Origin: a virus
Length of the DNA: 64,000 nucleotides
Reading direction: 5' to 3' (one strand)
IMG/VR virus record: IMGVR_UViG_3300035182_002586
Span: 1-64,000 of that record
The notes beneath the pieces were generated by a model. The model was given only the letters and a program-made list of their open reading frames with translations, ran no database searches and had not been told where the DNA came from. Positions 1-64,000 of this stretch are shown here, in pieces. How positions within the stretch are numbered: the stretch's first letter is position 1; each line of letters starts with the position of its first letter. A program made the position numbers and the translations under genes.

Positions 1-786
1 TCACTCCTGACGCTCCAGCGTGATGCTGGCGAACGGGCAGAGGGTCTTGCGGAGGAGGAGCAGGCACCAGTCCTGGATGACGCCGATGACGAGGACGAGG
101 AGCTGGATCGCGAATACGGCGTCGAGCCTGATGTGCTTGTCTTCGGTGAGCATCATCGCACCGAGCCCGCCCTCGAAGCGCACGAGACCCTCGACCATGG
201 TGAGCATCACCCACCCCATGGCAGCGTTCTGCCGGATGATGTCGAGCACGGCGTCCATGCGACCGAGGATCACGACCTCAACGACCGACCCCCACGGCCC
301 CATGCGCAGCGTCCGGGCGTGATCGAACTCCTCTTTCGGGATCGACTCCACCACGTCGTAGAGGGACGTGAGCATGAACGCCCCCATCCCGAAGACCAAG
401 AGGGCGACCTTGAGGCCGTGACCTCCGCCGAACGTGATCGTGAAGAGCACCACGATTCCCGTCAGGCCGAGGAAGCGGAGCTTGCTGAGCACCCGCACGA
501 GCGGCCGCATGATCGGCAGCACCGTGAGGTAAGCGATCGGGAGCGTGAGCAGACAGGTGATAGCGATGGCCTGGAGGCTCGTCGACAGGCTCATGTAGAG
601 CTGGTTGAAGAGCCCTTGCGACAGGAGCGCAGGGTAGGCCGCGAAGACCTCTGCCGGCCCGGGAAGGAAGGGGGGCCGGCACGCCCACGCGCCGAGGAGC
701 GCGATGGACGTGCCGACGGCCAGCAGAAGCCTCGCCCTAGGGGAGATGCGACCGTTCGGCCGCCACATATCACGGAACGTGGACAC
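1..786 (-). CDS. ABC transporter permease-like membrane protein
   Basis: A 261-aa polytopic membrane protein that looks like the permease of a nitrate/sulfonate/taurine-type ABC importer (SsuC/TauC, BPD_transp_1 family). It has about six hydrophobic segments (near residues 20-40, 65-90, 105-125, 128-145, 190-205 and 220-245). An EAA-like loop sits around residues 148-175, where ESIPKEEFDHARTLRMGPW resembles the ATPase-contacting loop. The start overlaps the upstream 66-aa gene by 17 nt, which suggests translational coupling, and it is the last visible gene of a membrane operon that also encodes a substrate-binding/OmpA fusion. No ATPase gene is visible; it could lie left of the window. An ABC permease is very unusual in a phage. 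The family call is inferred from the hydropathy pattern and loop. Confidence 0.75.
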   Translation of the reverse strand: MSTFRDMWRPNGRISPRARLLLAVGTSIALLGAWACRPPFLPGPAEVFAAYPALLSQGLFNQLYMSLSTSLQAIAITCLLTLPIAYLTVLPIMRPLVRVLSKLRFLGLTGIVVLFTITFGGGHGLKVALLVFGMGAFMLTSLYDVVESIPKEEFDHARTLRMGPWGSVVEVVILGRMDAVLDIIRQNAAMGWVMLTMVEGLVRFEGGLGAMMLTEDKHIRLDAVFAIQLLVLVIGVIQDWCLLLLRKTLCPFASITLERQE

Positions 787-970
787 TGGTTTCCTCCACC
801 ACAGCGTAGACGTTCACGATGTCAGAGGTCTCGGCGCCATTGCAGGGGCCGAAGTAGATCTCGGTGCAGCGATCGAGGCCCAACTCGTCGAGCCTACGGA
901 GGACATCCCCGTGGAGGTTACCGATCGGCATGGGACCCTCCACCGTGAGCACGTGTACGCGCTTCGTCAC
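770..970 (-). CDS. Small protein of the membrane operon (66 aa), unknown
   Basis: A soluble-looking 66-aa protein (starts [12 protein letters not shown]) between the OmpA-fusion gene and the permease gene. Its ATG overlaps the upstream stop (ATGA, 967-970) and its own end overlaps the permease start, so the three genes are translationally coupled. It has two cysteines, no membrane segment and no family I recognise. By position it may be an accessory subunit of the transporter-like complex. Confidence 0.7.
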
Positions 971-2763
971 GTGCCCGATCCCATGATGATCTCGACGCGA
1001 CGGTTCTTCGTACGGCCCGTGTCAGTGTCGTTCGTCGCGACGGGCTTGGTCTGGCCGAACGCTTTGACCGTGAAGCGGTCCGCCGGGAAGTTCGACGGCG
1101 ACTGCTTCATCAGCCACGACTTGACCGCTTCGGCGCGCGACTTCGAGAGGACCATGTTGCCCGCAGCGTCGCCCGTGTTGTCCGTGTGGCCGTCGATCTC
1201 GATGAGAAGGTCGGTGAGCACGAGGTCCTTCTCCAGCTCGCGGAGCGTCGCCTCGGTCTCCGGGGTGAAGCTCGCACTCCCCGACTGGAACGTGATGCTC
1301 CACGCGCGCTTGCTCACGACCTGCGCGATGGGCGCATCGGGCTTGTACTTGGGGAGGTCCGGGGCAGCCGTCTTGCCCGGGGCAGCCTTCTTGCCGAGGT
1401 TCGCCACGTAGGACGTGTCGAGGATGTCGTCGACCTTCGGGTAGGAGGGGACGAGCTTCGGGTACTGCTGGACGGCGATGTCGCCGAAGACCGTGTACGT
1501 AGCCGCGAACAGGTTCGAGCCACCCGGCGTGAGGCCGAAGACGTTCATCCCGTCCGCGAGGTTCAGCACGGCCGAGCCACCGAGGGTCACCTGGAGGCCC
1601 TGCTTGTCGGTCTCCGTGACGCCCTTGAAGTACTTCTCCCAGTAGTCCGCCGTCTCTTCCTTGTAGACCACCGCGCTGATCTCCGCAGCCTTACGACGGG
1701 CCTCGGGGAACGCGTTGATCTGATCCGCCGCCTCGAACGACGCCGAGAGCATCCCCTCGACCACATCGCGGTGGGCGCGGTCCCACTTCCGGATGCCGAT
1801 GATCGTCGTCGGCATCTGCGAGCGGTACTCCTTGGTGCTGACGATGCTGACGAGCCCGCCCTTCTCCTTGGCCACGTTCACATCGCCCGGCGTCCAGGTC
1901 ACCACGCCGTTGACGCAGACCTTCCGCGTCTCACCCGTCGGCTTGCCCGCATGCACGACCTTGCGGTCTTCGCAGGTGTTGAGGATGTACTTCTTCGAAG
2001 CGTCGAGGTACGTGTCCACGGCCACCCAGTTGAGCGCGTCCGGATCGTAGGTGGTCTCGTCGGGGTTGTTCGGGATGTTGTTGTCGCCGGCCCACTTCAT
2101 CGCGATGTTCCAGTCGCCGTCACGGAGCACGCCCGCGATGAGCCCGCCCTGCGCCGCCTTCGGGTTCGCCTTCCACTCGGGCGGACCCATGAACTTGTCT
2201 TCGCCGCGCGAGTAGCCGATCACGCCGACGACTTCCGCCGTACAGTCGGCGCAGATCTTCGCGAGGTCGGCGTTCACGCCCGCGAACCACGCGGGGGTGC
2301 CGTCGCCCATGAGGATCACGAAGTGCTGACCGTCCGTCGTGTCGGGGTTCTTCTGGATCCCCTTCGCGAACGCCATGAGCTGCGCCGCCATCTTGCTCGT
2401 GTCGTCCTCACGCGTGAAGTGCAGGTTGATGCCCTTCGCCGCCATGAGGGAGCCTTCGGTCGTGTCCTGGCCGCCGTTGGCGAACAAGATGCCGCTCTGC
2501 GCGTTCCAGGCCCACACCATCATGCGGACCGGCGTGCCCTTGCCCACCGGGTTCGCCCCCGGCAGAGCCGTCTTCGACACGGGGCCCGTCGGCGCCGCGT
2601 TGTCGGGCATGGTCGGCAACGCGGCTTGCTTCGGCACCTCGGCCGCCTTCTTGGGCGAGCCGATGATCCCGCTGGTCACGAGGTAGCGGAACGTCATGAA
2701 CAGGACGACGAAGATCGCGATGCCACCGAGGATCTTCGGGAGCGGTTTCACACGAGTAGCCAT
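967..2763 (-). CDS. Membrane-anchored substrate-binding domain fused to OmpA peptidoglycan-binding domain
   Basis: A 598-aa protein. Residues about 10-33 form one membrane anchor, followed by a Pro/Ala linker. Residues about 75-460 resemble a periplasmic ABC substrate-binding domain (phosphate/NMT1-like bilobal fold) with an internal pair of cysteines. After a second linker, residues about 485-598 are an OmpA C-terminal domain: [12 protein letters not shown], the [12 protein letters not shown] helix and [10 protein letters not shown] are the peptidoglycan-binding signatures. The protein would be anchored in the inner membrane and grip the cell wall. It lies 27 nt after the coiled-coil membrane protein gene and overlaps the next gene by 4 nt. 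NCBI uses the name phosphate ABC transporter substrate-binding/OmpA family protein for cellular proteins of this architecture; its presence here beside a permease is notable. Confidence 0.8.
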
Positions 2764-2790
2764 GGGTCAGCCTCTCTCTTCCTTCTGCAT

Positions 2791-3843
2791 CTAATACTGA
2801 CGGTTCTTGGCCTTGTCGGCCGGAGTCTGGAACAGGTCGTCGAACGCACTCACGCTGTGCGCGGGGAGGGCGTTGACGTGCGTGCCGGGGGGCGCTTCGA
2901 TGCGAAGACCGGGGGGCGCGGACGTGTTGGAGCCAAGGATGCTCGTGTTGCTCTGCTCCCACGCTTCGAGCTGCGCGAGGGCGTTGGCCTCGTAGATCCC
3001 GTTCTCCAGGTCCGCGGCACCGAGGACACCCTTCGAGGTCATCATGAAGGTCTCGATCTCGCCCATCTTCATGCCGTAGTCGTCGGCCAGGTGTTCGAGA
3101 GCCATGTCGAACATCTCCCGCTCGTCGCCACCGCCCTGCAAGATCTTCCGGGCGTTCGAGAACGCGCTGTAGCCCGCGAGGAGCGCCGCACGCTCCTTGG
3201 CACGCAGCTCGACCTCGTTGCTCATATCCTCGACCATCATCGCGGCCTTCGCACGAACGCGACGGAGCGTGTCGAAGAGCTTCTGGAAGTCGTTCATCGT
3301 CTTCTGGAGGGTCTTGTTCGACTCCGAGAGACGGTCGGCCTGTCTCGACTGTACGATGAAGGTATCCCGGTTCTCTTCGTTCGGCTGCTTTTTCGCCTGC
3401 TGCATCAGCGCGAGACAGTGCTGACGGGCTCGCTCGTTCTCCTCGATGTTCACGGCGAGCTTCTTGATCTGCCCACCGAGATTCGTGATCGAGGTGTCCA
3501 TCTCGTCACGGTGCGCTTCGAGCGTCTTGATGTACGTCTTGAGGACGCCGATGGGGTCGATCTCGATGAAGAAGCCCGTGAGGGTCCGCATCAGCGACTT
3601 GTACCCGTAGACCATCAGGTTGCGCCAACGCGGGTCGAAGAGAACGACGCCGATCACGGCGAGGATGCCTGCGAGCGCCACCGCCGTCAGCGTGTTCTCC
3701 AGCATCGTGACGACCCACGGGAGGATCGTCCCCCACATGTAGATCACGAGGCCCACGACGCATGCGCCAGCGCCCACCGTGAGCGCCGTACCGAACTTCC
3801 CCTCTGGCCGCGCGAGCCAGCTCTTCTGCTTTTCCACAGCCAT
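2791..3843 (-). CDS. Two-TM membrane protein with PspA-like coiled coil
   Basis: A 350-aa protein. Two hydrophobic helices (about residues 20-43 and 48-68) precede a long helical coiled-coil region (about 90-260) of PspA/TelA-like composition. The tail is proline-rich (APPGLRIEAPPGTHV) and ends KAKNRQY. It starts 3 nt after the preceding stop and shares an operon with a soluble coiled-coil protein, an OmpA fusion and a permease-like protein. It was probably made to sit in the host inner membrane. There are no catalytic motifs. The PspA resemblance rests on architecture only, not on a recognised signature. Confidence 0.75.
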   Translation of the reverse strand: MAVEKQKSWLARPEGKFGTALTVGAGACVVGLVIYMWGTILPWVVTMLENTLTAVALAGILAVIGVVLFDPRWRNLMVYGYKSLMRTLTGFFIEIDPIGVLKTYIKTLEAHRDEMDTSITNLGGQIKKLAVNIEENERARQHCLALMQQAKKQPNEENRDTFIVQSRQADRLSESNKTLQKTMNDFQKLFDTLRRVRAKAAMMVEDMSNEVELRAKERAALLAGYSAFSNARKILQGGGDEREMFDMALEHLADDYGMKMGEIETFMMTSKGVLGAADLENGIYEANALAQLEAWEQSNTSILGSNTSAPPGLRIEAPPGTHVNALPAHSVSAFDDLFQTPADKAKNRQY

Positions 3844-3846
3844 GAA

Positions 3847-4530
3847 TCACCCCTTCGCCAATGCGTCGATGTGGGACTTCTGATCGTTGAGGCGCCCGAC
3901 GACCTGCGCGTGCGCGGCCTCGAAGCCCATGCGGATGCTGTCGAGCCGGTGCTGCTCCTCCTGGAGGTGCGAGGTGTCCAGCGCGAGCTTCGACTTGAGC
4001 GAGACGATCTCGTCTTCGATCGCCCTGAGCTGGCTCTCCCTCGACTGGAGAAGGGATTCGGTCGACGCGATGGCTTCCTTCGCCGCACTTTCGACCTTGG
4101 AGGTCTGCGCCTGGAATCCGCGCAGGAACTCTTCCTGCGCCTTGTCCATGGTGTTGATGAGCTGATCGACGGCACCCGAGAGCTGCACGGGCGTCGCGTT
4201 GCTCGTCTTGAGCGCGGCCTTGAACCGCATGGACTCGTCGGGAATGACCTCGGCGAGCTGCGTGTACTTCTCCATCCACGTCGAGTAGACGGGAGGCAGC
4301 GCCGCCTGGAGCATCGCTTCGAGCTTCGCCATCGCCGCGGGGTCCGCCGCCACGGCCGCCTGGGCCGGGCGAGGGGCGACGGATGCGCTCCCCGGCGGAG
4401 GCATGGGCGCCTGGCTCTCCCTGGCCTTGGCAGCTTTGGGTTGTGCCTGCCCTTCGGGCACCTCTTCGACGAAGGCGCTCTTGATGAAGCCGAGGAACCC
4501 GCCGCCGCTCTTCTCGTTCTTGTCCGACAC
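3847..4530 (-). CDS. Soluble coiled-coil protein, first gene of the membrane operon
   Basis: A 227-aa protein with an Ala/Pro-rich N-terminal third (to about residue 65) and a helical coiled-coil C-terminal half rich in Gln, Glu and Lys. I place the start at the GTG at 4530 (reads M/V-SDKNEK) because it follows a Shine-Dalgarno-like AAAGGCGG, and because the GGTGTA promoter element at 4576-4581 lies inside the longer possible reading frame. It is 3 nt from the next gene. The function is unknown; the context suggests a partner of the PspA-like membrane protein. Confidence 0.75.
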   Translation of the reverse strand: MSDKNEKSGGGFLGFIKSAFVEEVPEGQAQPKAAKARESQAPMPPPGSASVAPRPAQAAVAADPAAMAKLEAMLQAALPPVYSTWMEKYTQLAEVIPDESMRFKAALKTSNATPVQLSGAVDQLINTMDKAQEEFLRGFQAQTSKVESAAKEAIASTESLLQSRESQLRAIEDEIVSLKSKLALDTSHLQEEQHRLDSIRMGFEAAHAQVVGRLNDQKSHIDALAKG

Positions 4531-4575
4531 GTCTACCGCCTTTCCACGGATGCTCCCGAGGGAGCTGCCCTTAGA

Positions 4576-4581
4576 TACACC
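4576..4581 (-). promoter_or_regulatory. GGTGTA promoter element of the membrane operon
   Basis: On the minus strand this reads CCGGTGTATC, about 46 nt before the GTG at 4530. Unlike most copies in this window it is followed by a leader containing a Shine-Dalgarno sequence and a small inverted repeat (GCTCCC...GGGAGC). Confidence 0.55.
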
Positions 4582-4645
4582 GGCCGGAGGGCTCGGTAGG
4601 ATCAACAGGCGTGGGAAGGCAAGAGACAGAACCCTCAGAACGGAA

Positions 4646-4852
4646 TCACTCGCTCTTGGGGCTCTTCTGGCAGTAGACTACCTGGGGTTCGCCCCCACTT
4701 CGCTGGAGGACACACCAGCCGAAGGTTAAGTCATAGGCGAGAGCACGGGAAGGGTCCTCTGCGGCCAAAGCGCGAACGTCCTCGGGGGCATGACCCCAAT
4801 CGGACGGAGGCAGGATCCGCTTTTCGATCTGGCGGGCGTCAGGTTGATTCAT
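4646..4852 (-). CDS. Small unknown protein (68 aa)
   Basis: Starts MNQPDARQIEKR. It has no Shine-Dalgarno sequence; the GTGTA element ends 10 nt before the ATG, so the mRNA is probably leaderless. It has two cysteines (FGWCVL and VVYCQK) and no recognised family. It is transcribed away from the next zinc-type genes, which lie upstream on the same strand. Confidence 0.7.
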   Translation of the reverse strand: MNQPDARQIEKRILPPSDWGHAPEDVRALAAEDPSRALAYDLTFGWCVLQRSGGEPQVVYCQKSPKSE

Positions 4853-4861
4853 GGCCCCACT

Positions 4862-5272
4862 CTACACTACTACTGCGAGGGCTGCCTTCGCCCCCACCAG
4901 CGCCACGAACTCTTTGGCGGCGTCTTCCACAGAGCCCTTGAATTTCAAGTCCTTCGAGGCTCCCGTGGACACGAACGCGTCCCCCTTGTTGACGTGAACG
5001 AACGCGAGGCTTCCGTCCGCGAGAGAAGCCGCAACCTCCCCGTCGTTGGTGATGTGCTCCAGGACGTGCTGTACGGCCTGGTCGTGCACACAGCACGGAC
5101 AGAGTACGTGCGTTTGCGCGTCCTCCGTCTCGGCCGTGGCCCACCCCTTCGGCAAGTCGACAGTGACGGTGAGCGGGGGCCCGAGGGAGAGAATCCGTAC
5201 CTGCTGCTCCGTTGCGATCGCCCGCTTCGAGCAAGCATCGCAAGACACCTGAGCCGGAATGACGATCGGCAT
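4862..5272 (-). CDS. Putative zinc-binding protein (136 aa)
   Basis: I chose the ATG at 5272 (MPIVIPAQVSCDAC) because GAGGGGG lies 6 nt upstream. A TTG further upstream overlaps the preceding gene. An N-terminal CxxC (CDAC) and a central CPCC suggest one zinc site made of two knuckles. The C-terminal half is Ala/Lys-rich. The preceding gene ends 12 nt upstream, so the two are probably co-transcribed. No family recognised. Confidence 0.75.
   Translation of the reverse strand: MPIVIPAQVSCDACSKRAIATEQQVRILSLGPPLTVTVDLPKGWATAETEDAQTHVLCPCCVHDQAVQHVLEHITNDGEVAASLADGSLAFVHVNKGDAFVSTGASKDLKFKGSVEDAAKEFVALVGAKAALAVVV
4863..4867 (-). promoter_or_regulatory. GTGTA leaderless promoter element
   Basis: Reads TAGTGTAGAGT on the minus strand, 10 nt before the ATG at 4852. 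Its TAG is also the stop codon of the upstream gene (4862-5272). Confidence 0.55.
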
Positions 5273-5283
5273 GACGGACCCCC

Positions 5284-5835
5284 TCAACGGTACTTACACG
5301 GCGCCCCTTCCATCCGGCACGCGCAGTTCGGCGGACACGGACGGTTCACACACGACCCTTTCACACGGCAGAAACAGTTCGGCGGGCACGGACAGGTCAT
5401 GGGGACCTCGTTTGCGTGCTCGCAGTACATCGCGTTGATCTCCTCTTCCCCCTCGTCCACCACAGGGGGCCCGGACCCGAGAGGGCGCGGTCCCGTCTCC
5501 GGTGTGCCGTCGACGAGGGTGTCCCACACCATGGCGGGGACCTTGAACGTGTGGAAGAGCGCCATGAGGCACGTCTCGCACATCGAGAAGCGGTAGGCCG
5601 TGAGGTGCTGGAGGATCTTGGACCCGTAACCGCCCTTCACTGTGAGGTTGACGATCCCCTCGGGGTAGCCGGCGCCTGCGGGGATGAGGTCCCCGCCGCA
5701 GGCATTGCACGGAGGGAGAGGCGGAGGCACTTCCTTGAGGCGCCGCGCTTGCAGATCCTTGAGGAGCCCCACCAGGGTCTCGTTCCCTGCCTGCTGAGCG
5801 TGCTCGATCTGCTGCTTCAGGGGGTCGTGCGCCAT
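5284..5835 (-). CDS. Cysteine-rich putative zinc-binding protein (183 aa)
   Basis: The start is the ATG at 5835 (MAHDPLKQQIEH), 11 nt after a GGTGTA element. An upstream in-frame ATG lies before that element and was rejected. It has an N-terminal amphipathic helix, then CNACGG and CETC knuckles, an acidic linker near residue 130, and a C-terminal tail with closely spaced cysteines in the repeated pattern CPCPPNCFC / CPPNCAC. Probably a multi-zinc protein, possibly nucleic-acid binding; the function is unknown. Confidence 0.8.
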   Translation of the reverse strand: MAHDPLKQQIEHAQQAGNETLVGLLKDLQARRLKEVPPPLPPCNACGGDLIPAGAGYPEGIVNLTVKGGYGSKILQHLTAYRFSMCETCLMALFHTFKVPAMVWDTLVDGTPETGPRPLGSGPPVVDEGEEEINAMYCEHANEVPMTCPCPPNCFCRVKGSCVNRPCPPNCACRMEGAPCKYR

Positions 5836-5846
5836 GGCCGGGTCCG

Positions 5847-5852
5847 TACACC
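5847..5852 (-). promoter_or_regulatory. GGTGTA leaderless promoter element
   Basis: CTGGTGTACGG on the minus strand, 11 nt before the ATG at 5835 and inside the 3' neighbourhood of the upstream gene. Confidence 0.6.
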
Positions 5853-5855
5853 AGA

Positions 5856-6287
5856 TCACTCGGTGTCGGTATCCCCGTCCTGATAGAGCTGATCCCGCAG
5901 GACATCTACGCGGGCCGCGCGCTGTGAAACGCGGGCGCTCTGCGCTGCAAGACTGGAAGCCCGCATTCGGACGCCGTACACGTCACGCTTCCGGGCACTC
6001 TCGACCACACCCCACGCCTGGTCGAGCGCAGCGAGGGCGTCGTCCAGAGCCGCTGCCAGCTCGTCATCGATCCGGGAGATGATCTTGGCCCTCGGTACGG
6101 AGTCGGCCGGGCCGTACGGCTTGGCGCCCTCGGGCAGGTCGGGAAGACGCGCGGCGTCCGAAGTCTCGATCGTACTGGCCAGCGCTTCGATGTCCTTGGT
6201 GCTTCGGAGGAGCTGAACCAGGGTCACCCTCTGGTAGTCCCCGAGGTGAAGGTCGTCGACGCTGACGGGTTCGGTGGAGGGCTTCAT
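5856..6287 (-). CDS. Unknown helical protein (143 aa)
   Basis: Starts MKPSTEPVSVDD. Predominantly helical, with an Ala/Arg-rich second half (about residues 70-130) that could form a coiled coil. No cysteines and no motif I recognise. The promoter element sits 12 nt before the ATG in a divergent arrangement with the plus-strand gene at 6323. Confidence 0.75.
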   Translation of the reverse strand: MKPSTEPVSVDDLHLGDYQRVTLVQLLRSTKDIEALASTIETSDAARLPDLPEGAKPYGPADSVPRAKIISRIDDELAAALDDALAALDQAWGVVESARKRDVYGVRMRASSLAAQSARVSQRAARVDVLRDQLYQDGDTDTE

Positions 6288-6299
6288 GGGACGCCACGG

Positions 6300-6312
6300 T
6301 ACACCAGGTGTA
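6300..6312. promoter_or_regulatory. Divergent palindromic pair of GGTGTA elements
   Basis: TACACC-A-GGTGTA is a perfect inverted repeat around one A. The minus-strand copy is 12 nt before the ATG at 6287 and the plus-strand copy is 10 nt before the ATG at 6323. Both genes lack a Shine-Dalgarno sequence. Confidence 0.65.
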
Positions 6313-6322
6313 CTAGAGCGTC

Positions 6323-6553
6323 ATGCGCTGGTTCGGGAAGTCGTGGGGCGCTCCGGCATGTAGCCCCGAAGAACACGAAAGCACTCCCGTGGGTCAGTCC
6401 TGTATGTTCTGCCCCACACCGATCGCAGAAGGGGACAGGGGGCTGATCATGCCCTTCGTGAAGGCCACCACGGAGCGGAAAGAAGCCTGCGTGCACATCC
6501 GCTGCTTCCTTCGGAACGTTGGGCACTCCAGGCAATACAACCCGGCGAACTAG
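6323..6553 (+). CDS. Small zinc-finger-like protein (76 aa)
   Basis: Starts MRWFGKSWGAPAC. It contains SCMFC followed by a Cys and a His-x-x-Cys near residues 56-60, consistent with one zinc site of the CxxC...HxxC type. Leaderless start 10 nt after GGTGTA. Its TAG stop overlaps the stop of the convergent gene (shared CTAG, 6550-6553). Confidence 0.75.
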   Translation: MRWFGKSWGAPACSPEEHESTPVGQSCMFCPTPIAEGDRGLIMPFVKATTERKEACVHIRCFLRNVGHSRQYNPAN

Positions 6554-6858
6554 CCCTCGTCACCCGCGAAGCCGCTGATCTGCTCCCATCCGGAGCCGCC
6601 GTGCGACGACGAGCTACCCGGACCGTAGTAACGGTCATGGTTCGAGGACGTGAAGCCGCGAACGCGCTTCGTCACCGGCCGCTCTTCCATGATCAGCCCG
6701 TACTCGCGGAGCCCACGGATCACCGGCGTCGGACACGAGAGCTTGAGCGCTTCCGCAAGCTCCTCAGCCTCGTGAAACGTGAAGGTCACGCGGTCGTCTT
6801 CGACGAGGTACTCCGCGAAGGCATCGATCGACGCAAGCTCGGGGGCGGGGGCGTCCAT
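6550..6858 (-). CDS. Unknown protein, possible winged helix (102 aa)
   Basis: The start is the ATG at 6858 (MDAPAPELASID), 8 nt after a TTGTA element. Residues about 25-70 (FHEAEELAEALKLS, then a basic segment after REYGLI) look like a helix-turn-helix or winged-helix fold. The tail is Ser/Gly-rich. A DNA-binding role is only inferred. Confidence 0.7.
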   Translation of the reverse strand: MDAPAPELASIDAFAEYLVEDDRVTFTFHEAEELAEALKLSCPTPVIRGLREYGLIMEERPVTKRVRGFTSSNHDRYYGPGSSSSHGGSGWEQISGFAGDEG

Positions 6859-6866
6859 GCCCCCAC

Positions 6867-6871
6867 TACAA
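6867..6871 (-). promoter_or_regulatory. TTGTA leaderless promoter element
   Basis: GTTGTAGTGGGGG on the minus strand, 8 nt before the ATG at 6858. The element before the gene at 8434 shares the following GTGGGGG string. Confidence 0.55.
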
Positions 6872-6892
6872 CGGGACGCCCCGGTCGATCCA

Positions 6893-8086
6893 TCACCCGA
6901 TGGGGCAATGCCCCACGAAACGGACGTTGAGCCCTTCTGGAGCGTGGACCTTCGCCACGAGCTTCTTGAGGGTCTCGACCAGGGCCTTGGCCGCACTCAG
7001 GGTCACCCACGTCGATCCACTCACGAGCGAGAAGCTACGGCCGTGCACTGCGTACTCGGCCGCCCGGTCTTCGGTGGTCGGCCAGTGCTTGCCGAAGCAA
7101 GTGGCCGTTTGCATGAACTCCGCAGCCACGTCAGCGGAGACCTTGACGGCCTCCCCGAGAACCGGCGGAACATCGAAGGTCGGTTCCTTACGTGCCCCGG
7201 TCTTGGACGGGAGCGTGAAGGGATCGAAGTCGAAACGAGCGGAGAACTGCGTCAAGTACGTCCCGTTCCGAGCTTCCGGGGCCACAGACAGAACGAACAC
7301 GAGCGAGTGCTTGAGAACCCTCGGTTCATCGACCCCGGTGTCCGGCTCCGTCGGGAAGAGGTAGGCCATCTGCTTGACCATCGAGGCCCGTTGCTTGCGG
7401 TAGTGGGCCTTCTGGTGCTCGTTGCCCCCTTCCGCTGCCAGCACGGTGTCGATCCGGGCCAGGGTGCCTTCCCACCGCTCTTTCGGGTAGTCCGTCGTCT
7501 CGGGGAGCCACCCCGTGTCTCCGCAGCCGTACACACAGTCGTTGCCGATCCCCGACCAGTGCCCCTTGTGCTCGGGACAGGGCCGCGTGCGGAGCTTCTC
7601 CCCGCTGTAGATCAGACGCGCGAGGAGGTTCGACTTGCTGATGTCGCGCAGCACATGGTCGAGAGCGTCCGCGTAGTCGGACCCCTGCTTGTTGTCGTCG
7701 TGCCCCCGGTAGACGTCGAGGAGGTAGCCAGGCTGATTCAGAGTCTTGATGCACTGCGCCCACGTGCGGATCGCGTCGCAGTAGCGGTTGATGGGCGAGA
7801 CGGGGGTGTTGTAGTGCCGCGAGAGGCGCTTGAGCATCGCCTCGGCCTCTTCGCGAGACAGGGGCTCGGGCTCCCCCTCACGCTTCGGTCGCTGGATCCC
7901 GAGGGTGCGCGCGGCGTCGAGAAGAGCCGCGTCCAGCGTGTCCCCGTGTCCAGTCAGAACCTCCGCGTCGCCGCGGGAAAAGGTGATCTTCACGCCTCCC
8001 CACACCTCGACCTTCATGGTGGGGTAGCCGCCCGTGTGCCCCGCCCTGTCGAGCAACGTGCTCGCGATCTGCGTGAAGAGGTCCAT
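6893..8086 (-). CDS. Unknown 397-aa protein with central Cys/His cluster
   Basis: Starts MDLFTQIASTLL. Its central region (about residues 170-195) holds CPEH...C..GCGD, a possible zinc site. The rest is mixed alpha/beta with no ATPase, nuclease or transferase motif that I can see. Leaderless start 10 nt after GGTGTA. It follows the 109-aa gene in the same direction after an 18-nt gap that contains the promoter element. No family recognised; it is the largest unknown of this accessory block. Confidence 0.8.
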   Translation of the reverse strand: MDLFTQIASTLLDRAGHTGGYPTMKVEVWGGVKITFSRGDAEVLTGHGDTLDAALLDAARTLGIQRPKREGEPEPLSREEAEAMLKRLSRHYNTPVSPINRYCDAIRTWAQCIKTLNQPGYLLDVYRGHDDNKQGSDYADALDHVLRDISKSNLLARLIYSGEKLRTRPCPEHKGHWSGIGNDCVYGCGDTGWLPETTDYPKERWEGTLARIDTVLAAEGGNEHQKAHYRKQRASMVKQMAYLFPTEPDTGVDEPRVLKHSLVFVLSVAPEARNGTYLTQFSARFDFDPFTLPSKTGARKEPTFDVPPVLGEAVKVSADVAAEFMQTATCFGKHWPTTEDRAAEYAVHGRSFSLVSGSTWVTLSAAKALVETLKKLVAKVHAPEGLNVRFVGHCPIG

Positions 8087-8096
8087 GCAGACCCCC

Positions 8097-8102
8097 TACA
8101 CC
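8097..8102 (-). promoter_or_regulatory. GGTGTA leaderless promoter element
   Basis: CCGGTGTAGGGGG on the minus strand, 10 nt before the ATG at 8086, squeezed between two genes 18 nt apart. Confidence 0.6.
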
Positions 8103-8104
8103 GG

Positions 8105-8434
8105 TCAGAGCGCGGGCTCCTCAGCCAAGTGGTCCCACGCGGTCTTCTGCGGCTCTTCGATCGTGGCTCGCCACCAGATCCGAGTCATCTCCGGTTCGAT
8201 GCCGTCGAGATCGAGGTTGTCCCCCTCGTCCGCGCTGAGCACGAACACGTCGGTGCCCACGGGGAAGGTGGAGATCGGAGCGATGTCATCGGGGTCGAGG
8301 TCCATCGTGATGAGACCCCCCTGCCCCTCATCGCACATCTTGTAGATACTCGCGGGGACCACTTCGGTCTCGGGGCCGAGGGTCGTCGGGCGGGTGTCGT
8401 TCGGGATGGAGCAAGCGTAGCGGACAACGGCCAT
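8105..8434 (-). CDS. Unknown protein with C-terminal Trp motif (109 aa)
   Basis: Starts MAVVRYACSIPND; mostly beta-rich. It ends PQKTAWDHLAEEPAL, one of six C-termini in this window that share P-x-S/T-x-W-D/E-H/R-L/I plus acidic residues. Leaderless start 8 nt after a TGTA element. Divergent from the gene at 8478. Confidence 0.8.
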   Translation of the reverse strand: MAVVRYACSIPNDTRPTTLGPETEVVPASIYKMCDEGQGGLITMDLDPDDIAPISTFPVGTDVFVLSADEGDNLDLDGIEPEMTRIWWRATIEEPQKTAWDHLAEEPAL

Positions 8435-8442
8435 ACCCCCAC

Positions 8443-8447
8443 TACAT
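8443..8447 (-). promoter_or_regulatory. ATGTA promoter element (weak variant)
   Basis: AATGTAGTGGGGG on the minus strand, 8 nt before the ATG at 8434. It differs from the consensus in the first two bases. Confidence 0.45.
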
Positions 8448-8477
8448 TGCGAGGGCTTTGATGATCCATCCTAAGAT

Positions 8478-8855
8478 ATGCCGCTTCGGGACTACGGGAG
8501 CGAGTACGCACGTGCCTGTGTGGTGTGGGCCGATGGTCGCGTAGGCGTCGGACCCTGGCGTGAGCCCCTCGACGCGAAAGCCGAGGTCGCCGTCCTGGCT
8601 CGCTCACCTCGAATCCGGCACGTGTGGCTGGAGAGCGAGTCGGACCTGGCAGCCGGTCAAGCCCGTGCCGAGCTGGAAGAAGACGGGTACGTGTCGGCCA
8701 AGGGCTTTCGGGGCCTCGTGCGGATCAGCACGAACCTCCGCTCTGAGGTGGATCTGCCGGACGACGTGTTCTCCCTGCAAGAAGAGCCCGAGTGGGACGA
8801 CGAGCACACGTGGGAGGAAGTCACCGACGACGGGATCGAACGCCCGGAGGAGTGA
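8478..8855 (+). CDS. Unknown acidic protein (125 aa)
   Basis: Starts MPLRDYGSEYAR and ends in a strongly acidic tail. No family recognised. No Shine-Dalgarno sequence and no clean GGTGTA element; TAAGAT lies directly before the ATG. First of three plus-strand genes (8478, 8876, 9292). Confidence 0.75.
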   Translation: MPLRDYGSEYARACVVWADGRVGVGPWREPLDAKAEVAVLARSPRIRHVWLESESDLAAGQARAELEEDGYVSAKGFRGLVRISTNLRSEVDLPDDVFSLQEEPEWDDEHTWEEVTDDGIERPEE

Positions 8856-8858
8856 CTT

Positions 8859-8864
8859 GGTGTA
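8859..8864 (+). promoter_or_regulatory. GGTGTA leaderless promoter element
   Basis: TTGGTGTAGAAG, 11 nt before the GTG at 8876 and immediately after the stop of the preceding gene. Confidence 0.6.
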
Positions 8865-8875
8865 GAAGCCCCGAC

Positions 8876-9295
8876 GTGGCGTTCAACACCTTGTGGCCGC
8901 AACCGGAGCCGGAACCTCCGCCTACCTTGTGGGCGCTGGTCCTCGAAGACCCTTTCGGCCCCCCACCGCCCCCGCTACCACCCCCACCCCCAGACCCTCG
9001 TTTCGGCGTGGCCGGCATCCGTGACCCCGACGCCCCCTGCCACATGTTCGACGACTCAGGATGGGGCCCGAAAAACGGGGACTGTGATACGGACGGACAC
9101 TACCTCTGCGATGAATGCTCCCACATGTCGTTGCGGACGTACCGAGAGCGCCACGAGAAGTGCACCCTCTGCGGGATCCCCCTGGTCTGTGCCCCCTGGA
9201 GTCGTGAGCCGAGCATGTGCCCCTTCTGCGATGAAGAGTGGCTCGCGAAAGAGAGTGCCCGTCACCAGCAGGCCCGTCTGAAGGTGGTCCGATGA
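8876..9295 (+). CDS. Proline-rich zinc-knuckle protein (139 aa)
   Basis: The start is the GTG at 8876 (reads M/V-AFNTLWPQ), placed by the GGTGTA element 11 nt upstream; a longer frame runs back into the previous gene. The N-terminal third is proline-rich with runs of five prolines. The C-terminal half has three CxxC knuckles (CDEC, CTLC, CPFC) with His residues between them, like a RING or double zinc ribbon. Possible protein- or nucleic-acid-binding adaptor. Confidence 0.8.
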   Translation: MAFNTLWPQPEPEPPPTLWALVLEDPFGPPPPPLPPPPPDPRFGVAGIRDPDAPCHMFDDSGWGPKNGDCDTDGHYLCDECSHMSLRTYRERHEKCTLCGIPLVCAPWSREPSMCPFCDEEWLAKESARHQQARLKVVR

Positions 9296-9603
9296 CGCCC
9301 TACATCCCGCCTGACGGTCAGACCACGATCCACGACAACAACGTGACGCAGACCTGCACCATCTCCCTCACAGCTACGGCCGCGACGACGAACCCCATCG
9401 TTCTCACGTACCCTGCGGACCCCATCGACCCTCCGTGGCCCCGCAACCGTAGCGACCGCCTCATCTTGAAGTCCCTCAAGGAAGCGGGCATCGTGGCCGC
9501 CGTCCGCCGGGCGGAATCTCTCTTCGGTCCCCGGAAGCTGGCTTCCGACCCCTCCGCCTGGAACGCCCGGTTCTGGTCGATGTTGCAGCGCCGTCGCCCC
9601 TGA
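9292..9603 (+). CDS. Unknown protein (103 aa)
   Basis: The ATG overlaps the upstream TGA (ATGA), so translation is coupled to the zinc-knuckle gene. The N-terminal half is Thr-rich and beta-like. The C-terminal half is basic (LFGPRKLASD, ending QRRRP). No family recognised. Confidence 0.7.
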   Translation: MTPYIPPDGQTTIHDNNVTQTCTISLTATAATTNPIVLTYPADPIDPPWPRNRSDRLILKSLKEAGIVAAVRRAESLFGPRKLASDPSAWNARFWSMLQRRRP

Positions 9604-9611
9604 CACAGAAT

Positions 9612-9773
9612 CTAGGGGTCGAAGTAGAGCCGCCCCAGCGGTCCACCCGTAAGGCTCCGGCGTCCAAGAGCGAACAACCCAGTAGCAGCACCGGACAACA
9701 CGTGGGGCCCCGTCTTGCCGGAGAGCGCGGGGCCTTCGACGCTAGCCCTTCTATCGAAATCCTCCTGGTGCAT
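9612..9773 (-). CDS. Possible small ORF (53 aa), doubtful
   Basis: An open frame (MHQEDFDRRAS...) that fills the otherwise empty 9604-9771 interval. Its ATG shares the palindromic CATG with the first possible topoisomerase start. No promoter element lies upstream and codon bias is unremarkable. If it is not a gene, this stretch holds nothing I recognise. Confidence 0.3.
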   Translation of the reverse strand: MHQEDFDRRASVEGPALSGKTGPHVLSGAATGLFALGRRSLTGGPLGRLYFDP

Positions 9774-10671
9774 GGCCCCCGGAATGGTTCTTCGAGTTGC
9801 TGCCCGGTTCCAGGTTGAAAACCAGGAGGGGCGGGTACGGCTTGCAGCTAAGTACAAGGGCAAGACAGTTTCCGAAGAAGGGAACGTCATCTACCAGTAC
9901 AGTGAACGGCAGATCGCACTCCGCAACAAGGCGAAGGCCGAGAAAATCGAGGGCCTGAAAAGGCACATCGGTGACCTTCGGGCGACCGTCAAGAAAGATC
10001 TCCGCTCGGAAGATCCCGAGACGATGTTGACAGCACTCGCGGTGGCCTTGATGGACCACACGTTCGAGAGAGTCGGCAACGAGGAGTCAGCCAAGGACGG
10101 GCACGTTGGAGTGACTGGCTGGGCAAAAAAGCACATCAGCTTCGGCAAAAAAGTCACCGTCAGGTACGTCGGAAAGTCCGGCGTGAAGCACACAAAAGAG
10201 ATTACAGACGCGGGCCTAAAGAAGGCGCTCCGTGACGCCTATGAAGCGGTCGATGGGGACAACGAAAGCATCTTCTCGTGGGACGGCGGAAAGGTAACGG
10301 CCGAGAAGGTCAACGCCTACTTGGAGGAGTTTGGCATCACTGCGAAGGACATCCGAGGCTTCCACGCGAATGACACGATGCACGAGGCCCTACGAGCTGC
10401 ACGCAAAGCAGGCGGAAAGCTCCCCGAGGACAAGAAAGCTAGGGAGAAGCAACTCAAGGAGGAGTTCAAGAAAGCTCTCGAAGAGACGGCGGATGTCGTC
10501 GGCCACGAGCCTGCGACCCTCCGTTCACAGTACTTGGTCCCGGGGCTAGAGTCGGACTACCTACGGGACGGTACGATAACGGACTCTTTCATCAAGTCCT
10601 CTTCCAGTCTTGCAGCACGCGTCGTCGACCGTTATCTTAGGGTGCATGAAGTGGGTGATCTACGTCCTTGA
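9772..10671 (+). CDS. DNA topoisomerase IB
   Basis: A type IB topoisomerase relaxes supercoils through a 3'-phosphotyrosine intermediate. From the ATG at 9772 (299 aa) the catalytic set can be placed by analogy with the poxvirus enzyme: Arg100 in FERVGNEE, Lys135 in VGKSG, Arg195 in IRGFHAND, His245 in VGHEPATLRSQY and nucleophile Tyr254. The His-to-Tyr spacing of nine is the same as in vaccinia. The N-terminus carries the VLRVAARF motif also seen in two other proteins here. An alternative ATG at 9784 would start exactly at that motif. The end overlaps the GIY-YIG gene by 26 nt. Confidence 0.88.
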   Translation: MAPGMVLRVAARFQVENQEGRVRLAAKYKGKTVSEEGNVIYQYSERQIALRNKAKAEKIEGLKRHIGDLRATVKKDLRSEDPETMLTALAVALMDHTFERVGNEESAKDGHVGVTGWAKKHISFGKKVTVRYVGKSGVKHTKEITDAGLKKALRDAYEAVDGDNESIFSWDGGKVTAEKVNAYLEEFGITAKDIRGFHANDTMHEALRAARKAGGKLPEDKKAREKQLKEEFKKALEETADVVGHEPATLRSQYLVPGLESDYLRDGTITDSFIKSSSSLAARVVDRYLRVHEVGDLRP

Positions 10672-11376
10672 GGATCCGCGTCCGGTACGTAGGAGTGACC
10701 CACCAAGAACCTAAGAAGCGGCTTCTCAATCATCTATCCCGAGCCCGAAAGGGTGCTCGTTACCATCTGTTCAACTGGATCCGAAAACTGCTAACGGAAG
10801 GCGTCGAGCCTACTTTGCGGGTAATCGAAACCGGGTCTGGGGACGGGTGGGGCGAGGCCGAGGCCAAGTGGATTACACGGCACCGCCTTCAAGGGTGTGC
10901 CCTCACGAACGCTACGGATGGAGGTGAGGGTTGCCCCGGGCATACGGTATCCGACGAAGCTCGCGCAAAGATCCGTGCTGCTCGTTTGGGGAAGCCTCTG
11001 ACAGAAGAACACAAGGCGAAGGTGGCTGCTGGTAACCGAGGGAAGAAGATGTCCCCGGAATCCATCGCTAGGGGCGTCGATAAGCGACGGGGGCTCAAGC
11101 ACACACCAGAAGCTAAAGCGAAGATCTCCGCCTCACGTAAAGGGGGGGAAAGGGTGGAAGCCTACCCCCGAGCAACTCGCTCAACGGGCCGAAGCTATCA
11201 AGACAGCCCTGGCGGCGAAACGTGCCTCCGGTTGGGTCAGACCCCCTGTGAGCAAGGAAGCGTGCGAAAAGATCAGTGCCTCTAAGAAAGGGTGGAAGCC
11301 TACCCCCGAGGCAAGAGCACGGATGTCTGCCGCGAGGCGACAACGGGACGCTTCACGCAAGACCGACCCGGTGTAG
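10646..11376 (+). pseudogene. GIY-YIG/NUMOD3-type homing endonuclease, broken by two frame breaks
   Basis: The gene begins at the ATG at 10646 (MKWVIYVLEDPR), a GIY-YIG N-terminus. The family then expects RYVGVT, which lies in the next frame, so a frame change is needed near 10680. The central part continues with NUMOD3-like repeats (ARAKIRAARLGKP, AKISASRKG). At a run of seven G (11142-11148) the frame breaks again, and dropping one G restores GKGWKPTPEQ and further repeats down to the TAG at 11374-11376. Each break needs one extra base removed (731 nt, minus 2, is 243 codons). The longest intact piece is 10668-11285. It sits directly after the topoisomerase gene, as expected for an inserted homing gene. 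Either a decayed gene or sequencing indels. Confidence 0.75.
11370..11375 (+). promoter_or_regulatory. GGTGTA promoter element overlapping a stop codon
   Basis: CCGGTGTAGATG, 10 nt before the ATG at 11386. Its TAG ends the GIY-YIG frame. GAGGGGG follows, so both leaderless and Shine-Dalgarno starts are possible. Confidence 0.55.
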
Positions 11377-11385
11377 ATGAGGGGG

Positions 11386-11961
11386 ATGCCCACCCCCCTC
11401 CAGATCGCCCCCAAGACCACCCTTCTCGTCACCGGTCGAGTCGGCGTGGGCAAGTCGCAGTTCCTCTACCACCTCGCGATCGACCATTCCCAGCGAGGGC
11501 AGAGGGTTCAGCTCTGGTCTCGTGACCTGGACCCCAACCGCCTCTCGGCACGTCTGCGATCGCACGGGGCAGGGCACGTGGAGGTCATCTCGGACCCCAT
11601 CACCGAGTCCCTGGCGGACGTCGCAATCAGGAAAGGGGTGGACCTCCTCTTGATCGACGACATCCACGAGATTCTCATGTCTGCGGACCCCTACGACCAA
11701 CCCGTAGGGTCGGGTGCCGCGGGGACCAAGATCATCGTCGACACAGCACGCGCCAAGGGTCTGCCTCTCGTTGCCACGATGGCACGGAGAGGCCCGAAGG
11801 ACGGGAAGGACCCAAACGTGGACGCGGGGGTCGGAGGGCTCTTCGACGAGTACTGGTGGTTCCGCACGACGCTGAACGTCGAGTGTCTGCGGGGCGCAGA
11901 TACGACACGGGCCTTCTACGTCGAACCCCTCGTCGACCGTCCTGTCCTGCACCACATCTGA
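11386..11961 (+). CDS. RecA-fold P-loop ATPase (191 aa)
   Basis: Walker A GRVGVGKS at residues 17-24 and Walker B LLLIDD near residue 88, followed by a Gly-rich stretch and a conserved-looking TMARRG segment. It resembles a single-domain DnaB/RadA/KaiC-type ATPase without an N-terminal partner domain. A role as a replicative helicase or as a loader (DnaC-like) cannot be separated by eye. I prefer the ATG at 11386 over 11377 because it gives the usual 10-nt spacing to GGTGTA. It is convergent with the DUF2325-like gene across a hairpin. Confidence 0.75.
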   Translation: MPTPLQIAPKTTLLVTGRVGVGKSQFLYHLAIDHSQRGQRVQLWSRDLDPNRLSARLRSHGAGHVEVISDPITESLADVAIRKGVDLLLIDDIHEILMSADPYDQPVGSGAAGTKIIVDTARAKGLPLVATMARRGPKDGKDPNVDAGVGGLFDEYWWFRTTLNVECLRGADTTRAFYVEPLVDRPVLHHI

Positions 11962-11965
11962 GAAG

Positions 11966-11994
11966 TCCCCGGTGAGCCCCCAACTCACCGGGGA
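11966..11994. terminator. Bidirectional terminator-like hairpin
   Basis: A perfect 11-bp stem (TCCCCGGTGAG / CTCACCGGGGA) with a 7-nt loop in the 40-nt gap between convergent genes ending at 11961 and 12002. There is no T-tract on either side, so it may be a hairpin that protects mRNA ends rather than an intrinsic terminator. Confidence 0.6.
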
Positions 11995-12001
11995 TCCAGA
12001 C

Positions 12002-13237
12002 CTACTGCGCGGCTGCGGCCGCGGGCTTCCCAGAGAGCTGCCGCTCGATGTCGTTGAGAGCATCCGCGATCGAGGCCACGCCCGCTTTGTCCGCCGCCGC
12101 GAAGGGGGTGTTCGTGGCCTTGCAGGCGGCCTGCACGTCATACCACGCATTGTGACTCGTGAGCCCCTCTAGGAAGACGATGGCTCCGATGCGCCCCGCG
12201 CGGACGCGCTTCACCACACCCTTGATGTCCTTCGACGAGCCATTGTCGATCGAGAACCACCCCGGCTCGATACCGAAGCGCTCTTTCACCAGCTCGATCT
12301 TCTCCTCCCGGCGAAGCCCACCGACGAGGTAGAGCCCTGCGTCCTCGATGCGCTTCCGGAGGTTGGGCAGCTCCGGCCAGTCGTACGTCACCGGGCTCTC
12401 GGCGCGTTCCTTCTCCTTGGCTGGACGAGAGACGCGCGGTCCAGCCGGGGCTTGCGCGGCATCCCGGTCGAAGCGTTGGAGCCGGCGACGGGCATCCTGT
12501 GCAAGGAGGTGCCAGTTGTCGCGGAACGTCGGCGAAAGCCCCTTGATGAACCCGATCTCTTCCGGTAGCCCGCGCACGAACCCGTCGATGCGCTGCATGA
12601 GGCGTTCGAGCCGCCGATGGACCGGGTGGTCCATCTCGATGTGCCCCATGATCTGTCGCGCCTCGGCCACGATCGCCTGGAGCATGGGCTGGAGACGCAA
12701 CGCGTGATCTTCGGCGTCGGCCTTCTCGAACTCGGCGAGAAGGGCCTCCGCCTTGGCGATCTCTGCGCGCGTTGGAACATGACGGACGATCACTTCCCGA
12801 ACGGTGTCCGCGTCGTTCGAGGGCACGGCTCGCAGAGCGGACTCACTCAGCTCCGCGGGTCGGGGTACGGCTCGCAGGATCACCGGAACTGCGGGAGCCT
12901 CTTGGGGAACCGGTTCCGGGACCACTGGCGCGTCCTGTGGGGGCTCGTCGGCAACAGCAGGGGCTTCCTCCGGTAGGTCTCCCAACAGGCTGAGGAGCGC
13001 CCGGAGAGAGCTGCGGAGGTGCAACGCCGAGGGGTCGTCCTCGGGCGGAGGTAGCGGGTCGTGACCAAGCACCGAGAACACTTCGGTATGCACGTCGTGC
13101 TCGGCCTTACGGCGAGCGTGGGTGAGGTACGGATCGAGCCATCGGCGGACATCCTCGACAGCACCCGCCACGGGGGTGGTCCGAATCTCCACGCGTTTTC
13201 GAACCGCCTCCAGCAGCTTCTCGTTCAAGCCTTCCAT
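12002..13237 (-). CDS. DUF2325-like C-terminal domain protein (411 aa)
   Basis: The start is the ATG at 13237, preceded by GAGAGG; an ATG at 13249 is also possible. Residues about 1-70 are helical, 95-150 are Pro/Ala-rich and 170-290 are helical again. The last ~105 residues (LYLVGGLRREEK, a region after KGVVKRVRAGR, HNAWYDVQAACK, final S-IADAL) match the layout of DUF2325: a Gly-rich strand first, a conserved His and Cys in the middle and a small Rossmann-like end. The function of that family is unknown. It is transcribed divergently from the gene at 13330. Confidence 0.75.
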   Translation of the reverse strand: MEGLNEKLLEAVRKRVEIRTTPVAGAVEDVRRWLDPYLTHARRKAEHDVHTEVFSVLGHDPLPPPEDDPSALHLRSSLRALLSLLGDLPEEAPAVADEPPQDAPVVPEPVPQEAPAVPVILRAVPRPAELSESALRAVPSNDADTVREVIVRHVPTRAEIAKAEALLAEFEKADAEDHALRLQPMLQAIVAEARQIMGHIEMDHPVHRRLERLMQRIDGFVRGLPEEIGFIKGLSPTFRDNWHLLAQDARRRLQRFDRDAAQAPAGPRVSRPAKEKERAESPVTYDWPELPNLRKRIEDAGLYLVGGLRREEKIELVKERFGIEPGWFSIDNGSSKDIKGVVKRVRAGRIGAIVFLEGLTSHNAWYDVQAACKATNTPFAAADKAGVASIADALNDIERQLSGKPAAAAAQ

Positions 13238-13295
13238 GGCGCCTCTCATAGGTGGGTCCCCGCGCCCCCTGTGGATGCGGCCACGTGATTCTGTG

Positions 13296-13317
13296 TACAC
13301 CGGGGCGAGCTGGTGTA
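13296..13317. promoter_or_regulatory. Divergent GGTGTA promoter pair
   Basis: A minus-strand GGTGTA at 13296-13301 serves the DUF2325-like gene (long leader, about 58 nt). A plus-strand GGTGTACCCT at 13312-13317 is 12 nt before the ATG at 13330 (leaderless spacing). GTGTACAC at the first site is itself palindromic. Confidence 0.6.
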
Positions 13318-13329
13318 CCCTCACCCACG

Positions 13330-13890
13330 ATGCTCACGAAGAACGCTGTCAAGGCTGTCCGCGCGTACGAGAAGGCAACCCCAGATCGGGATGTCGCCCG
13401 TGCCCGAGTCACCGAAGGACACGTGACGCCTGGCCCCTACCTGGCCCTACCTCTCATCGGATGGCTCGCGCAGGTGGGAGGAGCACGCTTCCTCAGCCTC
13501 GGAATGGCGCTCATCCGCATCTCGGACAACTCGCCCGTCGGAAGTCTCGGGTGGGCCATCCCGTTCGGACCGAGAACGGACGAGACCTGTGCAAACGTCC
13601 TCGCAGCTCTCGGGTGGGACGGCCGCATCTGGCCCACGAACCCCGGCTGGCCGACGGGCACCGACCGAGAGGAGGCGATCCGCACGATGCTCGACGAGGC
13701 CAACCTCGGCAACGCGATCGTCTTCCCTCCGGATGAGACGCGTGGCGCCCCGGCCGTGCGCATCAATGTCCTTGCGAGTTCGGGCCCCTTCACCCTGGAC
13801 CCGTCTTGCGTGGGGGCTGCCAACGTCCCGGAGAGCTGGAAGCAGCGCCTTTGGGCGCTCGTCTCCGACCCCGCTTGGTTCCAGCGCTAG
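13330..13890 (+). CDS. Unknown protein (186 aa)
   Basis: The start at 13330 (MLTKNAVKAVRAY) is set by the promoter spacing; a longer frame would run through the promoter. Mixed alpha/beta with a Trp/Pro-rich centre (WDGRIWPTNPGWP). No family recognised. Convergent with the next gene, sharing a CTAG stop overlap (13887-13890). Confidence 0.75.
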   Translation: MLTKNAVKAVRAYEKATPDRDVARARVTEGHVTPGPYLALPLIGWLAQVGGARFLSLGMALIRISDNSPVGSLGWAIPFGPRTDETCANVLAALGWDGRIWPTNPGWPTGTDREEAIRTMLDEANLGNAIVFPPDETRGAPAVRINVLASSGPFTLDPSCVGAANVPESWKQRLWALVSDPAWFQR

Positions 13891-14423
13891 AAGCCCTCTT
13901 CGAGGATCCGATCCCATAGGGTGGGTGGGAGTGTCTTCTCTTGCGGCTTCTCCTGCGGAGTCAACGTGAACCCCGTGAGGGGCACCGCGGTGAACGGCGC
14001 CACTTCCCGCTGCTCCGTGAAGAACGGTTCGGCAGGGACGAGAACCAACCGCACTTCGTCCCGCGGGCTGAGCACGTCTTGGATGTGGCGCACCTCGCGG
14101 ACGATGTGAAGCACAGGCTCGTCATCCCCGTTCAGACGAAGAGCCACGCCGTCCAGGGGCCGCAGGTTGAACAACCTGGGGATCATACGGCCATCGATGA
14201 TGATATCCCCACCACGGTCGGACATGCGAGACTCTACGGTGAGGACCCCCGCTGACCCGAAGGACACGTCCGGGGGAACCCCCGGTTCATCCTCTGCGCT
14301 GAGGCTGTCTTCCAGTGCGTTCGCGATCCGCACCGCTTCACCGTGCTGCGCGAAGTCAGCCTCACCTCGAAGTAGGTCGAGAAGGAACCGCGCCGTGTCC
14401 TCGGCCAGCGTGATCGTCGGCAC
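13887..14423 (-). CDS. Unknown protein with C-terminal Trp motif (178 aa)
   Basis: Starts with GTG (M/V-PTITLAEDTAR), 10 nt after a TTGTA element. Mostly beta-rich. It ends PPTLWDRILEEGF, a member of the shared C-terminal tryptophan set, preceded by a Pro/Gln/Lys-rich linker (EKPQEKT). Divergent from 14489, whose product carries the same kind of C-terminus. Confidence 0.8.
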   Translation of the reverse strand: MPTITLAEDTARFLLDLLRGEADFAQHGEAVRIANALEDSLSAEDEPGVPPDVSFGSAGVLTVESRMSDRGGDIIIDGRMIPRLFNLRPLDGVALRLNGDDEPVLHIVREVRHIQDVLSPRDEVRLVLVPAEPFFTEQREVAPFTAVPLTGFTLTPQEKPQEKTLPPTLWDRILEEGF

Positions 14424-14433
14424 ATGTCGATGC

Positions 14434-14476
14434 TACAACGCCAGAACCGCCCTCGCCAGAGGTTGCACTAGGTGTA
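14434..14476. promoter_or_regulatory. Divergent promoter pair
   Basis: A minus-strand TTGTAG at 14434-14438 is 10 nt before the GTG at 14423. A plus-strand GGTGTACCCT at 14471-14476 is 12 nt before the ATG at 14489. Neither gene has a Shine-Dalgarno sequence. Confidence 0.55.
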
Positions 14477-14488
14477 CCCTTCAAGCAG

Positions 14489-15139
14489 ATGGACGCAGCA
14501 TCCCTCGCACAGTTGTACGCCGAGCTGAGCCCACTTCTCCAGGAAGTGTCTCTTCGGATGCGGCCGTTCGAGGAGGCCGTCACGGTCCCTGACAGTGGGA
14601 CGGGGATGGCCGACAACTACAGCTACATCATGTCGGGGCCCGACGAGGTGTACCTCGGTGTCTACGAGATCCTCCACAAGGTCGCCCCGGCTGGCAGGAG
14701 TGCCCGAGGGAAGACGGCCGCCAAGTGGGAGAAGACGGGCCGACACGCCCTCTTCCTGTCTGCGCTGAACCTCCCCCGGAAGACCTATCACCAGCTCTCG
14801 GACGGCACATTCCCCCTCGAACGCGTCGTGACCGAAGCTCAACGGGTCATCCTCCGTCAGCGTAAGGATCGGGTCGAGGCCGAGCAGCGGCGGCGCCACA
14901 AGCAGAACTACACGGAGGTGGCTACCCGCTTGGCCAAACAGTTCCACCTCGACGACTCCGACGTGGATTGCCTCACCACTGGAAGGCCCGAAGGGGTCGA
15001 GCTGTCCTTCACGGGGCTCTCTGAGGATCGAGCACGACAGCTTCTCTCCCTGGCGCGTCAGGCGGGCTTCATCCAGAGACCACACGAACAGAAGACGCCC
15101 CTCCCCTCCATGTGGGACCACTTGCTGGACGAGAGCTGA
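14489..15139 (+). CDS. Unknown protein with C-terminal Trp motif (216 aa)
   Basis: Starts MDAASLAQLYAEL; helical, with a basic central segment (RQRKDRVEAEQRRRHK) that could bind nucleic acid. It ends PLPSMWDHLLDES, close to the end of the next gene product. The TGA overlaps the next ATG (TGATG). No family recognised. Confidence 0.8.
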   Translation: MDAASLAQLYAELSPLLQEVSLRMRPFEEAVTVPDSGTGMADNYSYIMSGPDEVYLGVYEILHKVAPAGRSARGKTAAKWEKTGRHALFLSALNLPRKTYHQLSDGTFPLERVVTEAQRVILRQRKDRVEAEQRRRHKQNYTEVATRLAKQFHLDDSDVDCLTTGRPEGVELSFTGLSEDRARQLLSLARQAGFIQRPHEQKTPLPSMWDHLLDES

Positions 15140-15576
15140 TGCCCCACAAGCTCAACCCAACGCAGCTCGATGTACTGTCCGTCTTGGACTGGCTGATGGA
15201 TCGATCCACGGACGCACGAGGTACGGGACGCACGTACGTCACAGCCATCGCTTGCATCCGCGCTGCGTGTCGGAACCCCTCGCAGTGGATCAGCGTGCAC
15301 GACTACCAGACGGCAGACCTACGCGCGCACCGACATCTCTTCGGCGTGATCATGGGGCTGATCCACGAGGACACCAACACGTATCACGGGCACCCCCTTG
15401 CGCGATGGGTGCGGGAGGAGGGGCACGGTCACATGTTCGTCCTTGACCTGCCTGCGCCCGTAGAGGACTGGTTGCCTGTGGGGGCGGTGGACATCTCCAT
15501 GATCCGGCTACCGCCCTCGGGACCGCCCCCATCCCCGACTGCGTGGGAGCACCTTCTCGACGAGGGTGCGATCTAG
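15139..15576 (+). CDS. Unknown protein with C-terminal Trp motif (145 aa)
   Basis: The start at 15139 (MPHKLNPTQLDV) overlaps the upstream stop. A helical N-terminus is followed by a His-rich middle. It ends PSPTAWEHLLDEGAI. Its TAG stop is shared within CTAG with the convergent Dam gene (15573-15576). Adjacent genes with the same C-terminal motif suggest a shared partner rather than gene duplication, since the bodies do not look alike. Confidence 0.8.
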   Translation: MPHKLNPTQLDVLSVLDWLMDRSTDARGTGRTYVTAIACIRAACRNPSQWISVHDYQTADLRAHRHLFGVIMGLIHEDTNTYHGHPLARWVREEGHGHMFVLDLPAPVEDWLPVGAVDISMIRLPPSGPPPSPTAWEHLLDEGAI

Positions 15577-16565
15577 GCAGGATCGTCGTCGATGTCGTAG
15601 GGCGGTCGCTCGACGACTGCGGCCAGAGCTTCGGGGAGAGCCGTGCTGTCCTCCTCGATCGCCTCTGTGTCCTCGACTTCGATGGGGGTAGAGATGGGTG
15701 GGATCGACTCCCCGCTGCGCCAGGTCGACGGTGACCGTCGACCGACAATAATCAGTTCGCTGATCGCCCCCCGGCCATTCGCCTTCGAGTTGATCGGGCG
15801 ACGCACCAGGACCGGGTGCAGCTCGAAGCCCTCATAAAGGGTCCGCACGATCTCCGTGTCAGAGTTCGATGCGACGACCGCTACCCCGCGCTCGACCAGA
15901 TCCTTGAAGAGCGCTGCGAGACGGTACTGCGCGTCGATGCCGAACCCGTTGGACGTGTACGACGTGAAGTCCGAGGTTGCGTTGACGGGGACGTAGGGAG
16001 GATCGAAGTACACAAGGTCGCCGTGTTTGGCGTCCGCACAGGCATCGGCGAAGTCCCCCTGCTTGATCGAGGCCCACCGATCCAGAATCGCCGAGCATGC
16101 ACGGAGGTTCACAGGGTCGCAGATGCGCGGGTTCTTATACTTGCCGAACGGGACGTTGAATTTGCCTGTCTTGTTCACGCGGTAGAGGCCGTTGAAGCAC
16201 GTGCGGTTGAGGAACAGCAGACGCGCCGCCCGGGTGATGGGGTCGAGGGATTCCGTGTGGAGAGCCCGCCACCACTCGAACGTCGAACGAGCATCCAGCT
16301 TGTACGCGTCGGTGATCTCCGAGAGCTTCGTGATCAGCTCCTCGGGGAAGTCTCGGATGGTGCGGTAGGCGGTGACCAGCTCGTCGTTCCAGTCGTTGAT
16401 GACTGCGCGCTCGAACCGGCCTTCGGCCGCAAGGGCGAAGAAGAGGGCACCGCCGCCGATGAACGGTTCGTAGTAGGTACGAACCCTCTTCGGGAAGAGG
16501 TCGAGGAGCGTGGGTAGGAGGGCCGTCTTCCCTCCCGCCCACTTCATGAAGGGGTGCGCTTGCAT
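15573..16565 (-). CDS. DNA adenine methyltransferase, Dam/D12 class
   Basis: A D12-class N6-adenine methyltransferase, which would modify phage or host DNA. FMKWAGGK near the N-terminus is the SAM-binding motif I of the family, NRTCFNGLYRVN is typical of Dam, and DPPY (in VYFDPPYVP) is the catalytic motif IV. The last ~60 residues are an acidic, Pro-rich extension not usual in Dam. The start at the ATG at 16565 is set by GGTGTA 10 nt upstream; a GTG inside that element is not a likely start. Length is 330 aa. Confidence 0.9.
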   Translation of the reverse strand: MQAHPFMKWAGGKTALLPTLLDLFPKRVRTYYEPFIGGGALFFALAAEGRFERAVINDWNDELVTAYRTIRDFPEELITKLSEITDAYKLDARSTFEWWRALHTESLDPITRAARLLFLNRTCFNGLYRVNKTGKFNVPFGKYKNPRICDPVNLRACSAILDRWASIKQGDFADACADAKHGDLVYFDPPYVPVNATSDFTSYTSNGFGIDAQYRLAALFKDLVERGVAVVASNSDTEIVRTLYEGFELHPVLVRRPINSKANGRGAISELIIVGRRSPSTWRSGESIPPISTPIEVEDTEAIEEDSTALPEALAAVVERPPYDIDDDPA

Positions 16566-16575
16566 AGCGGGCCGG

Positions 16576-16581
16576 TACACC
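16576..16581 (-). promoter_or_regulatory. GGTGTA leaderless promoter element
   Basis: CCGGTGTACCGG on the minus strand, 10 nt before the ATG at 16565. Confidence 0.6.
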
Positions 16582-16613
16582 GGGTCACCCCCTTGGGGCT
16601 CGGGGCACTTTCG

Positions 16614-17849
16614 TCATGTGTCTTCCTCGATGTCGAGCCAGGCTTCCTTGGGCATATCCGTGGTGTTTCGGACCCGTTGGATGCGCTGTGTGATGAGGTC
16701 CCGGTAGTCCCCGTTGACCTCGATCCCGAGATAGTCCCGGCCAAGGCTGAGGGCCTCTGCACCCGTCGTCCCACTCCCCATGAACGGATCGAGCACGAGG
16801 CACGGCACAGGGTCGCCAGCATCACACTTGCAGGTAGGCGCCCACCCGATCGTGACGGACAAGGGTTCGTCCCCCTCCTCAACCTCCAGGGGCCTTTCGA
16901 CAACACGCTTCCAGGGCGCTCGACACTTCGGGCACGCCCCCTTCTCGCTCGTTCCGGCACGGATGCATCGTGCCGGCAGCTCCGGGGGAAAGACCGCGAA
17001 GTGCGCCCCCTTGTACGGCTGAGAGAAGATCGTCCAGACCGAGCGACTGTTGCGGCCCAAGGGGTTCGGCCCGTGGGTCGCCCTGGACCCTTCGTGGGGG
17101 TGCTGTCCGGGAGGGTTGTACGACCCCCCTCGGGTCTGGTCGTGGTAGTTCTTCCCCCGGAACGACTCCCGAATGGCGTCCGCATCGTAGAAGTAGTGAC
17201 GGCTCTTCGCGAGAAGGAAGATCTGCTCGTGGGCCTTCGTCGGACGGTCGATGACGCTCTCCGGCATCGCGTTGGGCTTCTCCCAGATGATTTCCTGCCG
17301 CAGGTACCACCCGTCCTTGCGAAGCGCGAGAGCGAGCATCCAGGGGATCCCGAGGAGGTCCTTGGCCTTGAACTCCCTCTCGGCCGCCTGAGCCTTCTTC
17401 ATCGGCTGTACGGCGCTGTCCCCGATGTTGAGCCAGAAGGTCCCGTCCGCGCGGAGAACACGCCGCAGCTCCCGAAAGACCTCGACCATGTGCTCGACGT
17501 ACGCTTCCGGGGTTGGCTCCAGACCAAGCTGGCCGTACCAGGCGCCGCACTGGACGCACGTGAGAGTCGTGGCCGTCTGCCCCTTGCCGGCGGCCTGAGC
17601 CGTCTTCCACTTCGTCTGCTCGACCTGGCCGGGATGATGGGGCCCGTTCTCTTTGACCTCCCCGTGCTCACAATCGGGGTTGCCACCCCCGAACCAGTGT
17701 CGGGTCCCGTAGTCCCGCAGACCGTAGTAGGGAGGGCTTGTCACGCACGTCTGGACGTACTCGTCCGGAAGCATACGAAGCACGTCGAGGACGTCACCAA
17801 AGACAACGTGAACCTGATCGGGCTCGAACGTAGGGGCCGTTTTCGTCAC
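16614..17849 (-). CDS. DNA methyltransferase, SPPY class (N4-C or N6-A)
   Basis: A 411-aa methyltransferase of the circularly permuted beta type: catalytic TSPPYYGLRDYG lies near residue 38 and SAM-binding LDPFMGSGTTGAEA near residue 350. Between them is a long target-recognition region with two Cys pairs (CVQC and CPKC) and a CKCD, suggesting zinc. The SPPY motif is compatible with N4-cytosine or N6-adenine products. It starts with GTG 12 nt after GGTGTA. No restriction endonuclease gene is visible nearby, so it is probably a solitary protective methylase. Confidence 0.88.
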   Translation of the reverse strand: MTKTAPTFEPDQVHVVFGDVLDVLRMLPDEYVQTCVTSPPYYGLRDYGTRHWFGGGNPDCEHGEVKENGPHHPGQVEQTKWKTAQAAGKGQTATTLTCVQCGAWYGQLGLEPTPEAYVEHMVEVFRELRRVLRADGTFWLNIGDSAVQPMKKAQAAEREFKAKDLLGIPWMLALALRKDGWYLRQEIIWEKPNAMPESVIDRPTKAHEQIFLLAKSRHYFYDADAIRESFRGKNYHDQTRGGSYNPPGQHPHEGSRATHGPNPLGRNSRSVWTIFSQPYKGAHFAVFPPELPARCIRAGTSEKGACPKCRAPWKRVVERPLEVEEGDEPLSVTIGWAPTCKCDAGDPVPCLVLDPFMGSGTTGAEALSLGRDYLGIEVNGDYRDLITQRIQRVRNTTDMPKEAWLDIEEDT

Positions 17850-17861
17850 GGCGGCGACGCG

Positions 17862-17867
17862 TACACC
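17862..17867 (-). promoter_or_regulatory. GGTGTA leaderless promoter element
   Basis: TCGGTGTACGCG on the minus strand, 12 nt before the GTG at 17849, directly after the RNase HII stop. Confidence 0.6.
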
Positions 17868-17871
17868 GATT

Positions 17872-18561
17872 TCAGTCGTCCTCGGGAAGGCCCGCCCACG
17901 GTTCCCACCCTTGTGCGAGTGCAGGCTCTTCTTTCTTCACCAGAGCCGCGATCGGGGCGTAGCTCTTCCGGTGGATGAGACACGGACCGAGCTTCGCCAA
18001 GGCGACCTGGTGCACCTTCGTCCCGTACCCCACATGCCTCTCGAAGCCGTACCCGGGGTAGCGCACGGCGTTATCTGCCATCACCTCGTCCCGAGCGAGC
18101 TTCGCGAGGACCGACGCCATGGACACGGCTGGAACGAGCTTGTCCGCCTTGGGCAGGCCGATCGCCCCATCCACGCGAACGTTCCCGTCCGCGATGACGA
18201 GCGGGTGCTCTCCACCCGCTTGCACGCGCGCCCACGCCGCTGCCTCCCGTAGGGCCTTCTGGTGGAGCCCCGTCAGCGTCGGGCCCGCTCCGTCACGGTC
18301 GATGACGTCGGCTTCCGCCCACCAGATCCGCCAGTGCACGTCGGCTGCGTGACGGTTGATGAACTCCGCCCGGATCCGCTTCATCTGCGTGGTCGACAGC
18401 TCTTTCGAGTCGGTGAGCCCCACCGGGGGGACCCACTCCCGAGGCACGGCGACCGCGCAGACAGCGATGGGGCCCGCCCACGCGCCGAAGCCCACCTCGT
18501 CGGATCCGACAATGTAGGGGGCCTCAGAGTCGTCGATGAGGGAGTTCCCCGTGTTGAGCAT
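17872..18561 (-). CDS. rnhB: Ribonuclease HII
   Basis: Cleaves RNA of RNA-DNA hybrids, here probably to remove primers or misinserted ribonucleotides. The signature GSDEVGFGAWAGP (Asp21, Glu22) opens the protein, DSKELS follows, VIADG supplies Asp125, and KADKLVPAVSMASVLAK with a following Asp completes the active site. Length is 229 aa, normal for the family. The start at the ATG at 18561 is set by GGTGTA 10 nt upstream. Confidence 0.92.
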   Translation of the reverse strand: MLNTGNSLIDDSEAPYIVGSDEVGFGAWAGPIAVCAVAVPREWVPPVGLTDSKELSTTQMKRIRAEFINRHAADVHWRIWWAEADVIDRDGAGPTLTGLHQKALREAAAWARVQAGGEHPLVIADGNVRVDGAIGLPKADKLVPAVSMASVLAKLARDEVMADNAVRYPGYGFERHVGYGTKVHQVALAKLGPCLIHRKSYAPIAALVKKEEPALAQGWEPWAGLPEDD

Positions 18562-18571
18562 GAAGCTCGGG

Positions 18572-18577
18572 TACACC
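18572..18577 (-). promoter_or_regulatory. GGTGTA leaderless promoter element
   Basis: TCGGTGTACCCG on the minus strand, 10 nt before the ATG at 18561. Confidence 0.6.
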
Positions 18578-18580
18578 GAA

Positions 18581-18931
18581 CTACTTGGGGAGATCTCCCG
18601 CCAACGTCTGCATCACCACGGGGTGCAAGTCGACGGGGCACCCCTTTTGTGCGGAGGAGAGGAAGCCCCCCATCCCCGTCAGGGCGGTGCGCGCAGCCGT
18701 GTCCAGGCCGGGATGCTGCTCGACGAACTTGCCGTCGATGCGGAGCCACTCGCGACCGAGATCGGGAACCCACACCCTGACGATGTGATGCGGGTCCTTC
18801 TCGATGTCTTGGACCCGCATCTCGGCCTGGTACTCGTAGTCGACCCGAACGGACCCCGCATGCGTGGGTCCGTCGCGGCCGTGCTTCTCACCGGGAGCTG
18901 CGGGCGTGTTGTCGTGCAGGGTGATTTCCAT
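18581..18931 (-). CDS. Unknown protein (116 aa)
   Basis: Starts MEITLHDNTPAAP. The N-terminal two-thirds is a beta-rich domain (VDYEYQAEMRV, VRVWVPDLG) and the end is helical. No family recognised. Leaderless start 10 nt after GGTGTA. Confidence 0.75.
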   Translation of the reverse strand: MEITLHDNTPAAPGEKHGRDGPTHAGSVRVDYEYQAEMRVQDIEKDPHHIVRVWVPDLGREWLRIDGKFVEQHPGLDTAARTALTGMGGFLSSAQKGCPVDLHPVVMQTLAGDLPK

Positions 18932-18941
18932 GCGCGACTAC

Positions 18942-18947
18942 TACACC
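18942..18947 (-). promoter_or_regulatory. GGTGTA leaderless promoter element
   Basis: TTGGTGTAGTAG on the minus strand, 10 nt before the ATG at 18931, 5 nt upstream-side of the neighbouring stop. Confidence 0.6.
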
Positions 18948-18951
18948 AAGG

Positions 18952-19125
18952 TCACTTGACGACGGCGGAGCGAACGGTCCCCTTCCAAGGGAACACCTGG
19001 AGGAACGCCTTGATCGACTTGATGAGACCGACCGCATCCAAGACACACCCGTCTTCCGGGGCCTCGACTTCGAGGACGATGCGGAGCGTGAGGTTGGACT
19101 GCGCGGAGCGAGTGTTGTTCTTCAT
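18952..19125 (-). CDS. Small unknown protein (57 aa)
   Basis: A complete frame starting MKNNTRSAQSNLTLR and ending with a TGA at 18952. Codons are GC-rich at third positions. The ATG lies 11 nt after a TGTA element and there is no Shine-Dalgarno sequence, the same arrangement as its neighbours. It has a beta-alpha pattern (LRIVLEVEAPED, then a helix) and no known family. Confidence 0.7.
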   Translation of the reverse strand: MKNNTRSAQSNLTLRIVLEVEAPEDGCVLDAVGLIKSIKAFLQVFPWKGTVRSAVVK

Positions 19126-19136
19126 GCCGCCGACGC

Positions 19137-19141
19137 TACAT
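19137..19141 (-). promoter_or_regulatory. ATGTA promoter element (weak variant)
   Basis: CATGTAGCGT on the minus strand, 11 nt before the ATG at 19125. It keeps TGTAG but lacks the leading GG. Confidence 0.45.
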
Positions 19142-19164
19142 GGCGCCGGAGGAGCGGGCCAAAT

Positions 19165-19729
19165 TCAGTGCACCCGACGCGTGGGGAAGGACTTCGACAC
19201 GTCCGGGGCACTGACCCAAAGGCGCGTCAGCAGCTCCAGGTCCGCTACGGTGTGGCCCTCCTGTGCTGAGACCCGCTCGGGACCGGGCATGTTCTCGAAC
19301 AGGCTCCGGAGCGCCTCCAGCTCCCGTTCGATGTCCCGCTTGGGTCGCGGCTGTGTGGTCGGGGTGCGCGCCGGGGTAGCCTTCGGCTTCCCTGCCACAC
19401 GACGCAGCCACGCTGCGATGCCCTCGATGTGATCGGCCGCCTGCTCGACGGTCATGGGCTGGCTGTGCCTCTTGATGAACCGCCCCAACGCCGTAGCCGC
19501 GCTCTCCATGTCCACGTGGTACAGGGGGTAGAGCAGCGTGCCATCGTTCACGAGGGCACGGAACCAGCCTTCCTTCTGCGCGACCTCTCGCACGATGCGG
19601 AAGAACCCCGTGGCACCGACCCCGAAGGGTGGGGGGGTGCCAAGAAAAGTGCGGCCCGGTGCTCGGGGGCGGTCGTGGCGACGGTACGTGATGCACGCGG
19701 CCGACGACGACAGACTCTTGTAGTGACAT
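19165..19729 (-). CDS. Unknown protein, frame broken at a 7-C run
   Basis: The uninterrupted part, 19165-19593, starts only at an internal GTG (M/V-REVAQKEGWFRAL), yet coding character continues upstream. An ATG at 19729 (MSLQESVVVGRV) has a good Shine-Dalgarno sequence (AGAGGG, 6 nt away). Removing one base from the run of seven G/C at 19631-19637 joins it in frame to HPPPFGVGATGFFR and on into the rest (about 187 aa). The C-terminal half has a basic Pro-rich linker and a helix-rich end. No family recognised. Either a sequencing indel or a real frameshift. Confidence 0.6.
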
Positions 19730-19797
19730 ACGATTCCCTCTTTGATTTGGGGGTAACCCCCACGAAAAGGGAACGTAAGTACTGGAATTCAAGTCCG

Positions 19798-20313
19798 CTA
19801 GGTCGAGAGGATCTCGAAAGGCATGACCGCCACCAGCTCGGTCTTGAGGTCCACCCCATCCACACACGCTTGGGCGTAGGGATCACCCCACAAGAGAGTC
19901 GTGGGGTCTGCAAGGTCGAATATCTTCCGCCACGACTGCTTCTTGTCGACCCCGGGGAGGGGCTCTCCGTCGTCGTCGATGTCCAACGGAGTGTCGTTCA
20001 AGACCGCGTGCCACGCGTGGAACGACGACCGCAGAACCCTTTCGACGGGCACGTCCAGTATGAGAAGGACCATCCGCTCGCCGATGTTCCCCCACCCGCC
20101 AGCATGGCGAAGTCGACCCACCGGGGACTCGACCCACGCCCAGACCGGGTACTCTCCCGAGAACCCCGGCACACGCGCCGCCATCTCGTTCCGCATCCAG
20201 TCGTACGCAGGCTTCCACGCCGCGTCGATATGGTCGCCTGGTCCCCCCGTGAGTCGTCCTTGCTCTCGACACCGCAGCCAGTGCTGCTCCCCTTGCACAG
20301 TCCAGAGCCTCAT
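19798..20313 (-). CDS. DUF3841 family protein
   Basis: A 171-aa protein. MRLWTVQ at the start, AYDWMRNEMAAR, YPVWAW, and a middle segment VLLILDVPVERVLRSSF followed by WHAVLN match the DUF3841 family as I remember it (a domain of unknown function found in bacteria and phages). I prefer the ATG at 20313, preceded by GGGGGTG at 7 nt, to the ATG at 20343. A GGTGTA element at 20375-20380 lies upstream with a longer leader. Confidence 0.8.
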   Translation of the reverse strand: MRLWTVQGEQHWLRCREQGRLTGGPGDHIDAAWKPAYDWMRNEMAARVPGFSGEYPVWAWVESPVGRLRHAGGWGNIGERMVLLILDVPVERVLRSSFHAWHAVLNDTPLDIDDDGEPLPGVDKKQSWRKIFDLADPTTLLWGDPYAQACVDGVDLKTELVAVMPFEILST

Positions 20314-20374
20314 CTGCGGGCACCCCCAAACATGCGCGGTCAACCGACTGTGTGCGCCTTCGTTCGGTTACACG

Positions 20375-20380
20375 TACACC
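20375..20380 (-). promoter_or_regulatory. GGTGTA promoter element (long leader)
   Basis: CCGGTGTACGTG on the minus strand, between the stop at 20384 and the DUF3841 gene. The distance to the ATG at 20313 is about 60 nt, and a Shine-Dalgarno sequence is present, so this is one of the minority that are not leaderless. Confidence 0.5.
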
Positions 20381-20383
20381 GGA

Positions 20384-21046
20384 TCAGGTAGGAGGTCTCT
20401 TGATCTTTGCAGCCTCCCTCTTTTTCCGTAGGGAGACTTCCCGCACCACTTCGGAGTACGGGTTGAGCAGGTAGAGCCCACCTGGAGCAGTCACCTCGTA
20501 AACGAGGTTGGCCCGCCACCCGTTTGCGTCGAGTGCATCCCACACACGCCCCCGGGCTTCCCACTCGCGAGCACTGATGTTCCTCGGGCGGTCGGTGTTG
20601 TTCCAGTAGGCGAAGTCGACGACCCTTGGATCTCGACGTAGGAACGAGAAAACGTCCCCCCACATGGAATCCTTCCGCTTCACGCCGAAGGGCATCCCCC
20701 GATGCGGGATGATGTAGATCTCTTTCTTGTACTCGCGAAAGACGAGAGACGCAGAGAAGTCGAAGGGGTTGTTCTCAGCCGAACCGAGCTGACCCAGGTA
20801 CCCTTTGATCATCTTCATATCGGCGAACCCGAGGCGAGCCAGTTCCTCGTCTTTCTCTACGTAAGAAGACGTCTTGTACTTCTGGTACTCGTCACTCGAC
20901 GTGTCGATGTTCGACGCGAGGCCCACGAGCACCTTCTTGAGGATCGTCTTCGCCGCCAGCTCAGCCTTCTGCTGCACATCACGCACGAAGGGCCAGAGAT
21001 CCTTCGCGTTCACCATCTTGTAGGCTTCGTACACCTTCGTGCTCAC
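20384..21046 (-). CDS. Unknown protein (220 aa)
   Basis: Starts MSTKVYEAYKMVNA. Mixed fold with an aromatic, charged centre (REYKKEIYIIPHRG) and a basic end (RKKREAAKIKR). The ATG overlaps the stop of the upstream BtpA-like gene (ATGA, 21043-21046), so the two are translationally coupled and may work together. No family recognised. Confidence 0.8.
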   Translation of the reverse strand: MSTKVYEAYKMVNAKDLWPFVRDVQQKAELAAKTILKKVLVGLASNIDTSSDEYQKYKTSSYVEKDEELARLGFADMKMIKGYLGQLGSAENNPFDFSASLVFREYKKEIYIIPHRGMPFGVKRKDSMWGDVFSFLRRDPRVVDFAYWNNTDRPRNISAREWEARGRVWDALDANGWRANLVYEVTAPGGLYLLNPYSEVVREVSLRKKREAAKIKRPPT

Positions 21047-21768
21047 GGCGTACCTCTCAGGTCGATGTGCCGGCCGTACTTCTTGGCTCGGTGGATCTTG
21101 TCCGACAGGTCTCGTGTGAGACCTTCATCGAGAACTCCCAGAGACGATTCGATACCCGTTGCGACGAGGAACGCGTCCACGTGTTCCAAGTAGGGGTCGA
21201 CGTTCTTGGGCGTGATGCCGCTGGCCACAGCGAGAGGGTGCGTGTCCCCAAGAGCCTGACGGAACGTCCGAATTTTCTCTTCGGTCGGAGGGACCCCCGT
21301 GGCATCCCCGCTTGTCGTCACGACATCGACGAACGGGACAGCCTTCTTCACGATGTCCTTGATCTGATCGAGGGCGACGGGGGCCCGGTACTTGAACGCC
21401 ACGCCGCCAAAGTAGGCGCCCTGCCACCCACCCTGCTCGGCAATCTCCCTGGCCCGCATGAAGGCGACGGGGACCAGCGGGGACTCCAGCCCGGCGTCAT
21501 CGGACCAGAGCATCTGCGCACCCACGGACGCCAGCCTGCGTACGGTGATAGCCGCGGGAGACGAAAGAAGGTTGATCCCGACGGGGAGCGTGGGGTACTG
21601 CGCTCGCAGCTTCACAGCCAGAGCCAGCACCCCTTCGGCGCTCATCCCCTGGTCGATGAGGAACACCCCATCGGCACCGACACCCACAGCCACCCCCACG
21701 CTTCGGAGGGCTGCCTTGGTGTTGACGGGATGGATGACCGGGAAGAAAACGGGGCCGGGGAGGAGCAT
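21043..21768 (-). CDS. BtpA-like TIM-barrel protein
   Basis: A 241-aa (beta/alpha)8-type protein. The segments VDVVTTSGDATGVPP, VASGITPKNVDPYL and DAFLVATGIE follow the pattern of BtpA/SgcQ-family barrels (a TG-x-x-TG phosphate-binding turn followed by SGxTxxN). BtpA was described in photosystem I biogenesis; other members sit near nucleoside or phosphoribosyl enzymes. The role in a phage is unknown. It is coupled to the 220-aa unknown and is near pyrC, which allows a nucleotide-metabolism guess and nothing more. Confidence 0.65.
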   Translation of the reverse strand: MLLPGPVFFPVIHPVNTKAALRSVGVAVGVGADGVFLIDQGMSAEGVLALAVKLRAQYPTLPVGINLLSSPAAITVRRLASVGAQMLWSDDAGLESPLVPVAFMRAREIAEQGGWQGAYFGGVAFKYRAPVALDQIKDIVKKAVPFVDVVTTSGDATGVPPTEEKIRTFRQALGDTHPLAVASGITPKNVDPYLEHVDAFLVATGIESSLGVLDEGLTRDLSDKIHRAKKYGRHIDLRGTP

Positions 21769-21779
21769 CCCGCTCTCCC

Positions 21780-21968
21780 CTACACCGGGTTCAGCGGTGG
21801 AGTGTTCTTGCGTGCTGCCTCACGGCGACGGGCCAGAGCCTCCAGGATGCGCCCGAACAAGTTCTGAGGGATCCCGGCGCGGCGAACCATGTCGACGCGC
21901 TCTCTTGTCTGTGCTTCGGCGTCCGCGCCGTCAGCTTGCGCCCACCACGGGGTTTCCTCGGTTTTCAC
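21780..21968 (-). CDS. Small helical protein (62 aa)
   Basis: The start is the GTG at 21968 (M/V-KTEETPWWAQ), chosen because it gives the usual 10-nt spacing to GGTGTA; a TTG at 21974 is the longer alternative. The second half is a basic helix (RILEALARRREAARK). Function unknown. Confidence 0.65.
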   Translation of the reverse strand: MKTEETPWWAQADGADAEAQTRERVDMVRRAGIPQNLFGRILEALARRREAARKNTPPLNPV

Positions 21969-21978
21969 AGACAAGTTC

Positions 21979-21984
21979 TACACC
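21979..21984 (-). promoter_or_regulatory. GGTGTA leaderless promoter element
   Basis: GCCGGTGTAGAAC on the minus strand, 10 nt before the GTG at 21968. Confidence 0.6.
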
Positions 21985-22024
21985 GGCAGGGCCACCCGCC
22001 CGGGTCCGATCCTTCTTGTACGGG

Positions 22025-22030
22025 GGTATA
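22025..22030 (+). promoter_or_regulatory. GGTATA promoter element of pyrC
   Basis: GGGGGTATAGT, 10 nt before the ATG at 22041. TATAGT is close to a sigma70 -10 hexamer, and the position matches the GGTGTA elements elsewhere, which supports reading those as -10 elements. Confidence 0.55.
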
Positions 22031-22040
22031 GTCCGCCCCC

Positions 22041-23066
22041 ATGACGACGTTGCGCATTCGGCGTCCGGACGACTTCCACGTGCACCTGCGAGAAGGGGCG
22101 ATGCTCCAGCTCGTGTCCCCCTGGACGGCGCGGGATTTTGCACGAGCGCTGGTCATGCCGAACACGCAAAGTCCGATCCGAATCGCGGAGGAGGCCCTTG
22201 TCTACCGGCAAGCTGTCCTCGACGCTTGCCTCTGCTCCTCGTTCAACCCCCTCATGACGATCAAGATCGGCCCGTGGACAACCCCGGCGATCATCGAGGA
22301 AGCAAAGTCCGCCGGAATCGTTGCCGGCAAGGTCTACCCCGAGGGTGTCACCACGAACTCAGATGATGGGGCCCGGTCCGTAGACGACCTCTTCCCCGTG
22401 TTCGAGGCCATGGAGAAGCACGGCATGGTGCTCAGCCTCCACGGAGAAGATCCCGATGCGTTCTGCTTGGACCGCGAGGTTGCTTTCCTACCGACCTTGC
22501 GTCGTATCGCTGCCATCTTCCCACGCTTGAAGATTGTCCTAGAACACATCACGACACAGGCCGCCGTGACCGAGATCACGGCGTTGCCCGATACTGTCGC
22601 AGCGACGATCACCGTCCACCACCTGTTGCTCACTCTCGATGATGTCGTCGGACGGGAGATCGACCCACACCACTTCTGTAAGCCTCTTGCGAAGCGTCCC
22701 TCGGACAGGGATTCGTTGCGCGCTGCGGCACTGTCAGGATCTCCGAAGTTCTTTCTTGGCACGGACTCTGCACCCCACGCCCTCGACAAGAAAGAAGGCG
22801 CAAGCGGTTGCGCCGGGGTTTTCAGCGCTCCTACGGCCATACCCCTCCTCGCGGAATTCTTCGAGGAAGCTGGCTGTCTGCACCGACTGGAGGCGTTCAC
22901 GTCGGAGTTCGGCGCTCGATTCTACGACCTACCCCTGAACGAAGGGGTGATGCGTCTCACGAAGGTTACCCCACCGCGTGTCGGGTGTCCTACCGTAGGG
23001 GGGCCAGGCACACCCACGGTGAGAGTGTTTCGAGGAACACGTCCCGGTTTGTGGCGACGTACCTGA
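22041..23066 (+). CDS. pyrC: Dihydroorotase, class II (PyrC type)
   Basis: Converts carbamoyl-aspartate to dihydroorotate, the third step of de novo pyrimidine synthesis. The binuclear zinc site is complete: His13 and His15 in DDFHVHLREG, the carboxylated Lys97 in GKVYPEGVTTNSDDG, His134 in LHGE, His169 in LEHITT, and Asp242 in GTDSAPH. MPNT and the class II signature GCAGVFSAP are present. The 341-aa length is normal, although the C-terminal ~30 residues diverge. It stands alone on the plus strand behind its own promoter. A phage-borne pyrC is rare. Confidence 0.92.
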   Translation: MTTLRIRRPDDFHVHLREGAMLQLVSPWTARDFARALVMPNTQSPIRIAEEALVYRQAVLDACLCSSFNPLMTIKIGPWTTPAIIEEAKSAGIVAGKVYPEGVTTNSDDGARSVDDLFPVFEAMEKHGMVLSLHGEDPDAFCLDREVAFLPTLRRIAAIFPRLKIVLEHITTQAAVTEITALPDTVAATITVHHLLLTLDDVVGREIDPHHFCKPLAKRPSDRDSLRAAALSGSPKFFLGTDSAPHALDKKEGASGCAGVFSAPTAIPLLAEFFEEAGCLHRLEAFTSEFGARFYDLPLNEGVMRLTKVTPPRVGCPTVGGPGTPTVRVFRGTRPGLWRRT

Positions 23067-23108
23067 CACACCCCTATGACGAAAAGCCCCTGTACAGACG
23101 AGGGTTTA

Positions 23109-23114
23109 CGTGTA
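23109..23114 (+). promoter_or_regulatory. CGTGTA leaderless promoter element
   Basis: ACGTGTAGAGT, 12 nt before the ATG at 23127. Confidence 0.5.
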
Positions 23115-23126
23115 GAGTAAGGGGTA

Positions 23127-23366
23127 ATGGAGACCCCCAAGGAACCCAAGAAGAAGTCGAGGCGCGGCTTTGCCGCGATGGATCCGGACAAGCAGAAGGC
23201 GATCGCGAAGGCGGGGGGCCGAGCGGCGCACGCAAAGGGAACAGCACACACGTTCTCGCCCGACGAGGCTCGTGAAGCGGGCCGTAAGGGCGGGCAGAAG
23301 GCAGCCGAGAAGCGTCGTGAGAAAAGCGACGAGACTGCTGCCCCTGACAGTGGCCGCGCGGCCTAG
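23127..23366 (+). CDS. KGG-motif stress-type protein (79 aa)
   Basis: A small, very hydrophilic protein with the KGG/GsiB-type repeat pattern: RRGFAAMDPDKQKAIAKAGG, then AAHAKGTAHTFSPDEAR and EAGRKGGQKAAEKR. Such proteins are expected to be disordered and are linked to stress tolerance in bacteria; the molecular role is not known. The C-terminus is highly charged. Leaderless start. Confidence 0.75.
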   Translation: METPKEPKKKSRRGFAAMDPDKQKAIAKAGGRAAHAKGTAHTFSPDEAREAGRKGGQKAAEKRREKSDETAAPDSGRAA

Positions 23367-23444
23367 ACCACACGCGAGAAGCCCAGCAGCTCTTGGATGC
23401 TACGAACCGTACTCGGGAAGTGGCTCAAACTTGCGCATGAGATT

Positions 23445-24194
23445 CTACTCGATTCGAAGCTGTGCCGATGTCTCTTGAGAGAGATCCTCCGGTAGTAAGC
23501 CTCCGGCTCGACGGTACGAGCGCGTGGAACTCTCCCGGCGAAGCCGGTATCGCTCTCTCAGGAGGGCTTTCACTGCGGACGGATGATCGTTGAGCTGGAT
23601 CTCTTTGTCCTCGGAATGTCCGAGAAGACCCTGCCCTCCTACCACGTCCGCGTGACTCTTTCTGCCGCACGCGCGGCAGTGGAACTTAGTGCCCGAACGG
23701 TTCGCACGGGACACATACCAGCAGCTCGGGCACGTCTGGCTTGAATATGCTGGGTTGACGACCTCGCACGGGGCCTTCGTGACCAAGCTGTGATGCAACG
23801 CCCTGTAGGCGAACCTCTTGGTCCCCTTACATCCACGAAGGTCAAGATCCTCTATGACGAATACGGCACCTGGGTGGGCCACAACGAGCTTGTTTGCACA
23901 CTCGCCCGCCATCGTCTTGACCATGCCGGTGAGGCGGGACTCCAGGCGGTCTAGCCTCGGGCTGTTGTCCTTGAAGCCTTGGCGCTGACGGTTCGCTCGT
24001 AGGTCACGTACCTTGCTGTAGAGCGCGTTGAACTTGGGCTTGAGCGAGGCGCCGAAAAGCCGCCCTAACCGGAGGGCTTGCTCGGCAAGTCTCTCCGACT
24101 GGACACCCGTGTCCGTGGACAACTTCGCGTACAGCTCCTCTGCCGTCGTCAGGAACGGGGACAGGGAGCGCGAAGGTGGCCGGTACTCACTCAC
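23445..24194 (-). mobile_element. TnpB (IS200/IS605 OrfB)-like protein lacking the first RuvC segment
   Basis: A 249-aa protein matching the C-terminal part of TnpB: RuvC-II glutamate in VFVIEDLDL, NPAYSSQTCPSC...CRACG zinc ribbon, and RuvC-III aspartate in HADVVGGQGLL. The RuvC-I segment with its catalytic Asp and the N-terminal domain are absent; the start (GTG at 24194) lies 36 nt after the end of the next gene. No TnpA and no clear element ends are visible. It may be a decayed element or a domesticated, nuclease-deficient derivative. The 23367-23444 interval downstream, where a guide RNA would lie, shows no structure I can define. Confidence 0.8.
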
Positions 24195-24230
24195 ACCCTA
24201 AGGAGGGTATGAGAAGGTCCGCGGCCGAGG

Positions 24231-24404
24231 TTACTTGAGGTTCTCGGTGAAGAGCGCCGACAGGTCGATGTTCGCGGCTTTCAGCCCCTTCACCGCCTCT
24301 TCGTTGGAGACCCTGTGGTGCCGCAGCTCCACAACGATCTTCGCGACGGCCTCGTGAAGCCCATCACTGATGACCTCTCGCGCCCGATCGACCTTCTCGC
24401 TCAT
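24231..24404 (-). CDS. Small helical protein (57 aa)
   Basis: MSEKVDRAREVISDGL start with a Shine-Dalgarno GGAGAGGG; a long frame through this site is not coding further upstream. Entirely helical with an amphipathic pattern. Last gene of the repair operon, 22 nt after the 182-aa gene. Function unknown. Confidence 0.7.
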   Translation of the reverse strand: MSEKVDRAREVISDGLHEAVAKIVVELRHHRVSNEEAVKGLKAANIDLSALFTENLK

Positions 24405-24426
24405 GTGATCGCCCTCTCCTGTGATC

Positions 24427-24975
24427 CTACCTCGTCGTGGACGAGGGGAGCAACTTTTCAGGGTCGAACGGCGGTAGAGGCGCCGACACCTGGATGCGCA
24501 AGAGGCGGAACAAGACCTTTTTCCACCACGGCAGGCGGATGATGGGCTCCGAGGAGAGGACCCAGTACAAGGTGTGTACCTCAGGCAGGTTCTCCCTGAG
24601 CCACGCGTCATCTTGCATCTGGCTGGTGAACTCCACCCACAGATCTTCCTTCGAGGTCCGTGGGTGGAAGATCGGGCAGCGCTGTGCGTCGATAGGGTCT
24701 TCGCAGATCGTCCCCGGCCACTGCTCGATGCTTTCCGCGCCGAGCATGCACAACCCCATCGTCTGGAGCACGGGAAGCCCTCGCTCCCCTTCGCGTGTGA
24801 TGCGATTGTAGTTCTCGTTCGGCGCCCCCTCGACACCCTTCCGTGTGTCGAGGGGCTGCTGGTGGTTGTGCGTACACAGGCGCGGAAGGCGCTGGTGAGC
24901 CAACGCCACGCGGCGGTCCAGCTCCTCGACGAGGAGACCCCTGATACGGTCCTCGATCTCCTCTGTCGTTCTCAT
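24427..24975 (-). CDS. Unknown protein with hydrophobic segment (182 aa)
   Basis: The start is the ATG at 24975 (MRTTEEIEDRIRG), which overlaps the stop of the SbcC C-half gene (ATGA). It has several Cys (LCTH, LCML, ICED, RCPI) and a hydrophobic patch with Trp (IIRLPWWKKVLFRLL) near the end that could touch a membrane. No family recognised. Coupling to sbcC suggests a repair-related role, by position only. Confidence 0.75.
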   Translation of the reverse strand: MRTTEEIEDRIRGLLVEELDRRVALAHQRLPRLCTHNHQQPLDTRKGVEGAPNENYNRITREGERGLPVLQTMGLCMLGAESIEQWPGTICEDPIDAQRCPIFHPRTSKEDLWVEFTSQMQDDAWLRENLPEVHTLYWVLSSEPIIRLPWWKKVLFRLLRIQVSAPLPPFDPEKLLPSSTTR

Positions 24976-25670
24976 GCTGCCTTCCCTCGTATGTGACGGA
25001 GCCCCAAGCGCTTGTACCCACCGTCCAGGGCCTCCTCGTGCCCCATGTACGCGTGATCGGCGTGGTCGAGGAACTCCGGCTTGTGGGTCACCAGCAGTAC
25101 ATCTACACCCATCGAGGCGCACAGGCGTTGCAGGAAGCGACCCGTGGCCTCGACGTACTCCGCCGAGATGGCAGGGAGGGTCTCGTCTAGCAGTAAGAGG
25201 GGGGCCCGTCCGAGGCGACGGAGCGCGAAGACCCGCAGGAACAGCGAGACGATGGTGGACGGCCCCCCACCGAAAGCATCGAGGGGGTTGTCCTTGATGA
25301 CCAGCGCGTCCTTGCCCTGCTTGAGGAACAGGTCCATCTCGACGCGGTTGGCCCGCTGGACGACCTCAGCCTCGAACGAGAGTTCCTGGTCGTGGAAGAT
25401 GGCCTCCAGGCCCTCGGTGACCAGGCCCTCTACGATGGCCTTCTGCTTCTCGACGAGCTTGTCCATCAGCGAGCGAAACAGCTCGCTGACCATGGTGAGC
25501 TTGGTGGCCTTACTTTGAAGCGTGGCCACCTCTACACGACGGCTCTCGGTCTCTGTTTCCAGTCGGTCCCGAAGGGTGCGGTGGCGGGCAGCAGTCTCCC
25601 GCAACGCACGCACCCTCGGACCGAAGCTGGAAGTCAGTCCATCGACGGCGTGAACCGCGTCACCCGGCAT
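24972..25670 (-). CDS. SbcC/Rad50-like ATPase, C-terminal half
   Basis: A 232-aa protein carrying the second half of an ABC-type ATPase head: a helical lead-in (20-95), signature-like DAFGGGPSTIVSLF at residues 131-144, Walker B LLLLDET at 158-164 and the H-loop LVTHK near 193. There is no Walker A. The matching N-terminal half (Walker A and zinc hook) is encoded separately at 29230-30624. The two would have to assemble to form one ATP site. The ATG at 25670 is preceded by AGGGA and overlaps the end of the clamp gene by 37 nt. Confidence 0.85.
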   Translation of the reverse strand: MPGDAVHAVDGLTSSFGPRVRALRETAARHRTLRDRLETETESRRVEVATLQSKATKLTMVSELFRSLMDKLVEKQKAIVEGLVTEGLEAIFHDQELSFEAEVVQRANRVEMDLFLKQGKDALVIKDNPLDAFGGGPSTIVSLFLRVFALRRLGRAPLLLLDETLPAISAEYVEATGRFLQRLCASMGVDVLLVTHKPEFLDHADHAYMGHEEALDGGYKRLGLRHIRGKAA

Positions 25671-26956
25671 TCGTACGTCCCTTCGGGCTTCTTCTCCCCG
25701 CCCGCGCCCACGGCGAGGCGGTTGTCACTGTCGACGAGGTACGTGTCGATCGTGCGGAACATCGCGCGTTCCTTCGACTGCTTCTCGTCAGCCGGGCGAA
25801 CGTGGATGCGCAGCTCAACCTCCTCGGCCTTCGCGCCGTCGAAGAGCGAGATCATGTTGTCGATGTTGACGTTGAAGGCGAAGTCGCGCGGCTCCGAGAG
25901 GACGATCATGTTGTCGTCGATCTGGACCGGCCTCGTGCGCCCCTTGTCCTTGCTCTCGTTGACGTAGAAACGCAGCGACTTCTCCGCCGCCGACCAGCTC
26001 AGACGGATCTTCTTGGCGTCCTTGTTGAGCGTGGCCTTCGTGTACCGGAGCACGGCGAGGATCTTGTCGCGGTTGACGCGCAGAACCCACTGGTCGGTCT
26101 TGAGCCCGTAGTAGCTGAACTTGCCGTGCGTCTTGAGGTGGTGCGTCCACCCGATGACGTGCGTGCGTCCCGGGCGAGGCTCCGGAGGGGTCTCGCCCTC
26201 CTTGACCACGGGCGCGGGGGCCAGCTCCTCAGAGAGGGCGAAGATCTTGTTGCGGTTCGTCTTGAACGTGACCTTCCCCTTCACCTTCGAGAGGAAGTTC
26301 ATCAGGTGGCTGAGGTGCTTCCCGTGGACAGCCAGCCCCAAGTTCGCCGAGGCGAACGCGTCCGAGTAGAAGTAGAACGCCTGGCGGGCGTTCGAGGCGA
26401 AGAGAGTGCCCTTCCCCTTCTCCCACTCGGGCTTGCTCTCGTCGAAGATCTGGAGCGTCTTGAAGTTGTCCTCGGCCTTCTCGTCGTCGGCCTTCGCGAG
26501 GAAGTTCTTCGACAGGGCGATGGCGTCGCGGAGGATCTCGACGGAGAAGTCGCGGCCCTCTGCGGCCTCTTCCAGCTCCTTGTCGAGGGACGCCATCAGC
26601 TTCGGGTCGAACGCGATCATCTCGCGGTCGTCGCCGCTAGAGGTCGAGTAGGACACGACGTACTGTCCGTTGTCGTCCTTGGCGGTGAACGTGATCTCCT
26701 CCCCGTCGAGGTACTTGAACGGCTCGATCGACGCCGACGGGTAGATGAACGCACCCTCACCCTCGACCTCGATGAGGGCGACTTGGGCTCGGGTCGTGTG
26801 CATGCTGTCCTGTGAGTAGATGGAGAGCATCTCCCCACGCACGACGAACAGGTAGCCGGCGGCCCCCTGCGCGTTCACGGGACGCGGTTGGACGATAGAG
26901 ACGATTTCGAGGGCGTCCTTGAGCTTCGACGCGTCCAGCTTGAATCTGATGTTCAT
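25634..26956 (-). CDS. DnaN-like sliding clamp
   Basis: A 440-aa protein whose start (FKLDASKLKDALEIVSIV) and repeated beta-alpha-beta pattern resemble the bacterial beta clamp, which tethers polymerase to DNA. It is longer than the usual ~370 aa because of charged insertions (about 125-190 and 245-270). The C-terminal strand ECRVTRFTPSMD replaces the usual MPMRL-type ending. Context supports it: it lies between recombination nuclease genes. No DNA polymerase or clamp loader is in the window. The assignment is moderate. Confidence 0.6.
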   Translation of the reverse strand: MNIRFKLDASKLKDALEIVSIVQPRPVNAQGAAGYLFVVRGEMLSIYSQDSMHTTRAQVALIEVEGEGAFIYPSASIEPFKYLDGEEITFTAKDDNGQYVVSYSTSSGDDREMIAFDPKLMASLDKELEEAAEGRDFSVEILRDAIALSKNFLAKADDEKAEDNFKTLQIFDESKPEWEKGKGTLFASNARQAFYFYSDAFASANLGLAVHGKHLSHLMNFLSKVKGKVTFKTNRNKIFALSEELAPAPVVKEGETPPEPRPGRTHVIGWTHHLKTHGKFSYYGLKTDQWVLRVNRDKILAVLRYTKATLNKDAKKIRLSWSAAEKSLRFYVNESKDKGRTRPVQIDDNMIVLSEPRDFAFNVNIDNMISLFDGAKAEEVELRIHVRPADEKQSKERAMFRTIDTYLVDSDNRLAVGAGGEKKPEGTYECRVTRFTPSMD

Positions 26957-26966
26957 CCGTGCATCC

Positions 26967-27245
26967 TCACTTCTTGTTGAAGGCGTCGAGGGCTTTCTCG
27001 GCCTCGGCCAGGTCCTTTTCGTAGGTGGCGATCTCTGCGAGCAGCTCCTTTTCGAGCAGCTCCTTGTCCGCCGCGAGCGTCTGGGGGTTCCGACCGGCGG
27101 CCCGGATCTCCTTGATCAGCTCGACCAGCTCTTCTTTCTTGGCCTGGAGCTGCCCCTGGAGACCCGCCTTCTTCTTCTCGAAAGACTCCGACCTCTTCGT
27201 GAGGTCCGCGATCTTCTTCTGGATATCATCCGGCGTCGTCGTCAT
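26967..27245 (-). CDS. Coiled-coil protein (92 aa)
   Basis: Almost entirely heptad-like Lys/Glu/Leu helix (IQKKIADLTKRSESFEKKK...), so a coiled-coil dimer is likely. Shine-Dalgarno AGAGGAG precedes the ATG at 27245. It sits between the nuclease and clamp genes and may be an accessory subunit of the SbcCD-like complex; that is inferred from position only. Confidence 0.75.
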   Translation of the reverse strand: MTTTPDDIQKKIADLTKRSESFEKKKAGLQGQLQAKKEELVELIKEIRAAGRNPQTLAADKELLEKELLAEIATYEKDLAEAEKALDAFNKK

Positions 27246-27289
27246 CGCTCATCTCCTCTAGTTCCTGGGGTACACGAACGCCGCCAGGG

Positions 27290-28279
27290 TCATAGCCCCA
27301 CGTCCTCTACACCCGTTCCATCGGCGGGGACGGAGGAAACGGTCGACGGCAGCGTAGTCTTCTCGGACTCCTCCCAGACCTTGCCCGTCGGGCAAATCTG
27401 GAGGTATTTACACAACTTGCAGTGGGTGGGGCCGGGGTGGGGAGGGAACCACTCGTTCCCGAGGGCTTCCTTCGCTTCCGGGGTGGTTGCGAGGGACAGA
27501 CGAACACGGCCCGTCTCGATGGTCTCGACCACTTCCAGCAGGTGCGCGCGAAGACCGTCTACCTCTGCGGCTGACAGGGACACCCACGACATGGCCTTGT
27601 CTGGCTCTTTGCGCCAGAGGATGAAGCCCACCCGATCCGGCAGGCGCTTCGTCCTCTCTCGCCAGAGCATCGAGTACCAGACGAGCTGCGTCTCATCGAG
27701 GAACTTGTCCCCCCAACGGCTCCCCTTGCCGTCGAGGATGTGCCTCTCCTTGTTCTCGTGCGCGATCACGAAGTCGGCGCGACCTACGTAGGTGTGGTCA
27801 CCGATCTGCGCGTCGAGCTTCAACTCGGCGTAGGCCGCTGCCCCTGTGAGCCCGTGCTGGCGAACGATTTCGATGCCGCGAGGGATGGCGGTCTTGATGT
27901 CGTCCAAGAGCGCCTCACGGCTCACGTAGTTGGCCTTCGGATCCTGCCCCTCTCCGTTGCCCTTCCAGCGGATGGCGTTGCGGGCCCACTCCTCCGGGTC
28001 CGCCTTGATCTCCTCTGCCGTGTTCCGGGCGGCCGCCACCAGCTCGTTGAGTTCCCGGTCCAGGAGCTTCTCCCCGAGAGTCAGCATGAACTCTTCGTGG
28101 CCAGGGCGTTTCCAGAGCGTCTTCTCGAAGAAGATCTCGAACGTCTTGCCCACGATGGTCCCGAACAAGGCGTTGACCTTGTTCTCCGGCATCGGCAGCG
28201 CCGGCTTCGTCACGTACTGGTACATGTACGCGCGAGGGCACCCGTCATACAGCTTCCAGCCGGAGTAGGAGAGGAACAT
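27290..28279 (-). CDS. RecB/Cas4-like PD-(D/E)XK nuclease with Fe-S cysteines
   Basis: The nuclease motif is YVGRADFVIAHENKERHILDGKGS (Asp, then Asp-x-Lys on the next strand), in a 329-aa protein. One N-terminal cysteine (YDGCPRAY) and a C-terminal triad (CKLCKYLQICP) match the four-Cys iron-sulfur cluster of Cas4/AddB-type nucleases. The start is the ATG at 28279, one base after the sbcD stop. It probably acts in end processing with SbcCD and the RecD2-like helicase. Confidence 0.85.
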   Translation of the reverse strand: MFLSYSGWKLYDGCPRAYMYQYVTKPALPMPENKVNALFGTIVGKTFEIFFEKTLWKRPGHEEFMLTLGEKLLDRELNELVAAARNTAEEIKADPEEWARNAIRWKGNGEGQDPKANYVSREALLDDIKTAIPRGIEIVRQHGLTGAAAYAELKLDAQIGDHTYVGRADFVIAHENKERHILDGKGSRWGDKFLDETQLVWYSMLWRERTKRLPDRVGFILWRKEPDKAMSWVSLSAAEVDGLRAHLLEVVETIETGRVRLSLATTPEAKEALGNEWFPPHPGPTHCKLCKYLQICPTGKVWEESEKTTLPSTVSSVPADGTGVEDVGL

Positions 28280-28280
28280 C

Positions 28281-29255
28281 TCAGCCCACCTCGGCGCGTG
28301 CCCGCTGGAGGTACTCGCGCGCGAGGTCCTGGACATCGCGCGCATAGGACATGGACGCCAGCGTCTCCTCGATGGAGGCTGACGGGTCGATGTTCGCGTC
28401 GTTCTTGAGGCGCTCGACGAACTGCTCGATCTCCTTGCCCTCTTTCTCTTCCCGCTCCTTGCGATCGAGGTCGAATACGTCTGCGGGCGCAGCTACGACG
28501 AGGGGGATGGGCGTCACCCGGAACGACCCCTTCGTGAACTCGAAGTGGGCGACCTTCGGGGTGCGCTCCAGGTTCTCACGGATCAGCGCCCCCCGGCTCA
28601 CGGCCCCCAAGTTGACGAACTTGCGGCCACGCAGGTCCACGATCCCCTGGTCCTTGTGCCAGTGCCCGAACGCGAACACGTCGGGCCCGTCTTCGGTGAG
28701 CAGCTCTGCGTAGCGGAAGACAGGCTCTCCGAAGAAGTCCTCCACGGAGGCGGGAGGGTTCTCCGAGGCGAGCTGGTGGATGATCACGACGAGGAAGTCA
28801 TCCCCGGGCTTCTTCTGCACGGCACGGATCTCGTCCGCCGTCCGGTGAGGGCTGTACGGCATGCCTACGACACGCACGCGCACCCCATCCGAGTCGAAGA
28901 CCGTCTCTCGGAGCTGCTTGAAGACGCCTGCCGCGTAGAGCACGCCGAGGGGCTGCCTTTCGATGCTCGCGAGGTCGTTGTAGGCGATGTCGTGGTTGCC
29001 CTCCACGCAGTGGACCGGGCACGTGTAGTCCTGGTGCAACCGGGCCGTGTGCTCGACGAGCCCATGACTGTTGCGGCTCGCGGCCTTCACGTGGAAGTAG
29101 TCGCCCCCGTCAAGGATCGCAGAAGCCCCCCGCTCTCGCGCGAGGACCCCGATCTGGCGCACGTTCTCCCAGATCTCCGCCGGGTAGTCACCCTTCCACG
29201 AGATCGGACTGCGATCTGCGACGTGGGTGTCAGTCCGGTAGATGAACGACGGCAT
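28281..29255 (-). CDS. sbcD: SbcD/Mre11-like nuclease
   Basis: A calcineurin-type metallophosphoesterase of 324 aa: Asp9-x-His11 in YRTDTHVAD, LDGGDYFH, EGNHD, a His in VIIHQ, and FGHWHKD make the five metal-binding motifs. Partner nuclease of Rad50/SbcC in double-strand break and hairpin processing. The start at the ATG at 29255 overlaps the end of the SbcC N-half gene by 26 nt, so the two are coupled. The C-terminus is a charged helix. Confidence 0.9.
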   Translation of the reverse strand: MPSFIYRTDTHVADRSPISWKGDYPAEIWENVRQIGVLARERGASAILDGGDYFHVKAASRNSHGLVEHTARLHQDYTCPVHCVEGNHDIAYNDLASIERQPLGVLYAAGVFKQLRETVFDSDGVRVRVVGMPYSPHRTADEIRAVQKKPGDDFLVVIIHQLASENPPASVEDFFGEPVFRYAELLTEDGPDVFAFGHWHKDQGIVDLRGRKFVNLGAVSRGALIRENLERTPKVAHFEFTKGSFRVTPIPLVVAAPADVFDLDRKEREEKEGKEIEQFVERLKNDANIDPSASIEETLASMSYARDVQDLAREYLQRARAEVG

Positions 29256-30624
29256 GTTCGTGCCCCTTCCCCTGCGGTTGGTCCTGGTACGTCTGTGCGC
29301 AGGTCGGGCACACCCCGAGCGCTCGAAGTTCCGCCCGCGCCTCCTCCAGGAGCACGGTGGCCTCCTCGGCTTCCTTGGCGGCGGCTCGAATCTGCTCCTC
29401 CAGCAGATCGACCCCCCGCGTGAGGAAATCGAGCTTGCGGGCAAGGTCTGCGCACCCTGTCAGGGCCCGACCCTTTTCCACGAGGGGTCGAGAGTCGAGG
29501 GTGGGGAGCTGCTCGCCCTTCTGGATCTCAGCCTTCCAGACCCGCGCCGCCACGAGCTTGGCGATCCAAGTTCCCATCTGGCGGAGCGTCGTGACCGCCG
29601 ACGCATTGGGAAGGCTCGTGGGTGCATGTACCGACTCGACGCCGATGCAGGCTGCGATGGTCGCCTGACACTCGGCCTCGCGAATCTGCATGCTCACGAG
29701 CTGCTGGTACTCCGCAGCCTTCCGTACGAGGTTCGCGGGCGAGGGGGCTTCGACCTTCTCCACGCCTTGCAGCGCCTTGTACGGCGGCATGAGCGTCAGC
29801 CACTTGTCCGTGTACTCCACCGTCTTGCGGTACTCGTCTCCGCGTGCCACCAAGGAGGCGACCACAGGGGCCCGGACAGCATCCACACCCGAAAGAGAAT
29901 CGACGCGCTCTTTGGCGGCCTCAAGGGAAACGATGAACCCGTACACACGGGCCCCCTCAACCTCCATGGCTTGGAGCTTACCGAGCCGTGCCTCCACCTT
30001 CGCCGCACGGTCAAGTGCCGGGTCGAGGCCGCCATACTGATCGAGCTGCGCGTTCAGCTCTGCGAGGTCCTTCTCGCGTACCTTCCGCAGCGAGTTCGCC
30101 TCACGTCTGTCCTTCTCGACCATCTTGACCGCGACGTTGATCGCGTCGAGGCGGGCAACGTCCGAGAGAACGTTCGCAACCGTGGCCCCGGACTCGTCGA
30201 GGAGGAAGATGGGCTTGAGCTGGTCGCTCACCTGGATGAGGCGCGAGTCGTCACCGATGCGCACGGGCTCGAACCCGGATCCCTTGAGGAACTCCGGGAA
30301 GCCTCGGCCAGGGACCGTCAGCTCCACGCCGTTGAAGACGTAGCGGTTGATCGCGTCACCCTTCTCCCACAGGAGGTCGAACCCTTCCTTCTTGATGTGC
30401 ACGGATGCCTGGCACCGGCAGGTCTTCGCCCCCTTCAAGCGCCGAGCACAAGAGACCCCATGCCGAACGAACGACGCGCCCGAAGCCCCGGACAGAGCCG
30501 CCTTCACGGCTCGAACGATGGAACTCTTGCCGATGTTGGACCGCCCGGAGAGCGCGGTGAAGCCTTCGACACGCACCTTCACGTGCTCGATGCTCTGAAA
30601 CCCCCGGATCTCGATGTCGATCAT
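29230..30624 (-). CDS. SbcC/Rad50-like ATPase, N-terminal half ending at the zinc hook
   Basis: A 464-aa protein: Walker A GRSNIGKSS at residues 27-35, two Cys pairs in a small loop (CARR...CRCQ, near 63-74), then coiled coil to about residue 435, ending just after CPTC (439-442), the zinc-hook motif at the apex of Rad50/SbcC coiled coils. The returning coiled coil and the Walker B half are absent; they are supplied by 24972-25670. The protein therefore stops almost exactly at the hook. Confidence 0.88.
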   Translation of the reverse strand: MIDIEIRGFQSIEHVKVRVEGFTALSGRSNIGKSSIVRAVKAALSGASGASFVRHGVSCARRLKGAKTCRCQASVHIKKEGFDLLWEKGDAINRYVFNGVELTVPGRGFPEFLKGSGFEPVRIGDDSRLIQVSDQLKPIFLLDESGATVANVLSDVARLDAINVAVKMVEKDRREANSLRKVREKDLAELNAQLDQYGGLDPALDRAAKVEARLGKLQAMEVEGARVYGFIVSLEAAKERVDSLSGVDAVRAPVVASLVARGDEYRKTVEYTDKWLTLMPPYKALQGVEKVEAPSPANLVRKAAEYQQLVSMQIREAECQATIAACIGVESVHAPTSLPNASAVTTLRQMGTWIAKLVAARVWKAEIQKGEQLPTLDSRPLVEKGRALTGCADLARKLDFLTRGVDLLEEQIRAAAKEAEEATVLLEEARAELRALGVCPTCAQTYQDQPQGKGHEHAVVHLPD

Positions 30625-30638
30625 GTGGGAGACCCTCC

Positions 30639-30675
30639 GGAGAGGGTGGGTGCACGAACGGCCCCCACCCTCTCC
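30639..30675 (-). terminator. Hairpin between recA and the sbcC N-half gene
   Basis: A perfect 12-bp stem (GGAGAGGGTGGG / CCCACCCTCTCC) with a 13-nt loop in the 60-nt gap after recA. There is no T-tract. It may attenuate read-through or stabilise the recA mRNA end. Confidence 0.55.
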
Positions 30676-30684
30676 TTACGTCGA

Positions 30685-32040
30685 TCAGGACGCAGGGTTC
30701 TCTACACCACCCGTCTCGCTCACGAGGATCTCAGCAGCCTCGGCAGCGAGATCCTTCTCGTCCTCGTCGTCATCCCCAGTGGCGGTGGCCGCGTTGTACT
30801 CGGCCATCAGACGATCTTCCTCGGACAGCTCCTCGTCGGGGATCGTGTCCGCCGTCGCGAGTACTGCGGACGTAACCCTTGAGGTAAGCTCCGCGAAGAG
30901 CTTGGGGTCGTTCTTGAGATGGTCGCGCCACTTGTCGCGACCCTGGAGGCGCAGGCCGTTGTAGGTGAGCCAGGCCCCGTCCTTCTTCATGATGTTCTGC
31001 GCGCACGCCGTCTGGATCACGGAGTAGTAGTTGTCGATCCCATCGCCGTAGCGGATGAAGATCTCCACCTCGTGGCCCTGCTTCGCGTCGCACTTCGACT
31101 TGACGCACTTCACCTTCGTCTGGTTGCCGTAGGGGTAGCGCTTGTCCTTGCCGGTGAGCGGGTCCTTGCGCTGGATGAACTCCGACCCGATGCGCGTGAG
31201 CTGGAGGCGCACATAGGCGAAGAACTTGAGCGCCTTGCCGCCCGTCGTGTTCGTGTTGTCCGGAGCACCACCGCCACCACCGCCACTCGTCTGGATCAGC
31301 GAGCGCGTCTGGTTGATGAACACGAGGGCCGAACCCTTCGCGCCCGGGAGGGGTTTGCCCGACTCTTTGTCCTGTGGGTACTTCGTCAGCCAGAGCATGA
31401 ACTTCGGGAGAAGCTCGCTCATCGGCTTAGCGACCCCGCCGACCTTCGCCGCGTCTCCGATGTCCTTCTCCAGCTCGGCTGCCGGGACCATCGCGGCCAC
31501 CGAGTCGACGATGATGAGATCGATCCCCGCCATGATGCCCGCGAGCATCATCTGGAACCCCTCCTCCATCGTGTCCGGCTGCCACCAGCCGAACGAGTCG
31601 TCGAACTTGACGCCGATGCTCTCGGCGTACCCCTTGTGGAGCGCGTGCTCGAAGTCGAGGAACATCACGTTCCCGCCCTCACGCTGGCACTTGGCGGCCG
31701 ATGCGAGGGTGAGGGTCGTCTTGCCCGACGACTCACCACCGAACACCTCGGTGAGACGACGACGAGGGAAGCCGGGGCAGACCGGGCCCTTGCCATCCTT
31801 CGCGGGCGTCCCGCCGATCAGGTAGTCGACGATCACCGAACCCGTCGAGGTCGCGGCCATCGTCGAGACGCCACCCGCGATCGGCTTCTGGCCCGTCTTC
31901 TTGAAGATCATGGCCTTGGTGAGGTCCATGACCGACATCTTGCCCGGCGCCTTCTTCGTGACGGTGCTCGCCTTGGCGGCGGCTTGTGCCTTGGGGGCAG
32001 CCTTCGTGTCAGCCTTCGTGTCCTTCTTCGGGTCTACCAT
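30685..32040 (-). CDS. RecA/UvsX recombinase
   Basis: Strand-exchange recombinase. A Lys/Ala-rich N-terminal extension of ~35 residues precedes the core. Walker A GGESSGKTT is at residues 101-109, Walker B IDLIIVDS at 173-180, and FINQTR lies just before a Gly-rich loop (the L2 region). The acidic C-terminus (GDDDEDEKD) is typical of RecA tails. At 451 aa it is longer than bacterial RecA. It overlaps the RuvC-like gene by 32 nt. Confidence 0.93.
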   Translation of the reverse strand: MVDPKKDTKADTKAAPKAQAAAKASTVTKKAPGKMSVMDLTKAMIFKKTGQKPIAGGVSTMAATSTGSVIVDYLIGGTPAKDGKGPVCPGFPRRRLTEVFGGESSGKTTLTLASAAKCQREGGNVMFLDFEHALHKGYAESIGVKFDDSFGWWQPDTMEEGFQMMLAGIMAGIDLIIVDSVAAMVPAAELEKDIGDAAKVGGVAKPMSELLPKFMLWLTKYPQDKESGKPLPGAKGSALVFINQTRSLIQTSGGGGGGAPDNTNTTGGKALKFFAYVRLQLTRIGSEFIQRKDPLTGKDKRYPYGNQTKVKCVKSKCDAKQGHEVEIFIRYGDGIDNYYSVIQTACAQNIMKKDGAWLTYNGLRLQGRDKWRDHLKNDPKLFAELTSRVTSAVLATADTIPDEELSEEDRLMAEYNAATATGDDDEDEKDLAAEAAEILVSETGGVENPAS

Positions 32041-32728
32041 GACGGGGGATCTCCAGTACGCGTTCGAGTTGATCGTCCGAGTCCGGTCCGAGGCGGGAGA
32101 AACGGTAGAACCGCTTACCCTCCTTGAAGGCCGCCCCTTGGTAGAGGGTCTCGCCCGCGCGCTTACCTTTGGTGAAGGTGTGCACGAGAGCGAAAGCCCT
32201 CTTCTCCGCGGGTGTCAGCTCCTCCACACCGACTCTCTCGTCTATGAAGTCGAAGAATCGGGCTGCGAACCGTGCGATGTGGTAGGCGTCCGCTTCATTG
32301 TGGTTGAAGCGGCCTGTGACACCGGTGTCCGCCTTGGCGGCGTCCACCATGTCTTGCTTGAACATCTTGCCCTTGCGGACGCTCGGATCTCCCTTGGTCA
32401 GCATCTTCACGCTGCCAGGATCGAAGTACACGACGTCCTTGCGACGCGTGTAGATCGCCTCGTTGACGTACAGGAAGAGCCCGTATAGCCCTTCGCTGAA
32501 CTGTTCACCGAATGGAGGGGACTCGACCCCAATCGCCTGGATCGACGGGAACTTGTCGATCAGACGCTCTATGTCTGCCCTGAGGGCGCGGTAGCGAGTG
32601 ACGAAGATGGACTTCGCCGACGTCACAAACCGCCCCCTCGCTACAACCCGAGCAGGCCCTACGGCTTCTGAGTTGTGGACACACCAGCCGAAGCCGGTCA
32701 GAGAAGGGTCGAGTCCGAGCGAGATCAT
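32009..32728 (-). CDS. RuvC-like Holliday junction resolvase
   Basis: RNase H-fold resolvase of 239 aa: Asp7 in LGLDPSLTGFGW, Glu69 in IGVESPPFG, and Asp147 in HNEADAYHIA match the RuvC catalytic set. The long basic C-terminal extension (AGETLYQGAAFKEGKRF) is unusual. I use the ATG at 32728; a GTG two codons upstream is possible. It overlaps recA by 32 nt, so junction resolution and strand exchange are co-expressed. Confidence 0.85.
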   Translation of the reverse strand: MISLGLDPSLTGFGWCVHNSEAVGPARVVARGRFVTSAKSIFVTRYRALRADIERLIDKFPSIQAIGVESPPFGEQFSEGLYGLFLYVNEAIYTRRKDVVYFDPGSVKMLTKGDPSVRKGKMFKQDMVDAAKADTGVTGRFNHNEADAYHIARFAARFFDFIDERVGVEELTPAEKRAFALVHTFTKGKRAGETLYQGAAFKEGKRFYRFSRLGPDSDDQLERVLEIPRHGRPEEGHEG

Positions 32729-32741
32729 GGGCACGTGGACG

Positions 32742-32761
32742 GGGGGCGACTACTCGCCCCC
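32742..32761 (-). terminator. Short hairpin between the SSB and ruvC genes
   Basis: A perfect 8-bp stem GGGGGCGA / TCGCCCCC with a 4-nt loop, in the gap between the SSB stop (32770) and the resolvase start (32728). No T-tract. Possible attenuator or mRNA end that would lower resolvase expression relative to SSB. Confidence 0.5.
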
Positions 32762-32769
32762 GTGCCCAC

Positions 32770-33684
32770 TCAGACGTTGCTCAGGATGTCGTCGAAGTTG
32801 GTGGCATCACCACCACCCGCATCGAGCGCCGGAGCCGACCCACCGCCGCCGCTCGTGAGAGCGCCGGCCGAGGAGGAGGAGGAGGAGGACGTGCTCGAAC
32901 CGCCGCCGAGCTTCTGACGGAGCTGCTCCGTCGTCATGTCGCGGAACGGCGAGAGCTTGTCGTAGAACGGGAGAGCCTTGCTGAGGACGAGCTGCGCGAA
33001 GTCTTCCTTCGATGCCCAGATCGCCTTGCCCGCCGCCGTGACCGTGAACTTCTGGTACGTCGGGTCTTTGCAGTCGAGGAGGAAGTCCTGCCCTGCGACG
33101 GGGATGTTGTTCGTCATCAGGGTGTTCTTGGTCTTCTCGAACTCCTGGTACGACGGCTCCGAGAGGCGCCACGGTCTGACCTGGAGGCCCGCCTGGAACG
33201 CTTCCTTGTCGCGGATGATCTGCCCCTTGTTGTCCGTGAGGTAGAAGACCATCAGCGTGACGTAGTAGACGCGCGGCTCGGGGAGCTGACGCCACACCTT
33301 GTCTGCGTCCGACCCCTCCAGACCCAGGCGTGAGGTCACGAAGCCGAGACCCTCCTGGAAGTGGGCCCGGATCTTCTTGAACTTCGCCGTGCCGCGATCG
33401 AGCTTGTCGATGTCGGTCAGGTCGTCGACGCTCTTGCCGAGCTGGTCAGCGCGAGCCTTGAGCGCCTTCGCGCCGATGGCCATCTGCTCGTCGCGGGAGA
33501 GGCGCGGGTTGTCACGCTTCGCCGCGAGGACCGCGTTCACGTCGACGCGGTGGAAGTAGACCGGCGAGGCGCGCTCGATCTTCCCCTTGATGCCCTTGTA
33601 CCAGGCATCGCGGTCATTGGTCGTCGTGTGGGTTTCGAGATCGATGTCGCCCGCGAAATCGTCGTAGTCGAACGGAGTGCTCAT
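32770..33684 (-). CDS. Single-stranded DNA-binding protein-like
   Basis: A 304-aa protein. It has a charged N-terminus (FDYDDFAGDIDLE), a mixed alpha/beta core with RVYYVTLMVFYLTDNKG and an OB-like region, then a long Gly/Ser linker with a run of serines and the acidic tip NFDDILSNV. That layout (core, flexible linker, acidic tip) is that of phage gp32-type and bacterial SSBs. Position beside recA and ruvC supports it. The start follows AGAGGAG. The homology itself is inferred. Confidence 0.6.
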   Translation of the reverse strand: MSTPFDYDDFAGDIDLETHTTTNDRDAWYKGIKGKIERASPVYFHRVDVNAVLAAKRDNPRLSRDEQMAIGAKALKARADQLGKSVDDLTDIDKLDRGTAKFKKIRAHFQEGLGFVTSRLGLEGSDADKVWRQLPEPRVYYVTLMVFYLTDNKGQIIRDKEAFQAGLQVRPWRLSEPSYQEFEKTKNTLMTNNIPVAGQDFLLDCKDPTYQKFTVTAAGKAIWASKEDFAQLVLSKALPFYDKLSPFRDMTTEQLRQKLGGGSSTSSSSSSSAGALTSGGGGSAPALDAGGGDATNFDDILSNV

Positions 33685-33807
33685 GGTCGTCTCCTCTTGC
33701 GGACCGTCCCGTGCAAACGGTGCCTTGTAGGCGGGTAGCCGGGGCAGTCAGGTTGGTGTTCGTGAGTGCCTATCCAGAGGGAGGGTCCCCCCGAACAGGC
33801 GCGCCGG

Positions 33808-33813
33808 TACACC
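33808..33813 (-). promoter_or_regulatory. GGTGTA promoter element upstream of the SSB gene
   Basis: CTGGTGTACCGG on the minus strand, about 120 nt before the ATG at 33684. The leader between holds no convincing gene, and a Shine-Dalgarno sequence is present. It probably gives the SSB-RuvC-RecA genes their own transcript. Confidence 0.5.
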
Positions 33814-33838
33814 AGACGATGCGAGGTCGCACCGCCTA

Positions 33839-34909
33839 TCACGAGAGGAGGAACGAAAGATCCTCGTCAGACACGTCAACAGGCGGCGGCGTGGGCTTTC
33901 CAGCGAGAAACGCCTTGGTTTCGTCATCCATCACGGCCGGCTGGAGGAGACTTTGAATCCGGTCTTCGTCCGGGAGAGCCTCTTTCGAGACTGATGCGCC
34001 CGGGGTCGACGTTGTAGCGTCCAGGCTCGCCAGGATATCTTCGACGCTCGGAGGGGGCGGCGTGGGCCCGGACTTGGGCTTGGGTGCCTCCACGGGCGCT
34101 TCTGAGGGCCCGGAAGTCGGAGCCGTGGCCGGTGAAGGGCCCGTACTTGCGGGGACCGTCAGAGAGCCTTCGAGAGCCATCCGCACGATCTCATCAGAGG
34201 GTGTCTCGGGCGCCTTCGGCGTGGGCACCACTTCCGGGGTCACTTCCGGGGTCACTTCCGGGGTCACTTCCGGGGTCACTTCCGGGGTCACTTCCGGGGT
34301 CACTTCCGGGGTCGCCTTGTCGTCACCGTTCATCCCCGAGGTGTCGAGGATCTCCCGCAGCTCCTCTTCGTCGATGTCTTCGTCAGGCAGGATGGGCTCG
34401 ACGTAGGATGAGCTTCCCTTCGAGGGCCGCTCGTCACCGTACATGGCACCCGTGTCGATCTCGGCACGAATGAGAGCACGCTGCTCACGGACCTCGGTGA
34501 TGGTGTCTCGGATCTCTCGATGCCTGTGACGGATGGCCTTCTCGACGTGCGTGAGGTCTGCGATCTCTCGCTTCTTCGTGTGGATCTCGCGGAGCTGCTC
34601 ACGCAGGATCGTCTTGATCGCAGCCTCGCGGTCCTTGATATTCGCACGTGAGGTGACGCGCTCATCTCCCGCCAGCAGCTCTGAGCAGTCGATCTCGTAG
34701 GCACCCTCAAGGGCGTTCAACTCGCTTGTGAGCTGCGAGCGCTCCTGGTGGATCTCCATGAGGATCAAGGAGACCCTGTTGGTCCAGTTGCGGAGCGTGG
34801 CGATGCAATCCTGGAGGTACTTGGGCCCGAGAGAAACGGGGTCCCTTGCCAGGGTCATCTGGAACTGGTTCAGCTCGTCGTAGATCTTCGCAGCGCGCTC
34901 CGGTGTCAT
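33839..34909 (-). CDS. Coiled-coil protein with TPEV repeat linker (356 aa)
   Basis: The start is the ATG at 34909 (overlapping the upstream TGA as ATGA). Residues about 1-165 form a helical coiled-coil domain (RHREIRDTITEVREQRAL), followed by an acidic stretch, seven TPEV repeats (about 205-232), a Pro/Ala/Thr-rich region and three short hydrophobic-acidic modules (SVEDILASLDA, EDRIQSLLQ, DEDLSFLLS). The modules look like peptide binding sites on a disordered arm. It could be a scaffold for the replication proteins around it; no family recognised. Confidence 0.75.
   Translation of the reverse strand: MTPERAAKIYDELNQFQMTLARDPVSLGPKYLQDCIATLRNWTNRVSLILMEIHQERSQLTSELNALEGAYEIDCSELLAGDERVTSRANIKDREAAIKTILREQLREIHTKKREIADLTHVEKAIRHRHREIRDTITEVREQRALIRAEIDTGAMYGDERPSKGSSSYVEPILPDEDIDEEELREILDTSGMNGDDKATPEVTPEVTPEVTPEVTPEVTPEVTPEVVPTPKAPETPSDEIVRMALEGSLTVPASTGPSPATAPTSGPSEAPVEAPKPKSGPTPPPPSVEDILASLDATTSTPGASVSKEALPDEDRIQSLLQPAVMDDETKAFLAGKPTPPPVDVSDEDLSFLLS
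34230..34313 (-). repeat. Seven tandem 12-bp repeats encoding TPEV
   Basis: Seven identical copies of ACTTCCGGGGTC on the plus strand (84 bp), in frame in the 356-aa gene. Copies are identical at DNA level, which points to recent expansion by slippage and probable length variation between isolates. Confidence 0.9.
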
Positions 34910-35331
34910 CGTTTGCCTCCGCCCCCGTTGCCGAGGAGACGAGCGATCTGCTTGTCGTACGCTCCTAGGACCCGTCGAACCTCTTCTTCCGCCGAGTGGG
35001 GCAGAAGAATGCCTCGCCGAGCGGCATCCCCGTACACCGCAGCGACCACCTGCTGTGAAAGCAGGGCGTGCACGACCTTCGCCTCGCTCACATCCCAACC
35101 GGCGGACTCTGCACCCTGATCGTGCTGACGTGAGGCGGTGAGGCTGTAAAACGCACTCTTCCGGACCCCGTTCAGGTCCCTCCCCTCGATGGAGAAGGAC
35201 ACCATCAGCTTCTCGTTGCAGATCTCCGATCGGATCTTGTCGAGGCGTGCACGTTGCTCTGCCGTCAGGCCGGTGAAGTCGTCTCCCTCAGCCTGCGTTT
35301 GCAGGGACTCCTGTGTCGGAGGTGCGCTCAT
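34906..35331 (-). CDS. Unknown protein (141 aa)
   Basis: The start is the ATG at 35331 (MSAPPTQESLQ), inside the 3' end of the RecD2-like gene and downstream of a GGTGTA element and a 15-bp palindrome. A beta-rich centre (LMVSFSIEGRDL) is followed by a helical end with a Gly-rich tail (GNGGGGKR). Coupled to the TPEV-repeat protein. No family recognised. Confidence 0.75.
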   Translation of the reverse strand: MSAPPTQESLQTQAEGDDFTGLTAEQRARLDKIRSEICNEKLMVSFSIEGRDLNGVRKSAFYSLTASRQHDQGAESAGWDVSEAKVVHALLSQQVVAAVYGDAARRGILLPHSAEEEVRRVLGAYDKQIARLLGNGGGGKR

Positions 35332-37573
35332 TGTCAACTTGACAACGTACACCGCCCGCAGCCGCCACGACCGCCGCCTGTGCCTCAGCGATGGCACGCG
35401 CAAGCATCGTATTTCTCTGCACCACCATGTCATTCGCGATGGCACGACCCACCGCATCGGCGTGCCCGATCAGCCAGAGCTTCTTCTTGGCCCGGGTCAC
35501 GGCCGTGTAGAGGAGGTTCCGCTGGAGCATGCGACGCTGCGTACGGGCGATGGGGAGGATGACCGTTTCCCACTCCGACCCCTGGCTCTTGTGCACCGTG
35601 ACGGCGTAGGCGAGGCACAGCTTGTAGGGCGCCTCGCTCTTCGGGACACGGACGTAGGTGTCCACATCCATCGGCCCGATCCCGTGGATCTTGATCACCA
35701 CGTCTTCACGGGAGAATGAGTTCACCTTCGCCATGTCCCCGTTGTAGATCCCGAGCTGGTAGTCGTTCTTGACCACCATCACACGATCGCCCTCTCGAAG
35801 AGAGAAGTCGCCCGCCGCCCACTCCGGCTGACCCACGGCAGGGTTCAGCTTGTCCCGCATCTGCGTGTTGAGGGCGTCCACTCCGACCGACCCCTCATAC
35901 TTGGGCGAGAGCACTTGGAAGTTGGCGTCACGGGCCTTGAGCTTCGCCGCCATCTCGACGATCAGGTGGGCTGCCTTCTCCTCGTTCTCCAGGGGGATGA
36001 AGCGGAACTCGCTTGTAGGATCCTTCTCGTCGAGGTCGAGGCTCTCTCCTCCGTTGATCCGGTGGGAGTTCGTGACGATGCCGCCCTTGGCGGATTGACG
36101 GAAGATCTGCGTCAGTCGGACGTTCGGGATCGCCGGACACGCGAGAAGCTCACGCAGCACGTTACCGGGCCCAACCGATGGGAGCTGCGCGTCGTCCCCC
36201 ACGAACACGAGGATCGTCGAGGGGTGTAGAGCGTCGAGGATGCGGAAGAACAGCTCGATGTCGACCATCGACATCTCGTCGATGATCACGGCGTCGATCG
36301 TGTACTTGTTCGCCCGGTTGAAGGCCCACGTCTCCCCGTCGTACCCGAAGGTGCGGTGGATGGTCGCAGACTCTTTGCCCGTGACGCTGGCCATCCTCTT
36401 GGCTGCGATGCCCGTCGGGGCCATCTGCCGAAAGCTCAGCCCCGCAGCCTGAAAGAGGTTCACGAAGGTCTTCACCACCGTGGTCTTGCCCGTGCCCGGG
36501 AGCCCCGTGAGGACCAACACCCGGCTCGTCAGCAGCTTCTCTACGGCCTCTTTCTGCGCGTTCGACAGGTCGATGCGGTGAGACCTCTCGTACTCATCGA
36601 GGAACGCGAGGGGTTCGACTTCGAGCTGCACGGGGGTCAGGAACTCGGCCAGCATGGTGGCCGCTTCTCGTTCGTAGCGGAAGTACTCGGGGAGGTAGAC
36701 GGCTTCCCCATCCACCACAACAGCGCCCTCCGCCGCCAAGCCTTCGACGGCCGTGTTGACCCGTGAGGGTCTCGTGGGGAACGCCGACACCCGGGCATCC
36801 CGAGCCACATCCGGGAACAGCATGGGGAAGTCCCCCTGCTTCACGAATACGTGACCTTCCGTAGTGGCGGCACGCAAGGTGGCGAGAACCGCCCCCTGCG
36901 TACGGCGAGGGTCTTCAAGGTCGAGACCCATGCGCGCAGCGATACGATCAGCTTGCTGCATGGAGAACCCACGGATCTCCAGGAGCCGGTATGGGTTCTT
37001 GGACACGATGTCCTTCGCATCATGCCCAAACCGCACGAACACGTCCTTGATCACCTGCGCGGTGAGCCCCTGGTCCTGGAGGACACCCAACAGCTCGTAC
37101 GTCGTCCGGAGCCGGTCCCACGCGACCAGTGCACGGCTCATCGAGCTGTGCTTGATCTGCCCCGGCATCGCGAGGTGGTCTGGTTCGGCCAACGCCAGAA
37201 CGGCCTTAGGGTTTTCGGCCAGAGCTGCGAACGTCCCCTCCTCGAAGTGATCGCAGATCGTCCGCGTCAGGTTGTAGTCGAGGAAGCCGTCCACACACTC
37301 GTGAAGGAAGCGCAGAGCGCTTTCCCCGTCGGGAGCCCACGGCGCCCAACAGTGGATTGCGAACTGCCTCCCGTACTTCGGGTGCATGACCCACTCCCCA
37401 TTGAGCTGGAGAGTGATGCCCCCGGAGACCCCAAGGAGCCCGCTCAGGTGGCCTCGTGCCTTGCAGAGCACTTCGGACACAGGAGGGTTCGCTGACGCAA
37501 CCTGTAGGGACAGGATGTAGAAGTCCTTGCTCGCGTGCACCACACTGTGTACGCGAGCGCGAATCGTAGCCAT
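35288..37573 (-). CDS. RecD2-like SF1B helicase
   Basis: A 761-aa helicase: an N-terminal OB-like and helix-hairpin-helix region (about 1-330), Walker A LTGLPGTGKTT at residues 355-365, QMAPTGIAAKR, Walker B VIIDEMSMVD, FVGDDAQLPSVGPG, a C-terminal domain with YAVTVHKSQGSEW and YTAVTRAKKKLWLIG (motifs V and VI). These are the SF1B RecD2 set, 5'-3' polarity in characterised relatives. The architecture follows RecD2 rather than RecD of RecBCD. It starts 3 nt after ligA ends. Confidence 0.92.
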   Translation of the reverse strand: MATIRARVHSVVHASKDFYILSLQVASANPPVSEVLCKARGHLSGLLGVSGGITLQLNGEWVMHPKYGRQFAIHCWAPWAPDGESALRFLHECVDGFLDYNLTRTICDHFEEGTFAALAENPKAVLALAEPDHLAMPGQIKHSSMSRALVAWDRLRTTYELLGVLQDQGLTAQVIKDVFVRFGHDAKDIVSKNPYRLLEIRGFSMQQADRIAARMGLDLEDPRRTQGAVLATLRAATTEGHVFVKQGDFPMLFPDVARDARVSAFPTRPSRVNTAVEGLAAEGAVVVDGEAVYLPEYFRYEREAATMLAEFLTPVQLEVEPLAFLDEYERSHRIDLSNAQKEAVEKLLTSRVLVLTGLPGTGKTTVVKTFVNLFQAAGLSFRQMAPTGIAAKRMASVTGKESATIHRTFGYDGETWAFNRANKYTIDAVIIDEMSMVDIELFFRILDALHPSTILVFVGDDAQLPSVGPGNVLRELLACPAIPNVRLTQIFRQSAKGGIVTNSHRINGGESLDLDEKDPTSEFRFIPLENEEKAAHLIVEMAAKLKARDANFQVLSPKYEGSVGVDALNTQMRDKLNPAVGQPEWAAGDFSLREGDRVMVVKNDYQLGIYNGDMAKVNSFSREDVVIKIHGIGPMDVDTYVRVPKSEAPYKLCLAYAVTVHKSQGSEWETVILPIARTQRRMLQRNLLYTAVTRAKKKLWLIGHADAVGRAIANDMVVQRNTMLARAIAEAQAAVVAAAGGVRCQVDNERTSDTGVPANAG
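35331..35345. promoter_or_regulatory. 15-bp operator-like palindrome at a start codon
   Basis: TTGTCAA-C-TTGACAA, two perfect 7-bp arms around one base. It overlaps the ATG at 35331 and lies 2 nt from the GGTGTA element at 35348-35353, so a dimeric protein bound here would block both transcription and translation start. It is AT-rich relative to its surroundings. Confidence 0.55.
35348..35353 (-). promoter_or_regulatory. GGTGTA promoter element inside the recD2 3' end
   Basis: GCGGTGTACGTT on the minus strand, 16 nt before the ATG at 35331; the intervening bases are the palindrome. Confidence 0.55.
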
Positions 37574-37576
37574 AGG

Positions 37577-39619
37577 TCAGACCTCATCCACAATCGAGAT
37601 GTCCGTGAGTGCGTCGAGGTCGGGATCTACCTCCTCGGCGGGGGTCTCCGAACCGGTGCCGGGGTCAGCATCCGGATCGATACCCGCCATCCGAAGGAAG
37701 TCTTCCTCCGAGATGGTCTTCGTCCCGTTCTTGCGGGCAGCCTGAGCTTTCGTCGTCGTGGAGTTCGCGTCAGCCATCACGAGATAGCTGAGGTTCTTCA
37801 CGACGGAGGACTTCACGACGCCCCCGCACGCGACGACGATCTCTTGCAGCTCCGGGCGGGGACGCTTCGACGATCCCGTGAAGCAGAACGTCATCCCGCT
37901 CAGGGTGCCTTTCACCTTCTGCTTGATCTGCACGCCGGCCCCGAGAAGCTCGACGACGATTCCGGAGCTTTCTCGGAGCCACTTGTGGAGGGCCTCGGCC
38001 TTTACGGGCCCAAGACCCGGGACTGCCTGGAGTTGCTCTTTGGACGCGGCGAGCAGGGCATCGAACGTGTCGATACCCGTGGAGGTGACCATCTCGATGG
38101 TCGAGGCAGCGCAGAGGGGGATGGATAGAGCCCCGAGCAGTTGCTCGATCGGAATGGGGTTGCGCGCCCACAGGGACTTGAGGACGGCGGCCGCGCTCCT
38201 CTTGCCCATGCGCTCGATGCTGGCGATCTGGTCGGCCGTCAGGCGGTAGAGGTCCGGGATCCCCTTCACGAGGCCCGACGAGAGAAGACGCTCGACCAGG
38301 GTTTCACCCCACTCCTTGATGTCGAGGGCCTGCACGTAGCGCTTGATCCGGCCTGCCGACTGTGCGGGGCAGCTCCCGATGTGAGGGCAGACGTAGTACT
38401 CCCCCTCGACGACCACGGCCCCGCCGCACGACTCGCAGTGCGTCGGCTCGGGGTACGTCGTCCCCGTCCCCTTGGACACGGACACCACACGGGGAATCAC
38501 ATCGTTTGAGCGGGTCACGAGGATCATGGCCCCCACGTCGAACCCGATCTCGCGGATGTACTTCCAGTTATAGAGGCTCGCCTGCGTCACTTCGGCCCCG
38601 AGCAGGTGCACGGGGTCGAACACTGCGACGGGGGTGATGCGGCCAGAGGGGCCCGTCTGCTTGAGGCACCCCGTCGCACGCGTCTCGCGGGCAGGGCTCT
38701 TGAACTTGAACGCGACGGCGCCGTTCGGGCAGTTGTCCGTCTCTCCAAGGGAGATCTGGCGTGCGAGCTGGTTGATGCGAACGACGAGCCCGTCGATGTC
38801 GTAGTCGAGGGTCGCTCGCTTTGACTGCTGGTACTCGACCCAGATGTCCTGCGGCGTCCGAATCCCGGGCACCATCGCCGTGACGTACCAGTTGGGCACG
38901 AAGAAGCCGAGAGAGGAGAGCCACTCGAACTGCTCCATCTCCGTCGTGAACTCTTTGCCGTCGAGCACCTGGTAGAAGTAGACGGTCAGGTGCTCGCACC
39001 CCACGCCGTCATGACGGTGGGAGACGCCCCCTGCCGTGTTCCGGGTGTTCGCATTGTCGGGGAAGTACGTCGAGAGACGGCTCTTGTGGAGGACGATCTC
39101 GCCTCGCAGTGAGCCCGTGAAGCGTTCCGGGATGTTCGTCGGAACGCCTTCCATCTTGGCGACGTTGCGGGTGATGTCCTCCCCTGTGACCCCATCCCCA
39201 CGAGTGATCGCCTGGACGAGTCTCCCCCGCTTGTACTTGACGTGGATCGAGATCCCGTCGAGCTTCTCGGTCACGAGCAGCTCATCGAACTGCGGCGTCC
39301 CATCCAGGTCGTTCGGCGTGCGGCTGACGATCCAGGAGGTCATCTCCTCCATCGTCTTGACCTTGTGCAGAGACCCCATGGGCAGTCCGTGCAGGGCCTT
39401 AGTCCAACCTGAGTCCTCGGGGACCTTGGCGCCGACGGAGATGACCTCGGGGCTTCGGGCCTTCAGTTCCGCCAGCTCATCCTGGAGGGCATCGTACACG
39501 TCGTCGGTCATGATCGGCTGACCGTTGTGGTAGGTGTGACGGGCCTTCGCGAGCCGCTCCTCCAGCTCGCGTACGCGGTCCCCCTCAACTGCCTTCATCA
39601 GCTCTTCAAACTCGCTCAT
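37577..39619 (-). CDS. ligA: NAD+-dependent DNA ligase
   Basis: A full-length 680-aa LigA. Adenylation lysine Lys119 in TEKLDGIS, an OB fold, a four-Cys zinc finger (CESC ... CPHIGSCPAQ), a helix-hairpin-helix region ending VPGLGPVKAEALHKW, and a C-terminal BRCT domain (LSGMTFCFTGSSKRPR ... ISEEDFLRMAG). It joins nicks and Okazaki fragments. NAD+-type ligases are bacterial-like and less common in phages than ATP-dependent ones. The final ~25 residues are acidic. Confidence 0.95.
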   Translation of the reverse strand: MSEFEELMKAVEGDRVRELEERLAKARHTYHNGQPIMTDDVYDALQDELAELKARSPEVISVGAKVPEDSGWTKALHGLPMGSLHKVKTMEEMTSWIVSRTPNDLDGTPQFDELLVTEKLDGISIHVKYKRGRLVQAITRGDGVTGEDITRNVAKMEGVPTNIPERFTGSLRGEIVLHKSRLSTYFPDNANTRNTAGGVSHRHDGVGCEHLTVYFYQVLDGKEFTTEMEQFEWLSSLGFFVPNWYVTAMVPGIRTPQDIWVEYQQSKRATLDYDIDGLVVRINQLARQISLGETDNCPNGAVAFKFKSPARETRATGCLKQTGPSGRITPVAVFDPVHLLGAEVTQASLYNWKYIREIGFDVGAMILVTRSNDVIPRVVSVSKGTGTTYPEPTHCESCGGAVVVEGEYYVCPHIGSCPAQSAGRIKRYVQALDIKEWGETLVERLLSSGLVKGIPDLYRLTADQIASIERMGKRSAAAVLKSLWARNPIPIEQLLGALSIPLCAASTIEMVTSTGIDTFDALLAASKEQLQAVPGLGPVKAEALHKWLRESSGIVVELLGAGVQIKQKVKGTLSGMTFCFTGSSKRPRPELQEIVVACGGVVKSSVVKNLSYLVMADANSTTTKAQAARKNGTKTISEEDFLRMAGIDPDADPGTGSETPAEEVDPDLDALTDISIVDEV

Positions 39620-39632
39620 CGTACGGTTCCCA

Positions 39633-40028
39633 TCACGTGAGGTTGACTGTCATCCGGAGATTCACGGTGTCCCCGGGAAGGACATGCTTGGTCACCATCA
39701 GGCGGGACTCGTATACGAGGTTTCCGCCTTCCTGTGCTGTCCAGATCAGCGCTTTTTCGATCTTGCCCGTGTGGTGCATCGGGAAGGACGTTGGAGCGAA
39801 GACCAGGGTTGAACCCTCTACGGTCACAGTGGAGCTAACCCTGGGCGTGGCCTCGCACAGCCCGTCCGACAGGGACACCCACCACACACCCGTGGGTCCC
39901 ACCGAGAAGAGTGTCGCCAGCAGTTGGGGCACGACCTGTGGACCCCTCTCATCCCCGTGCTCGGAGAGAGGAGGTTCGGGGCCTCGTACGAGCGGCCACC
40001 AGGATTCGATGTCGTCTTCGACTTCCAC
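39633..40028 (-). CDS. Unknown protein (131 aa)
   Basis: GTG start (M/V-EVEDDIESWWPL) 12 nt after GGTGTA. Beta-rich through most of its length (VWWVSLSDG, LVFAPTSFP). First gene of the transcript that continues into ligA and recD2, so its promoter may drive the replication operon. No family recognised. Confidence 0.75.
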   Translation of the reverse strand: MEVEDDIESWWPLVRGPEPPLSEHGDERGPQVVPQLLATLFSVGPTGVWWVSLSDGLCEATPRVSSTVTVEGSTLVFAPTSFPMHHTGKIEKALIWTAQEGGNLVYESRLMVTKHVLPGDTVNLRMTVNLT

Positions 40029-40040
40029 GGGGGACGCCCG

Positions 40041-40054
40041 TACACCACGTGTTA
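40041..40054. promoter_or_regulatory. Divergent promoter pair upstream of the ligA transcript
   Basis: A minus-strand GGTGTACGGG at 40041-40046 is 12 nt before the GTG at 40028. A plus-strand GTGTTAGACT at 40049-40054 is 12 nt before the ATG at 40067. The two elements are separated by only two bases. Confidence 0.6.
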
Positions 40055-40066
40055 GACTTCGGCGCG

Positions 40067-40420
40067 ATGTACGTGATCCTCGAACGCGAAGAGAGCGGCC
40101 GGCTGCGGGAAATTGAGAAGGCGGAAGATGCCGTTGGGGCGAGCCGCAAAATCGCCGAATGGCTCTGCATGACCGGAGCCGAGCTGCCGAACGGCAGCCG
40201 GGTCAAGGACACCGATCACGTGCTCCTCCGCGCTCTCCCCGTCCCTTCCTCCGACCTGCCCGTTGGTACGCGATCTGCTTTCGCCGCCTACCTGCTTCGG
40301 GATGGCAACGTCGTCGACGTGGGGGCCGTGCTGATCGAGAAGTGGGCGTTGATCACGCGAGGGTCGACCGTAAGCTCTGCCTCAAACGTCAGAACGCCGC
40401 GACGTCGCGACCGGAAGTAG
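40067..40420 (+). CDS. Unknown protein (117 aa)
   Basis: Starts MYVILEREESGRLRE at the promoter-set ATG. Helical middle with one Cys (EWLCMTG), then a basic tail (RTPRRRDRK). Divergent from the ligA transcript. No family recognised. Confidence 0.7.
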   Translation: MYVILEREESGRLREIEKAEDAVGASRKIAEWLCMTGAELPNGSRVKDTDHVLLRALPVPSSDLPVGTRSAFAAYLLRDGNVVDVGAVLIEKWALITRGSTVSSASNVRTPRRRDRK

Positions 40421-40435
40421 AGGGTCGGTGTGCGG

Positions 40436-40579
40436 ATGCTACGTCCCACAGAGGTGGTGTGCCCACACCGAGTGTACACCATCGTGCGGGCTCTGCACGT
40501 CCCACGGAAGCGCATCGAAAGAAGTGCGAATGCTGCATTCTTCCTATGCCGTGGGATCATCAAGAGACCACGATGCTGA
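40436..40579 (+). CDS. Possible small ORF (47 aa), doubtful
   Basis: An open frame starting MLRPTEVVCPHRVY and ending with a TGA that overlaps the next ATG (40573). The overlap is typical of real genes here, but codon bias is weak and there is no promoter element. The same interval contains an outward GGTGTA copy and a GAATG-CTG-CATTC palindrome near 40527. Confidence 0.25.
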   Translation: MLRPTEVVCPHRVYTIVRALHVPRKRIERSANAAFFLCRGIIKRPRC

Positions 40580-41040
40580 TCGACCTGACGAGAAGGATCC
40601 CAACGATCCTCTACGACGTGGAACCCACCCTCGTCGTCGTTCGCGTCCTCTCGATCGACGAGAGCCCTGCATGGGTCCGAGAGACCGGTGACGGAGTTGT
40701 CGACGGGCTCCTGACGCCCACCCTCTGGTCTTCCGGCAAGGGCAAGTCAACTTGGGCGCACCACGTCGTGCCTGCTCCCGGAAACCGAGATGAGCTGCTG
40801 ACCTACGAATGCACGACCATGCGGTTCGAGGTTGAACCCCCTCCCCAAGACGGCCCGATGATGCCCTGGGACGGGTTCGTGTCCATAGAGATGCTGACCA
40901 CCGAGTTCCACCGGGTGATCATCACGGGCCCCGATGGACTTGAGTGTCAGTGCCGCGTGAAGAATCTCTCGACGTTGGCCTCCGACGACAACGAGCCCCG
41001 CATGTCACTGTGGGAAAGACTAGGTAATTCAGACGCTTGA
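40573..41040 (+). CDS. Unknown protein with C-terminal Trp motif (155 aa)
   Basis: The start at 40573 (MLIDLTRRIPTIL) is the first in-frame ATG with a coding body behind it. Beta-rich domain (TLVVVRVLSIDES, TMRFEVEPPPQDG). It ends PRMSLWERLGNSDA, a member of the C-terminal tryptophan set. No family recognised. Confidence 0.75.
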   Translation: MLIDLTRRIPTILYDVEPTLVVVRVLSIDESPAWVRETGDGVVDGLLTPTLWSSGKGKSTWAHHVVPAPGNRDELLTYECTTMRFEVEPPPQDGPMMPWDGFVSIEMLTTEFHRVIITGPDGLECQCRVKNLSTLASDDNEPRMSLWERLGNSDA

Positions 41041-41102
41041 GGTGCGGACTCGACGACCGACTGAGCCGTGTCTAGCTTGGCGTCGAACCTCGGAGGACCC
41101 GC

Positions 41103-41831
41103 ATGTACGCAACTACTACTCGCCAGAGCGCAACGCCGATCCTCTACCTTCGCCGGGTCTACGCCTGGCTCCTCGCCGGCATCGCGCTGTCGGGTCTCGG
41201 CGGGTACGCCGCGCTCAATGTGGGGTCGCCGGTCCACACGACCATCGACAGACACGACGTTCTCGTCGCCCCCGTCGTCGCGATGATGAGTGCGCACCCC
41301 ATCCTCTCGGGGTTCCTCCTCATCGCCATGACCTTCCTCACGATGGCCGTACGGAAGGCTGAGGGCATGAACGCCGTCGCCTTCTTCATGCTCACGCTGT
41401 TCGCAGGCGCGTTCGTCGCCCCGCTCATCGTCTTCGCGCAGGCAAAGGCGGCCGCGGGGACCTCCCTGACCTCCCACCCCGTACGTGACGCGTTCATGCT
41501 CACGTCGGCCGCGTTCGTCGGGCTCACGTCCTACACGATGGTGACGAAGAGGGACTTCTCGTATCTTCGTGCCGGGCTCGTGGCCGGATTGTGGGTGCTC
41601 CTCGTCGCCCTGATCATCGGGATGCTCCTCGGGTCCAGCGTGTACAGCCTCGCTGTGTCGTCGATGGCCGTCCTGCTCTTCTGCGGGTTCATCATCCTGG
41701 ACACGAGCAAGGTCTTGCGGTCGTCGGACCGCGATGATCCGGTCGGTGACGCCCTCAATCTGTATCTCGACGTTCTGAACATCTTCGTGCACCTGCTCTC
41801 GATCTTCGCAGGCGGCTCGAACCGTGACTGA
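41103..41831 (+). CDS. Bax inhibitor-1/YccA family membrane protein
   Basis: A 242-aa protein with about seven hydrophobic segments and the family ending LNLYLDVLNIFVHLLSIF. BI-1 (UPF0005) proteins are membrane calcium/proton-leak channels or FtsH modulators in bacteria (YccA, YbhL). GGAGGACCC precedes the ATG at 41103. In a phage it could tune host membrane proteolysis or lysis timing; that is inference. It stands alone on the plus strand with a convergent hairpin behind it. Confidence 0.85.
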   Translation: MYATTTRQSATPILYLRRVYAWLLAGIALSGLGGYAALNVGSPVHTTIDRHDVLVAPVVAMMSAHPILSGFLLIAMTFLTMAVRKAEGMNAVAFFMLTLFAGAFVAPLIVFAQAKAAAGTSLTSHPVRDAFMLTSAAFVGLTSYTMVTKRDFSYLRAGLVAGLWVLLVALIIGMLLGSSVYSLAVSSMAVLLFCGFIILDTSKVLRSSDRDDPVGDALNLYLDVLNIFVHLLSIFAGGSNRD

Positions 41832-41837
41832 ACAACG

Positions 41838-42029
41838 TCACGCCTCCGGGGGTAGAAACCCCCGGGTGACGAGAACGGCACCGTCCGGAGAGAAGACCCG
41901 GGCTTTGCCCTTCGTGCTGAGGAAGTAGCGGAGCATCTTCTCGGGGTCGTCGAACGTCCTGTCCGCCTCTCCTGGCTGACGAACGAGGTACCCCTGGAGA
42001 ACCCTACTCGGGGGTTCCGACGTGCTCAC
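41838..42029 (-). CDS. Small unknown protein (63 aa)
   Basis: GTG start at 42029 (M/V-STSEPPSRVLQG), overlapping the end of the DHH gene by 26 nt with GAGG upstream. A helix (DDPEKMLRYFLSTKG) is followed by two strands. Function unknown. Confidence 0.65.
   Translation of the reverse strand: MSTSEPPSRVLQGYLVRQPGEADRTFDDPEKMLRYFLSTKGKARVFSPDGAVLVTRGFLPPEA
41846..41865. terminator. Hairpin between convergent genes
   Basis: A perfect 8-bp stem CCGGGGGT / ACCCCCGG with an AGAA loop, 15 nt after the BI-1 gene stop and inside the last codons of the minus-strand gene. No T-tract. Confidence 0.55.
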
Positions 42030-42957
42030 GTCCAGCCTCGTACGCGAAGAGCAGGTGCTCGAACATCGAGTAGGGGTTGGGGTCACCCTCGGAGAGACGG
42101 AGAGAGAACCCGGCGGCCTTCGTGTGGCCTCCGCCACCGTGGGACCGTGCGAACGAAGAGCAGTCGAAGTTCGTGTGTGATCGCGTGGAGAAGACCAGAA
42201 TCCGCTTCCCGTCCTCCACGCGATAGGAGAACCCGACCACGAGGTCGGCCTCTTGGTCCAGGGTCTCTGCGGCGAAGGACGAGTGGGACAACCCCTCGAA
42301 GAGGACGACCCTCGTACCGTTCGTCGTCGTCGTGAAGCGATGCGCCTCCGCGATGGACTTCGAGGTCCTCTTGTCCTGGCTCGCGATCTTGGCCTCGCCC
42401 ACCCACTTGAACCGGGTGTCCCACGAAGCCGCGATCTCGGAGAACGGGAGCTGGAGCCAGAAGCTCTGCGTCGGGAAGGTGAGGATGGCCTGCTGCACGC
42501 GCGCAGCCTCCCACTCGGGGCTCTGGCGCTGCCACGTGTCGAAGACGCCTGCGAGCATCGCGAACCGCTCGGCGAAAGCACTCTGCTTCCCCATGGGCTT
42601 GCAGATGTGCTCGTAGACGAGACTTGCCCCGCAGACACCGGGCTGCGTCTTCTCGTCGCCGAAGCGACCGTTCTCCCCGAAGGACTCGACCAGGGCTTTC
42701 GCGGTCTTGTGGTGATCGAGAACGATCGAGCCGGCTTCTACGAAGTACCTTGCCCGATCAGGGTGCGGTGAGAAGTCGGCGAACAGGATGCCGGCCTCCG
42801 CCTTCATGAGCTTGTGAGCGTCCGTCGAGTACTGGACGAACTCCACCGTCGCCCACGGAAGAGCCTCGTGCGCGAGGATGGCGCTGGCCGTCCCGTCCGC
42901 GCAATTGTCGTGAACCACGATCTTCGTGACGGCCTTGAGCTTTTCGAGATCGAACAT
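42004..42957 (-). CDS. DHH/DHHA1 phosphoesterase
   Basis: A 317-aa DHH-superfamily protein: VVHDNCADG at residues 13-21, FADFSP, VLDHHKT, and the C-terminal DHHA1 motif HGGGGHTKAAGF. Relatives include NrnA-type oligoribonucleases and RecJ. The size and arrangement fit a NrnA-like enzyme that degrades short RNA or cyclic-dinucleotide products (substrate not determinable here). Leaderless start 11 nt after GGTGTA. Confidence 0.87.
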   Translation of the reverse strand: MFDLEKLKAVTKIVVHDNCADGTASAILAHEALPWATVEFVQYSTDAHKLMKAEAGILFADFSPHPDRARYFVEAGSIVLDHHKTAKALVESFGENGRFGDEKTQPGVCGASLVYEHICKPMGKQSAFAERFAMLAGVFDTWQRQSPEWEAARVQQAILTFPTQSFWLQLPFSEIAASWDTRFKWVGEAKIASQDKRTSKSIAEAHRFTTTTNGTRVVLFEGLSHSSFAAETLDQEADLVVGFSYRVEDGKRILVFSTRSHTNFDCSSFARSHGGGGHTKAAGFSLRLSEGDPNPYSMFEHLLFAYEAGREHVGTPE

Positions 42958-42968
42958 GGGTGCGCCCG

Positions 42969-42974
42969 TACACC
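42969..42974 (-). promoter_or_regulatory. GGTGTA leaderless promoter element
   Basis: CTGGTGTACGGG on the minus strand, 11 nt before the ATG at 42957. Confidence 0.6.
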
Positions 42975-43002
42975 AGGCACACCCATGTTCGGCCCTTCTA
43001 GA

Positions 43003-43287
43003 TCAGGTCGTCGTAGAAGACGTCCCGCCGACGCTGGCTTCGATCGCGACGGCCTTCGGCGAGGGCTCCTCGAACTTGGTCTCCGACTTCGAGGTGAGGG
43101 TGGCGCCGTTCGGAAGCACGACCTCCAGCTTCAAGCACCACGACACGGGCTTCTCCGAGACCTTCTCGGCCTCCTGCATGACTTCCGCCCACGCGTCTTG
43201 CAGGTTCTTGTGGATGTCTACCTGACGCGCCTCCAGGTGCTCGGCGGTCGTCATCTTCAACGGCTCATTTTGTGCGGTCATGCCCAT
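43003..43287 (-). CDS. Unknown protein (94 aa)
   Basis: Starts MGMTAQNEPLKMTT. A helical first half (ARQVDIHKNLQDAWAEVMQ) and a beta pair in the middle, ending in a Ser/Thr-rich tail. The ATG abuts a small hairpin that contains the Shine-Dalgarno sequence. No family recognised. Confidence 0.75.
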   Translation of the reverse strand: MGMTAQNEPLKMTTAEHLEARQVDIHKNLQDAWAEVMQEAEKVSEKPVSWCLKLEVVLPNGATLTSKSETKFEEPSPKAVAIEASVGGTSSTTT

Positions 43288-43315
43288 GGTGGAACCTCCA
43301 CCCTAGGTCTACACC
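43288..43315 (-). promoter_or_regulatory. Promoter element plus Shine-Dalgarno-sequestering hairpin
   Basis: GGTGTAG at 43310-43315 lies 22 nt before the ATG at 43287, and its TAG ends the upstream gene. The leader then folds into GGTGGA-GGT-TCCACC (43288-43302), a 6-bp hairpin that contains the GGAGG-like sequence and touches the ATG, so translation may be structure-controlled. Confidence 0.5.
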
Positions 43316-43719
43316 GACTCGACCGTACGACGCTGACCCTTCGAGTCGATGATCTCGACGGGGACCCCCGCAGCCAAGCAGCGCTTCACCATATCCCGTG
43401 TCCCCTTGCTGTTCACGATGTCATCGGTGAACGCGAGACACAGATCGAAGGGAAGGCCGTCCGGGCCAGGATGCTCCTTTTCGAGCATCCGCGCGTTTCG
43501 ACGCGGGCCCGCACCACGCCCCTCCCCCTCCCAATCTGCCGGGTAGGAACGTACGGTGAACCCTAGCTCCCGGGCTGCGAAGTCCGCCATGGTGTCCGCA
43601 CCACGCGCATCCCCATGGATGATGATGGACCCCTCGGGCAGCTCCGATAGACGCCCCTTCACGACGGAGCGGAAGGTGAACGTGCGAGAACCACAACAGA
43701 GGACCTTCAGAGCTTTCAC
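43309..43719 (-). CDS. SLOG-domain protein (DUF2493/YspA-like)
   Basis: A 136-aa Rossmann-like protein: VLCCGSRTFT, IIHGDARGADTMAD and the later GRGAGPRRNARMLE are the conserved parts of DUF2493, a SLOG-superfamily member thought to bind nucleotide-type ligands. GTG start at 43719 overlaps the upstream TGA. It is coupled to a DUF3037 gene. Confidence 0.85.
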   Translation of the reverse strand: MKALKVLCCGSRTFTFRSVVKGRLSELPEGSIIIHGDARGADTMADFAARELGFTVRSYPADWEGEGRGAGPRRNARMLEKEHPGPDGLPFDLCLAFTDDIVNSKGTRDMVKRCLAAGVPVEIIDSKGQRRTVESV

Positions 43720-44102
43720 GGCTCGGGCTCGACGAGGAAGAACTTGGCGACATCCACAGCGCACTCGGCTGCGGTCTCCGTGGAAGCACGAGGTCCCGTG
43801 AAATGGAAGGGCGTGTACGGGCCGGTACCCTCGATCGCGGCCTCGTACTCACCGAAGGTCCGGATCGCCCGAAGCCGCTCCGACACGATCTCTTTGATGG
43901 CTTCCCCACCCCACTTCGGGAACGCACGGAAAACCCTCGACCAGTCCTTCAACAGGTGGAGGTAGACAGGTGCGTCCGAAGCGGGCTTCAGGTCAGGGCT
44001 AGCGTTCGACCCAGGGGGCAAGTCCCACGTGAGAACGGCGACGTTCATGACCTCCCCGCGGTTCAGGTCGCCGAACTGTGCGACGATGTACCGGCAGGTC
44101 AC
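43716..44102 (-). CDS. DUF3037 family protein
   Basis: Its start, RYIVAQFGDLNRGEVMNVAVL, fits DUF3037 (typically RY-x-PD-x-x-RGE-x-x-NVGVVL). Length 128 aa. GTG start at 44102 overlaps the stop of the 239-aa gene. The function of the family is unknown. Confidence 0.75.
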   Translation of the reverse strand: MTCRYIVAQFGDLNRGEVMNVAVLTWDLPPGSNASPDLKPASDAPVYLHLLKDWSRVFRAFPKWGGEAIKEIVSERLRAIRTFGEYEAAIEGTGPYTPFHFTGPRASTETAAECAVDVAKFFLVEPEP

Positions 44103-44821
44103 TACCGAGCCTCAAGGGCAAGCTTCTTCGCCCGGATGGCGTCGACCAGTGTGTTGCGGAGTGTCTGGCTCACCACGCTGTCGATGTCCTTCTTGCTCTG
44201 CTGGTACCACAGAGCGAGCGTATCCAAGCCGTCCACCGTCTCCAGCTCCATCAGAAGGCGCCGCTGCACGTCGTACTCCCCGAACTGCGCCGGGGGCTTC
44301 TTGAACTCCTCCGCCCCCTTCCCCGAAGCAGCCTCCGGGACCTCCTCCAGACGGCGGGTGATGTCCGTGGCGAGCCGGAGAGCTTCGATCCCCTGGTTGA
44401 GGGCAGCCTGAGCCTGCGTGGCAGCTTCCTTGTTCCCCTCGAAGATCGAGTTGGCGAGGGCGCGCAACGCGTCGAACGTCGCCATGAACGCCGTGAACTG
44501 CGCCTGCGTCTTGAGCCCTGGCATCGACATCCGAAGGGCCTCGACCATCATCTGGTTCGGGTCCGGAGCCGGCTGTGCCGGGGCCTCCACCGGGGTGGGT
44601 TCCGGTTCCGGCTTCGCTGCTGCGACCTCGGCTTCGATCTCGCTCAGAACCTCTTCCCCGAGGAAGGACGTGAAGATCTTCCGTGCGAGTTGCACCCCTC
44701 CGGGCCCTTGCCGGATGAACTCGCGCGCATAGTTGCGTGAAGCCGCCATGAACGCGTCCTCCCCCTTGGCTTGACGGAGGCGTTCAAGTTCACGCAGCAA
44801 TGAGTCCATGTGGTCGGCCAT
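44102..44821 (-). CDS. Unknown helical protein (239 aa)
   Basis: The start is the ATG at 44821 (MADHMDSLLRELERL). Mostly helical; residues about 80-100 form a Pro/Glu-rich linker (EPEPTPVEAPAQPAP). The second half is long helices ending DAIRAKKLALEAR. No catalytic motif and no family recognised. Its stop overlaps the DUF3037 start. Confidence 0.75.
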   Translation of the reverse strand: MADHMDSLLRELERLRQAKGEDAFMAASRNYAREFIRQGPGGVQLARKIFTSFLGEEVLSEIEAEVAAAKPEPEPTPVEAPAQPAPDPNQMMVEALRMSMPGLKTQAQFTAFMATFDALRALANSIFEGNKEAATQAQAALNQGIEALRLATDITRRLEEVPEAASGKGAEEFKKPPAQFGEYDVQRRLLMELETVDGLDTLALWYQQSKKDIDSVVSQTLRNTLVDAIRAKKLALEAR

Positions 44822-44835
44822 CGAGCCCTCGTTCC

Positions 44836-45132
44836 CTAGGAGAGTCGTTTCCCGCTCTTCTCGATGAAGAGCCTGTACACCTGGTCGGCAGCGGCCTCCG
44901 GGTCTCGGTGGCCTTGGGCCCGGAAGTTCGCCACGGCGAACCCCCGCATCAGCCTCGCCCCTGCTTCTCTGTCTCCGAGGATACGCCAGCACGGCTTGCA
45001 GTAGATGTACTCGTCACGTGGGGTCTGCCCGAGCTTTCGAACGGCTTCCCGCTCGGCCTCGTTGAGCACGATGACCTCGCACTCTTGACGAGGCTTGTCA
45101 CGACCACACACGCTGCACTTGAGGAGGGACAT
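44836..45132 (-). CDS. Small zinc-ribbon-like protein (98 aa)
   Basis: CSVCGRDKPRQEC near the start and YCKPCW about 45 residues in make a four-Cys zinc ribbon; the rest is helical. Its ATG directly follows the TAG of the upstream gene (TAGATG), so translation is coupled to the YkgJ-type gene. Confidence 0.75.
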   Translation of the reverse strand: MSLLKCSVCGRDKPRQECEVIVLNEAEREAVRKLGQTPRDEYIYCKPCWRILGDREAGARLMRGFAVANFRAQGHRDPEAAADQVYRLFIEKSGKRLS

Positions 45133-45774
45133 CTAGATCTCCCCTCCGTACCCCTTTGCAATGGTCTTGTCGACGTCACCAACTTCGACTTCCCCCTCCT
45201 CCACCTTTTCCGCGAGGAGAAGGGCGTAGGGAAGAGGTGTCAGCAACCGGTGCACCCCAAGACGACGAAGCACCTCCGTCTCCGCGGCCTCGAAGTCCCG
45301 GAGAGGTTCTTGACGAGGGAGGATGTCCGTACTCGATGCGATGTGGTGCGGATGACACTTTTCTGCATCACCGATCGAGAAGACCGTCCGACACGACACC
45401 GGGCGAACGTCGTACGCACTGCACAGACCCGTCGGAGTCAGGAGTACACAAGGAAGTGCTGCGAGCATCCACACCTCGAAGCTCAGCCCGGCAGACTTCT
45501 GTGCGGCTGCCTGACACGCCGCGCGTAGCTTCGGGGTCCACATCCCGCGTGAGACCAGGTGACGATAGAGGAGGAGACCCTCCATTACACTCACGGCCAC
45601 CGGGTGCAGACAGCAGTTGTGACACCCCTTACGACACGACAGAGGGGGGCCTGACTCCTCCTCCATCGTCATACCGAAAAGTGTCTGCTCGAACTCCGAC
45701 CCGATACGCCCCTGTGCCTCTCTCACCTCGGCAAGAGCGCGTTCGACGAGCAGGGGTAGGCGACGGCGGATCAC
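45133..45774 (-). CDS. YkgJ-type CxxCxxCC cluster protein
   Basis: CRKGCHNCC near residue 50 is the CxxCxxCC signature of the YkgJ/PF03692 family, a putative zinc or iron chelating domain. Downstream CSAYDVRPVSCR and a further Cys/His pair (KCHPHH) match the rest of the family. 213 aa, GTG start at 45774. Role in a phage unknown. Confidence 0.82.
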   Translation of the reverse strand: MIRRRLPLLVERALAEVREAQGRIGSEFEQTLFGMTMEEESGPPLSCRKGCHNCCLHPVAVSVMEGLLLYRHLVSRGMWTPKLRAACQAAAQKSAGLSFEVWMLAALPCVLLTPTGLCSAYDVRPVSCRTVFSIGDAEKCHPHHIASSTDILPRQEPLRDFEAAETEVLRRLGVHRLLTPLPYALLLAEKVEEGEVEVGDVDKTIAKGYGGEI

Positions 45775-45789
45775 GAGGCCCCCCGGTGT

Positions 45790-46314
45790 CTAGTCGTCGT
45801 CTTCTTCTGCATCGCCTTCATCCTCCAGTATCCGGTCGATCTGCTCGTAGGGGTCTGTGATCGGAGCGGGGCGTTGCCGCGCTTCCTCCGCCCTCTTCGT
45901 GATCTCACCCACGGTCACCAGGGGACGACGTACATCGACTCGTACAAGACCTCGCGCGAACTGGCCCGCGAGCACTTCACCGACGGAGAGCCTGAGGTCG
46001 GGGTTGACGAATACCGCCGAGGTCCGCCCCCCGATCGTCGTCGGAACGAAGTCGTACAGGGGGCGAAGTGGCTCCCCCTCGCGGAGAAGCGTGACGAAGG
46101 CCCCGTGCTTGATCTTTGAGGTCAAGTGCAAGATGGGCCAGTCTGCGGGGAGGTCCGCGACGATAGCGCACAGGTCGGGGTTGCGATCCGAATTCGACCT
46201 GATCTCGACGTAGCCCTGTACCGTCTCTACGGAGGCCACCCCCGTTCGACGATCGACGTGGCGGACAACCCCGCGCCGACCCTCGAAGTCGATGAGTTCC
46301 CCCGCTTTCAGCAT
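45790..46314 (-). CDS. Unknown protein (174 aa)
   Basis: Beta-rich: starts MLKAGELIDFEGRRGVVRHV, an SH3/KOW-like barrel pattern. The end is acidic (YEQIDRILEDEGD...), a loose echo of the tryptophan C-terminal motif without the Trp. The start overlaps the upstream gene by 7 nt. Confidence 0.75.
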   Translation of the reverse strand: MLKAGELIDFEGRRGVVRHVDRRTGVASVETVQGYVEIRSNSDRNPDLCAIVADLPADWPILHLTSKIKHGAFVTLLREGEPLRPLYDFVPTTIGGRTSAVFVNPDLRLSVGEVLAGQFARGLVRVDVRRPLVTVGEITKRAEEARQRPAPITDPYEQIDRILEDEGDAEEDDD

Positions 46315-46682
46315 GGGAGAGCCTGCGGGCCCAAGAGGGTGGATGCCCGGAACGAGAGGATGAAGTCCGAGACGAGCTGCTGGAGCTGCTCAGCCTCGAT
46401 GCGCTCACCGAGGCTCTCGACCACTCCGCTACATGCTGCATACAGGGCTTCCCCGACCACACGTACGAGAGTGTCGTCGTCCGGCTTGTTGGCCTCGCAT
46501 TCAGCCACCCAAGAGGCTTGTGCCTCGCTCTGGATGGCCTCCTCCAACGTCAACATGCTCCACCAGACTCGCTCGTTCGCTCCGCCCTCCGTGAGCTTAG
46601 CGGCGAAGGTGTGGCGGCGCAGACGGCTCTTGAGGAGCTGCCGCGCCGCCATCATCAGCGAGGTCTCGTTCATGTCTTCCAT
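46308..46682 (-). CDS. Unknown helical protein (124 aa)
   Basis: Starts MEDMNETSLMMAARQ. Almost entirely helical with two Cys; no motif recognised. Its last codons overlap the next start, so the genes are coupled. Confidence 0.75.
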   Translation of the reverse strand: MEDMNETSLMMAARQLLKSRLRRHTFAAKLTEGGANERVWWSMLTLEEAIQSEAQASWVAECEANKPDDDTLVRVVGEALYAACSGVVESLGERIEAEQLQQLVSDFILSFRASTLLGPQALPC

Positions 46683-46716
46683 AGGACACCGGAAGGTGGT
46701 CCCGAGGAGAGACTGA

Positions 46717-47685
46717 TCAGCTCTGCGTGCCGGTGACGGCCGGCTTGTCGCCGCCGATACCCACGCCCGCGAGGATCTCGTCCACCGAGGCGCTGCCGTT
46801 CGCCTTGGTCTCCGCCTTCGGGGCCGCCTTGGTCTCGGTCTCCGCCTTCGCGGGGGCCGCCTTGGCCGTCTTCTTCGCGGGGGCCGCCTTGGCCTTCGGG
46901 GCCGCCTTGGCCGCCTTGGCCGCCTTCTTCGCGGGAGCCGCCTTCGGAGCCGCCTTGGCCTTCGCGGGAGCCGTCTTGGCCGCCTTCTTCGCGGGAGCCG
47001 CCTTGGCCTTGATCGGCTTCGGCGACTTCGCAGGCGCCTTGCCGGCCGCCTTGGCCTTGAACTCCTCGTACGCCTTGGCGACGTCGGCGACGACGTTGGG
47101 CTTCACGCGGTAGAAGCCGCGCCCCTTGCCCTCGACGCGCTCGAAGGTCTCCTTGTTCTGCGAGAGCATGTAGCCGATGTACGTCTTCTGATCCGACGTG
47201 TCGGCCTGCCAGCCCTTCTGCTCCAGGAGCGGGACGATCTCGGCCGCGTTCATGGTCTTCTCGCCCATGACCGTCGCGATCGCGACCCGGATGGTCGGAC
47301 GCAGCCCTTCCGCGACCGCCCTGCGACCCGCGGTCGCCCTGCGGTTCAAGGTCTTCGCAGGGGCCGCCTTGGCCTTCGCAGGGGCCGCCTTGGCCGCCTT
47401 CTTCGCCGGGGTCTTGGCCGCCTTCTTCGCCGGGACCGCCGCCTTGGCCTCCACCTTCACGGGAGCCGCCGCCTTGGTCTCGCCCTTCTTGATGCCCATG
47501 TCCACGCCGTAGACGGCATCGAACTTGGCCAGACGATCCTGCGCCGTCTTGGAGACCGTCTTGGCCTCGTTGTACTGCGGGACGAGCTTCTCGATGCGGG
47601 TCTTGAGATCCGCCTCGACTTTGGCCGCCTGCTGCACTTCCTTCACGTGGTCGGCGCGCAGCTTCTTGAGCGTATTTGCATCCAT
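46717..47685 (-). CDS. Histone H1-like protein with central winged-helix-like domain
   Basis: A 322-aa basic protein. Residues about 1-70 are a coiled-coil-like helix region. Two Lys/Ala/Pro-rich arms with AKKAAK and APAK repeats (about 75-115 and 210-300) flank a globular segment (about 118-190: IRVAIATVMGEKTMNAAEIV ... SQNKETFERVEG) that looks like a winged helix. The layout matches bacterial H1-like (HctB/HC1-type) and TIGR-type wHTH proteins that compact DNA. The start at 47685 follows AGAGGAGAG; a leaderless ATG at 47709 (9 nt after TTGTA) is possible. Confidence 0.8.
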   Translation of the reverse strand: MDANTLKKLRADHVKEVQQAAKVEADLKTRIEKLVPQYNEAKTVSKTAQDRLAKFDAVYGVDMGIKKGETKAAAPVKVEAKAAVPAKKAAKTPAKKAAKAAPAKAKAAPAKTLNRRATAGRRAVAEGLRPTIRVAIATVMGEKTMNAAEIVPLLEQKGWQADTSDQKTYIGYMLSQNKETFERVEGKGRGFYRVKPNVVADVAKAYEEFKAKAAGKAPAKSPKPIKAKAAPAKKAAKTAPAKAKAAPKAAPAKKAAKAAKAAPKAKAAPAKKTAKAAPAKAETETKAAPKAETKANGSASVDEILAGVGIGGDKPAVTGTQS

Positions 47686-47718
47686 CTTGATCTCTCCTCT
47701 GTTCTGCATCTGTGACCC

Positions 47719-47795
47719 TACAAGGGCCCGAGACTAGTCTAGTACCGAAATTCGTGCAACGACCCCAATGAAGTCTTCCTCACTGGGGGTGTCAA
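47719..47795 (-). promoter_or_regulatory. Promoter region of the histone-like gene
   Basis: Two candidate promoters on the minus strand: TTGTAGGGT at 47719-47723 next to the gene, and sigma70-like elements further upstream (TTGCAC then TAGACT/TAGTCT, and TTGACA at 47790-47795). An imperfect stem (CCCCA..TGA / TCA..TGGGG, about 47762-47788) overlaps and could terminate transcription of the upstream gene or regulate this one. The 128-nt interval 47686-47813 holds no gene. Confidence 0.45.
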
Positions 47796-47813
47796 GTACC
47801 CAAAGAGGGTTTT

Positions 47814-48101
47814 CTAGTCCCCCCCGAGAACACGCAGGATCCTGGACACCCTAGGATCCGTCGAACCCTCCTTGAAGTTGTCGTAGTGGCACTGCTTCAT
47901 CTGGTAGCACGTGGCCACCACCCCGGGCCCTGCTTTGAGCCCCTCGCAAGACTCACACTGAGAAGTCCCGAAGTTCACCCGATACCGGAGTTGAGCTGCC
48001 TCGAACGCCAGCTCGCGGTGCGAGGCAGCAAGACCTACGGACGCCTGGTAGGCCGCTGCGGGGTCTCCTGCCTCGAAGGCGTGTAGAAGAGCCTCGATCA
48101 G
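47814..48101 (-). CDS. Small Cys-rich protein with probable CTG start (95 aa)
   Basis: The coding frame (IEALLHAFEAGDPAAAYQ...) has no ATG, GTG or TTG near its beginning. A CTG at 48101, preceded by GGGGAG at a short distance, overlaps the upstream TGA as CTGA, mirroring the ATGA overlaps elsewhere. Cysteines CESC, a later C and QCHYD suggest a zinc site. Weakly supported start; gene itself likely. Confidence 0.6.
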   Translation of the reverse strand: MIEALLHAFEAGDPAAAYQASVGLAASHRELAFEAAQLRYRVNFGTSQCESCEGLKAGPGVVATCYQMKQCHYDNFKEGSTDPRVSRILRVLGGD

Positions 48102-48346
48102 CCGCTCCCCGTCGGCTCCGGGAATTCGCGAAGCAGGTCGGCTTCGCAAATGATGCCCATGGCCCTCAGATGTGCCTCCGACCTCCCGTCGGCCTTCGCT
48201 TTCTGCAAGCCAGTGAGCCTCCGGTCCCCCTTCTCGACCGCCCTCTCGATCGCCCGATCGATGAGCGCCGTCCACCCCCCGGCGGTCTGCGGGTGACGTT
48301 GCCTCGGAGCCTGCGGCCCCGTGTTGAAGACCCTCGACTTTGCCAT
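48098..48346 (-). CDS. Unknown basic protein (82 aa)
   Basis: MAKSRVFNTGPQAPRQ start with GGAGGTGTCCC upstream. Basic helix in the middle (DRAIERAVEKGDRRLTGLQK). Coupled to the Cys-rich downstream gene. No family recognised. Confidence 0.75.
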   Translation of the reverse strand: MAKSRVFNTGPQAPRQRHPQTAGGWTALIDRAIERAVEKGDRRLTGLQKAKADGRSEAHLRAMGIICEADLLREFPEPTGSG

Positions 48347-48361
48347 GGGACACCTCCAGCC

Positions 48362-48778
48362 TCACGCCGATGTAGTGGTCTCACCAGCGCTCAGGGCAGG
48401 CGCCGGGGGTTCGACCATCGCCCCCACATCCGGGAGCGGGTTCTCCGCGTCCCACGAGGCTGCGATCTCTTCGTAGAGTTCCTGCACGGCTTCCGGCTGG
48501 AGCTTCGCCACGTGGGCGATGACCCCGAGGATCGCAGCGCTATCGCGGTGGACCTTGCGTTCGAGGTCAGCCTTCTCCTGGATCAGCCCCGCGCACGCCT
48601 GCTGTACCTCGACGAGCCGAGGCATGATCTCCTGCACAAGGCCGAGCAGGTCGTTGAGCTGCTTCACCTTGTCCAGGTTCGAGAGTGCCTTCACGGCATC
48701 CCCGAGCGCGGCCAGGTTCGGCACGCCGGCCATTGCCTTGCGCGCCTGGTTGCGCGCGATCTTCCGTCCGATGCTCAT
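48362..48778 (-). CDS. Unknown helical protein (138 aa)
   Basis: Starts MSIGRKIARNQARK. Helical throughout with a Pro/Ala-rich tail. No family recognised. Confidence 0.75.
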   Translation of the reverse strand: MSIGRKIARNQARKAMAGVPNLAALGDAVKALSNLDKVKQLNDLLGLVQEIMPRLVEVQQACAGLIQEKADLERKVHRDSAAILGVIAHVAKLQPEAVQELYEEIAASWDAENPLPDVGAMVEPPAPALSAGETTTSA

Positions 48779-48799
48779 TTGATCCTCATCTAGGTAGGT

Positions 48800-49165
48800 C
48801 TACTGCGAGAAGGGAGGTTGCCCCCTGAAGATCGCGTAGAAGGGGATCGACGCTGCCGTGTTGTTCCGGTTCACGTCGTTCTGAATCTCGTCGTCCTGTT
48901 CCGTTACCGGCAGCCGAGGCGTCGTCTCTGCGATCTCTCGGAGTCGGGGGTCCGTCGTGACACGCAAGAGGTCGGCTCGCGCGACATCGTTGCGTTCGAC
49001 GGAGAAGATCACCTGCGCCTCCGTCAGCGTGTCGAGGAGACAGATGCCGATCCGACCCTCTTCGGCTCGCTCCACCCACAGGTTGTCGGTGGTGTCCCCG
49101 TCACACAGAGTCCCTGCCGTAGGGGGCGGACAGGGAGGGGCATTCGGCGGGCGCTGGTTCGACAT
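48800..49165 (-). CDS. Unknown protein (121 aa)
   Basis: A Pro/Cys-rich N-terminus (PPNAPPCPPPTAG) precedes an alpha/beta domain with IGICLLDTLTEAQVIF. No family recognised. Confidence 0.7.
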   Translation of the reverse strand: MSNQRPPNAPPCPPPTAGTLCDGDTTDNLWVERAEEGRIGICLLDTLTEAQVIFSVERNDVARADLLRVTTDPRLREIAETTPRLPVTEQDDEIQNDVNRNNTAASIPFYAIFRGQPPFSQ

Positions 49166-49208
49166 GTCGGTGGCCTCTGATCTCTAGGGGTCGGAAAGGA
49201 AGACTATC

Positions 49209-49502
49209 CTATCCGACCCCCAAGGGCTGCACCCAATCCGCTCGTAGAACCACCCTCTGGTCGTGCCCGCCTTCACAGGCCAGACGTACACGCCAGTAGA
49301 GGTAGGGCTTGCGCCTCCGGAGAGCGTAGGCAGTGGGGGTCGCCCGTAGCGAACACCCCGGCGTGGAGCACGTGACCCTGCCGAGGAACTCAGCGATCGC
49401 TTCGGGTGCGGGCATAGCCACAGCCGAAGCGATCTCCTCGTCCGAGAGGTCCTCGGAGTCCTCGTGAAGAGAGACTCCGGCTTCCTCAGGTCGCAGGGCC
49501 AT
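49209..49502 (-). CDS. Unknown protein with zinc-like cysteines (97 aa)
   Basis: ATG at 49502 (MALRPEEAGVSLH), overlapping the upstream TGA (TGATG). The acidic helical first half leads to TCSTPGCSL and a later ACEGGH, a possible zinc site. No family recognised. Confidence 0.7.
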   Translation of the reverse strand: MALRPEEAGVSLHEDSEDLSDEEIASAVAMPAPEAIAEFLGRVTCSTPGCSLRATPTAYALRRRKPYLYWRVRLACEGGHDQRVVLRADWVQPLGVG

Positions 49503-49813
49503 CAGTCGTCCCACGAGTCGCGACGACGACCCCCGCCACCCCCGCCCTTCTTCCGGCCCCCGCCACCCCCGCCCTTGCGGTACTCCTCGTAGGCGGGCGC
49601 CGCCTGCTGCACGACGACCGGAGCGGGGACGCCACCCCCATCCCGCGCTTCCTTCTCGGCCTTACGTCGCTGACGACAGGGCTTGCAGCGGGTCGGGGGC
49701 GTGAACTGACGCTCAGCGAAGAACGCCTGCTCCCCCGCGGTGAAGGTGAACTGGTTCGGGCAGTCGCGGCACTGGATGACTTGATCGGCGGAGTTCGGAG
49801 TTTCGTTGTTCAT
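49502..49813 (-). CDS. zf-trcl-type zinc-ribbon protein with Gly/Arg tail
   Basis: Residues 12-50 match the probable zinc-ribbon family zf-trcl: QCRDCPNQFTFTAGEQAFF followed by PTRCKPCRQRRK. The C-terminal third is low-complexity Gly with Arg/Lys (GGGGGGRKK..., GGGGGGRRR), an RGG-like RNA-binding tail. 103 aa. Likely RNA- or DNA-binding. Confidence 0.8.
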   Translation of the reverse strand: MNNETPNSADQVIQCRDCPNQFTFTAGEQAFFAERQFTPPTRCKPCRQRRKAEKEARDGGGVPAPVVVQQAAPAYEEYRKGGGGGGRKKGGGGGGRRRDSWDD

Positions 49814-49882
49814 GGGAGGTTTCTGCCTTGTTCCTTATGTCGAGATGCGCTCTCGGCCGGCGCCTCGGAAGTCGAGGTCGAT

Positions 49883-50719
49883 TCAGCGAAGGACGGGAAG
49901 CGAGCGGGTCGTGTTCCGCTTCTTGCCCGAAAGCTCTTGATCTGCGGCGTAACAGTAGGAGCAACCGAAGACGCAGCTCTCGTTGATGGTGAACGGGTCC
50001 ACCATCAGAACACAACCGCAACCCTCGGAAGATGCACGGGGACGGTCAGGCAACGAGAAGTCGTCGGGAGGTGCACACACGACCGACGCCAAATTCGCCA
50101 CCGAGGTAGCCCCCACGAGAGTCCTGTCCTCATTACAGAGCCCGACCGCCACCCCGACGTCGGCTGCCGCTTGGGCGAGCTTCGTCAGAAGGGCAACCTT
50201 AGCCTCCGTACCACGCGTCTCCGCCATCCGGTCGTTGGTCTGGAGGAACGACAGGACAGAGCTGTGGATGCCCATACCCGCCGCTGCGGTGGCGATCTTC
50301 ATGAATCGGTCGACCACGACCTCATCAGGAAGCAGGGGGATCGGGCTGAACCGCCAACGCACGCGATCCACACCGAAGGCTTGGACGACCTGCCGGAGAA
50401 GCTCTACTCCCTGGTCCAGGGTCGGGGCGCCCTTCTCGACTTCCTCCCACCCGGTGAGAGTCATGTGGATGCGCACGTCGTAGGGGCGAAGCATCTGCCG
50501 GTCGCGCACGAGGTTCGTGGGGTCCCTGGTCCAGAAGACCAGGCCGAGCACGTCCTTGGGCTTGAGCGACCACCGGTCCGGCAGGTACTCGTTCTGCGCG
50601 AACGCCGTCATCCACCCCTGCGTGAGCTGAGCCTGGAACCACAACCACTTGGCTGCCGGCACGTCCGTCCAGCGGGAAAGGCTGTACGGCAGATTTGCGT
50701 CCCGACCCGTCTTCACCAT
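49883..50719 (-). CDS. DUF1848-like (radical-SAM-type Fe-S) protein
   Basis: A 278-aa protein. YSLSRWTDVPA near the start, LVFWTRDP, VRWRFSPIP and the C-terminal cysteine cluster ESCVFGCSYCYA fit DUF1848, a family with radical-SAM relatives and an Fe-S cluster site at the C-terminus. The ATG at 50719 is chosen because it sits 10 nt after GGTGTA; a longer start would lie inside the element. Confidence 0.75.
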   Translation of the reverse strand: MVKTGRDANLPYSLSRWTDVPAAKWLWFQAQLTQGWMTAFAQNEYLPDRWSLKPKDVLGLVFWTRDPTNLVRDRQMLRPYDVRIHMTLTGWEEVEKGAPTLDQGVELLRQVVQAFGVDRVRWRFSPIPLLPDEVVVDRFMKIATAAAGMGIHSSVLSFLQTNDRMAETRGTEAKVALLTKLAQAAADVGVAVGLCNEDRTLVGATSVANLASVVCAPPDDFSLPDRPRASSEGCGCVLMVDPFTINESCVFGCSYCYAADQELSGKKRNTTRSLPVLR

Positions 50720-50729
50720 GAACAGCATA

Positions 50730-50735
50730 TACACC
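50730..50735 (-). promoter_or_regulatory. GGTGTA leaderless promoter element
   Basis: CTGGTGTATATG on the minus strand, 10 nt before the ATG at 50719. Confidence 0.6.
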
Positions 50736-50763
50736 AGATCTACGACCCTCAGGACGAGAAACC

Positions 50764-51399
50764 CTACCGCATGAGGGCGGTGGGCTCACGATCCACACGG
50801 GGCCCGAGCACAGCCGACTGGAAGGCGTCGGCAACCCTCATGGCGGTGACCGACACGGTTTCCAAGGGGTGCTCCTCCCCCTTACCGCAAGAACCGCTGC
50901 ACTGGCCACCGCAAGAACCGCTGCACTGGCCACCACAAGTACCCGTACACGACCCCCCGCAAGTGCAACCACCCTCACAGGCGTGCAGGTACCTCGCAAG
51001 CACCCGGTGAGCTGTCTTCGACTCACTCTTGTACTGCACGGGTGTAGAGGCGGGAGCCATGGCTTCCTCCCCACCCTCGACGGAAGGGTCGCGGGTATCG
51101 TACGTGTGGTAGCGGTCTCCTTGGTAGTCGAGCAAGGGGACGGTCCGTGCGAGCGCCTCTCCCAACCAACGGGCGATGTCACTCGTCCCGAGGGGGAAAG
51201 ATCCGTCGACCATCGCACTCATGTGGGAGAACGAGTACTCGAACCGGTAGGACCTCGACACGGGCTCCAGCGTCGGCAAGTTCATCAGCGTAGCAGGGTC
51301 CCAAACCATCGCCTCCTCGACAATACGAAGAGTCAGCCCCCCGTTCCCCGTGTGGAAGTAGGACTCTTCGAGGACGCGTCGGGTGCGTTCAGTGCCCAT
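50764..51399 (-). CDS. Protein with central Gly/Cys repeat (211 aa)
   Basis: Starts MGTERTRRVLEES. Residues about 140-172 are a Cys/Gly/Ser-rich insert (CTCGGSC, then CGGQCSGSC twice), likely a metal-binding segment. The first half is alpha/beta. It is downstream of the terminase paralog (8-nt gap), so it belongs to the packaging/virion transcript by position. Function unknown. Confidence 0.75.
   Translation of the reverse strand: MGTERTRRVLEESYFHTGNGGLTLRIVEEAMVWDPATLMNLPTLEPVSRSYRFEYSFSHMSAMVDGSFPLGTSDIARWLGEALARTVPLLDYQGDRYHTYDTRDPSVEGGEEAMAPASTPVQYKSESKTAHRVLARYLHACEGGCTCGGSCTGTCGGQCSGSCGGQCSGSCGKGEEHPLETVSVTAMRVADAFQSAVLGPRVDREPTALMR
50885..50932. repeat. Two 24-bp direct repeats in the Cys-rich gene
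   Basis: Two perfect tandem copies of a 24-bp unit, in frame, encoding the repeat of Cys-Gly-Gly-Gln-Cys-Ser-Gly-Ser. Further, diverged copies follow. Expansion by slippage is likely. Confidence 0.85.
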
Positions 51400-51406
51400 G
51401 GGTCCC

Positions 51407-52297
51407 TCAGGCCGCTACGGCGCGTTTGGAGACGGGCAGGAACTCTGACCCGTACTCGTTCATGAAGCGGAGCAGCCCACCCTGGTCGAGGATGTCCTGG
51501 TAGAACGTGCCCGGGACCGTGGGGTTCATCTCCCACGTGCAAAGGCGCACCGAAGTGGAGATACGGTCCAGCTTCTCGTTGAAGAATCGGTAGAACTGCC
51601 CCTGCTTCTCCCCAGCGCTGGACAGGGCGACCATCGAGGGGCCGGGAAGGCTTGACCCCACCACCGAAGGAAGCACAGCCTGGTAGAGGTCGGTACCACC
51701 ATCGTCGTGGTAGTACGCCATCTCGTCGAAGAGGACGAAGCTGTGCCGCACCCCGCAGAGACCCTTGAACCCGGCTGAACGCACCGTGATTCTCACGGAC
51801 GAGTTGTGGGTCTTGCAACCGCACACACAGTGGTTGGGGCTCGGGATCTGGATGGAGGAGGTCGTCTCCTGCGAGGGGGTGACGTGGCCCTCACGGACCG
51901 CCTTGCGGACCCCTTTCATCATGGTCTGAGCCATGGCGCGGTCGATCGTGAACCCGGCCACCGTCATCGCGCCGGGGTCCCGCTCCGCCTGCGCGAGTGC
52001 CGCCATCGCACGCTGGTAGAGCAGACGTGCCCCGAGGTAGGACTTGCCCGACCGGCGACCCGCTGCGAGGGCAACGAGTTGCTCCTCCGAGTTCACCTCA
52101 CGGGTGTTGGAGCGCCCCTCGTCGTAGAGGTAGACGAGGAAGTCCTTCTCCGTGAACAACCGCACGCGTCCGGTCAGGGGATGGGTGAACTCGACCCGAT
52201 CCGTATCTGACAGAGGAACCCCGTCCAGTACTTTCAAGGCGAATCGCTGACCGGGGTAGAGAGGGTACGCCCTCTCCGCGTGCTCGATGGTGTTCAT
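51407..52297 (-). CDS. Terminase large subunit paralog, ATPase domain only
   Basis: A 296-aa protein starting MNTIEHAERAYPLYPGQRF. It matches the N-terminal half of TerL (61177-63204) in order: YLYDEGRSNTRE, Walker A AAGRRSGKS at residues 78-86, Walker B FVLFDEMAYY (Asp191, Glu192), and the coupling segment GEKQGQFYRFFNEK followed by a TWEMNP stretch. The RNase H-like nuclease domain is entirely missing and the protein ends normally soon after. It also has an extra Cys cluster (CVCGCKTH, ~157-163) that TerL lacks. Probably a duplicated motor domain with a new role. Confidence 0.85.
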   Translation of the reverse strand: MNTIEHAERAYPLYPGQRFALKVLDGVPLSDTDRVEFTHPLTGRVRLFTEKDFLVYLYDEGRSNTREVNSEEQLVALAAGRRSGKSYLGARLLYQRAMAALAQAERDPGAMTVAGFTIDRAMAQTMMKGVRKAVREGHVTPSQETTSSIQIPSPNHCVCGCKTHNSSVRITVRSAGFKGLCGVRHSFVLFDEMAYYHDDGGTDLYQAVLPSVVGSSLPGPSMVALSSAGEKQGQFYRFFNEKLDRISTSVRLCTWEMNPTVPGTFYQDILDQGGLLRFMNEYGSEFLPVSKRAVAA

Positions 52298-52307
52298 GCA
52301 GAAGGTC

Positions 52308-53165
52308 TCAGTGCCAGACGGAGTGGTGAACGTCGTAGTCCACCTTGTTGCTCTTGAGCCAATCACTGAACTTGGCCCAGGCGATCGACTTGAGGGCGCC
52401 CGGGTTCTCCTTGAGGAGCTTGTAGAGCTTGCGAGCGCTCGTCGGCTTGCCCTCGTAGAGCGTGTAGTGAGGGTCACCGCTGTGGCCCATGTCGGAGTCC
52501 GGCGAGTAAGCGGACCACTTCGTCCACTCGATGTGGACCGTGAAGTCCTTGCCCTCGGCGTTGAACGGGTCGACGTTCTCCGGAGTCACCTCCAGGAAGT
52601 AGACCTGCTGCTCCCACCAAGAGGTGCGACGAAGGAAGTCCCACGACCCAGGCTTGACGCCCTGGATCGCGTCGGCCTTCTTGATCACCTCGTCGGCAGC
52701 GTCCGCCATCCCCTGGCTGACCTTTTCCTTCACCTGGTCGTAGGTATCCGACGCGGAGATGTGCTGCCTCCGGATGATGTTGTCCGGAATGAAGGCGTCG
52801 AAGTTACCGTGCTGGCTGAAGTGCAGGTTGGTCTGCACCGTCGCGACACGGAGCTTGCGCTTGCCCTTCATCGGCAGCTCTTCCAGCTTCCACTGGTCGT
52901 GCGTCCACGAGAGGCGGAAGTCCTTGCCGACGAGCTTGCCGTCCCACGAGCCCTGGAGGAACTTCGCTGCGACGCGGACCGCTGCCCCACCGTTCGTGAG
53001 CCCCGACGCTTGCTTCGTCAGGTACTCGTCCTGGTGGCAGGAGTCCGAGCCCGGGTTGACGTTCTTGCAGTAGATCGACCATGCGGTCGCCCATGCCTGC
53101 TCGTCCGAGTAGGACGGGTTGCCTTCCTTCACTTCCTTGAAGTAGTCGTCGACAGGCTTCGGCAT
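52308..53165 (-). CDS. Putative virion protein (285 aa)
   Basis: MPKPVDDYFKEVKEGN start; the N-terminal domain with two conserved-looking cysteines (IYCKN, DSCHQD) recalls a small domain found at the N-terminus of several phage structural proteins. An internal VRVAAKFLQG resembles the RVAARF motif of neighbours. The C-terminal part has a helix-rich segment (ARKLYKLLKEN). Virion assignment is by position and resemblance. Confidence 0.65.
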   Translation of the reverse strand: MPKPVDDYFKEVKEGNPSYSDEQAWATAWSIYCKNVNPGSDSCHQDEYLTKQASGLTNGGAAVRVAAKFLQGSWDGKLVGKDFRLSWTHDQWKLEELPMKGKRKLRVATVQTNLHFSQHGNFDAFIPDNIIRRQHISASDTYDQVKEKVSQGMADAADEVIKKADAIQGVKPGSWDFLRRTSWWEQQVYFLEVTPENVDPFNAEGKDFTVHIEWTKWSAYSPDSDMGHSGDPHYTLYEGKPTSARKLYKLLKENPGALKSIAWAKFSDWLKSNKVDYDVHHSVWH

Positions 53166-53205
53166 GGTGTGGGCTCCTATGGGGCACCCGCGATAAACAC
53201 TTCCG

Positions 53206-53865
53206 TTAGTGCAAATGACGCCCCCAGCTCGGGGCCGAGGTCGGATCGAAGGCCGTATCCTGCATGTCCACGAAGTTCGGCCAGTCGACGCCAGGCACGA
53301 CAAGCGCGATCTGGTAGCGCCAACGCTTGACCCCGTGCTCGTGGCCGGGCCCTAGGCGCTCCGCCACGTACCCGAACACATAGGACACGGAATCCTCGTG
53401 GTAGGGCTTCCGCAGCCGAACCCACGCACCCTCAGGAAGCTGCGGCTTCTCTGGCTCAACCTTCCGTCTTGCACCGGGCACCTCGACCCACTTGTGCACG
53501 AGGGCGGGCACGGTCGTGAACCCACTCTCAAGGGAGGCGTTCGTCCTGTGGATCCCGTCGTCGATGTGCAGTCTCCCCTCGTGCTCTGTGAGCTGTACGG
53601 GGGGCAGAGCCACACCGGCTGCGATCGCTGCCCGGACCTTCTCAATCCGGTCCTTGTGCCACACAGGGGGCACGCTGATGTGCGAGAGGGGCACCAGCTC
53701 GAACCGATACTCGTTGTGCCCTCCGAACTCCGCGTCCGACTCGGCCCTGGCCTCAGGGTTGTTGAGGGTGTGGAGCTGCGCGTGTACGACGCCTTCGTCG
53801 TAGCGGTAGTGCGTCGTCGACGCGACGAACCGCGCGGCAACCCGGAGGGCCAGCGGGGGCATCAC
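53206..53865 (-). CDS. ParB/sulfiredoxin-like domain protein with RVAARF start
   Basis: A 219-aa protein. N-terminus MMPPLALRVAARF carries the short recurring motif. Residues about 60-125 match the ParB-like fold: LSHISVPPVWHKDRIEKV, AAGVALPPVQLT, and IDDGIHRTNASLESGF (the DG-x-HR motif). ParB-like proteins bind nucleotides and some are nucleases or kinases. Downstream is a long beta domain. The two neighbours upstream carry a related N-terminus. Confidence 0.75.
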   Translation of the reverse strand: MMPPLALRVAARFVASTTHYRYDEGVVHAQLHTLNNPEARAESDAEFGGHNEYRFELVPLSHISVPPVWHKDRIEKVRAAIAAGVALPPVQLTEHEGRLHIDDGIHRTNASLESGFTTVPALVHKWVEVPGARRKVEPEKPQLPEGAWVRLRKPYHEDSVSYVFGYVAERLGPGHEHGVKRWRYQIALVVPGVDWPNFVDMQDTAFDPTSAPSWGRHLH

Positions 53866-54131
53866 ACGTCGTCGGAGCGGAGGAGGTATTCGAGGCCCTC
53901 CTTGATGGACTTCACGAGCGCTTCGACACCCTCGTGGGTCGACTCCACCTGGTCGATCATCCAGTCGAGGGACTGCTCGGTGTGGAGCGTACGCGCGTGC
54001 TGGAGCGCCTTGTGGAGCGCAGCGTCAGCCACACGCAGCTCGGCGAGCATCGCCTTGGCGTTCCCCTCGATGTGAGGGTCCATCTGACGGCGGGCGTAGC
54101 GGTTGGCGACCTTCGAGGCGAGGGGGTCCAT
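53862..54131 (-). CDS. Helical protein with KVANRY start (89 aa)
   Basis: MDPLASKVANRYARRQ opens with a variant of the RVAARF motif; the rest is two long helices. Overlaps the ParB-like gene by 4 nt. Shares operon position with ClpX and the portal. No family recognised. Confidence 0.75.
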   Translation of the reverse strand: MDPLASKVANRYARRQMDPHIEGNAKAMLAELRVADAALHKALQHARTLHTEQSLDWMIDQVESTHEGVEALVKSIKEGLEYLLRSDDV

Positions 54132-54164
54132 ACCCCGAAGCCCCTGATAAAAGGATCGGGCGCG

Positions 54165-54380
54165 CTAGAGGTCTTCTTCTCCGAGCCGTTCCCATGCGGA
54201 AGGGGCTGAAACGGACTCGACGGAAGGCTCGGGAGGGGAGGCCGCCAAGAGAGCTTCGGCAGCCTCACGCTGACGGTTGGCCTCCGTGATCAGGTCGTTG
54301 GCCAGCTCGTCTGCCGCTTGGACCACTTCCGGCCGCACGAACGACAGGTCCCCGTAGCCAGAAGTGTTGTACCCGAGCAT
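54165..54380 (-). CDS. Possible second part of a split protein, C-terminal Trp motif (71 aa)
   Basis: Starts MLGYNTSGYGDLSFV, which resembles the interior of a larger phage protein family ending in -QLIGYSLSGYGELSYV-type sequence. The ATG follows directly in frame after TGA-TAG at the end of the 55-aa gene. It ends APSAWERLGEEDL, a member of the C-terminal tryptophan set. Probably expressed by termination-reinitiation, or by read-through to make a 128-residue product. Confidence 0.7.
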   Translation of the reverse strand: MLGYNTSGYGDLSFVRPEVVQAADELANDLITEANRQREAAEALLAASPPEPSVESVSAPSAWERLGEEDL

Positions 54381-54383
54381 CTA

Positions 54384-54551
54384 TCAGAACTGCTCGCGAT
54401 CCTCCACGGGGATGTCCCGCCAGGCAGCGATCGTGTTCAGGTCGATGATCCTCTCTTGGAACAGACGGCCGATGATCCTATTCTCCCGGAACCGGACGAC
54501 CCCCTCACCATCCAGGTAGATCGGCTGCATCGGAGGCGGAGGAGGGGGCAT
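54384..54551 (-). CDS. Possible first part of a split protein (55 aa)
   Basis: Starts MPPPPPPMQPIYLDG and ends VEDREQF with TGA (54384-54386) followed in frame by TAG (54381-54383) and the next gene. VVRFRENRIIGRL and the WRDIPVEDREQF end match a phage protein family in which the sequence continues straight into the next gene's start. It is 3 nt from the ClpX stop. Resemblance is from memory. Confidence 0.65.
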   Translation of the reverse strand: MPPPPPPMQPIYLDGEGVVRFRENRIIGRLFQERIIDLNTIAAWRDIPVEDREQF

Positions 54552-54554
54552 GGC

Positions 54555-55877
54555 TCAACCCGTCGCTTCGGCCGGCGTAACGACGATGAGAGGGCGACGC
54601 GTGACCTCCGCCGCCTTCTCGCCTTTCACGACATCCGCCGTAACGGTGATCGAAGCGATCGTCGCGTCGCTAGGGGCATCGAACGAGTAGGGGCGAAGCA
54701 GGTCCTCGACGATCGACCGGAGGGCTCGGGCACCCGTCGGACGCGACTTCGCGAGGCGGCCGATCTCCAAGAGTGCGTCGTCCGTGAACACGAGGTCGAT
54801 GTTGTCGTAGGCAAAGAGGGCTCGGAACTGCTTGATGATCGAGTGCTTCGGCTCCGTGAGGACGCGCACCATGTCCGTGTCCGTCAGCGGGAGCGTCGAC
54901 GTGCGGACCGGGAGGCGGCCGAGCAGCTCGGGGATGATCCCGAAGTCCAGGATGTCCTCCTCCGTGATCGCCGAGTACACGTCGGTGAGGTCGAGCTTGC
55001 GCTTCGTACTCTCGTTGGCCCCGAAGCCCAAACGGGAACTCTTGTTGATGCGACGGTCGACCGTCTCCTGGATACCGTCGAACGACCCCGCGCAGACGAA
55101 CAGCACGTTGGTGGTGTCCAGCATGTCGAGGCTCGGTTTGGCCGTCCCGTCCGCGCCGATCGTGATGACAGTGCCGCCCTTCCCCATGCCGCGAGGCACC
55201 GGGACCATCGAGCCCTCGATGAGCTTGAGGAGGGACTGCTGCACGCCCTCTCCGCTCACGTCTCGGTAGCCGGAGGCGCCGCGCCCCGACTTGCGCGCGA
55301 GCTTGTCGAACTCGTCGATGAAAATGATGCCCCACTGCGCCTTCTCCGGGTCGCCGTTGGCCGCCTGGAGGAGCCCCTGGAGCATGCTCTCCACGTCGTC
55401 CCCCACGTATCCCGCCTGCGTCAGGCGGGTCGCATCGGCCACGTAGAAGGGCACCTTGAGCATCCGGGCGATGGCCCGGAACAGCTCGGTCTTGCCCGTA
55501 CCGGAGGGCCCGAGGAGCATGATGTTGCTCTTCTGGATCTCGACCCCTTCGGCCTTCTCGATCTTCGCGGCACGAGCACGGTCTCGCCGCTTGAAGTGGT
55601 TGTAGACCGCGACGGCCACGTCCTGCTTCGCTCGCTCTTGGGCGATGACGTGCTGGTCGAGAAACGCCTTGATCTCCCGGGGCTTGCGGAGCGGCTCTTC
55701 CTTGACCGTGGCCTTCTGACGGTGACGGTTCTCCGCCTCCATCGCCTCAGCGATCTCCCCGTTGCAACGGTCGCAGATCAGGACTTCGCCGCCCTGCTTG
55801 AGCGGTGCCGCGATGAGGTTGCGCACCTCGTTGCTGGCACGGTGGCAGACGTTACAGCGAAGGATCTCGTTGGCCAT
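54555..55877 (-). CDS. clpX: ClpX-type AAA+ unfoldase
   Basis: A complete 440-aa ClpX: N-terminal zinc-binding domain (Cys8, Cys11, Cys35, Cys38), Walker A GPSGTGKT (123-130), pore loop GYVG (156-159), Walker B IIFIDEFD (184-191), RKSGRG, and a sensor region. The ClpP-binding loop reads LGF (residues 283-285), compared with IGF in most bacterial ClpX, so it could dock on ClpP. The phage may direct host proteolysis or unfold virion proteins. It is between virion-type genes and a promoter lies upstream. Confidence 0.92.
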   Translation of the reverse strand: MANEILRCNVCHRASNEVRNLIAAPLKQGGEVLICDRCNGEIAEAMEAENRHRQKATVKEEPLRKPREIKAFLDQHVIAQERAKQDVAVAVYNHFKRRDRARAAKIEKAEGVEIQKSNIMLLGPSGTGKTELFRAIARMLKVPFYVADATRLTQAGYVGDDVESMLQGLLQAANGDPEKAQWGIIFIDEFDKLARKSGRGASGYRDVSGEGVQQSLLKLIEGSMVPVPRGMGKGGTVITIGADGTAKPSLDMLDTTNVLFVCAGSFDGIQETVDRRINKSSRLGFGANESTKRKLDLTDVYSAITEEDILDFGIIPELLGRLPVRTSTLPLTDTDMVRVLTEPKHSIIKQFRALFAYDNIDLVFTDDALLEIGRLAKSRPTGARALRSIVEDLLRPYSFDAPSDATIASITVTADVVKGEKAAEVTRRPLIVVTPAEATG

Positions 55878-55886
55878 GGGGGATCT

Positions 55887-55892
55887 TACACC
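55887..55892 (-). promoter_or_regulatory. GGTGTA leaderless promoter element of clpX
   Basis: CCGGTGTAAGATC on the minus strand, 9 nt before the ATG at 55877. Confidence 0.6.
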
Positions 55893-55898
55893 GGGGGT

Positions 55899-56495
55899 TC
55901 AGGCAGCAGCGTAAGGCTTGGGGTCGTACTTGCACAGGAGCATGGGCGTGCTTTCGAGCCCCTGCGGAAAGTGCTGCAACACCCTCTGTTGATAGTCGTT
56001 CGGCTCCCACTCGGGGTTGGCCGCCTTGTACTTGAGCAGAAACTCCGCCTCGTATGCACGAGCCCGGATCTGCACCTTGCCAGGGGGACTGATGCGCCCG
56101 TTCCAGTAGTCCACGGCCTGGCTGCCGAGGAAGATGAGCGCCCCCGTCTGCATGACAGGATCCTCCTCGATTCTCCTGACCCACTCGACGGGCAAGAGAA
56201 TCAGGGCCCGGGTTGCGTCCCCCGCCCGCACGACGGTGAAAGAAGGGGTTGCCACGGGGCCGAGAGCCGACTCGACAACCCGGTGCTTCACCAGGTCCCA
56301 CACGATCGACATGAGACGGCGGATGTTCGGGTCGGGGAACTGCGACCGGAGGAGGTGCACGGACGCCGTGAAGAGGCTTTCCACAGTCTTCACGTTGGCA
56401 TACTCCGCAGAATCGTGCGGCATTTCCTCGACGTTTTTCGACTGGCGGAGGATCTCCGCGAACCGTTCCGCCCAGCTCGGTGCGCCCGTAGTCAT
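55899..56495 (-). CDS. Unknown protein (198 aa)
   Basis: ATG at 56495 (MTTGAPSWAERFAEIL), 11 nt after the palindromic GGTGTACACC. Mixed alpha/beta with Trp-rich parts (LIFLGSQAVDYWNG). Adjacent to clpX on the same strand with a 21-nt gap holding the clpX promoter. No family recognised. Confidence 0.75.
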   Translation of the reverse strand: MTTGAPSWAERFAEILRQSKNVEEMPHDSAEYANVKTVESLFTASVHLLRSQFPDPNIRRLMSIVWDLVKHRVVESALGPVATPSFTVVRAGDATRALILLPVEWVRRIEEDPVMQTGALIFLGSQAVDYWNGRISPPGKVQIRARAYEAEFLLKYKAANPEWEPNDYQQRVLQHFPQGLESTPMLLCKYDPKPYAAA

Positions 56496-56502
56496 CGATC
56501 TA

Positions 56503-56512
56503 GGTGTACACC
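56503..56512. promoter_or_regulatory. Palindromic GGTGTACACC bidirectional promoter
   Basis: The 10-bp palindrome supplies a leaderless element in both directions: 11 nt before the minus-strand ATG at 56495 and 11 nt before the plus-strand ATG at 56520. Confidence 0.65.
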
Positions 56513-56519
56513 GGGGAGC

Positions 56520-56857
56520 ATGACGGCCCCCGTCTGCTCGACGAACCTCTCTTGGTCGCGTCAGGTCAGGGGATCCAAAGGCGACCTCTACAACGTGACG
56601 TTCGGGGAGAGGTACGACAGCACCGTCGGGTGGTCCTGTACCTGCCCCGACTACCGGCTCCGCCGCCAAGCCAAGGGTGAGGTCTGCAAGCACATCCGGG
56701 TCGCGAGTAGCTGGCGGTGCTGCTGGAACGCCGAGCTGGACCCTACCAGAACCCTACCAGAACCGTCCCCGCAGACGGGCTCTGCCCTCTTTGTCGGGCG
56801 AAGATCGTGTGGGCCGAAGCGCTACCTGATCAATTTCGTTCTATCACAGGTGGGTGA
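56520..56857 (+). pseudogene. SWIM zinc-finger gene, frame-broken by an 11-bp duplication
   Basis: The N-terminal frame (MTAPVCSTNLSWSR) contains a SWIM-type zinc finger: CTCPDY then C-x-H in GEVCKHI. At 56741-56762 the 11-bp unit CCCTACCAGAA is present twice. Removing one copy restores a frame that continues through a CPLC zinc knuckle to a TGA at 56855-56857 (108 codons). As it stands, the frame runs on into the next gene at 56859 without a stop. Confidence 0.75.
56741..56762 (+). repeat. 11-bp tandem duplication
   Basis: Two adjacent perfect copies of CCCTACCAGAA. The length is not a multiple of three and it lies exactly where the SWIM gene frame changes. Confidence 0.9.
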
Positions 56858-56858
56858 T

Positions 56859-57254
56859 ATGGATCCGAGCCACCCCGCCTGGAAGGCCAAGTCCGCCTCG
56901 ATGTTCGACGACTCGCTCTGGATCGCCATCCAGAACGCCTTCCACGGATGGGCCGACCACGTGTTTCTCCCCATCCTCTCGAAAGACCTCAAGGGAGCGT
57001 GGAGTATCGACAGTAGCCATCCGGCGGCGCTGAACCAGATGCAGGTCTCCTGCGCCCTGTCAGCGGCGGACGGGTCGAAGCTCAACGTCTACCTCGGCCT
57101 CGACGGGTCGCTGCACATCAGCATCTTCGCCGCGTACTACGCCCCCGGCGCGCGTGACGTGACCGAGCGATACAAGGGCAAGATCGACTCGTTCTCGGGG
57201 TCGCACGCGGCATCCAGTGTTGCCCACGAGATGAACGCCGCGTTCAAGATCTAG
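56859..57254 (+). CDS. Unknown protein (131 aa)
   Basis: ATG at 56859 (MDPSHPAWKAKSASMF), 1 nt after the restored SWIM stop (TGATATG). A helical start and a beta-rich middle (LNVYLGLDGSLHISIF) suggest a compact domain. Its TAG stop is shared in CTAG with the convergent 59-aa gene. In the current sequence it is in frame with the SWIM N-terminus, so a fused product may be made. Confidence 0.7.
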   Translation: MDPSHPAWKAKSASMFDDSLWIAIQNAFHGWADHVFLPILSKDLKGAWSIDSSHPAALNQMQVSCALSAADGSKLNVYLGLDGSLHISIFAAYYAPGARDVTERYKGKIDSFSGSHAASSVAHEMNAAFKI

Positions 57255-57430
57255 TTCTTCGCGTCTCCAGCACACAAGACAGCACAGAGGTCCTCGATCA
57301 TTTCGAGGACCTCTGCGTCTTTCGTGGCGTCCAAAGGCGGAGGAAGACGGCCGACGTACTTCGGCTCCCCTTGGATGTAGATCGTCCCACCGGGGAGCTT
57401 GGTCACCGTGTGCTTGCTCTTGACGCTCAC
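57251..57430 (-). CDS. Small unknown protein (59 aa)
   Basis: GTG start at 57430 (M/V-SV-KSKHTVTKL), 10 nt after GGTGTA; ends with TAG inside the CTAG shared with the plus-strand gene. A 13-bp hairpin lies within its 3' half. Two cysteines near the end (DLCAVLCAG). Function unknown. Confidence 0.7.
   Translation of the reverse strand: MSVKSKHTVTKLPGGTIYIQGEPKYVGRLPPPLDATKDAEVLEMIEDLCAVLCAGDAKN
57285..57315. terminator. 13-bp hairpin near the convergent gene ends
   Basis: A perfect stem CAGAGGTCCTCGA / TCGAGGACCTCTG with a 5-nt loop, 31 nt after the plus-strand stop at 57254 and inside the last part of the minus-strand gene. Likely terminates the plus-strand transcript, or protects both ends. 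No T-tract. Confidence 0.6.
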
Positions 57431-57440
57431 GGTGAACCCC

Positions 57441-57446
57441 TACACC
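57441..57446 (-). promoter_or_regulatory. GGTGTA leaderless promoter element
   Basis: TCCGGTGTAGGGG on the minus strand, 10 nt before the GTG at 57430. Confidence 0.6.
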
Positions 57447-57452
57447 GGACGG

Positions 57453-59369
57453 TCAGAAGCGGTTGTCTTCTCCGCCCCCACCCTCACCCTCAGGCTTCTT
57501 CTTCATCTTGAGCTTGAGATAGTGGGCGATGCGTTCGGCGATGTCCGTCTCCTCGGCGAGCTTACCCGCGACGCCCGTGGAGATACCACGGATGACCTCG
57601 TTGAACGTGGAGTCGTTCACCGTGAACATGTCTTCTTCGAGCTTCTTCTTCGTGTCCACCGGATCGATGTTGAACATCTCCAGGATGACGTCGATCGGCA
57701 CTGACCCCTTGATGTAGAGGTTGTTGAGGGCGTCGAACGTGTCCTGCGAGTCGCGCAGCGGCAGACGCGTGAACGTGAGCTTCGGGTAGAGGACGATCTC
57801 CTCCCCCCACTTGTCCTTCTCCACGAACCCCTTGCGCCGTGCGACGGGCTTGAAGAGATACTCTTCCACGTACTCCTGGAGCACGTCGCGGAGGAACATG
57901 TAGCGCGAGTTGATGACTTCGAGCTTGAGACGGTCGCCCGAGAAGAGGGTCTCGCCACTCATCAGCGACTCGGTGACGCCGAGCCCCGTGATGAGGTGCT
58001 TGTCCGTGATCTCGTACTCACCTGAGAGGTCGAGGAGGCGGTCCTTGCTGCCCATCTCCTCCCAGTGAACCTCGTAGTTCGCGACGATCGAGTAGTCCGG
58101 GTCCACGAGTGCAAGGTCAACCTGCTCGCGAAGCTGGTCGGTGTCGGACTCTGAGATACGGTCTCCCCAGACGATGCGCTTCGGGGTCATCGCACGGCTG
58201 GCGATCTGCGTCTGCGCCTGGCGGAGCTTCTCCTTGTAATAGAGGTCGCGGAGGCAGCGGTCGAGGATGGACTGGCCGAGTTCGTCCGTCGCACCACGAC
58301 GACCGGCGAGGTGGTAGACGAACGAGCCCTCGTCGGGGTCCGTACCAAGCGGGATCAAGCGTCCGCGCTCGATGTGCTCGCGCACCTCTTCGGGGATCTC
58401 TTGGGCCATCTGCTCGGCGATGGGGTCGCCGCCCATGCGCGCCTGCTCGATGAGCCCACGGTCTCGGTCGGAGGGGATCAGCTCGATGCGAACCTTGTCC
58501 GTGAAGCTGTACGTGGTGACCTTCACCTGGTCGAGGGGCATGATGATCAGGCGATCCCACCCCTTGTACTGCTTCCGGTAGTGGTTCAGCTCCTCTTCCT
58601 GACGGTTGGCCTTCTCGACCCACTCCGTCGACTCCTCCTCCATCGTCTCGCCGTCATCGGAAAGAACATCCCTCTTGACGACTCTCTGCTCGTAACCGAT
58701 CTCCGGAGGGAGCGGCACCTCTGAGTCTTCGGCGAAGATGAATGCGTTGCCGTCGAGCCAGTAGTGGTGAACTGCGGTGATCAAGCGCTGGAAGAGCTTG
58801 ATCCGCTTGCACATGCGATCGAAGAAGTTGAAGATGTACTTGCCGTAGTCGTCCGGCGAATCGAAGCCCTTCGGGCATGTACGCGGCTTCGGGGCCGCGA
58901 GTCTGACCTTCGAGAGCGGCAGCTCCGTGTGCAGGTCGATGGCCTGCCCGACCAGGGGGTCAGAGTTGTAGAAGTGTCGGTAGATCTCCCGCTTCTCGCG
59001 GAGGCTCTGCGGCAGCTCCAGGAAGTCGGTCGAGAGCTGCGGGGAGAAGAAGTTCGAGCCCGTGGAGATGGAGGTGTTCATCCCCATCCCGCCACCAGCC
59101 ATGGCCATGTCGAGGGCCGCGCCACGCTGGTTGAAGTTCGGGCCTCCCCCTGAGGGTCGGTTGAAAGTCCCCGTTCCCGTCCCAGCCGTTCGGCTGAACA
59201 CGTTGGGGCGGCTCACCATCCGGGCCTGACGGCGAGCCTCTCGCTCCTTGTCGGTGAGAGGCATCGTGTGGTGTCCCCCGCTCGACGTGTAACCGCCAAT
59301 GCGCGAGGAGACCGTCGGGACGACGACCTGCCGCTGAGGCGAAACGTTCGTGAAGCTACCGGGAGGCAT
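57453..59369 (-). CDS. Portal protein
   Basis: A 638-aa protein with the portal layout. A Gly/Met-rich N-terminal linker is followed by a large alpha/beta domain with FFSPQLSTDFLELPQ, YNSDPLVGQAIDLHT and LDGNAFIFAED, a middle stem/crown region with long helices, then an acidic Lys/Glu tail (KLKMKKKPEGEGGG). Size, position directly after TerL-side genes and domain texture fit the DNA-entry vertex dodecamer. The start at the ATG at 59369 (GGAG 9 nt upstream) overlaps the previous gene by 14 nt. Confidence 0.75.
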   Translation of the reverse strand: MPPGSFTNVSPQRQVVVPTVSSRIGGYTSSGGHHTMPLTDKEREARRQARMVSRPNVFSRTAGTGTGTFNRPSGGGPNFNQRGAALDMAMAGGGMGMNTSISTGSNFFSPQLSTDFLELPQSLREKREIYRHFYNSDPLVGQAIDLHTELPLSKVRLAAPKPRTCPKGFDSPDDYGKYIFNFFDRMCKRIKLFQRLITAVHHYWLDGNAFIFAEDSEVPLPPEIGYEQRVVKRDVLSDDGETMEEESTEWVEKANRQEEELNHYRKQYKGWDRLIIMPLDQVKVTTYSFTDKVRIELIPSDRDRGLIEQARMGGDPIAEQMAQEIPEEVREHIERGRLIPLGTDPDEGSFVYHLAGRRGATDELGQSILDRCLRDLYYKEKLRQAQTQIASRAMTPKRIVWGDRISESDTDQLREQVDLALVDPDYSIVANYEVHWEEMGSKDRLLDLSGEYEITDKHLITGLGVTESLMSGETLFSGDRLKLEVINSRYMFLRDVLQEYVEEYLFKPVARRKGFVEKDKWGEEIVLYPKLTFTRLPLRDSQDTFDALNNLYIKGSVPIDVILEMFNIDPVDTKKKLEEDMFTVNDSTFNEVIRGISTGVAGKLAEETDIAERIAHYLKLKMKKKPEGEGGGGEDNRF

Positions 59370-59829
59370 CGTCAACCAGCTCCTTGCCGTACAGTTCAAT
59401 CAAATCATCCATCGGCTCCCCCTCCGAACCCGACGGGCGAGTGACCGCAGAGGGGCTCATCGCCTCCTGCCGGGCCTCACGGGCCCGCCTCTGCTCGGTA
59501 GCCTCCCGGCGCCTCCGTTCCTGCTCTTCCCGCTGTTTCTCCTCCGCAAGGCTCCGGTGGCCCTCGTCGAGCATCCGGTCCGCCATCTCGGTGCGACGCA
59601 CAGCCTGTTGGACAAGGCCGGCAACACGTGCCCAGGCGTTGGCGTAGACCACGTGCATGGCCGCAACAGGGTCCGCCGAAGCGCGGCGGCCGTCACGTCT
59701 GGACCGCTCCAGAAGCGCCTTACACAGCTCCCCCATCCGCGCGGTCCCGCGCGTGATCCCTCCGTGGATCGCCCGGATTTCCGTGACGATCTCCGCGTAG
59801 GACATCTGTTGAGGGTTGTTGGAAGGCAT
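59356..59829 (-). CDS. Helical protein between TerL module and portal (157 aa)
   Basis: Starts MPSNNPQQMSYAEI. A strongly helical, Glu/Arg-rich coiled-coil centre (EEQERRRREATEQRRARE). Coupled to the portal gene. Possible minor head protein; no family recognised. Confidence 0.75.
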   Translation of the reverse strand: MPSNNPQQMSYAEIVTEIRAIHGGITRGTARMGELCKALLERSRRDGRRASADPVAAMHVVYANAWARVAGLVQQAVRRTEMADRMLDEGHRSLAEEKQREEQERRRREATEQRRAREARQEAMSPSAVTRPSGSEGEPMDDLIELYGKELVDDASR

Positions 59830-59835
59830 AAGGTC

Positions 59836-60354
59836 CTAGATGATGGTCTGAATCCCGAGGAACTGCCGGTTAATGGTGCTTGGAACCTGCGCTACGAACC
59901 CAACAGGGAGGGCCGGCGCCCTTGGATCTGCGGTGAGAGACAGCTCGTCTTCTTTGGTGAAGAGGCCGCGAAGGCTAAAGTAAAGCTCCTCCTGCGATCC
60001 GTAAAGGAGGGGAACGAGCGGACCCCCTCCAATCCTCGATGCGTACGTGTAGCGCTCGTACGAAGACGTGGAAATCAGGCTCGATCCCGAGACCATGACT
60101 CCGTACTTGTACGTGGGAAACTGGCGCGTCGACGCGATGTACTGGTCCGCCGGCTCGTCGCTCCCCCACAGGAGAAAGCCCCCAAAGCGCCCGGAAGAGT
60201 AGGTCACTACCCGGTCGTCCACCGACACGTCGACCCACTCGACGCCCTGACCCCCCGGCCACCCGTTGTTCACCATCGCCTGCGAGACCGTGACGGCGTA
60301 GATGTCCCCCCTCACGAGGAGCACACAGTCACGGGAACGAAGGATCTCGGGCAT
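59836..60354 (-). CDS. Unknown virion-region protein (172 aa), paralog of the next gene
   Basis: Shares the body of the next gene: both open MxExxRSRDxxxLxRG, have a GGFLLWGSDE / AGFMIWGSNE segment, ERYTYASRIGGGPLVPL, a GLF/GLW-T segment and end with IQT. The shared body points to tandem duplication. Beta-rich; a head, tail or fiber-associated role is plausible but unproven. Confidence 0.8.
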   Translation of the reverse strand: MPEILRSRDCVLLVRGDIYAVTVSQAMVNNGWPGGQGVEWVDVSVDDRVVTYSSGRFGGFLLWGSDEPADQYIASTRQFPTYKYGVMVSGSSLISTSSYERYTYASRIGGGPLVPLLYGSQEELYFSLRGLFTKEDELSLTADPRAPALPVGFVAQVPSTINRQFLGIQTII

Positions 60355-60363
60355 CGGTAGTCC

Positions 60364-60885
60364 TCAGAACGAGGTTTGAATCGTGATGTAGTTGGAGGTA
60401 ACCCCTGTGGGGGACTGCGAGACGAACCCCACGATGTTCTCGTTCGGGGCTCGAATGTCCCCCGACAGTGCCCACTCGTCCTCCACTGTCCAGAGGCCCC
60501 GGAGGCTGAACCTGAGGTGGTCACTGGCCGTGTAGGTGAGCGGAACCAGAGGGCCGCCACCCGTACGTGAGGCGTACGTGTAGCGCTCGAACGCCACGGT
60601 CATGATGAGCCAGCGTCCGAAGGCCATCGTACCCGCACGGTACGTGGGCTGGTTCATTGTCATCGACGTGAACTGGTCGGCCGACTCGTTCGACCCCCAG
60701 ATCATGAAGCCCGCCACCTCCCCATCGGAGAGTTCGACCTCGAAGTCGTCCTTCGTGGACCCTGCCCACCGAACCCCGGTCCCACCTACCCACCCGGCAG
60801 TGGACATGGAGCTGGACAAGGTGGGCGTGATCGAGCGTCCCCGGGAGAGGATGATCAGATCACGGGATCGCGGGTTCTCGGACAT
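60364..60885 (-). CDS. Unknown virion-region protein (173 aa), paralog of the previous gene
   Basis: Same architecture as the 59836-60354 product, with which it aligns nearly end to end by eye (ERYTYASRTGGGPLVPL here). It precedes its paralog by 9 nt on the transcript. Coupled to the upstream 85-aa gene by a 1-nt overlap. Confidence 0.8.
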   Translation of the reverse strand: MSENPRSRDLIILSRGRSITPTLSSSMSTAGWVGGTGVRWAGSTKDDFEVELSDGEVAGFMIWGSNESADQFTSMTMNQPTYRAGTMAFGRWLIMTVAFERYTYASRTGGGPLVPLTYTASDHLRFSLRGLWTVEDEWALSGDIRAPNENIVGFVSQSPTGVTSNYITIQTSF

Positions 60886-61142
60886 CAGACCACCACGTCA
60901 GAGTCCTTGACTCGTCCAGGCATCTTCCCCCACGCCAACACCACATCCTTGAGCAGCTCCAGGTGGTGGATGTCCCCCTGCTCGATCATGCTCCACTGGC
61001 CGCCGAGCTTCCGAAACACCACACGCATGGCGATGTAGTCCCACGGGTGGACTGTCATGTCCGGCGCCAGCATGTGCGAGATGAACTGCCGGATCACATG
61101 GTTGGCGAAGACCAACGGCGGCGGAAGCGGATCATCGTACAT
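60885..61142 (-). CDS. Unknown protein (85 aa)
   Basis: Starts MYDDPLPPPLVFANH. Helical; HPWDYIAMRVVF is the most distinctive segment. Part of the TerL-to-portal run. Confidence 0.75.
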   Translation of the reverse strand: MYDDPLPPPLVFANHVIRQFISHMLAPDMTVHPWDYIAMRVVFRKLGGQWSMIEQGDIHHLELLKDVVLAWGKMPGRVKDSDVVV

Positions 61143-61176
61143 AGGCTGCCCTCAAGAGGGCTTTGAGAGAAGAGGT

Positions 61177-63204
61177 TTACCGGCGGAACCGGAGACCGAG
61201 GCTCTTCGGGACGGCCCGCTCCGAGAAACCCCCGTGCATACGGGCTCGGGAGAGCTGATAGGCCCCCGTTCCCGCCGCCCGCGAGATGGTCGGTGTGGCT
61301 GTTGCTCCGTAAAGCGCGCGCCCTTGACCGAGCCTCTCCACAGAGAGCCAGACCGAACGTACAAGGGCGTCGCTCATGTCGTCGTGCTTGCCCTTCGGGG
61401 CCTCGACTTCGACGATGTTCTTGCTCACCTGCTCGGCTTGGAGAGTCATCAGCTCTGTGATGAGCGGGGAGTGCTTCAAGTTGTCCCCCACGCCTGCCGG
61501 GGGCGGCCAGTCGTAGAGACGAAGCTTGCGGTCGTACATGAGCAGCTTCGTCGCCTGGAACATCTGCGACGTGTCCATCTTCTGGAAACGCTCAGACCGG
61601 AACTGCTTGAGGCCGCGCTTGTGGAGGTTCTGCTCCAGTGAGAGCCCCTCCCACCGGTCGAAGATGACGTCGGTGATGTAGAAGCGCCTGCACATCACCT
61701 CCATCCAGTTGGCGATCTCGTCGAAGTCGAGGCGCTCCACGTCCCGGAGCGTGCGTGCGTACGGCGTCGTGAACTCGGTCAGGTGGGGGTTGGACTCCCG
61801 CCAGTCCGTACCCGCGTACCAGACCTCGTGATAGTCGATGACGATCACGTCGTCTTCCACGTGGGAAAGCACGAAGGCCGTACCGTCGCCGACAGCCGCG
61901 ACGTCGAGACCGCCCTGGTGCGGTGCCCGGGGGATGCCCTGGAGCCTCGGGCGATGCTCGGGGTCAATACAGGCGAGGAGGTCCTCGGGGCGTTCGATCC
62001 ACCCGCGCATACGGTCGGAGAAGCGCGCCCCGTGCTCCACCATGAAGCTGTTCGGGTCCGCGTGGAACCGCTGCCGGTAGTAGCTGATGGGGACCGACGG
62101 GTTGATCTCCCACGTCGGCATCTGGAGAGCGAGCATGTTCTCGGACCCCTCTCCCCTCGACATCGCGAGGTTGAAGAGGTCGAAGAACTGTCCCTGCTTG
62201 TTCAGGGGGGACGAGATGCAGATGATGCGGCTCTCGACCGGGTAGTCCGTCCCGTCGGGGTGCTTGAGCACCATCCCGTCCGGACCCTTCGGAGAGAAGG
62301 TCGCTGCGGAGGGCTGGACCGCCTTGTATATCTCCTCGGCCGAGGACCCACCTTCGTCGATGAAGTGAGCCATCTCGTCGAGGATGATGACGATGTTGCC
62401 CATACCACGGAGGCCCTTCGCGATACAGGGGCGGAACGTGACCCTGATCGAGGACTTGCCGTTGTAGCTGACGAACTTCCCGTCGGCGTGGCGGTTGTAC
62501 GTGCCGAAGGTGTCGAGGTCGAACGGTGTCTGGAGGTCTACGAACGTCTTGTTGTCGGAGAGCTTGTACGGGTGGAAGTACTCGCACCGCGCCATGTGAT
62601 TCGAGACTTCGCGGAAGAGAATCGCCGCCTGCTCCTTATCGGTAGCGACGCTGACGATCTGGATGGTGTTACCGTCCGGGAGACCGTAGTACTCCTGGGG
62701 GTTGTACATATTCAAGAGGCGGTAGACCTCGTACGAGGCGAAGATCGACGAGAGCATGGTCTTGCCCCCGCGACGCCCGATGGCGAGCACCAGCTCGCGT
62801 CGTTCGTGGTCCTGCTCTCGGATGTTGCAGCGTCCCTCGTCATAGAGGTGCCGCAGGTACTCCACCTCCGTGAAACGCCCTACGAGGTTCTCACGGAACA
62901 TGTCCCAGATCTCGATCGTCTTCTCCTTGTCATCGAGAGGGATGTGGTAGTAGAGCTTCACAATGAAGCGCTGGACTGGATAGAGCTTCCGATCCAGACC
63001 CCACTTGGACTCGATGTAGTCGATGACTGAGAAGATCTTGGGCTTCTTCGGCTGCGCCTGTCCTGTTGGGACGGGCATCATGGACGCGAGGTAGTCGTCG
63101 ACCTGAGGATCCTCGGTCCCGGTCCTCTCTGCTTCGACTTTGGCTTCTTGTGCGGCTTGGCGGAATAGCCCCGCCATCCCGCTGCCGCGTTTCGTGGCTG
63201 CCAT
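61177..63204 (-). CDS. Terminase large subunit (DNA packaging motor)
   Basis: A 675-aa TerL. ATPase domain: Walker A AIGRRGGKT (141-149), Walker B IVIILDEMAH (Asp276, Glu277), coupling segment LNKQGQFFDLF followed by a TWEINP stretch. Nuclease domain (RNase H fold): GLDVAAVGDG near residue 427, VIFDRWEG, and the C-terminal KHDDMSDALVRSV. The motor cuts and pumps DNA into proheads. The gene precedes the portal region as usual in tailed phages. It has an ATPase-only paralog at 51407-52297. Confidence 0.95.
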   Translation of the reverse strand: MAATKRGSGMAGLFRQAAQEAKVEAERTGTEDPQVDDYLASMMPVPTGQAQPKKPKIFSVIDYIESKWGLDRKLYPVQRFIVKLYYHIPLDDKEKTIEIWDMFRENLVGRFTEVEYLRHLYDEGRCNIREQDHERRELVLAIGRRGGKTMLSSIFASYEVYRLLNMYNPQEYYGLPDGNTIQIVSVATDKEQAAILFREVSNHMARCEYFHPYKLSDNKTFVDLQTPFDLDTFGTYNRHADGKFVSYNGKSSIRVTFRPCIAKGLRGMGNIVIILDEMAHFIDEGGSSAEEIYKAVQPSAATFSPKGPDGMVLKHPDGTDYPVESRIICISSPLNKQGQFFDLFNLAMSRGEGSENMLALQMPTWEINPSVPISYYRQRFHADPNSFMVEHGARFSDRMRGWIERPEDLLACIDPEHRPRLQGIPRAPHQGGLDVAAVGDGTAFVLSHVEDDVIVIDYHEVWYAGTDWRESNPHLTEFTTPYARTLRDVERLDFDEIANWMEVMCRRFYITDVIFDRWEGLSLEQNLHKRGLKQFRSERFQKMDTSQMFQATKLLMYDRKLRLYDWPPPAGVGDNLKHSPLITELMTLQAEQVSKNIVEVEAPKGKHDDMSDALVRSVWLSVERLGQGRALYGATATPTISRAAGTGAYQLSRARMHGGFSERAVPKSLGLRFRR

Positions 63205-63215
63205 TCAGGATCCGA

Positions 63216-63923
63216 TCAGCGCTTCGCGAGTTGCACCGAGGCGCGTTCCTCCCACCCCTCCAGCTTCGTCATGAGACGGTTGGTGAGGAGGTCGAGTTCT
63301 TCGGTCTTGAGGACTTCGCCTGCGACGGCCAGGACTGACTGCACCCACAGCTTGAAGACCGCCTGGAACTTCTCGCTGTGCAGGTCGAGAAGGTCACCAC
63401 CGAGCTTCTTGATCTCCAGCTCGATGTTCGCGATCTTCGTCAGGGCGTCGATGCGGCGCGTCGAGATCTGCGCGGTGTCCTTGCCGAGCTTCTCGTTCTC
63501 GATGCGCTGGAACTGGAGAGCCGCCGACTCCTTGGCGACTTCTGCCTTCACGAGATGCAGGATCTCCGCTGAGTCCGCCTTGCCGAGGGCAGCCCGCAGG
63601 ATCGGGTCGTTCTGAACGAACTTCTGCTTCTCGTTCGACATCTCCGCGTGGTATTCGAGGTCCGATGTCGTCGGCATCCTCTCGACCTTGCGCGGCCGCC
63701 CACGCTGGCGCGTCACCTTGAGGTCGTTCTTCCCCGTTCGCGGCGCTGCGTGCACCGGAAGAAGACGAAGCACGTTGCCCTCACGGTCATCCGAACCGCC
63801 TTCGGCCTCCCCGGACTCGCCGATCGGGTCTGCGTCGTCGACATCTTGCCCCTCGCCTTCATCGGCGGTGGCCTCGTCGATCACTCGCTCCAGCTCGTCG
63901 TCATGTTCCGCAGACATGCTCAT
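63216..63923 (-). CDS. Possible small terminase subunit (233-235 aa)
   Basis: Sits directly before TerL. A strongly acidic first third, then a RGRPRK AT-hook-like motif (about residues 74-79), then a helical region (EILHLVKAEVAKESAALQFQ) ending in a coiled coil. An AT-hook plus oligomerising helices fits a DNA-recognising TerS, but no family signature was recognised. ATG at 63923 overlaps the previous TGA; the ATG at 63917 has better spacing to GGAG. Confidence 0.6.
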   Translation of the reverse strand: MSMSAEHDDELERVIDEATADEGEGQDVDDADPIGESGEAEGGSDDREGNVLRLLPVHAAPRTGKNDLKVTRQRGRPRKVERMPTTSDLEYHAEMSNEKQKFVQNDPILRAALGKADSAEILHLVKAEVAKESAALQFQRIENEKLGKDTAQISTRRIDALTKIANIELEIKKLGGDLLDLHSEKFQAVFKLWVQSVLAVAGEVLKTEELDLLTNRLMTKLEGWEERASVQLAKR

Positions 63924-64000
63924 TTCTCCTTGACGCCGACTGCTTTGGCGCCACCCCCACCCTGCGTCTCGATGAGATACTGAGAGAGGTTGCTCACAGC
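63920..64000 (-). CDS. Partial gene at the window edge
   Basis: The C-terminal 26 codons of a protein that continues beyond the window (ends YLIETQGGGGAKAVGVKEK). Its TGA overlaps the ATG at 63923. Too little to classify. Confidence 0.6.
   Translation of the reverse strand, partial: AVSNLSQYLIETQGGGGAKAVGVKEK

Follow-up and report, generated by a model that had tools for sequence, protein, structure and literature searches.

The P0001 gene and its relation to the TerL of the same window

The window analysed here covers bases 1-64000 of a virus record of 528,957 bases and carries two genes related to the large terminase TerL (Table 1). One of them, P0001, whose product runs from MNTIEH to AVAA, lies ~9 kb from the other, P0002, which encodes a complete TerL. 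P0001 is an open frame with a coding signature like that of the reference genes. Its codon score is 0.38 in frame, where nine of the window's genes used as reference range from 0.37 to 0.80, while the other five frames of the stretch score -0.24 to -1.14; the upstream and downstream neighbours of P0001 reach 0.67 and 0.00, respectively. The downstream neighbour matched none of the 15 other records searched, and we found no known packaging gene directly adjoining P0001. We dropped the reading of P0001 as a defence protein, since a PADLOC search for such proteins gave no match for P0001, for the two paralogs P0003 and P0005 described below, or for four neighbours. Between the window's TerL and the portal gene, two related genes of ~172 aa lie in tandem (59836-60354 and 60364-60885); record G016, which is described below, holds three tandem genes of this kind. 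Elsewhere in the window, 46717-47709 encodes a 330-aa Lys/Ala-rich protein with AAKAAPAK-type repeats, which we would liken to a histone H1 tail.

Table 1 Coordinates of P0001, its sequence features and the surrounding genes in the window.
Feature	Position	Strand	Remark
ATPase-only TerL homolog (P0001, 296 aa)	51407..52297	(-)	by homology and fold
Walker A / P-loop with cis arginines, GRRSGKS	52040..52060	(-)	residues 80-86, intact
Extra Cys/His cluster, HCVCGCKTH	51806..51832	(-)	residues 156-164
Codon 181 (TGC, Cys)	51755..51757	(-)	aligned with the arginine of TerL LRG (P74-26 R139)
Walker B, LFDEM	51719..51733	(-)	residues 189-193, intact
C-motif, SSAG	51611..51622	(-)	residues 226-229
Full-length TerL (P0002, 675 aa)	61177..63204	(-)	ATPase and nuclease
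Upstream neighbour	52308..53165	(-)	10 bases from P0001; slot marked by its homologs (44-48%) in G009, G010 and G011
Downstream neighbour, 211 aa	50764..51399	(-)	Cys-rich, within the variable slot
DUF1848 gene (PF08902)	49883..50734	(-)	opposite slot edge

In a BLASTP comparison with the window's own TerL, P0001 showed 97/326 identities (30%, 117 bits, E 8e-34) over TerL residues 74-395. It carries the blocks YDEGRSNTRE, GRRSGKS, LFDEMA (ILDEMA in TerL), KQGQF and TWEMNP, and its lid motifs TWE-NP and EYG-F remain TerL-like. PHROGs assigns the protein to TerL (PHROG_2, E 4.5e-10), and in Pfam and NCBIfam it matches nothing. A profile of the ATPase half, built from 17 clade TerLs with P0001 excluded, recovers it at E 2e-33. 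The P0001 frame stops at the ATPase/nuclease boundary, and the RNase H-like nuclease domain is absent. When we searched all six frames of the window with a nuclease-half profile, TerL itself was the only match (next best E 0.7), and no nuclease remnant was found downstream of P0001 within the window. With P0002 as the query, its own 528,957-base record gave no match up to E 10 besides P0002 itself and P0001. Judged by these comparisons, P0001 is a nuclease-free TerL ATPase homolog encoded alongside an intact TerL. An earlier reading, made from the letters alone (the sequence-only reading), had aligned 51407-52297 by eye with the N-terminal half of TerL and had described an end without nuclease domain and an extra cysteine cluster. 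Its coordinates are exact, all blocks that it named are present, and the missing domain and the cluster are both real; the profile comparison that it had proposed as a check also recovers the protein.

The ATP site, the finger position and the Cys/His cluster

To describe the active site, we picked a set of cis ATP-site residues from textbook motifs (Q17, R81, R82, K85, D191, E192, S226 and S227). P0001 retains 8/8 of these, compared to 47 of the 102 columns that are conserved in 25 clade TerLs (hypergeometric P 0.0014). The Walker A T/S was left out of this test, because its column is not among the conserved ones.

The arginine finger position is altered in P0001: the GLRG that stands ahead of Walker B in TerL reads GLCG. 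According to our alignment, C181 of P0001 sits at the position of R139, which is described as the trans arginine finger of P74-26 TerL in the accessible parts of PMC5727402 and PMC7196598. PDB entry 4znj (R139A) has LAG where the wild type has LRG and thus concerns the same arginine. The finger column holds Arg in 115 of 117 distinct TerL sequences, the exceptions being one Val and one gap. This count derives from the profile alignment (Arg in 122/124 rows) after dropping seven rows that differ from another only at the first residue; counting with a regular expression gave Arg in 115/122, with six unmatched. The replacement in P0001 amounts to one codon in one metagenomic assembly, and R184, three residues past C181, might act as a substitute finger. 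In addition, the finger position is not universal among TerLs, because the D6E finger (R158) is located elsewhere in the fold (PMC5727402, in part) and HK97 TerL seems to do without a classical finger (PMC9410871, in part).

The Cys/His cluster lies ~20 residues before the altered finger and has the spacing H156 C157 x C159 x C161 x2 H164, to which C181 may be added; that it binds a metal is a guess. An AlphaFold2 model of P0001, computed from a 34-row alignment, reached a pLDDT of 88.3 and a pTM of 0.88. In VIA-align, which here represents a second look at Foldseek's own matches, the model aligned with the ATPase domain of P74-26 TerL (4znl) with a Z of 22.4 and an rmsd of 2.9 over 225 residues. 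A sequence search of solved structures with A3 found P74-26 TerL alone below E 0.01.

Other ATPase-only paralogs and the descent of P0001

We searched 105 distinct records besides that of the window, many of them fragments and some near copies of each other, for a second TerL homolog. Nine were searched with P0001, 50 with profile A1 and 50 with A2, four being shared between the first two; the A2 records cover 50 of the 80 listed loci, the rest having been seen earlier or set aside because they were duplicates or short. Two of the 105 contain a second TerL homolog of the ATPase-only kind, namely G027 (IMGVR_UViG_3300009031_000221, 536,053 bases) and G016 (IMGVR_UViG_3300020021_000004, 86,248 bases). 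The paralog of G027, P0005 (343 aa), lies ~165 kb from the TerL of that record (653 aa), to which it is 46.8% identical. It keeps Walker K, D and E as well as the finger and is apparently intact. The Walker A T/S is Gly in P0005; the idea that this renders the copy catalytically damaged was dropped, since four TerL rows also have Gly. P0005 terminates in the Cys-rich CCPQCGCELA (L106:9770-9815), while the Cys/His cluster of P0001 lies elsewhere.

The paralog of G016, P0003 (290 aa from the first start codon), is located between a TerS-like gene and TerL (666 aa). Its Walker A Lys is replaced by Met and its Walker B Glu by Asn, while the finger is retained. As far as its residues tell, P0003 is Walker-dead, and loss of ATP-site residues does occur in this group. 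A possible start of the gene (L053:1987-2835) is an ATG that shares bases with the stop codon of the TerS-like gene (ATGA), and the protein would then begin MNRRSFMQMLGLTSALPLVAG. We take this start to resemble a Tat signal, which would be odd for a terminase relative.

Wider searches yielded few comparable cases. Full TerLs are found at 81 of 83 further loci (L112-L194), the viral part of which represents 80 out of the 351 stretches confirmed; the remaining two loci hold P0005, which thus reappears, and an ORF of 480 aa without a nuclease-profile match at its C-terminus. For close P0001 homologs in viral_contigs, 54 pattern stretches gave 0 confirmed, near-identical records possibly lying outside the scan, and P0003 had no match there beyond its own contig. 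Among INPHARED phages, three records match P0001 at one place each; this place is annotated as TerL in two S-CBS4 records and lies inside a full TerL ORF in LR745208.1. A scan of genome contigs with A2 gave three loci, none of them an ATPase-only ORF like P0001. No neighbour genes were common to P0001 and P0005 in the stretch compared.

For all trees, TerL rows were trimmed to their first 430-470 residues after ORFs of >900 aa and duplicate or partial loci had been removed. In the tree of TerL ATPase domains, P0001 falls inside a huge-phage TerL clade that also contains the window's own TerL (34 rows, 93/91). Its branch measures 7.76 changes per column compared to a median end branch of 0.20 in a reduced tree, from which P0003 and 12 distant or long rows were omitted, and 2.9 compared to 0.22 in the 55-row tree. 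P0001 and P0003 unite in the full 55-row tree (83/92), where the program flags a meeting of long branches. The reduced tree places P0001 beside L069 (81/62) and P0005 together with its own TerL within a group of 17 rows (93/95). We dropped the view that the three small paralogs form one family, as the P0001-P0003 join is a flagged meeting of long branches and the reduced tree places P0001 apart from P0005. A tree constrained to pair P0001 with the window's own TerL is worse by 1.07 log units (p-AU 0.465), the unconstrained tree placing P0001 elsewhere. Further AU tests gave 0.373 for P0001 with a 15-row TerL group and 0.283 for P0001 with P0005; P0003, in a tree without P0001 and the same 12 rows, gave 0.072 with its own TerL and 0.159 with the 15-row group, and in that tree a 17-row set around P0005 is marked. 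None of the pairings tried is rejected. Sisterhood of P0001 and its own TerL is thus neither shown nor rejected, and a recent in-genome duplication is not supported by the sequences, though not rejected by them either.

The 15 clade TerL ORFs of >900 aa (L009, L010, L011, L081, L086, L087, L088, L094, L097, L098, L100, L101, L102, L178 and L192) merit a separate remark. Thirteen of them carry the P-loop GRRxxKC, a pattern that L009 and L081 lack, and in those showing two match pieces the TerL match breaks near the P-loop. This is the pattern expected of an intein inserted right after the Walker A Lys.

The window's own TerL is 55-59% identical to the TerLs of five relatives (L005, L006, L041, L045 and L046), and no second TerL copy was found in the records of these five. 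It groups with L041, L045 and L046 in the 55-row tree (88/69), a grouping that is unresolved in the reduced tree; judged by length and scores, L044 of G009 and L041 carry the same TerL ORF. G009, G010 and G011 hold the TerLs nearest to that of the window, with one TerL match in each of these possibly incomplete records. In all three, synteny around P0001 extends over the ClpX-like gene and the homologs of 52308-53165 and then over DUF1848 and further genes, while the stretch from the 52308 homolog to DUF1848 is filled by other ORFs. Four 12-kb stretches, taken from these three records and from G036, in which the gene arrangement differs, were scanned with the ATPase profile and gave no match up to E 10. 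Since the edges are syntenic and no TerL-like ATPase was found between them in the three relatives, P0001 appears to occupy a variable slot. Synteny with the window also extends over the TerL-portal block of G001 and G002, but no gene from around P0001 turned up in the flanks examined there. P0001 looks like accessory cargo, and the variable slot together with the fast divergence would fit cargo better than a core part. The ClpX-like AAA+ gene (54555-55877), which matches PF07724 above the cut-off and the N-terminal zinc-finger PF06689 below it, is matched by homologs at the corresponding syntenic position of G009, G010 and G011.

These results divide the earlier claim of a duplicated TerL motor. 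A nuclease-free ATPase homolog with an intact cis ATP site does stand beside an intact TerL, but its origin by duplication within this genome finds no support in the AU test, in an identity of 30% compared to 55-59% between the window's TerL and those of the five relatives, or in the variable slot. The tree that the sequence-only reading had suggested places P0001 inside the huge-phage TerL clade and neither shows nor rejects its sisterhood with the window's own TerL; a comparable pair of genes, which it had proposed to look for in related genomes, occurs in G027 and G016 but was not found in the records of the five relatives.

Possible roles of P0001 and known systems

The usual picture of a packaging motor is a homomeric ring built from a single TerL. 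We tentatively favour the reading, to which we give somewhat less than an even chance, that P0001 is an accessory, ATP-binding TerL-like ATPase-domain subunit that modulates or poisons such motors. The mechanism that we infer is as follows. P0001 would bind ATP and could join a ring of TerL subunits, sit on it as a cap, or compete with these subunits for the sites at which they dock. Within a ring, a subunit without finger could not trigger ATP hydrolysis in its neighbour, and lacking the nuclease/translocation domain it could neither cut nor grip DNA through that domain. Packaging would be slowed, gated or poisoned, because such a subunit would bind ATP but could not fire the neighbouring one. 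The target might be the phage's own motor, with P0001 as a regulator, or the motor of a co-infecting relative, with P0001 as a competition factor. According to the accessible part of PMC8589836, T4 motors still run with inactive subunits, but with reduced engagement of DNA, more failures and lower speed, while lambda motors are reported as strictly coordinated.

The recurrence of ATPase-only paralogs in two other clade records favours the view of P0001 as cargo and brake. However, these paralogs do not share its lesion, as P0005 keeps the finger and P0003 keeps it as well while having lost Walker K and E; the three thus give no sign of a common mechanism. A broader idea, which appears doubtful to us, is that huge phages repeatedly capture TerL motor domains, lose the nuclease from them and in some cases inactivate the ATPase, at different points. 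The products would be dedicated motor-poisoning subunits, acting as natural heteromeric brakes or as anti-rival weapons against the packaging motor. P0001 itself may be a spare motor part turned regulator or spoiler. The earlier suggestion that it is kept for a different job, for example as a regulator or a subunit of mixed pentamers, is a plausible inference, strengthened by the arginine-finger change, which had escaped that reading.

Two serious rivals to the brake or poison reading are a re-purposed ATPase and a decaying remnant. P0001 could be a captured TerL motor domain that performs an ATP-driven task outside packaging, the Cys/His cluster being a new site for a metal or a partner. The very long branch, the position of the new cluster near the altered finger, the loss of conserved non-catalytic residues while the cis ATP residues stay, and the lack of a known packaging gene directly beside P0001 would suit such neofunctionalisation, but the overall fold and the lid motifs are still TerL-like and nothing positive points to another function, so that we consider it rather unlikely. 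We regard it as unlikely that P0001 is a TerL copy, captured or duplicated, that is decaying and has no function. Its open frame with a coding signature like that of reference genes, its predicted fold of high confidence and the absence of a nuclease remnant downstream argue against this, and the retention of all eight cis residues, though more than half of the conserved columns changed, speaks against plain decay. Decay would, on the other hand, account for the sporadic occurrence, with no other record holding P0001 at close range, for the fast evolution and the lost finger, and it has a parallel in the G016 paralog, which lost Walker A Lys and Walker B Glu.

A positive role in the motor, in which an ATPase-only subunit aids loading or driving, is very unlikely. 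It could be modelled on the isolated ATPase domain of D6E, which forms pentamers with a ~60-fold higher kcat than the full-length protein (PMC5727402, in part), and P0005 with its K, D, E and finger would be compatible with it; but P0001 is without finger, T4 translocation requires the C-terminal domain (PMC8589836, in part), and no copy was found in the nearest relatives. We find it hardly credible that P0001 represents the N-terminal part of a split terminase whose nuclease is encoded separately. Phage phiPDS1 offers a precedent, and the listings include short TerL PHROGs of 213-315 positions as well as BFVD entries 235-331 aa long, but the window holds a complete TerL with nuclease, no nuclease piece was found, and the record has no further P0002 match beyond TerL and P0001.

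Under the reading that we favour, P0001 would be a candidate means of regulating the packaging of a >500 kb genome or of sabotaging co-infecting phages. A natural ATPase-only relative with an intact cis site and no finger Arg would also provide a ready-made test of what the coordination of subunits needs. Even as mere captured debris, P0001 would still document that huge phages have repeatedly lost the nuclease domain from TerL.

In the open-access literature, judged largely by titles and abstracts, we recognised no description of a complete TerL accompanied by an ATPase-only paralog. An overview of jumbo phages presents TerL as universal and with both domains (PMC7824862, in part). In phiPDS1, a single TerL is split into two CDS, one per domain (PMC10773633, in part), whereas the window holds a complete one. 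The Xanthomonas jumbo phages XaC1 and XbC2 carry tandem 'large terminase homologs' (PMC11273794, in part), which, compared by description alone, are possibly split-TerL-like ORFs holding part of TerL. Among the paralogs found here, P0005 resembles P0001 in ending at the equivalent ATPase/nuclease boundary with a full TerL elsewhere in the record, but it is much less diverged from its own TerL, keeps the finger and has a CCPQCGC tail. P0003 is likewise ATPase-only beside a full TerL and differs in its location between a TerS-like gene and TerL, its lost Walker K and E and its retained finger. P0001 is encoded ~9 kb from the full TerL in a variable slot, and it departs from P74-26 TerL in lacking the nuclease domain, in the Cys at the R139 equivalent and in the extra Cys/His cluster. 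With the ATPase domain of P74-26 TerL (4znl, 4zni) it shares the ASCE fold, the cis arginines of the P-loop, the DE of Walker B, the C-motif and the lid.
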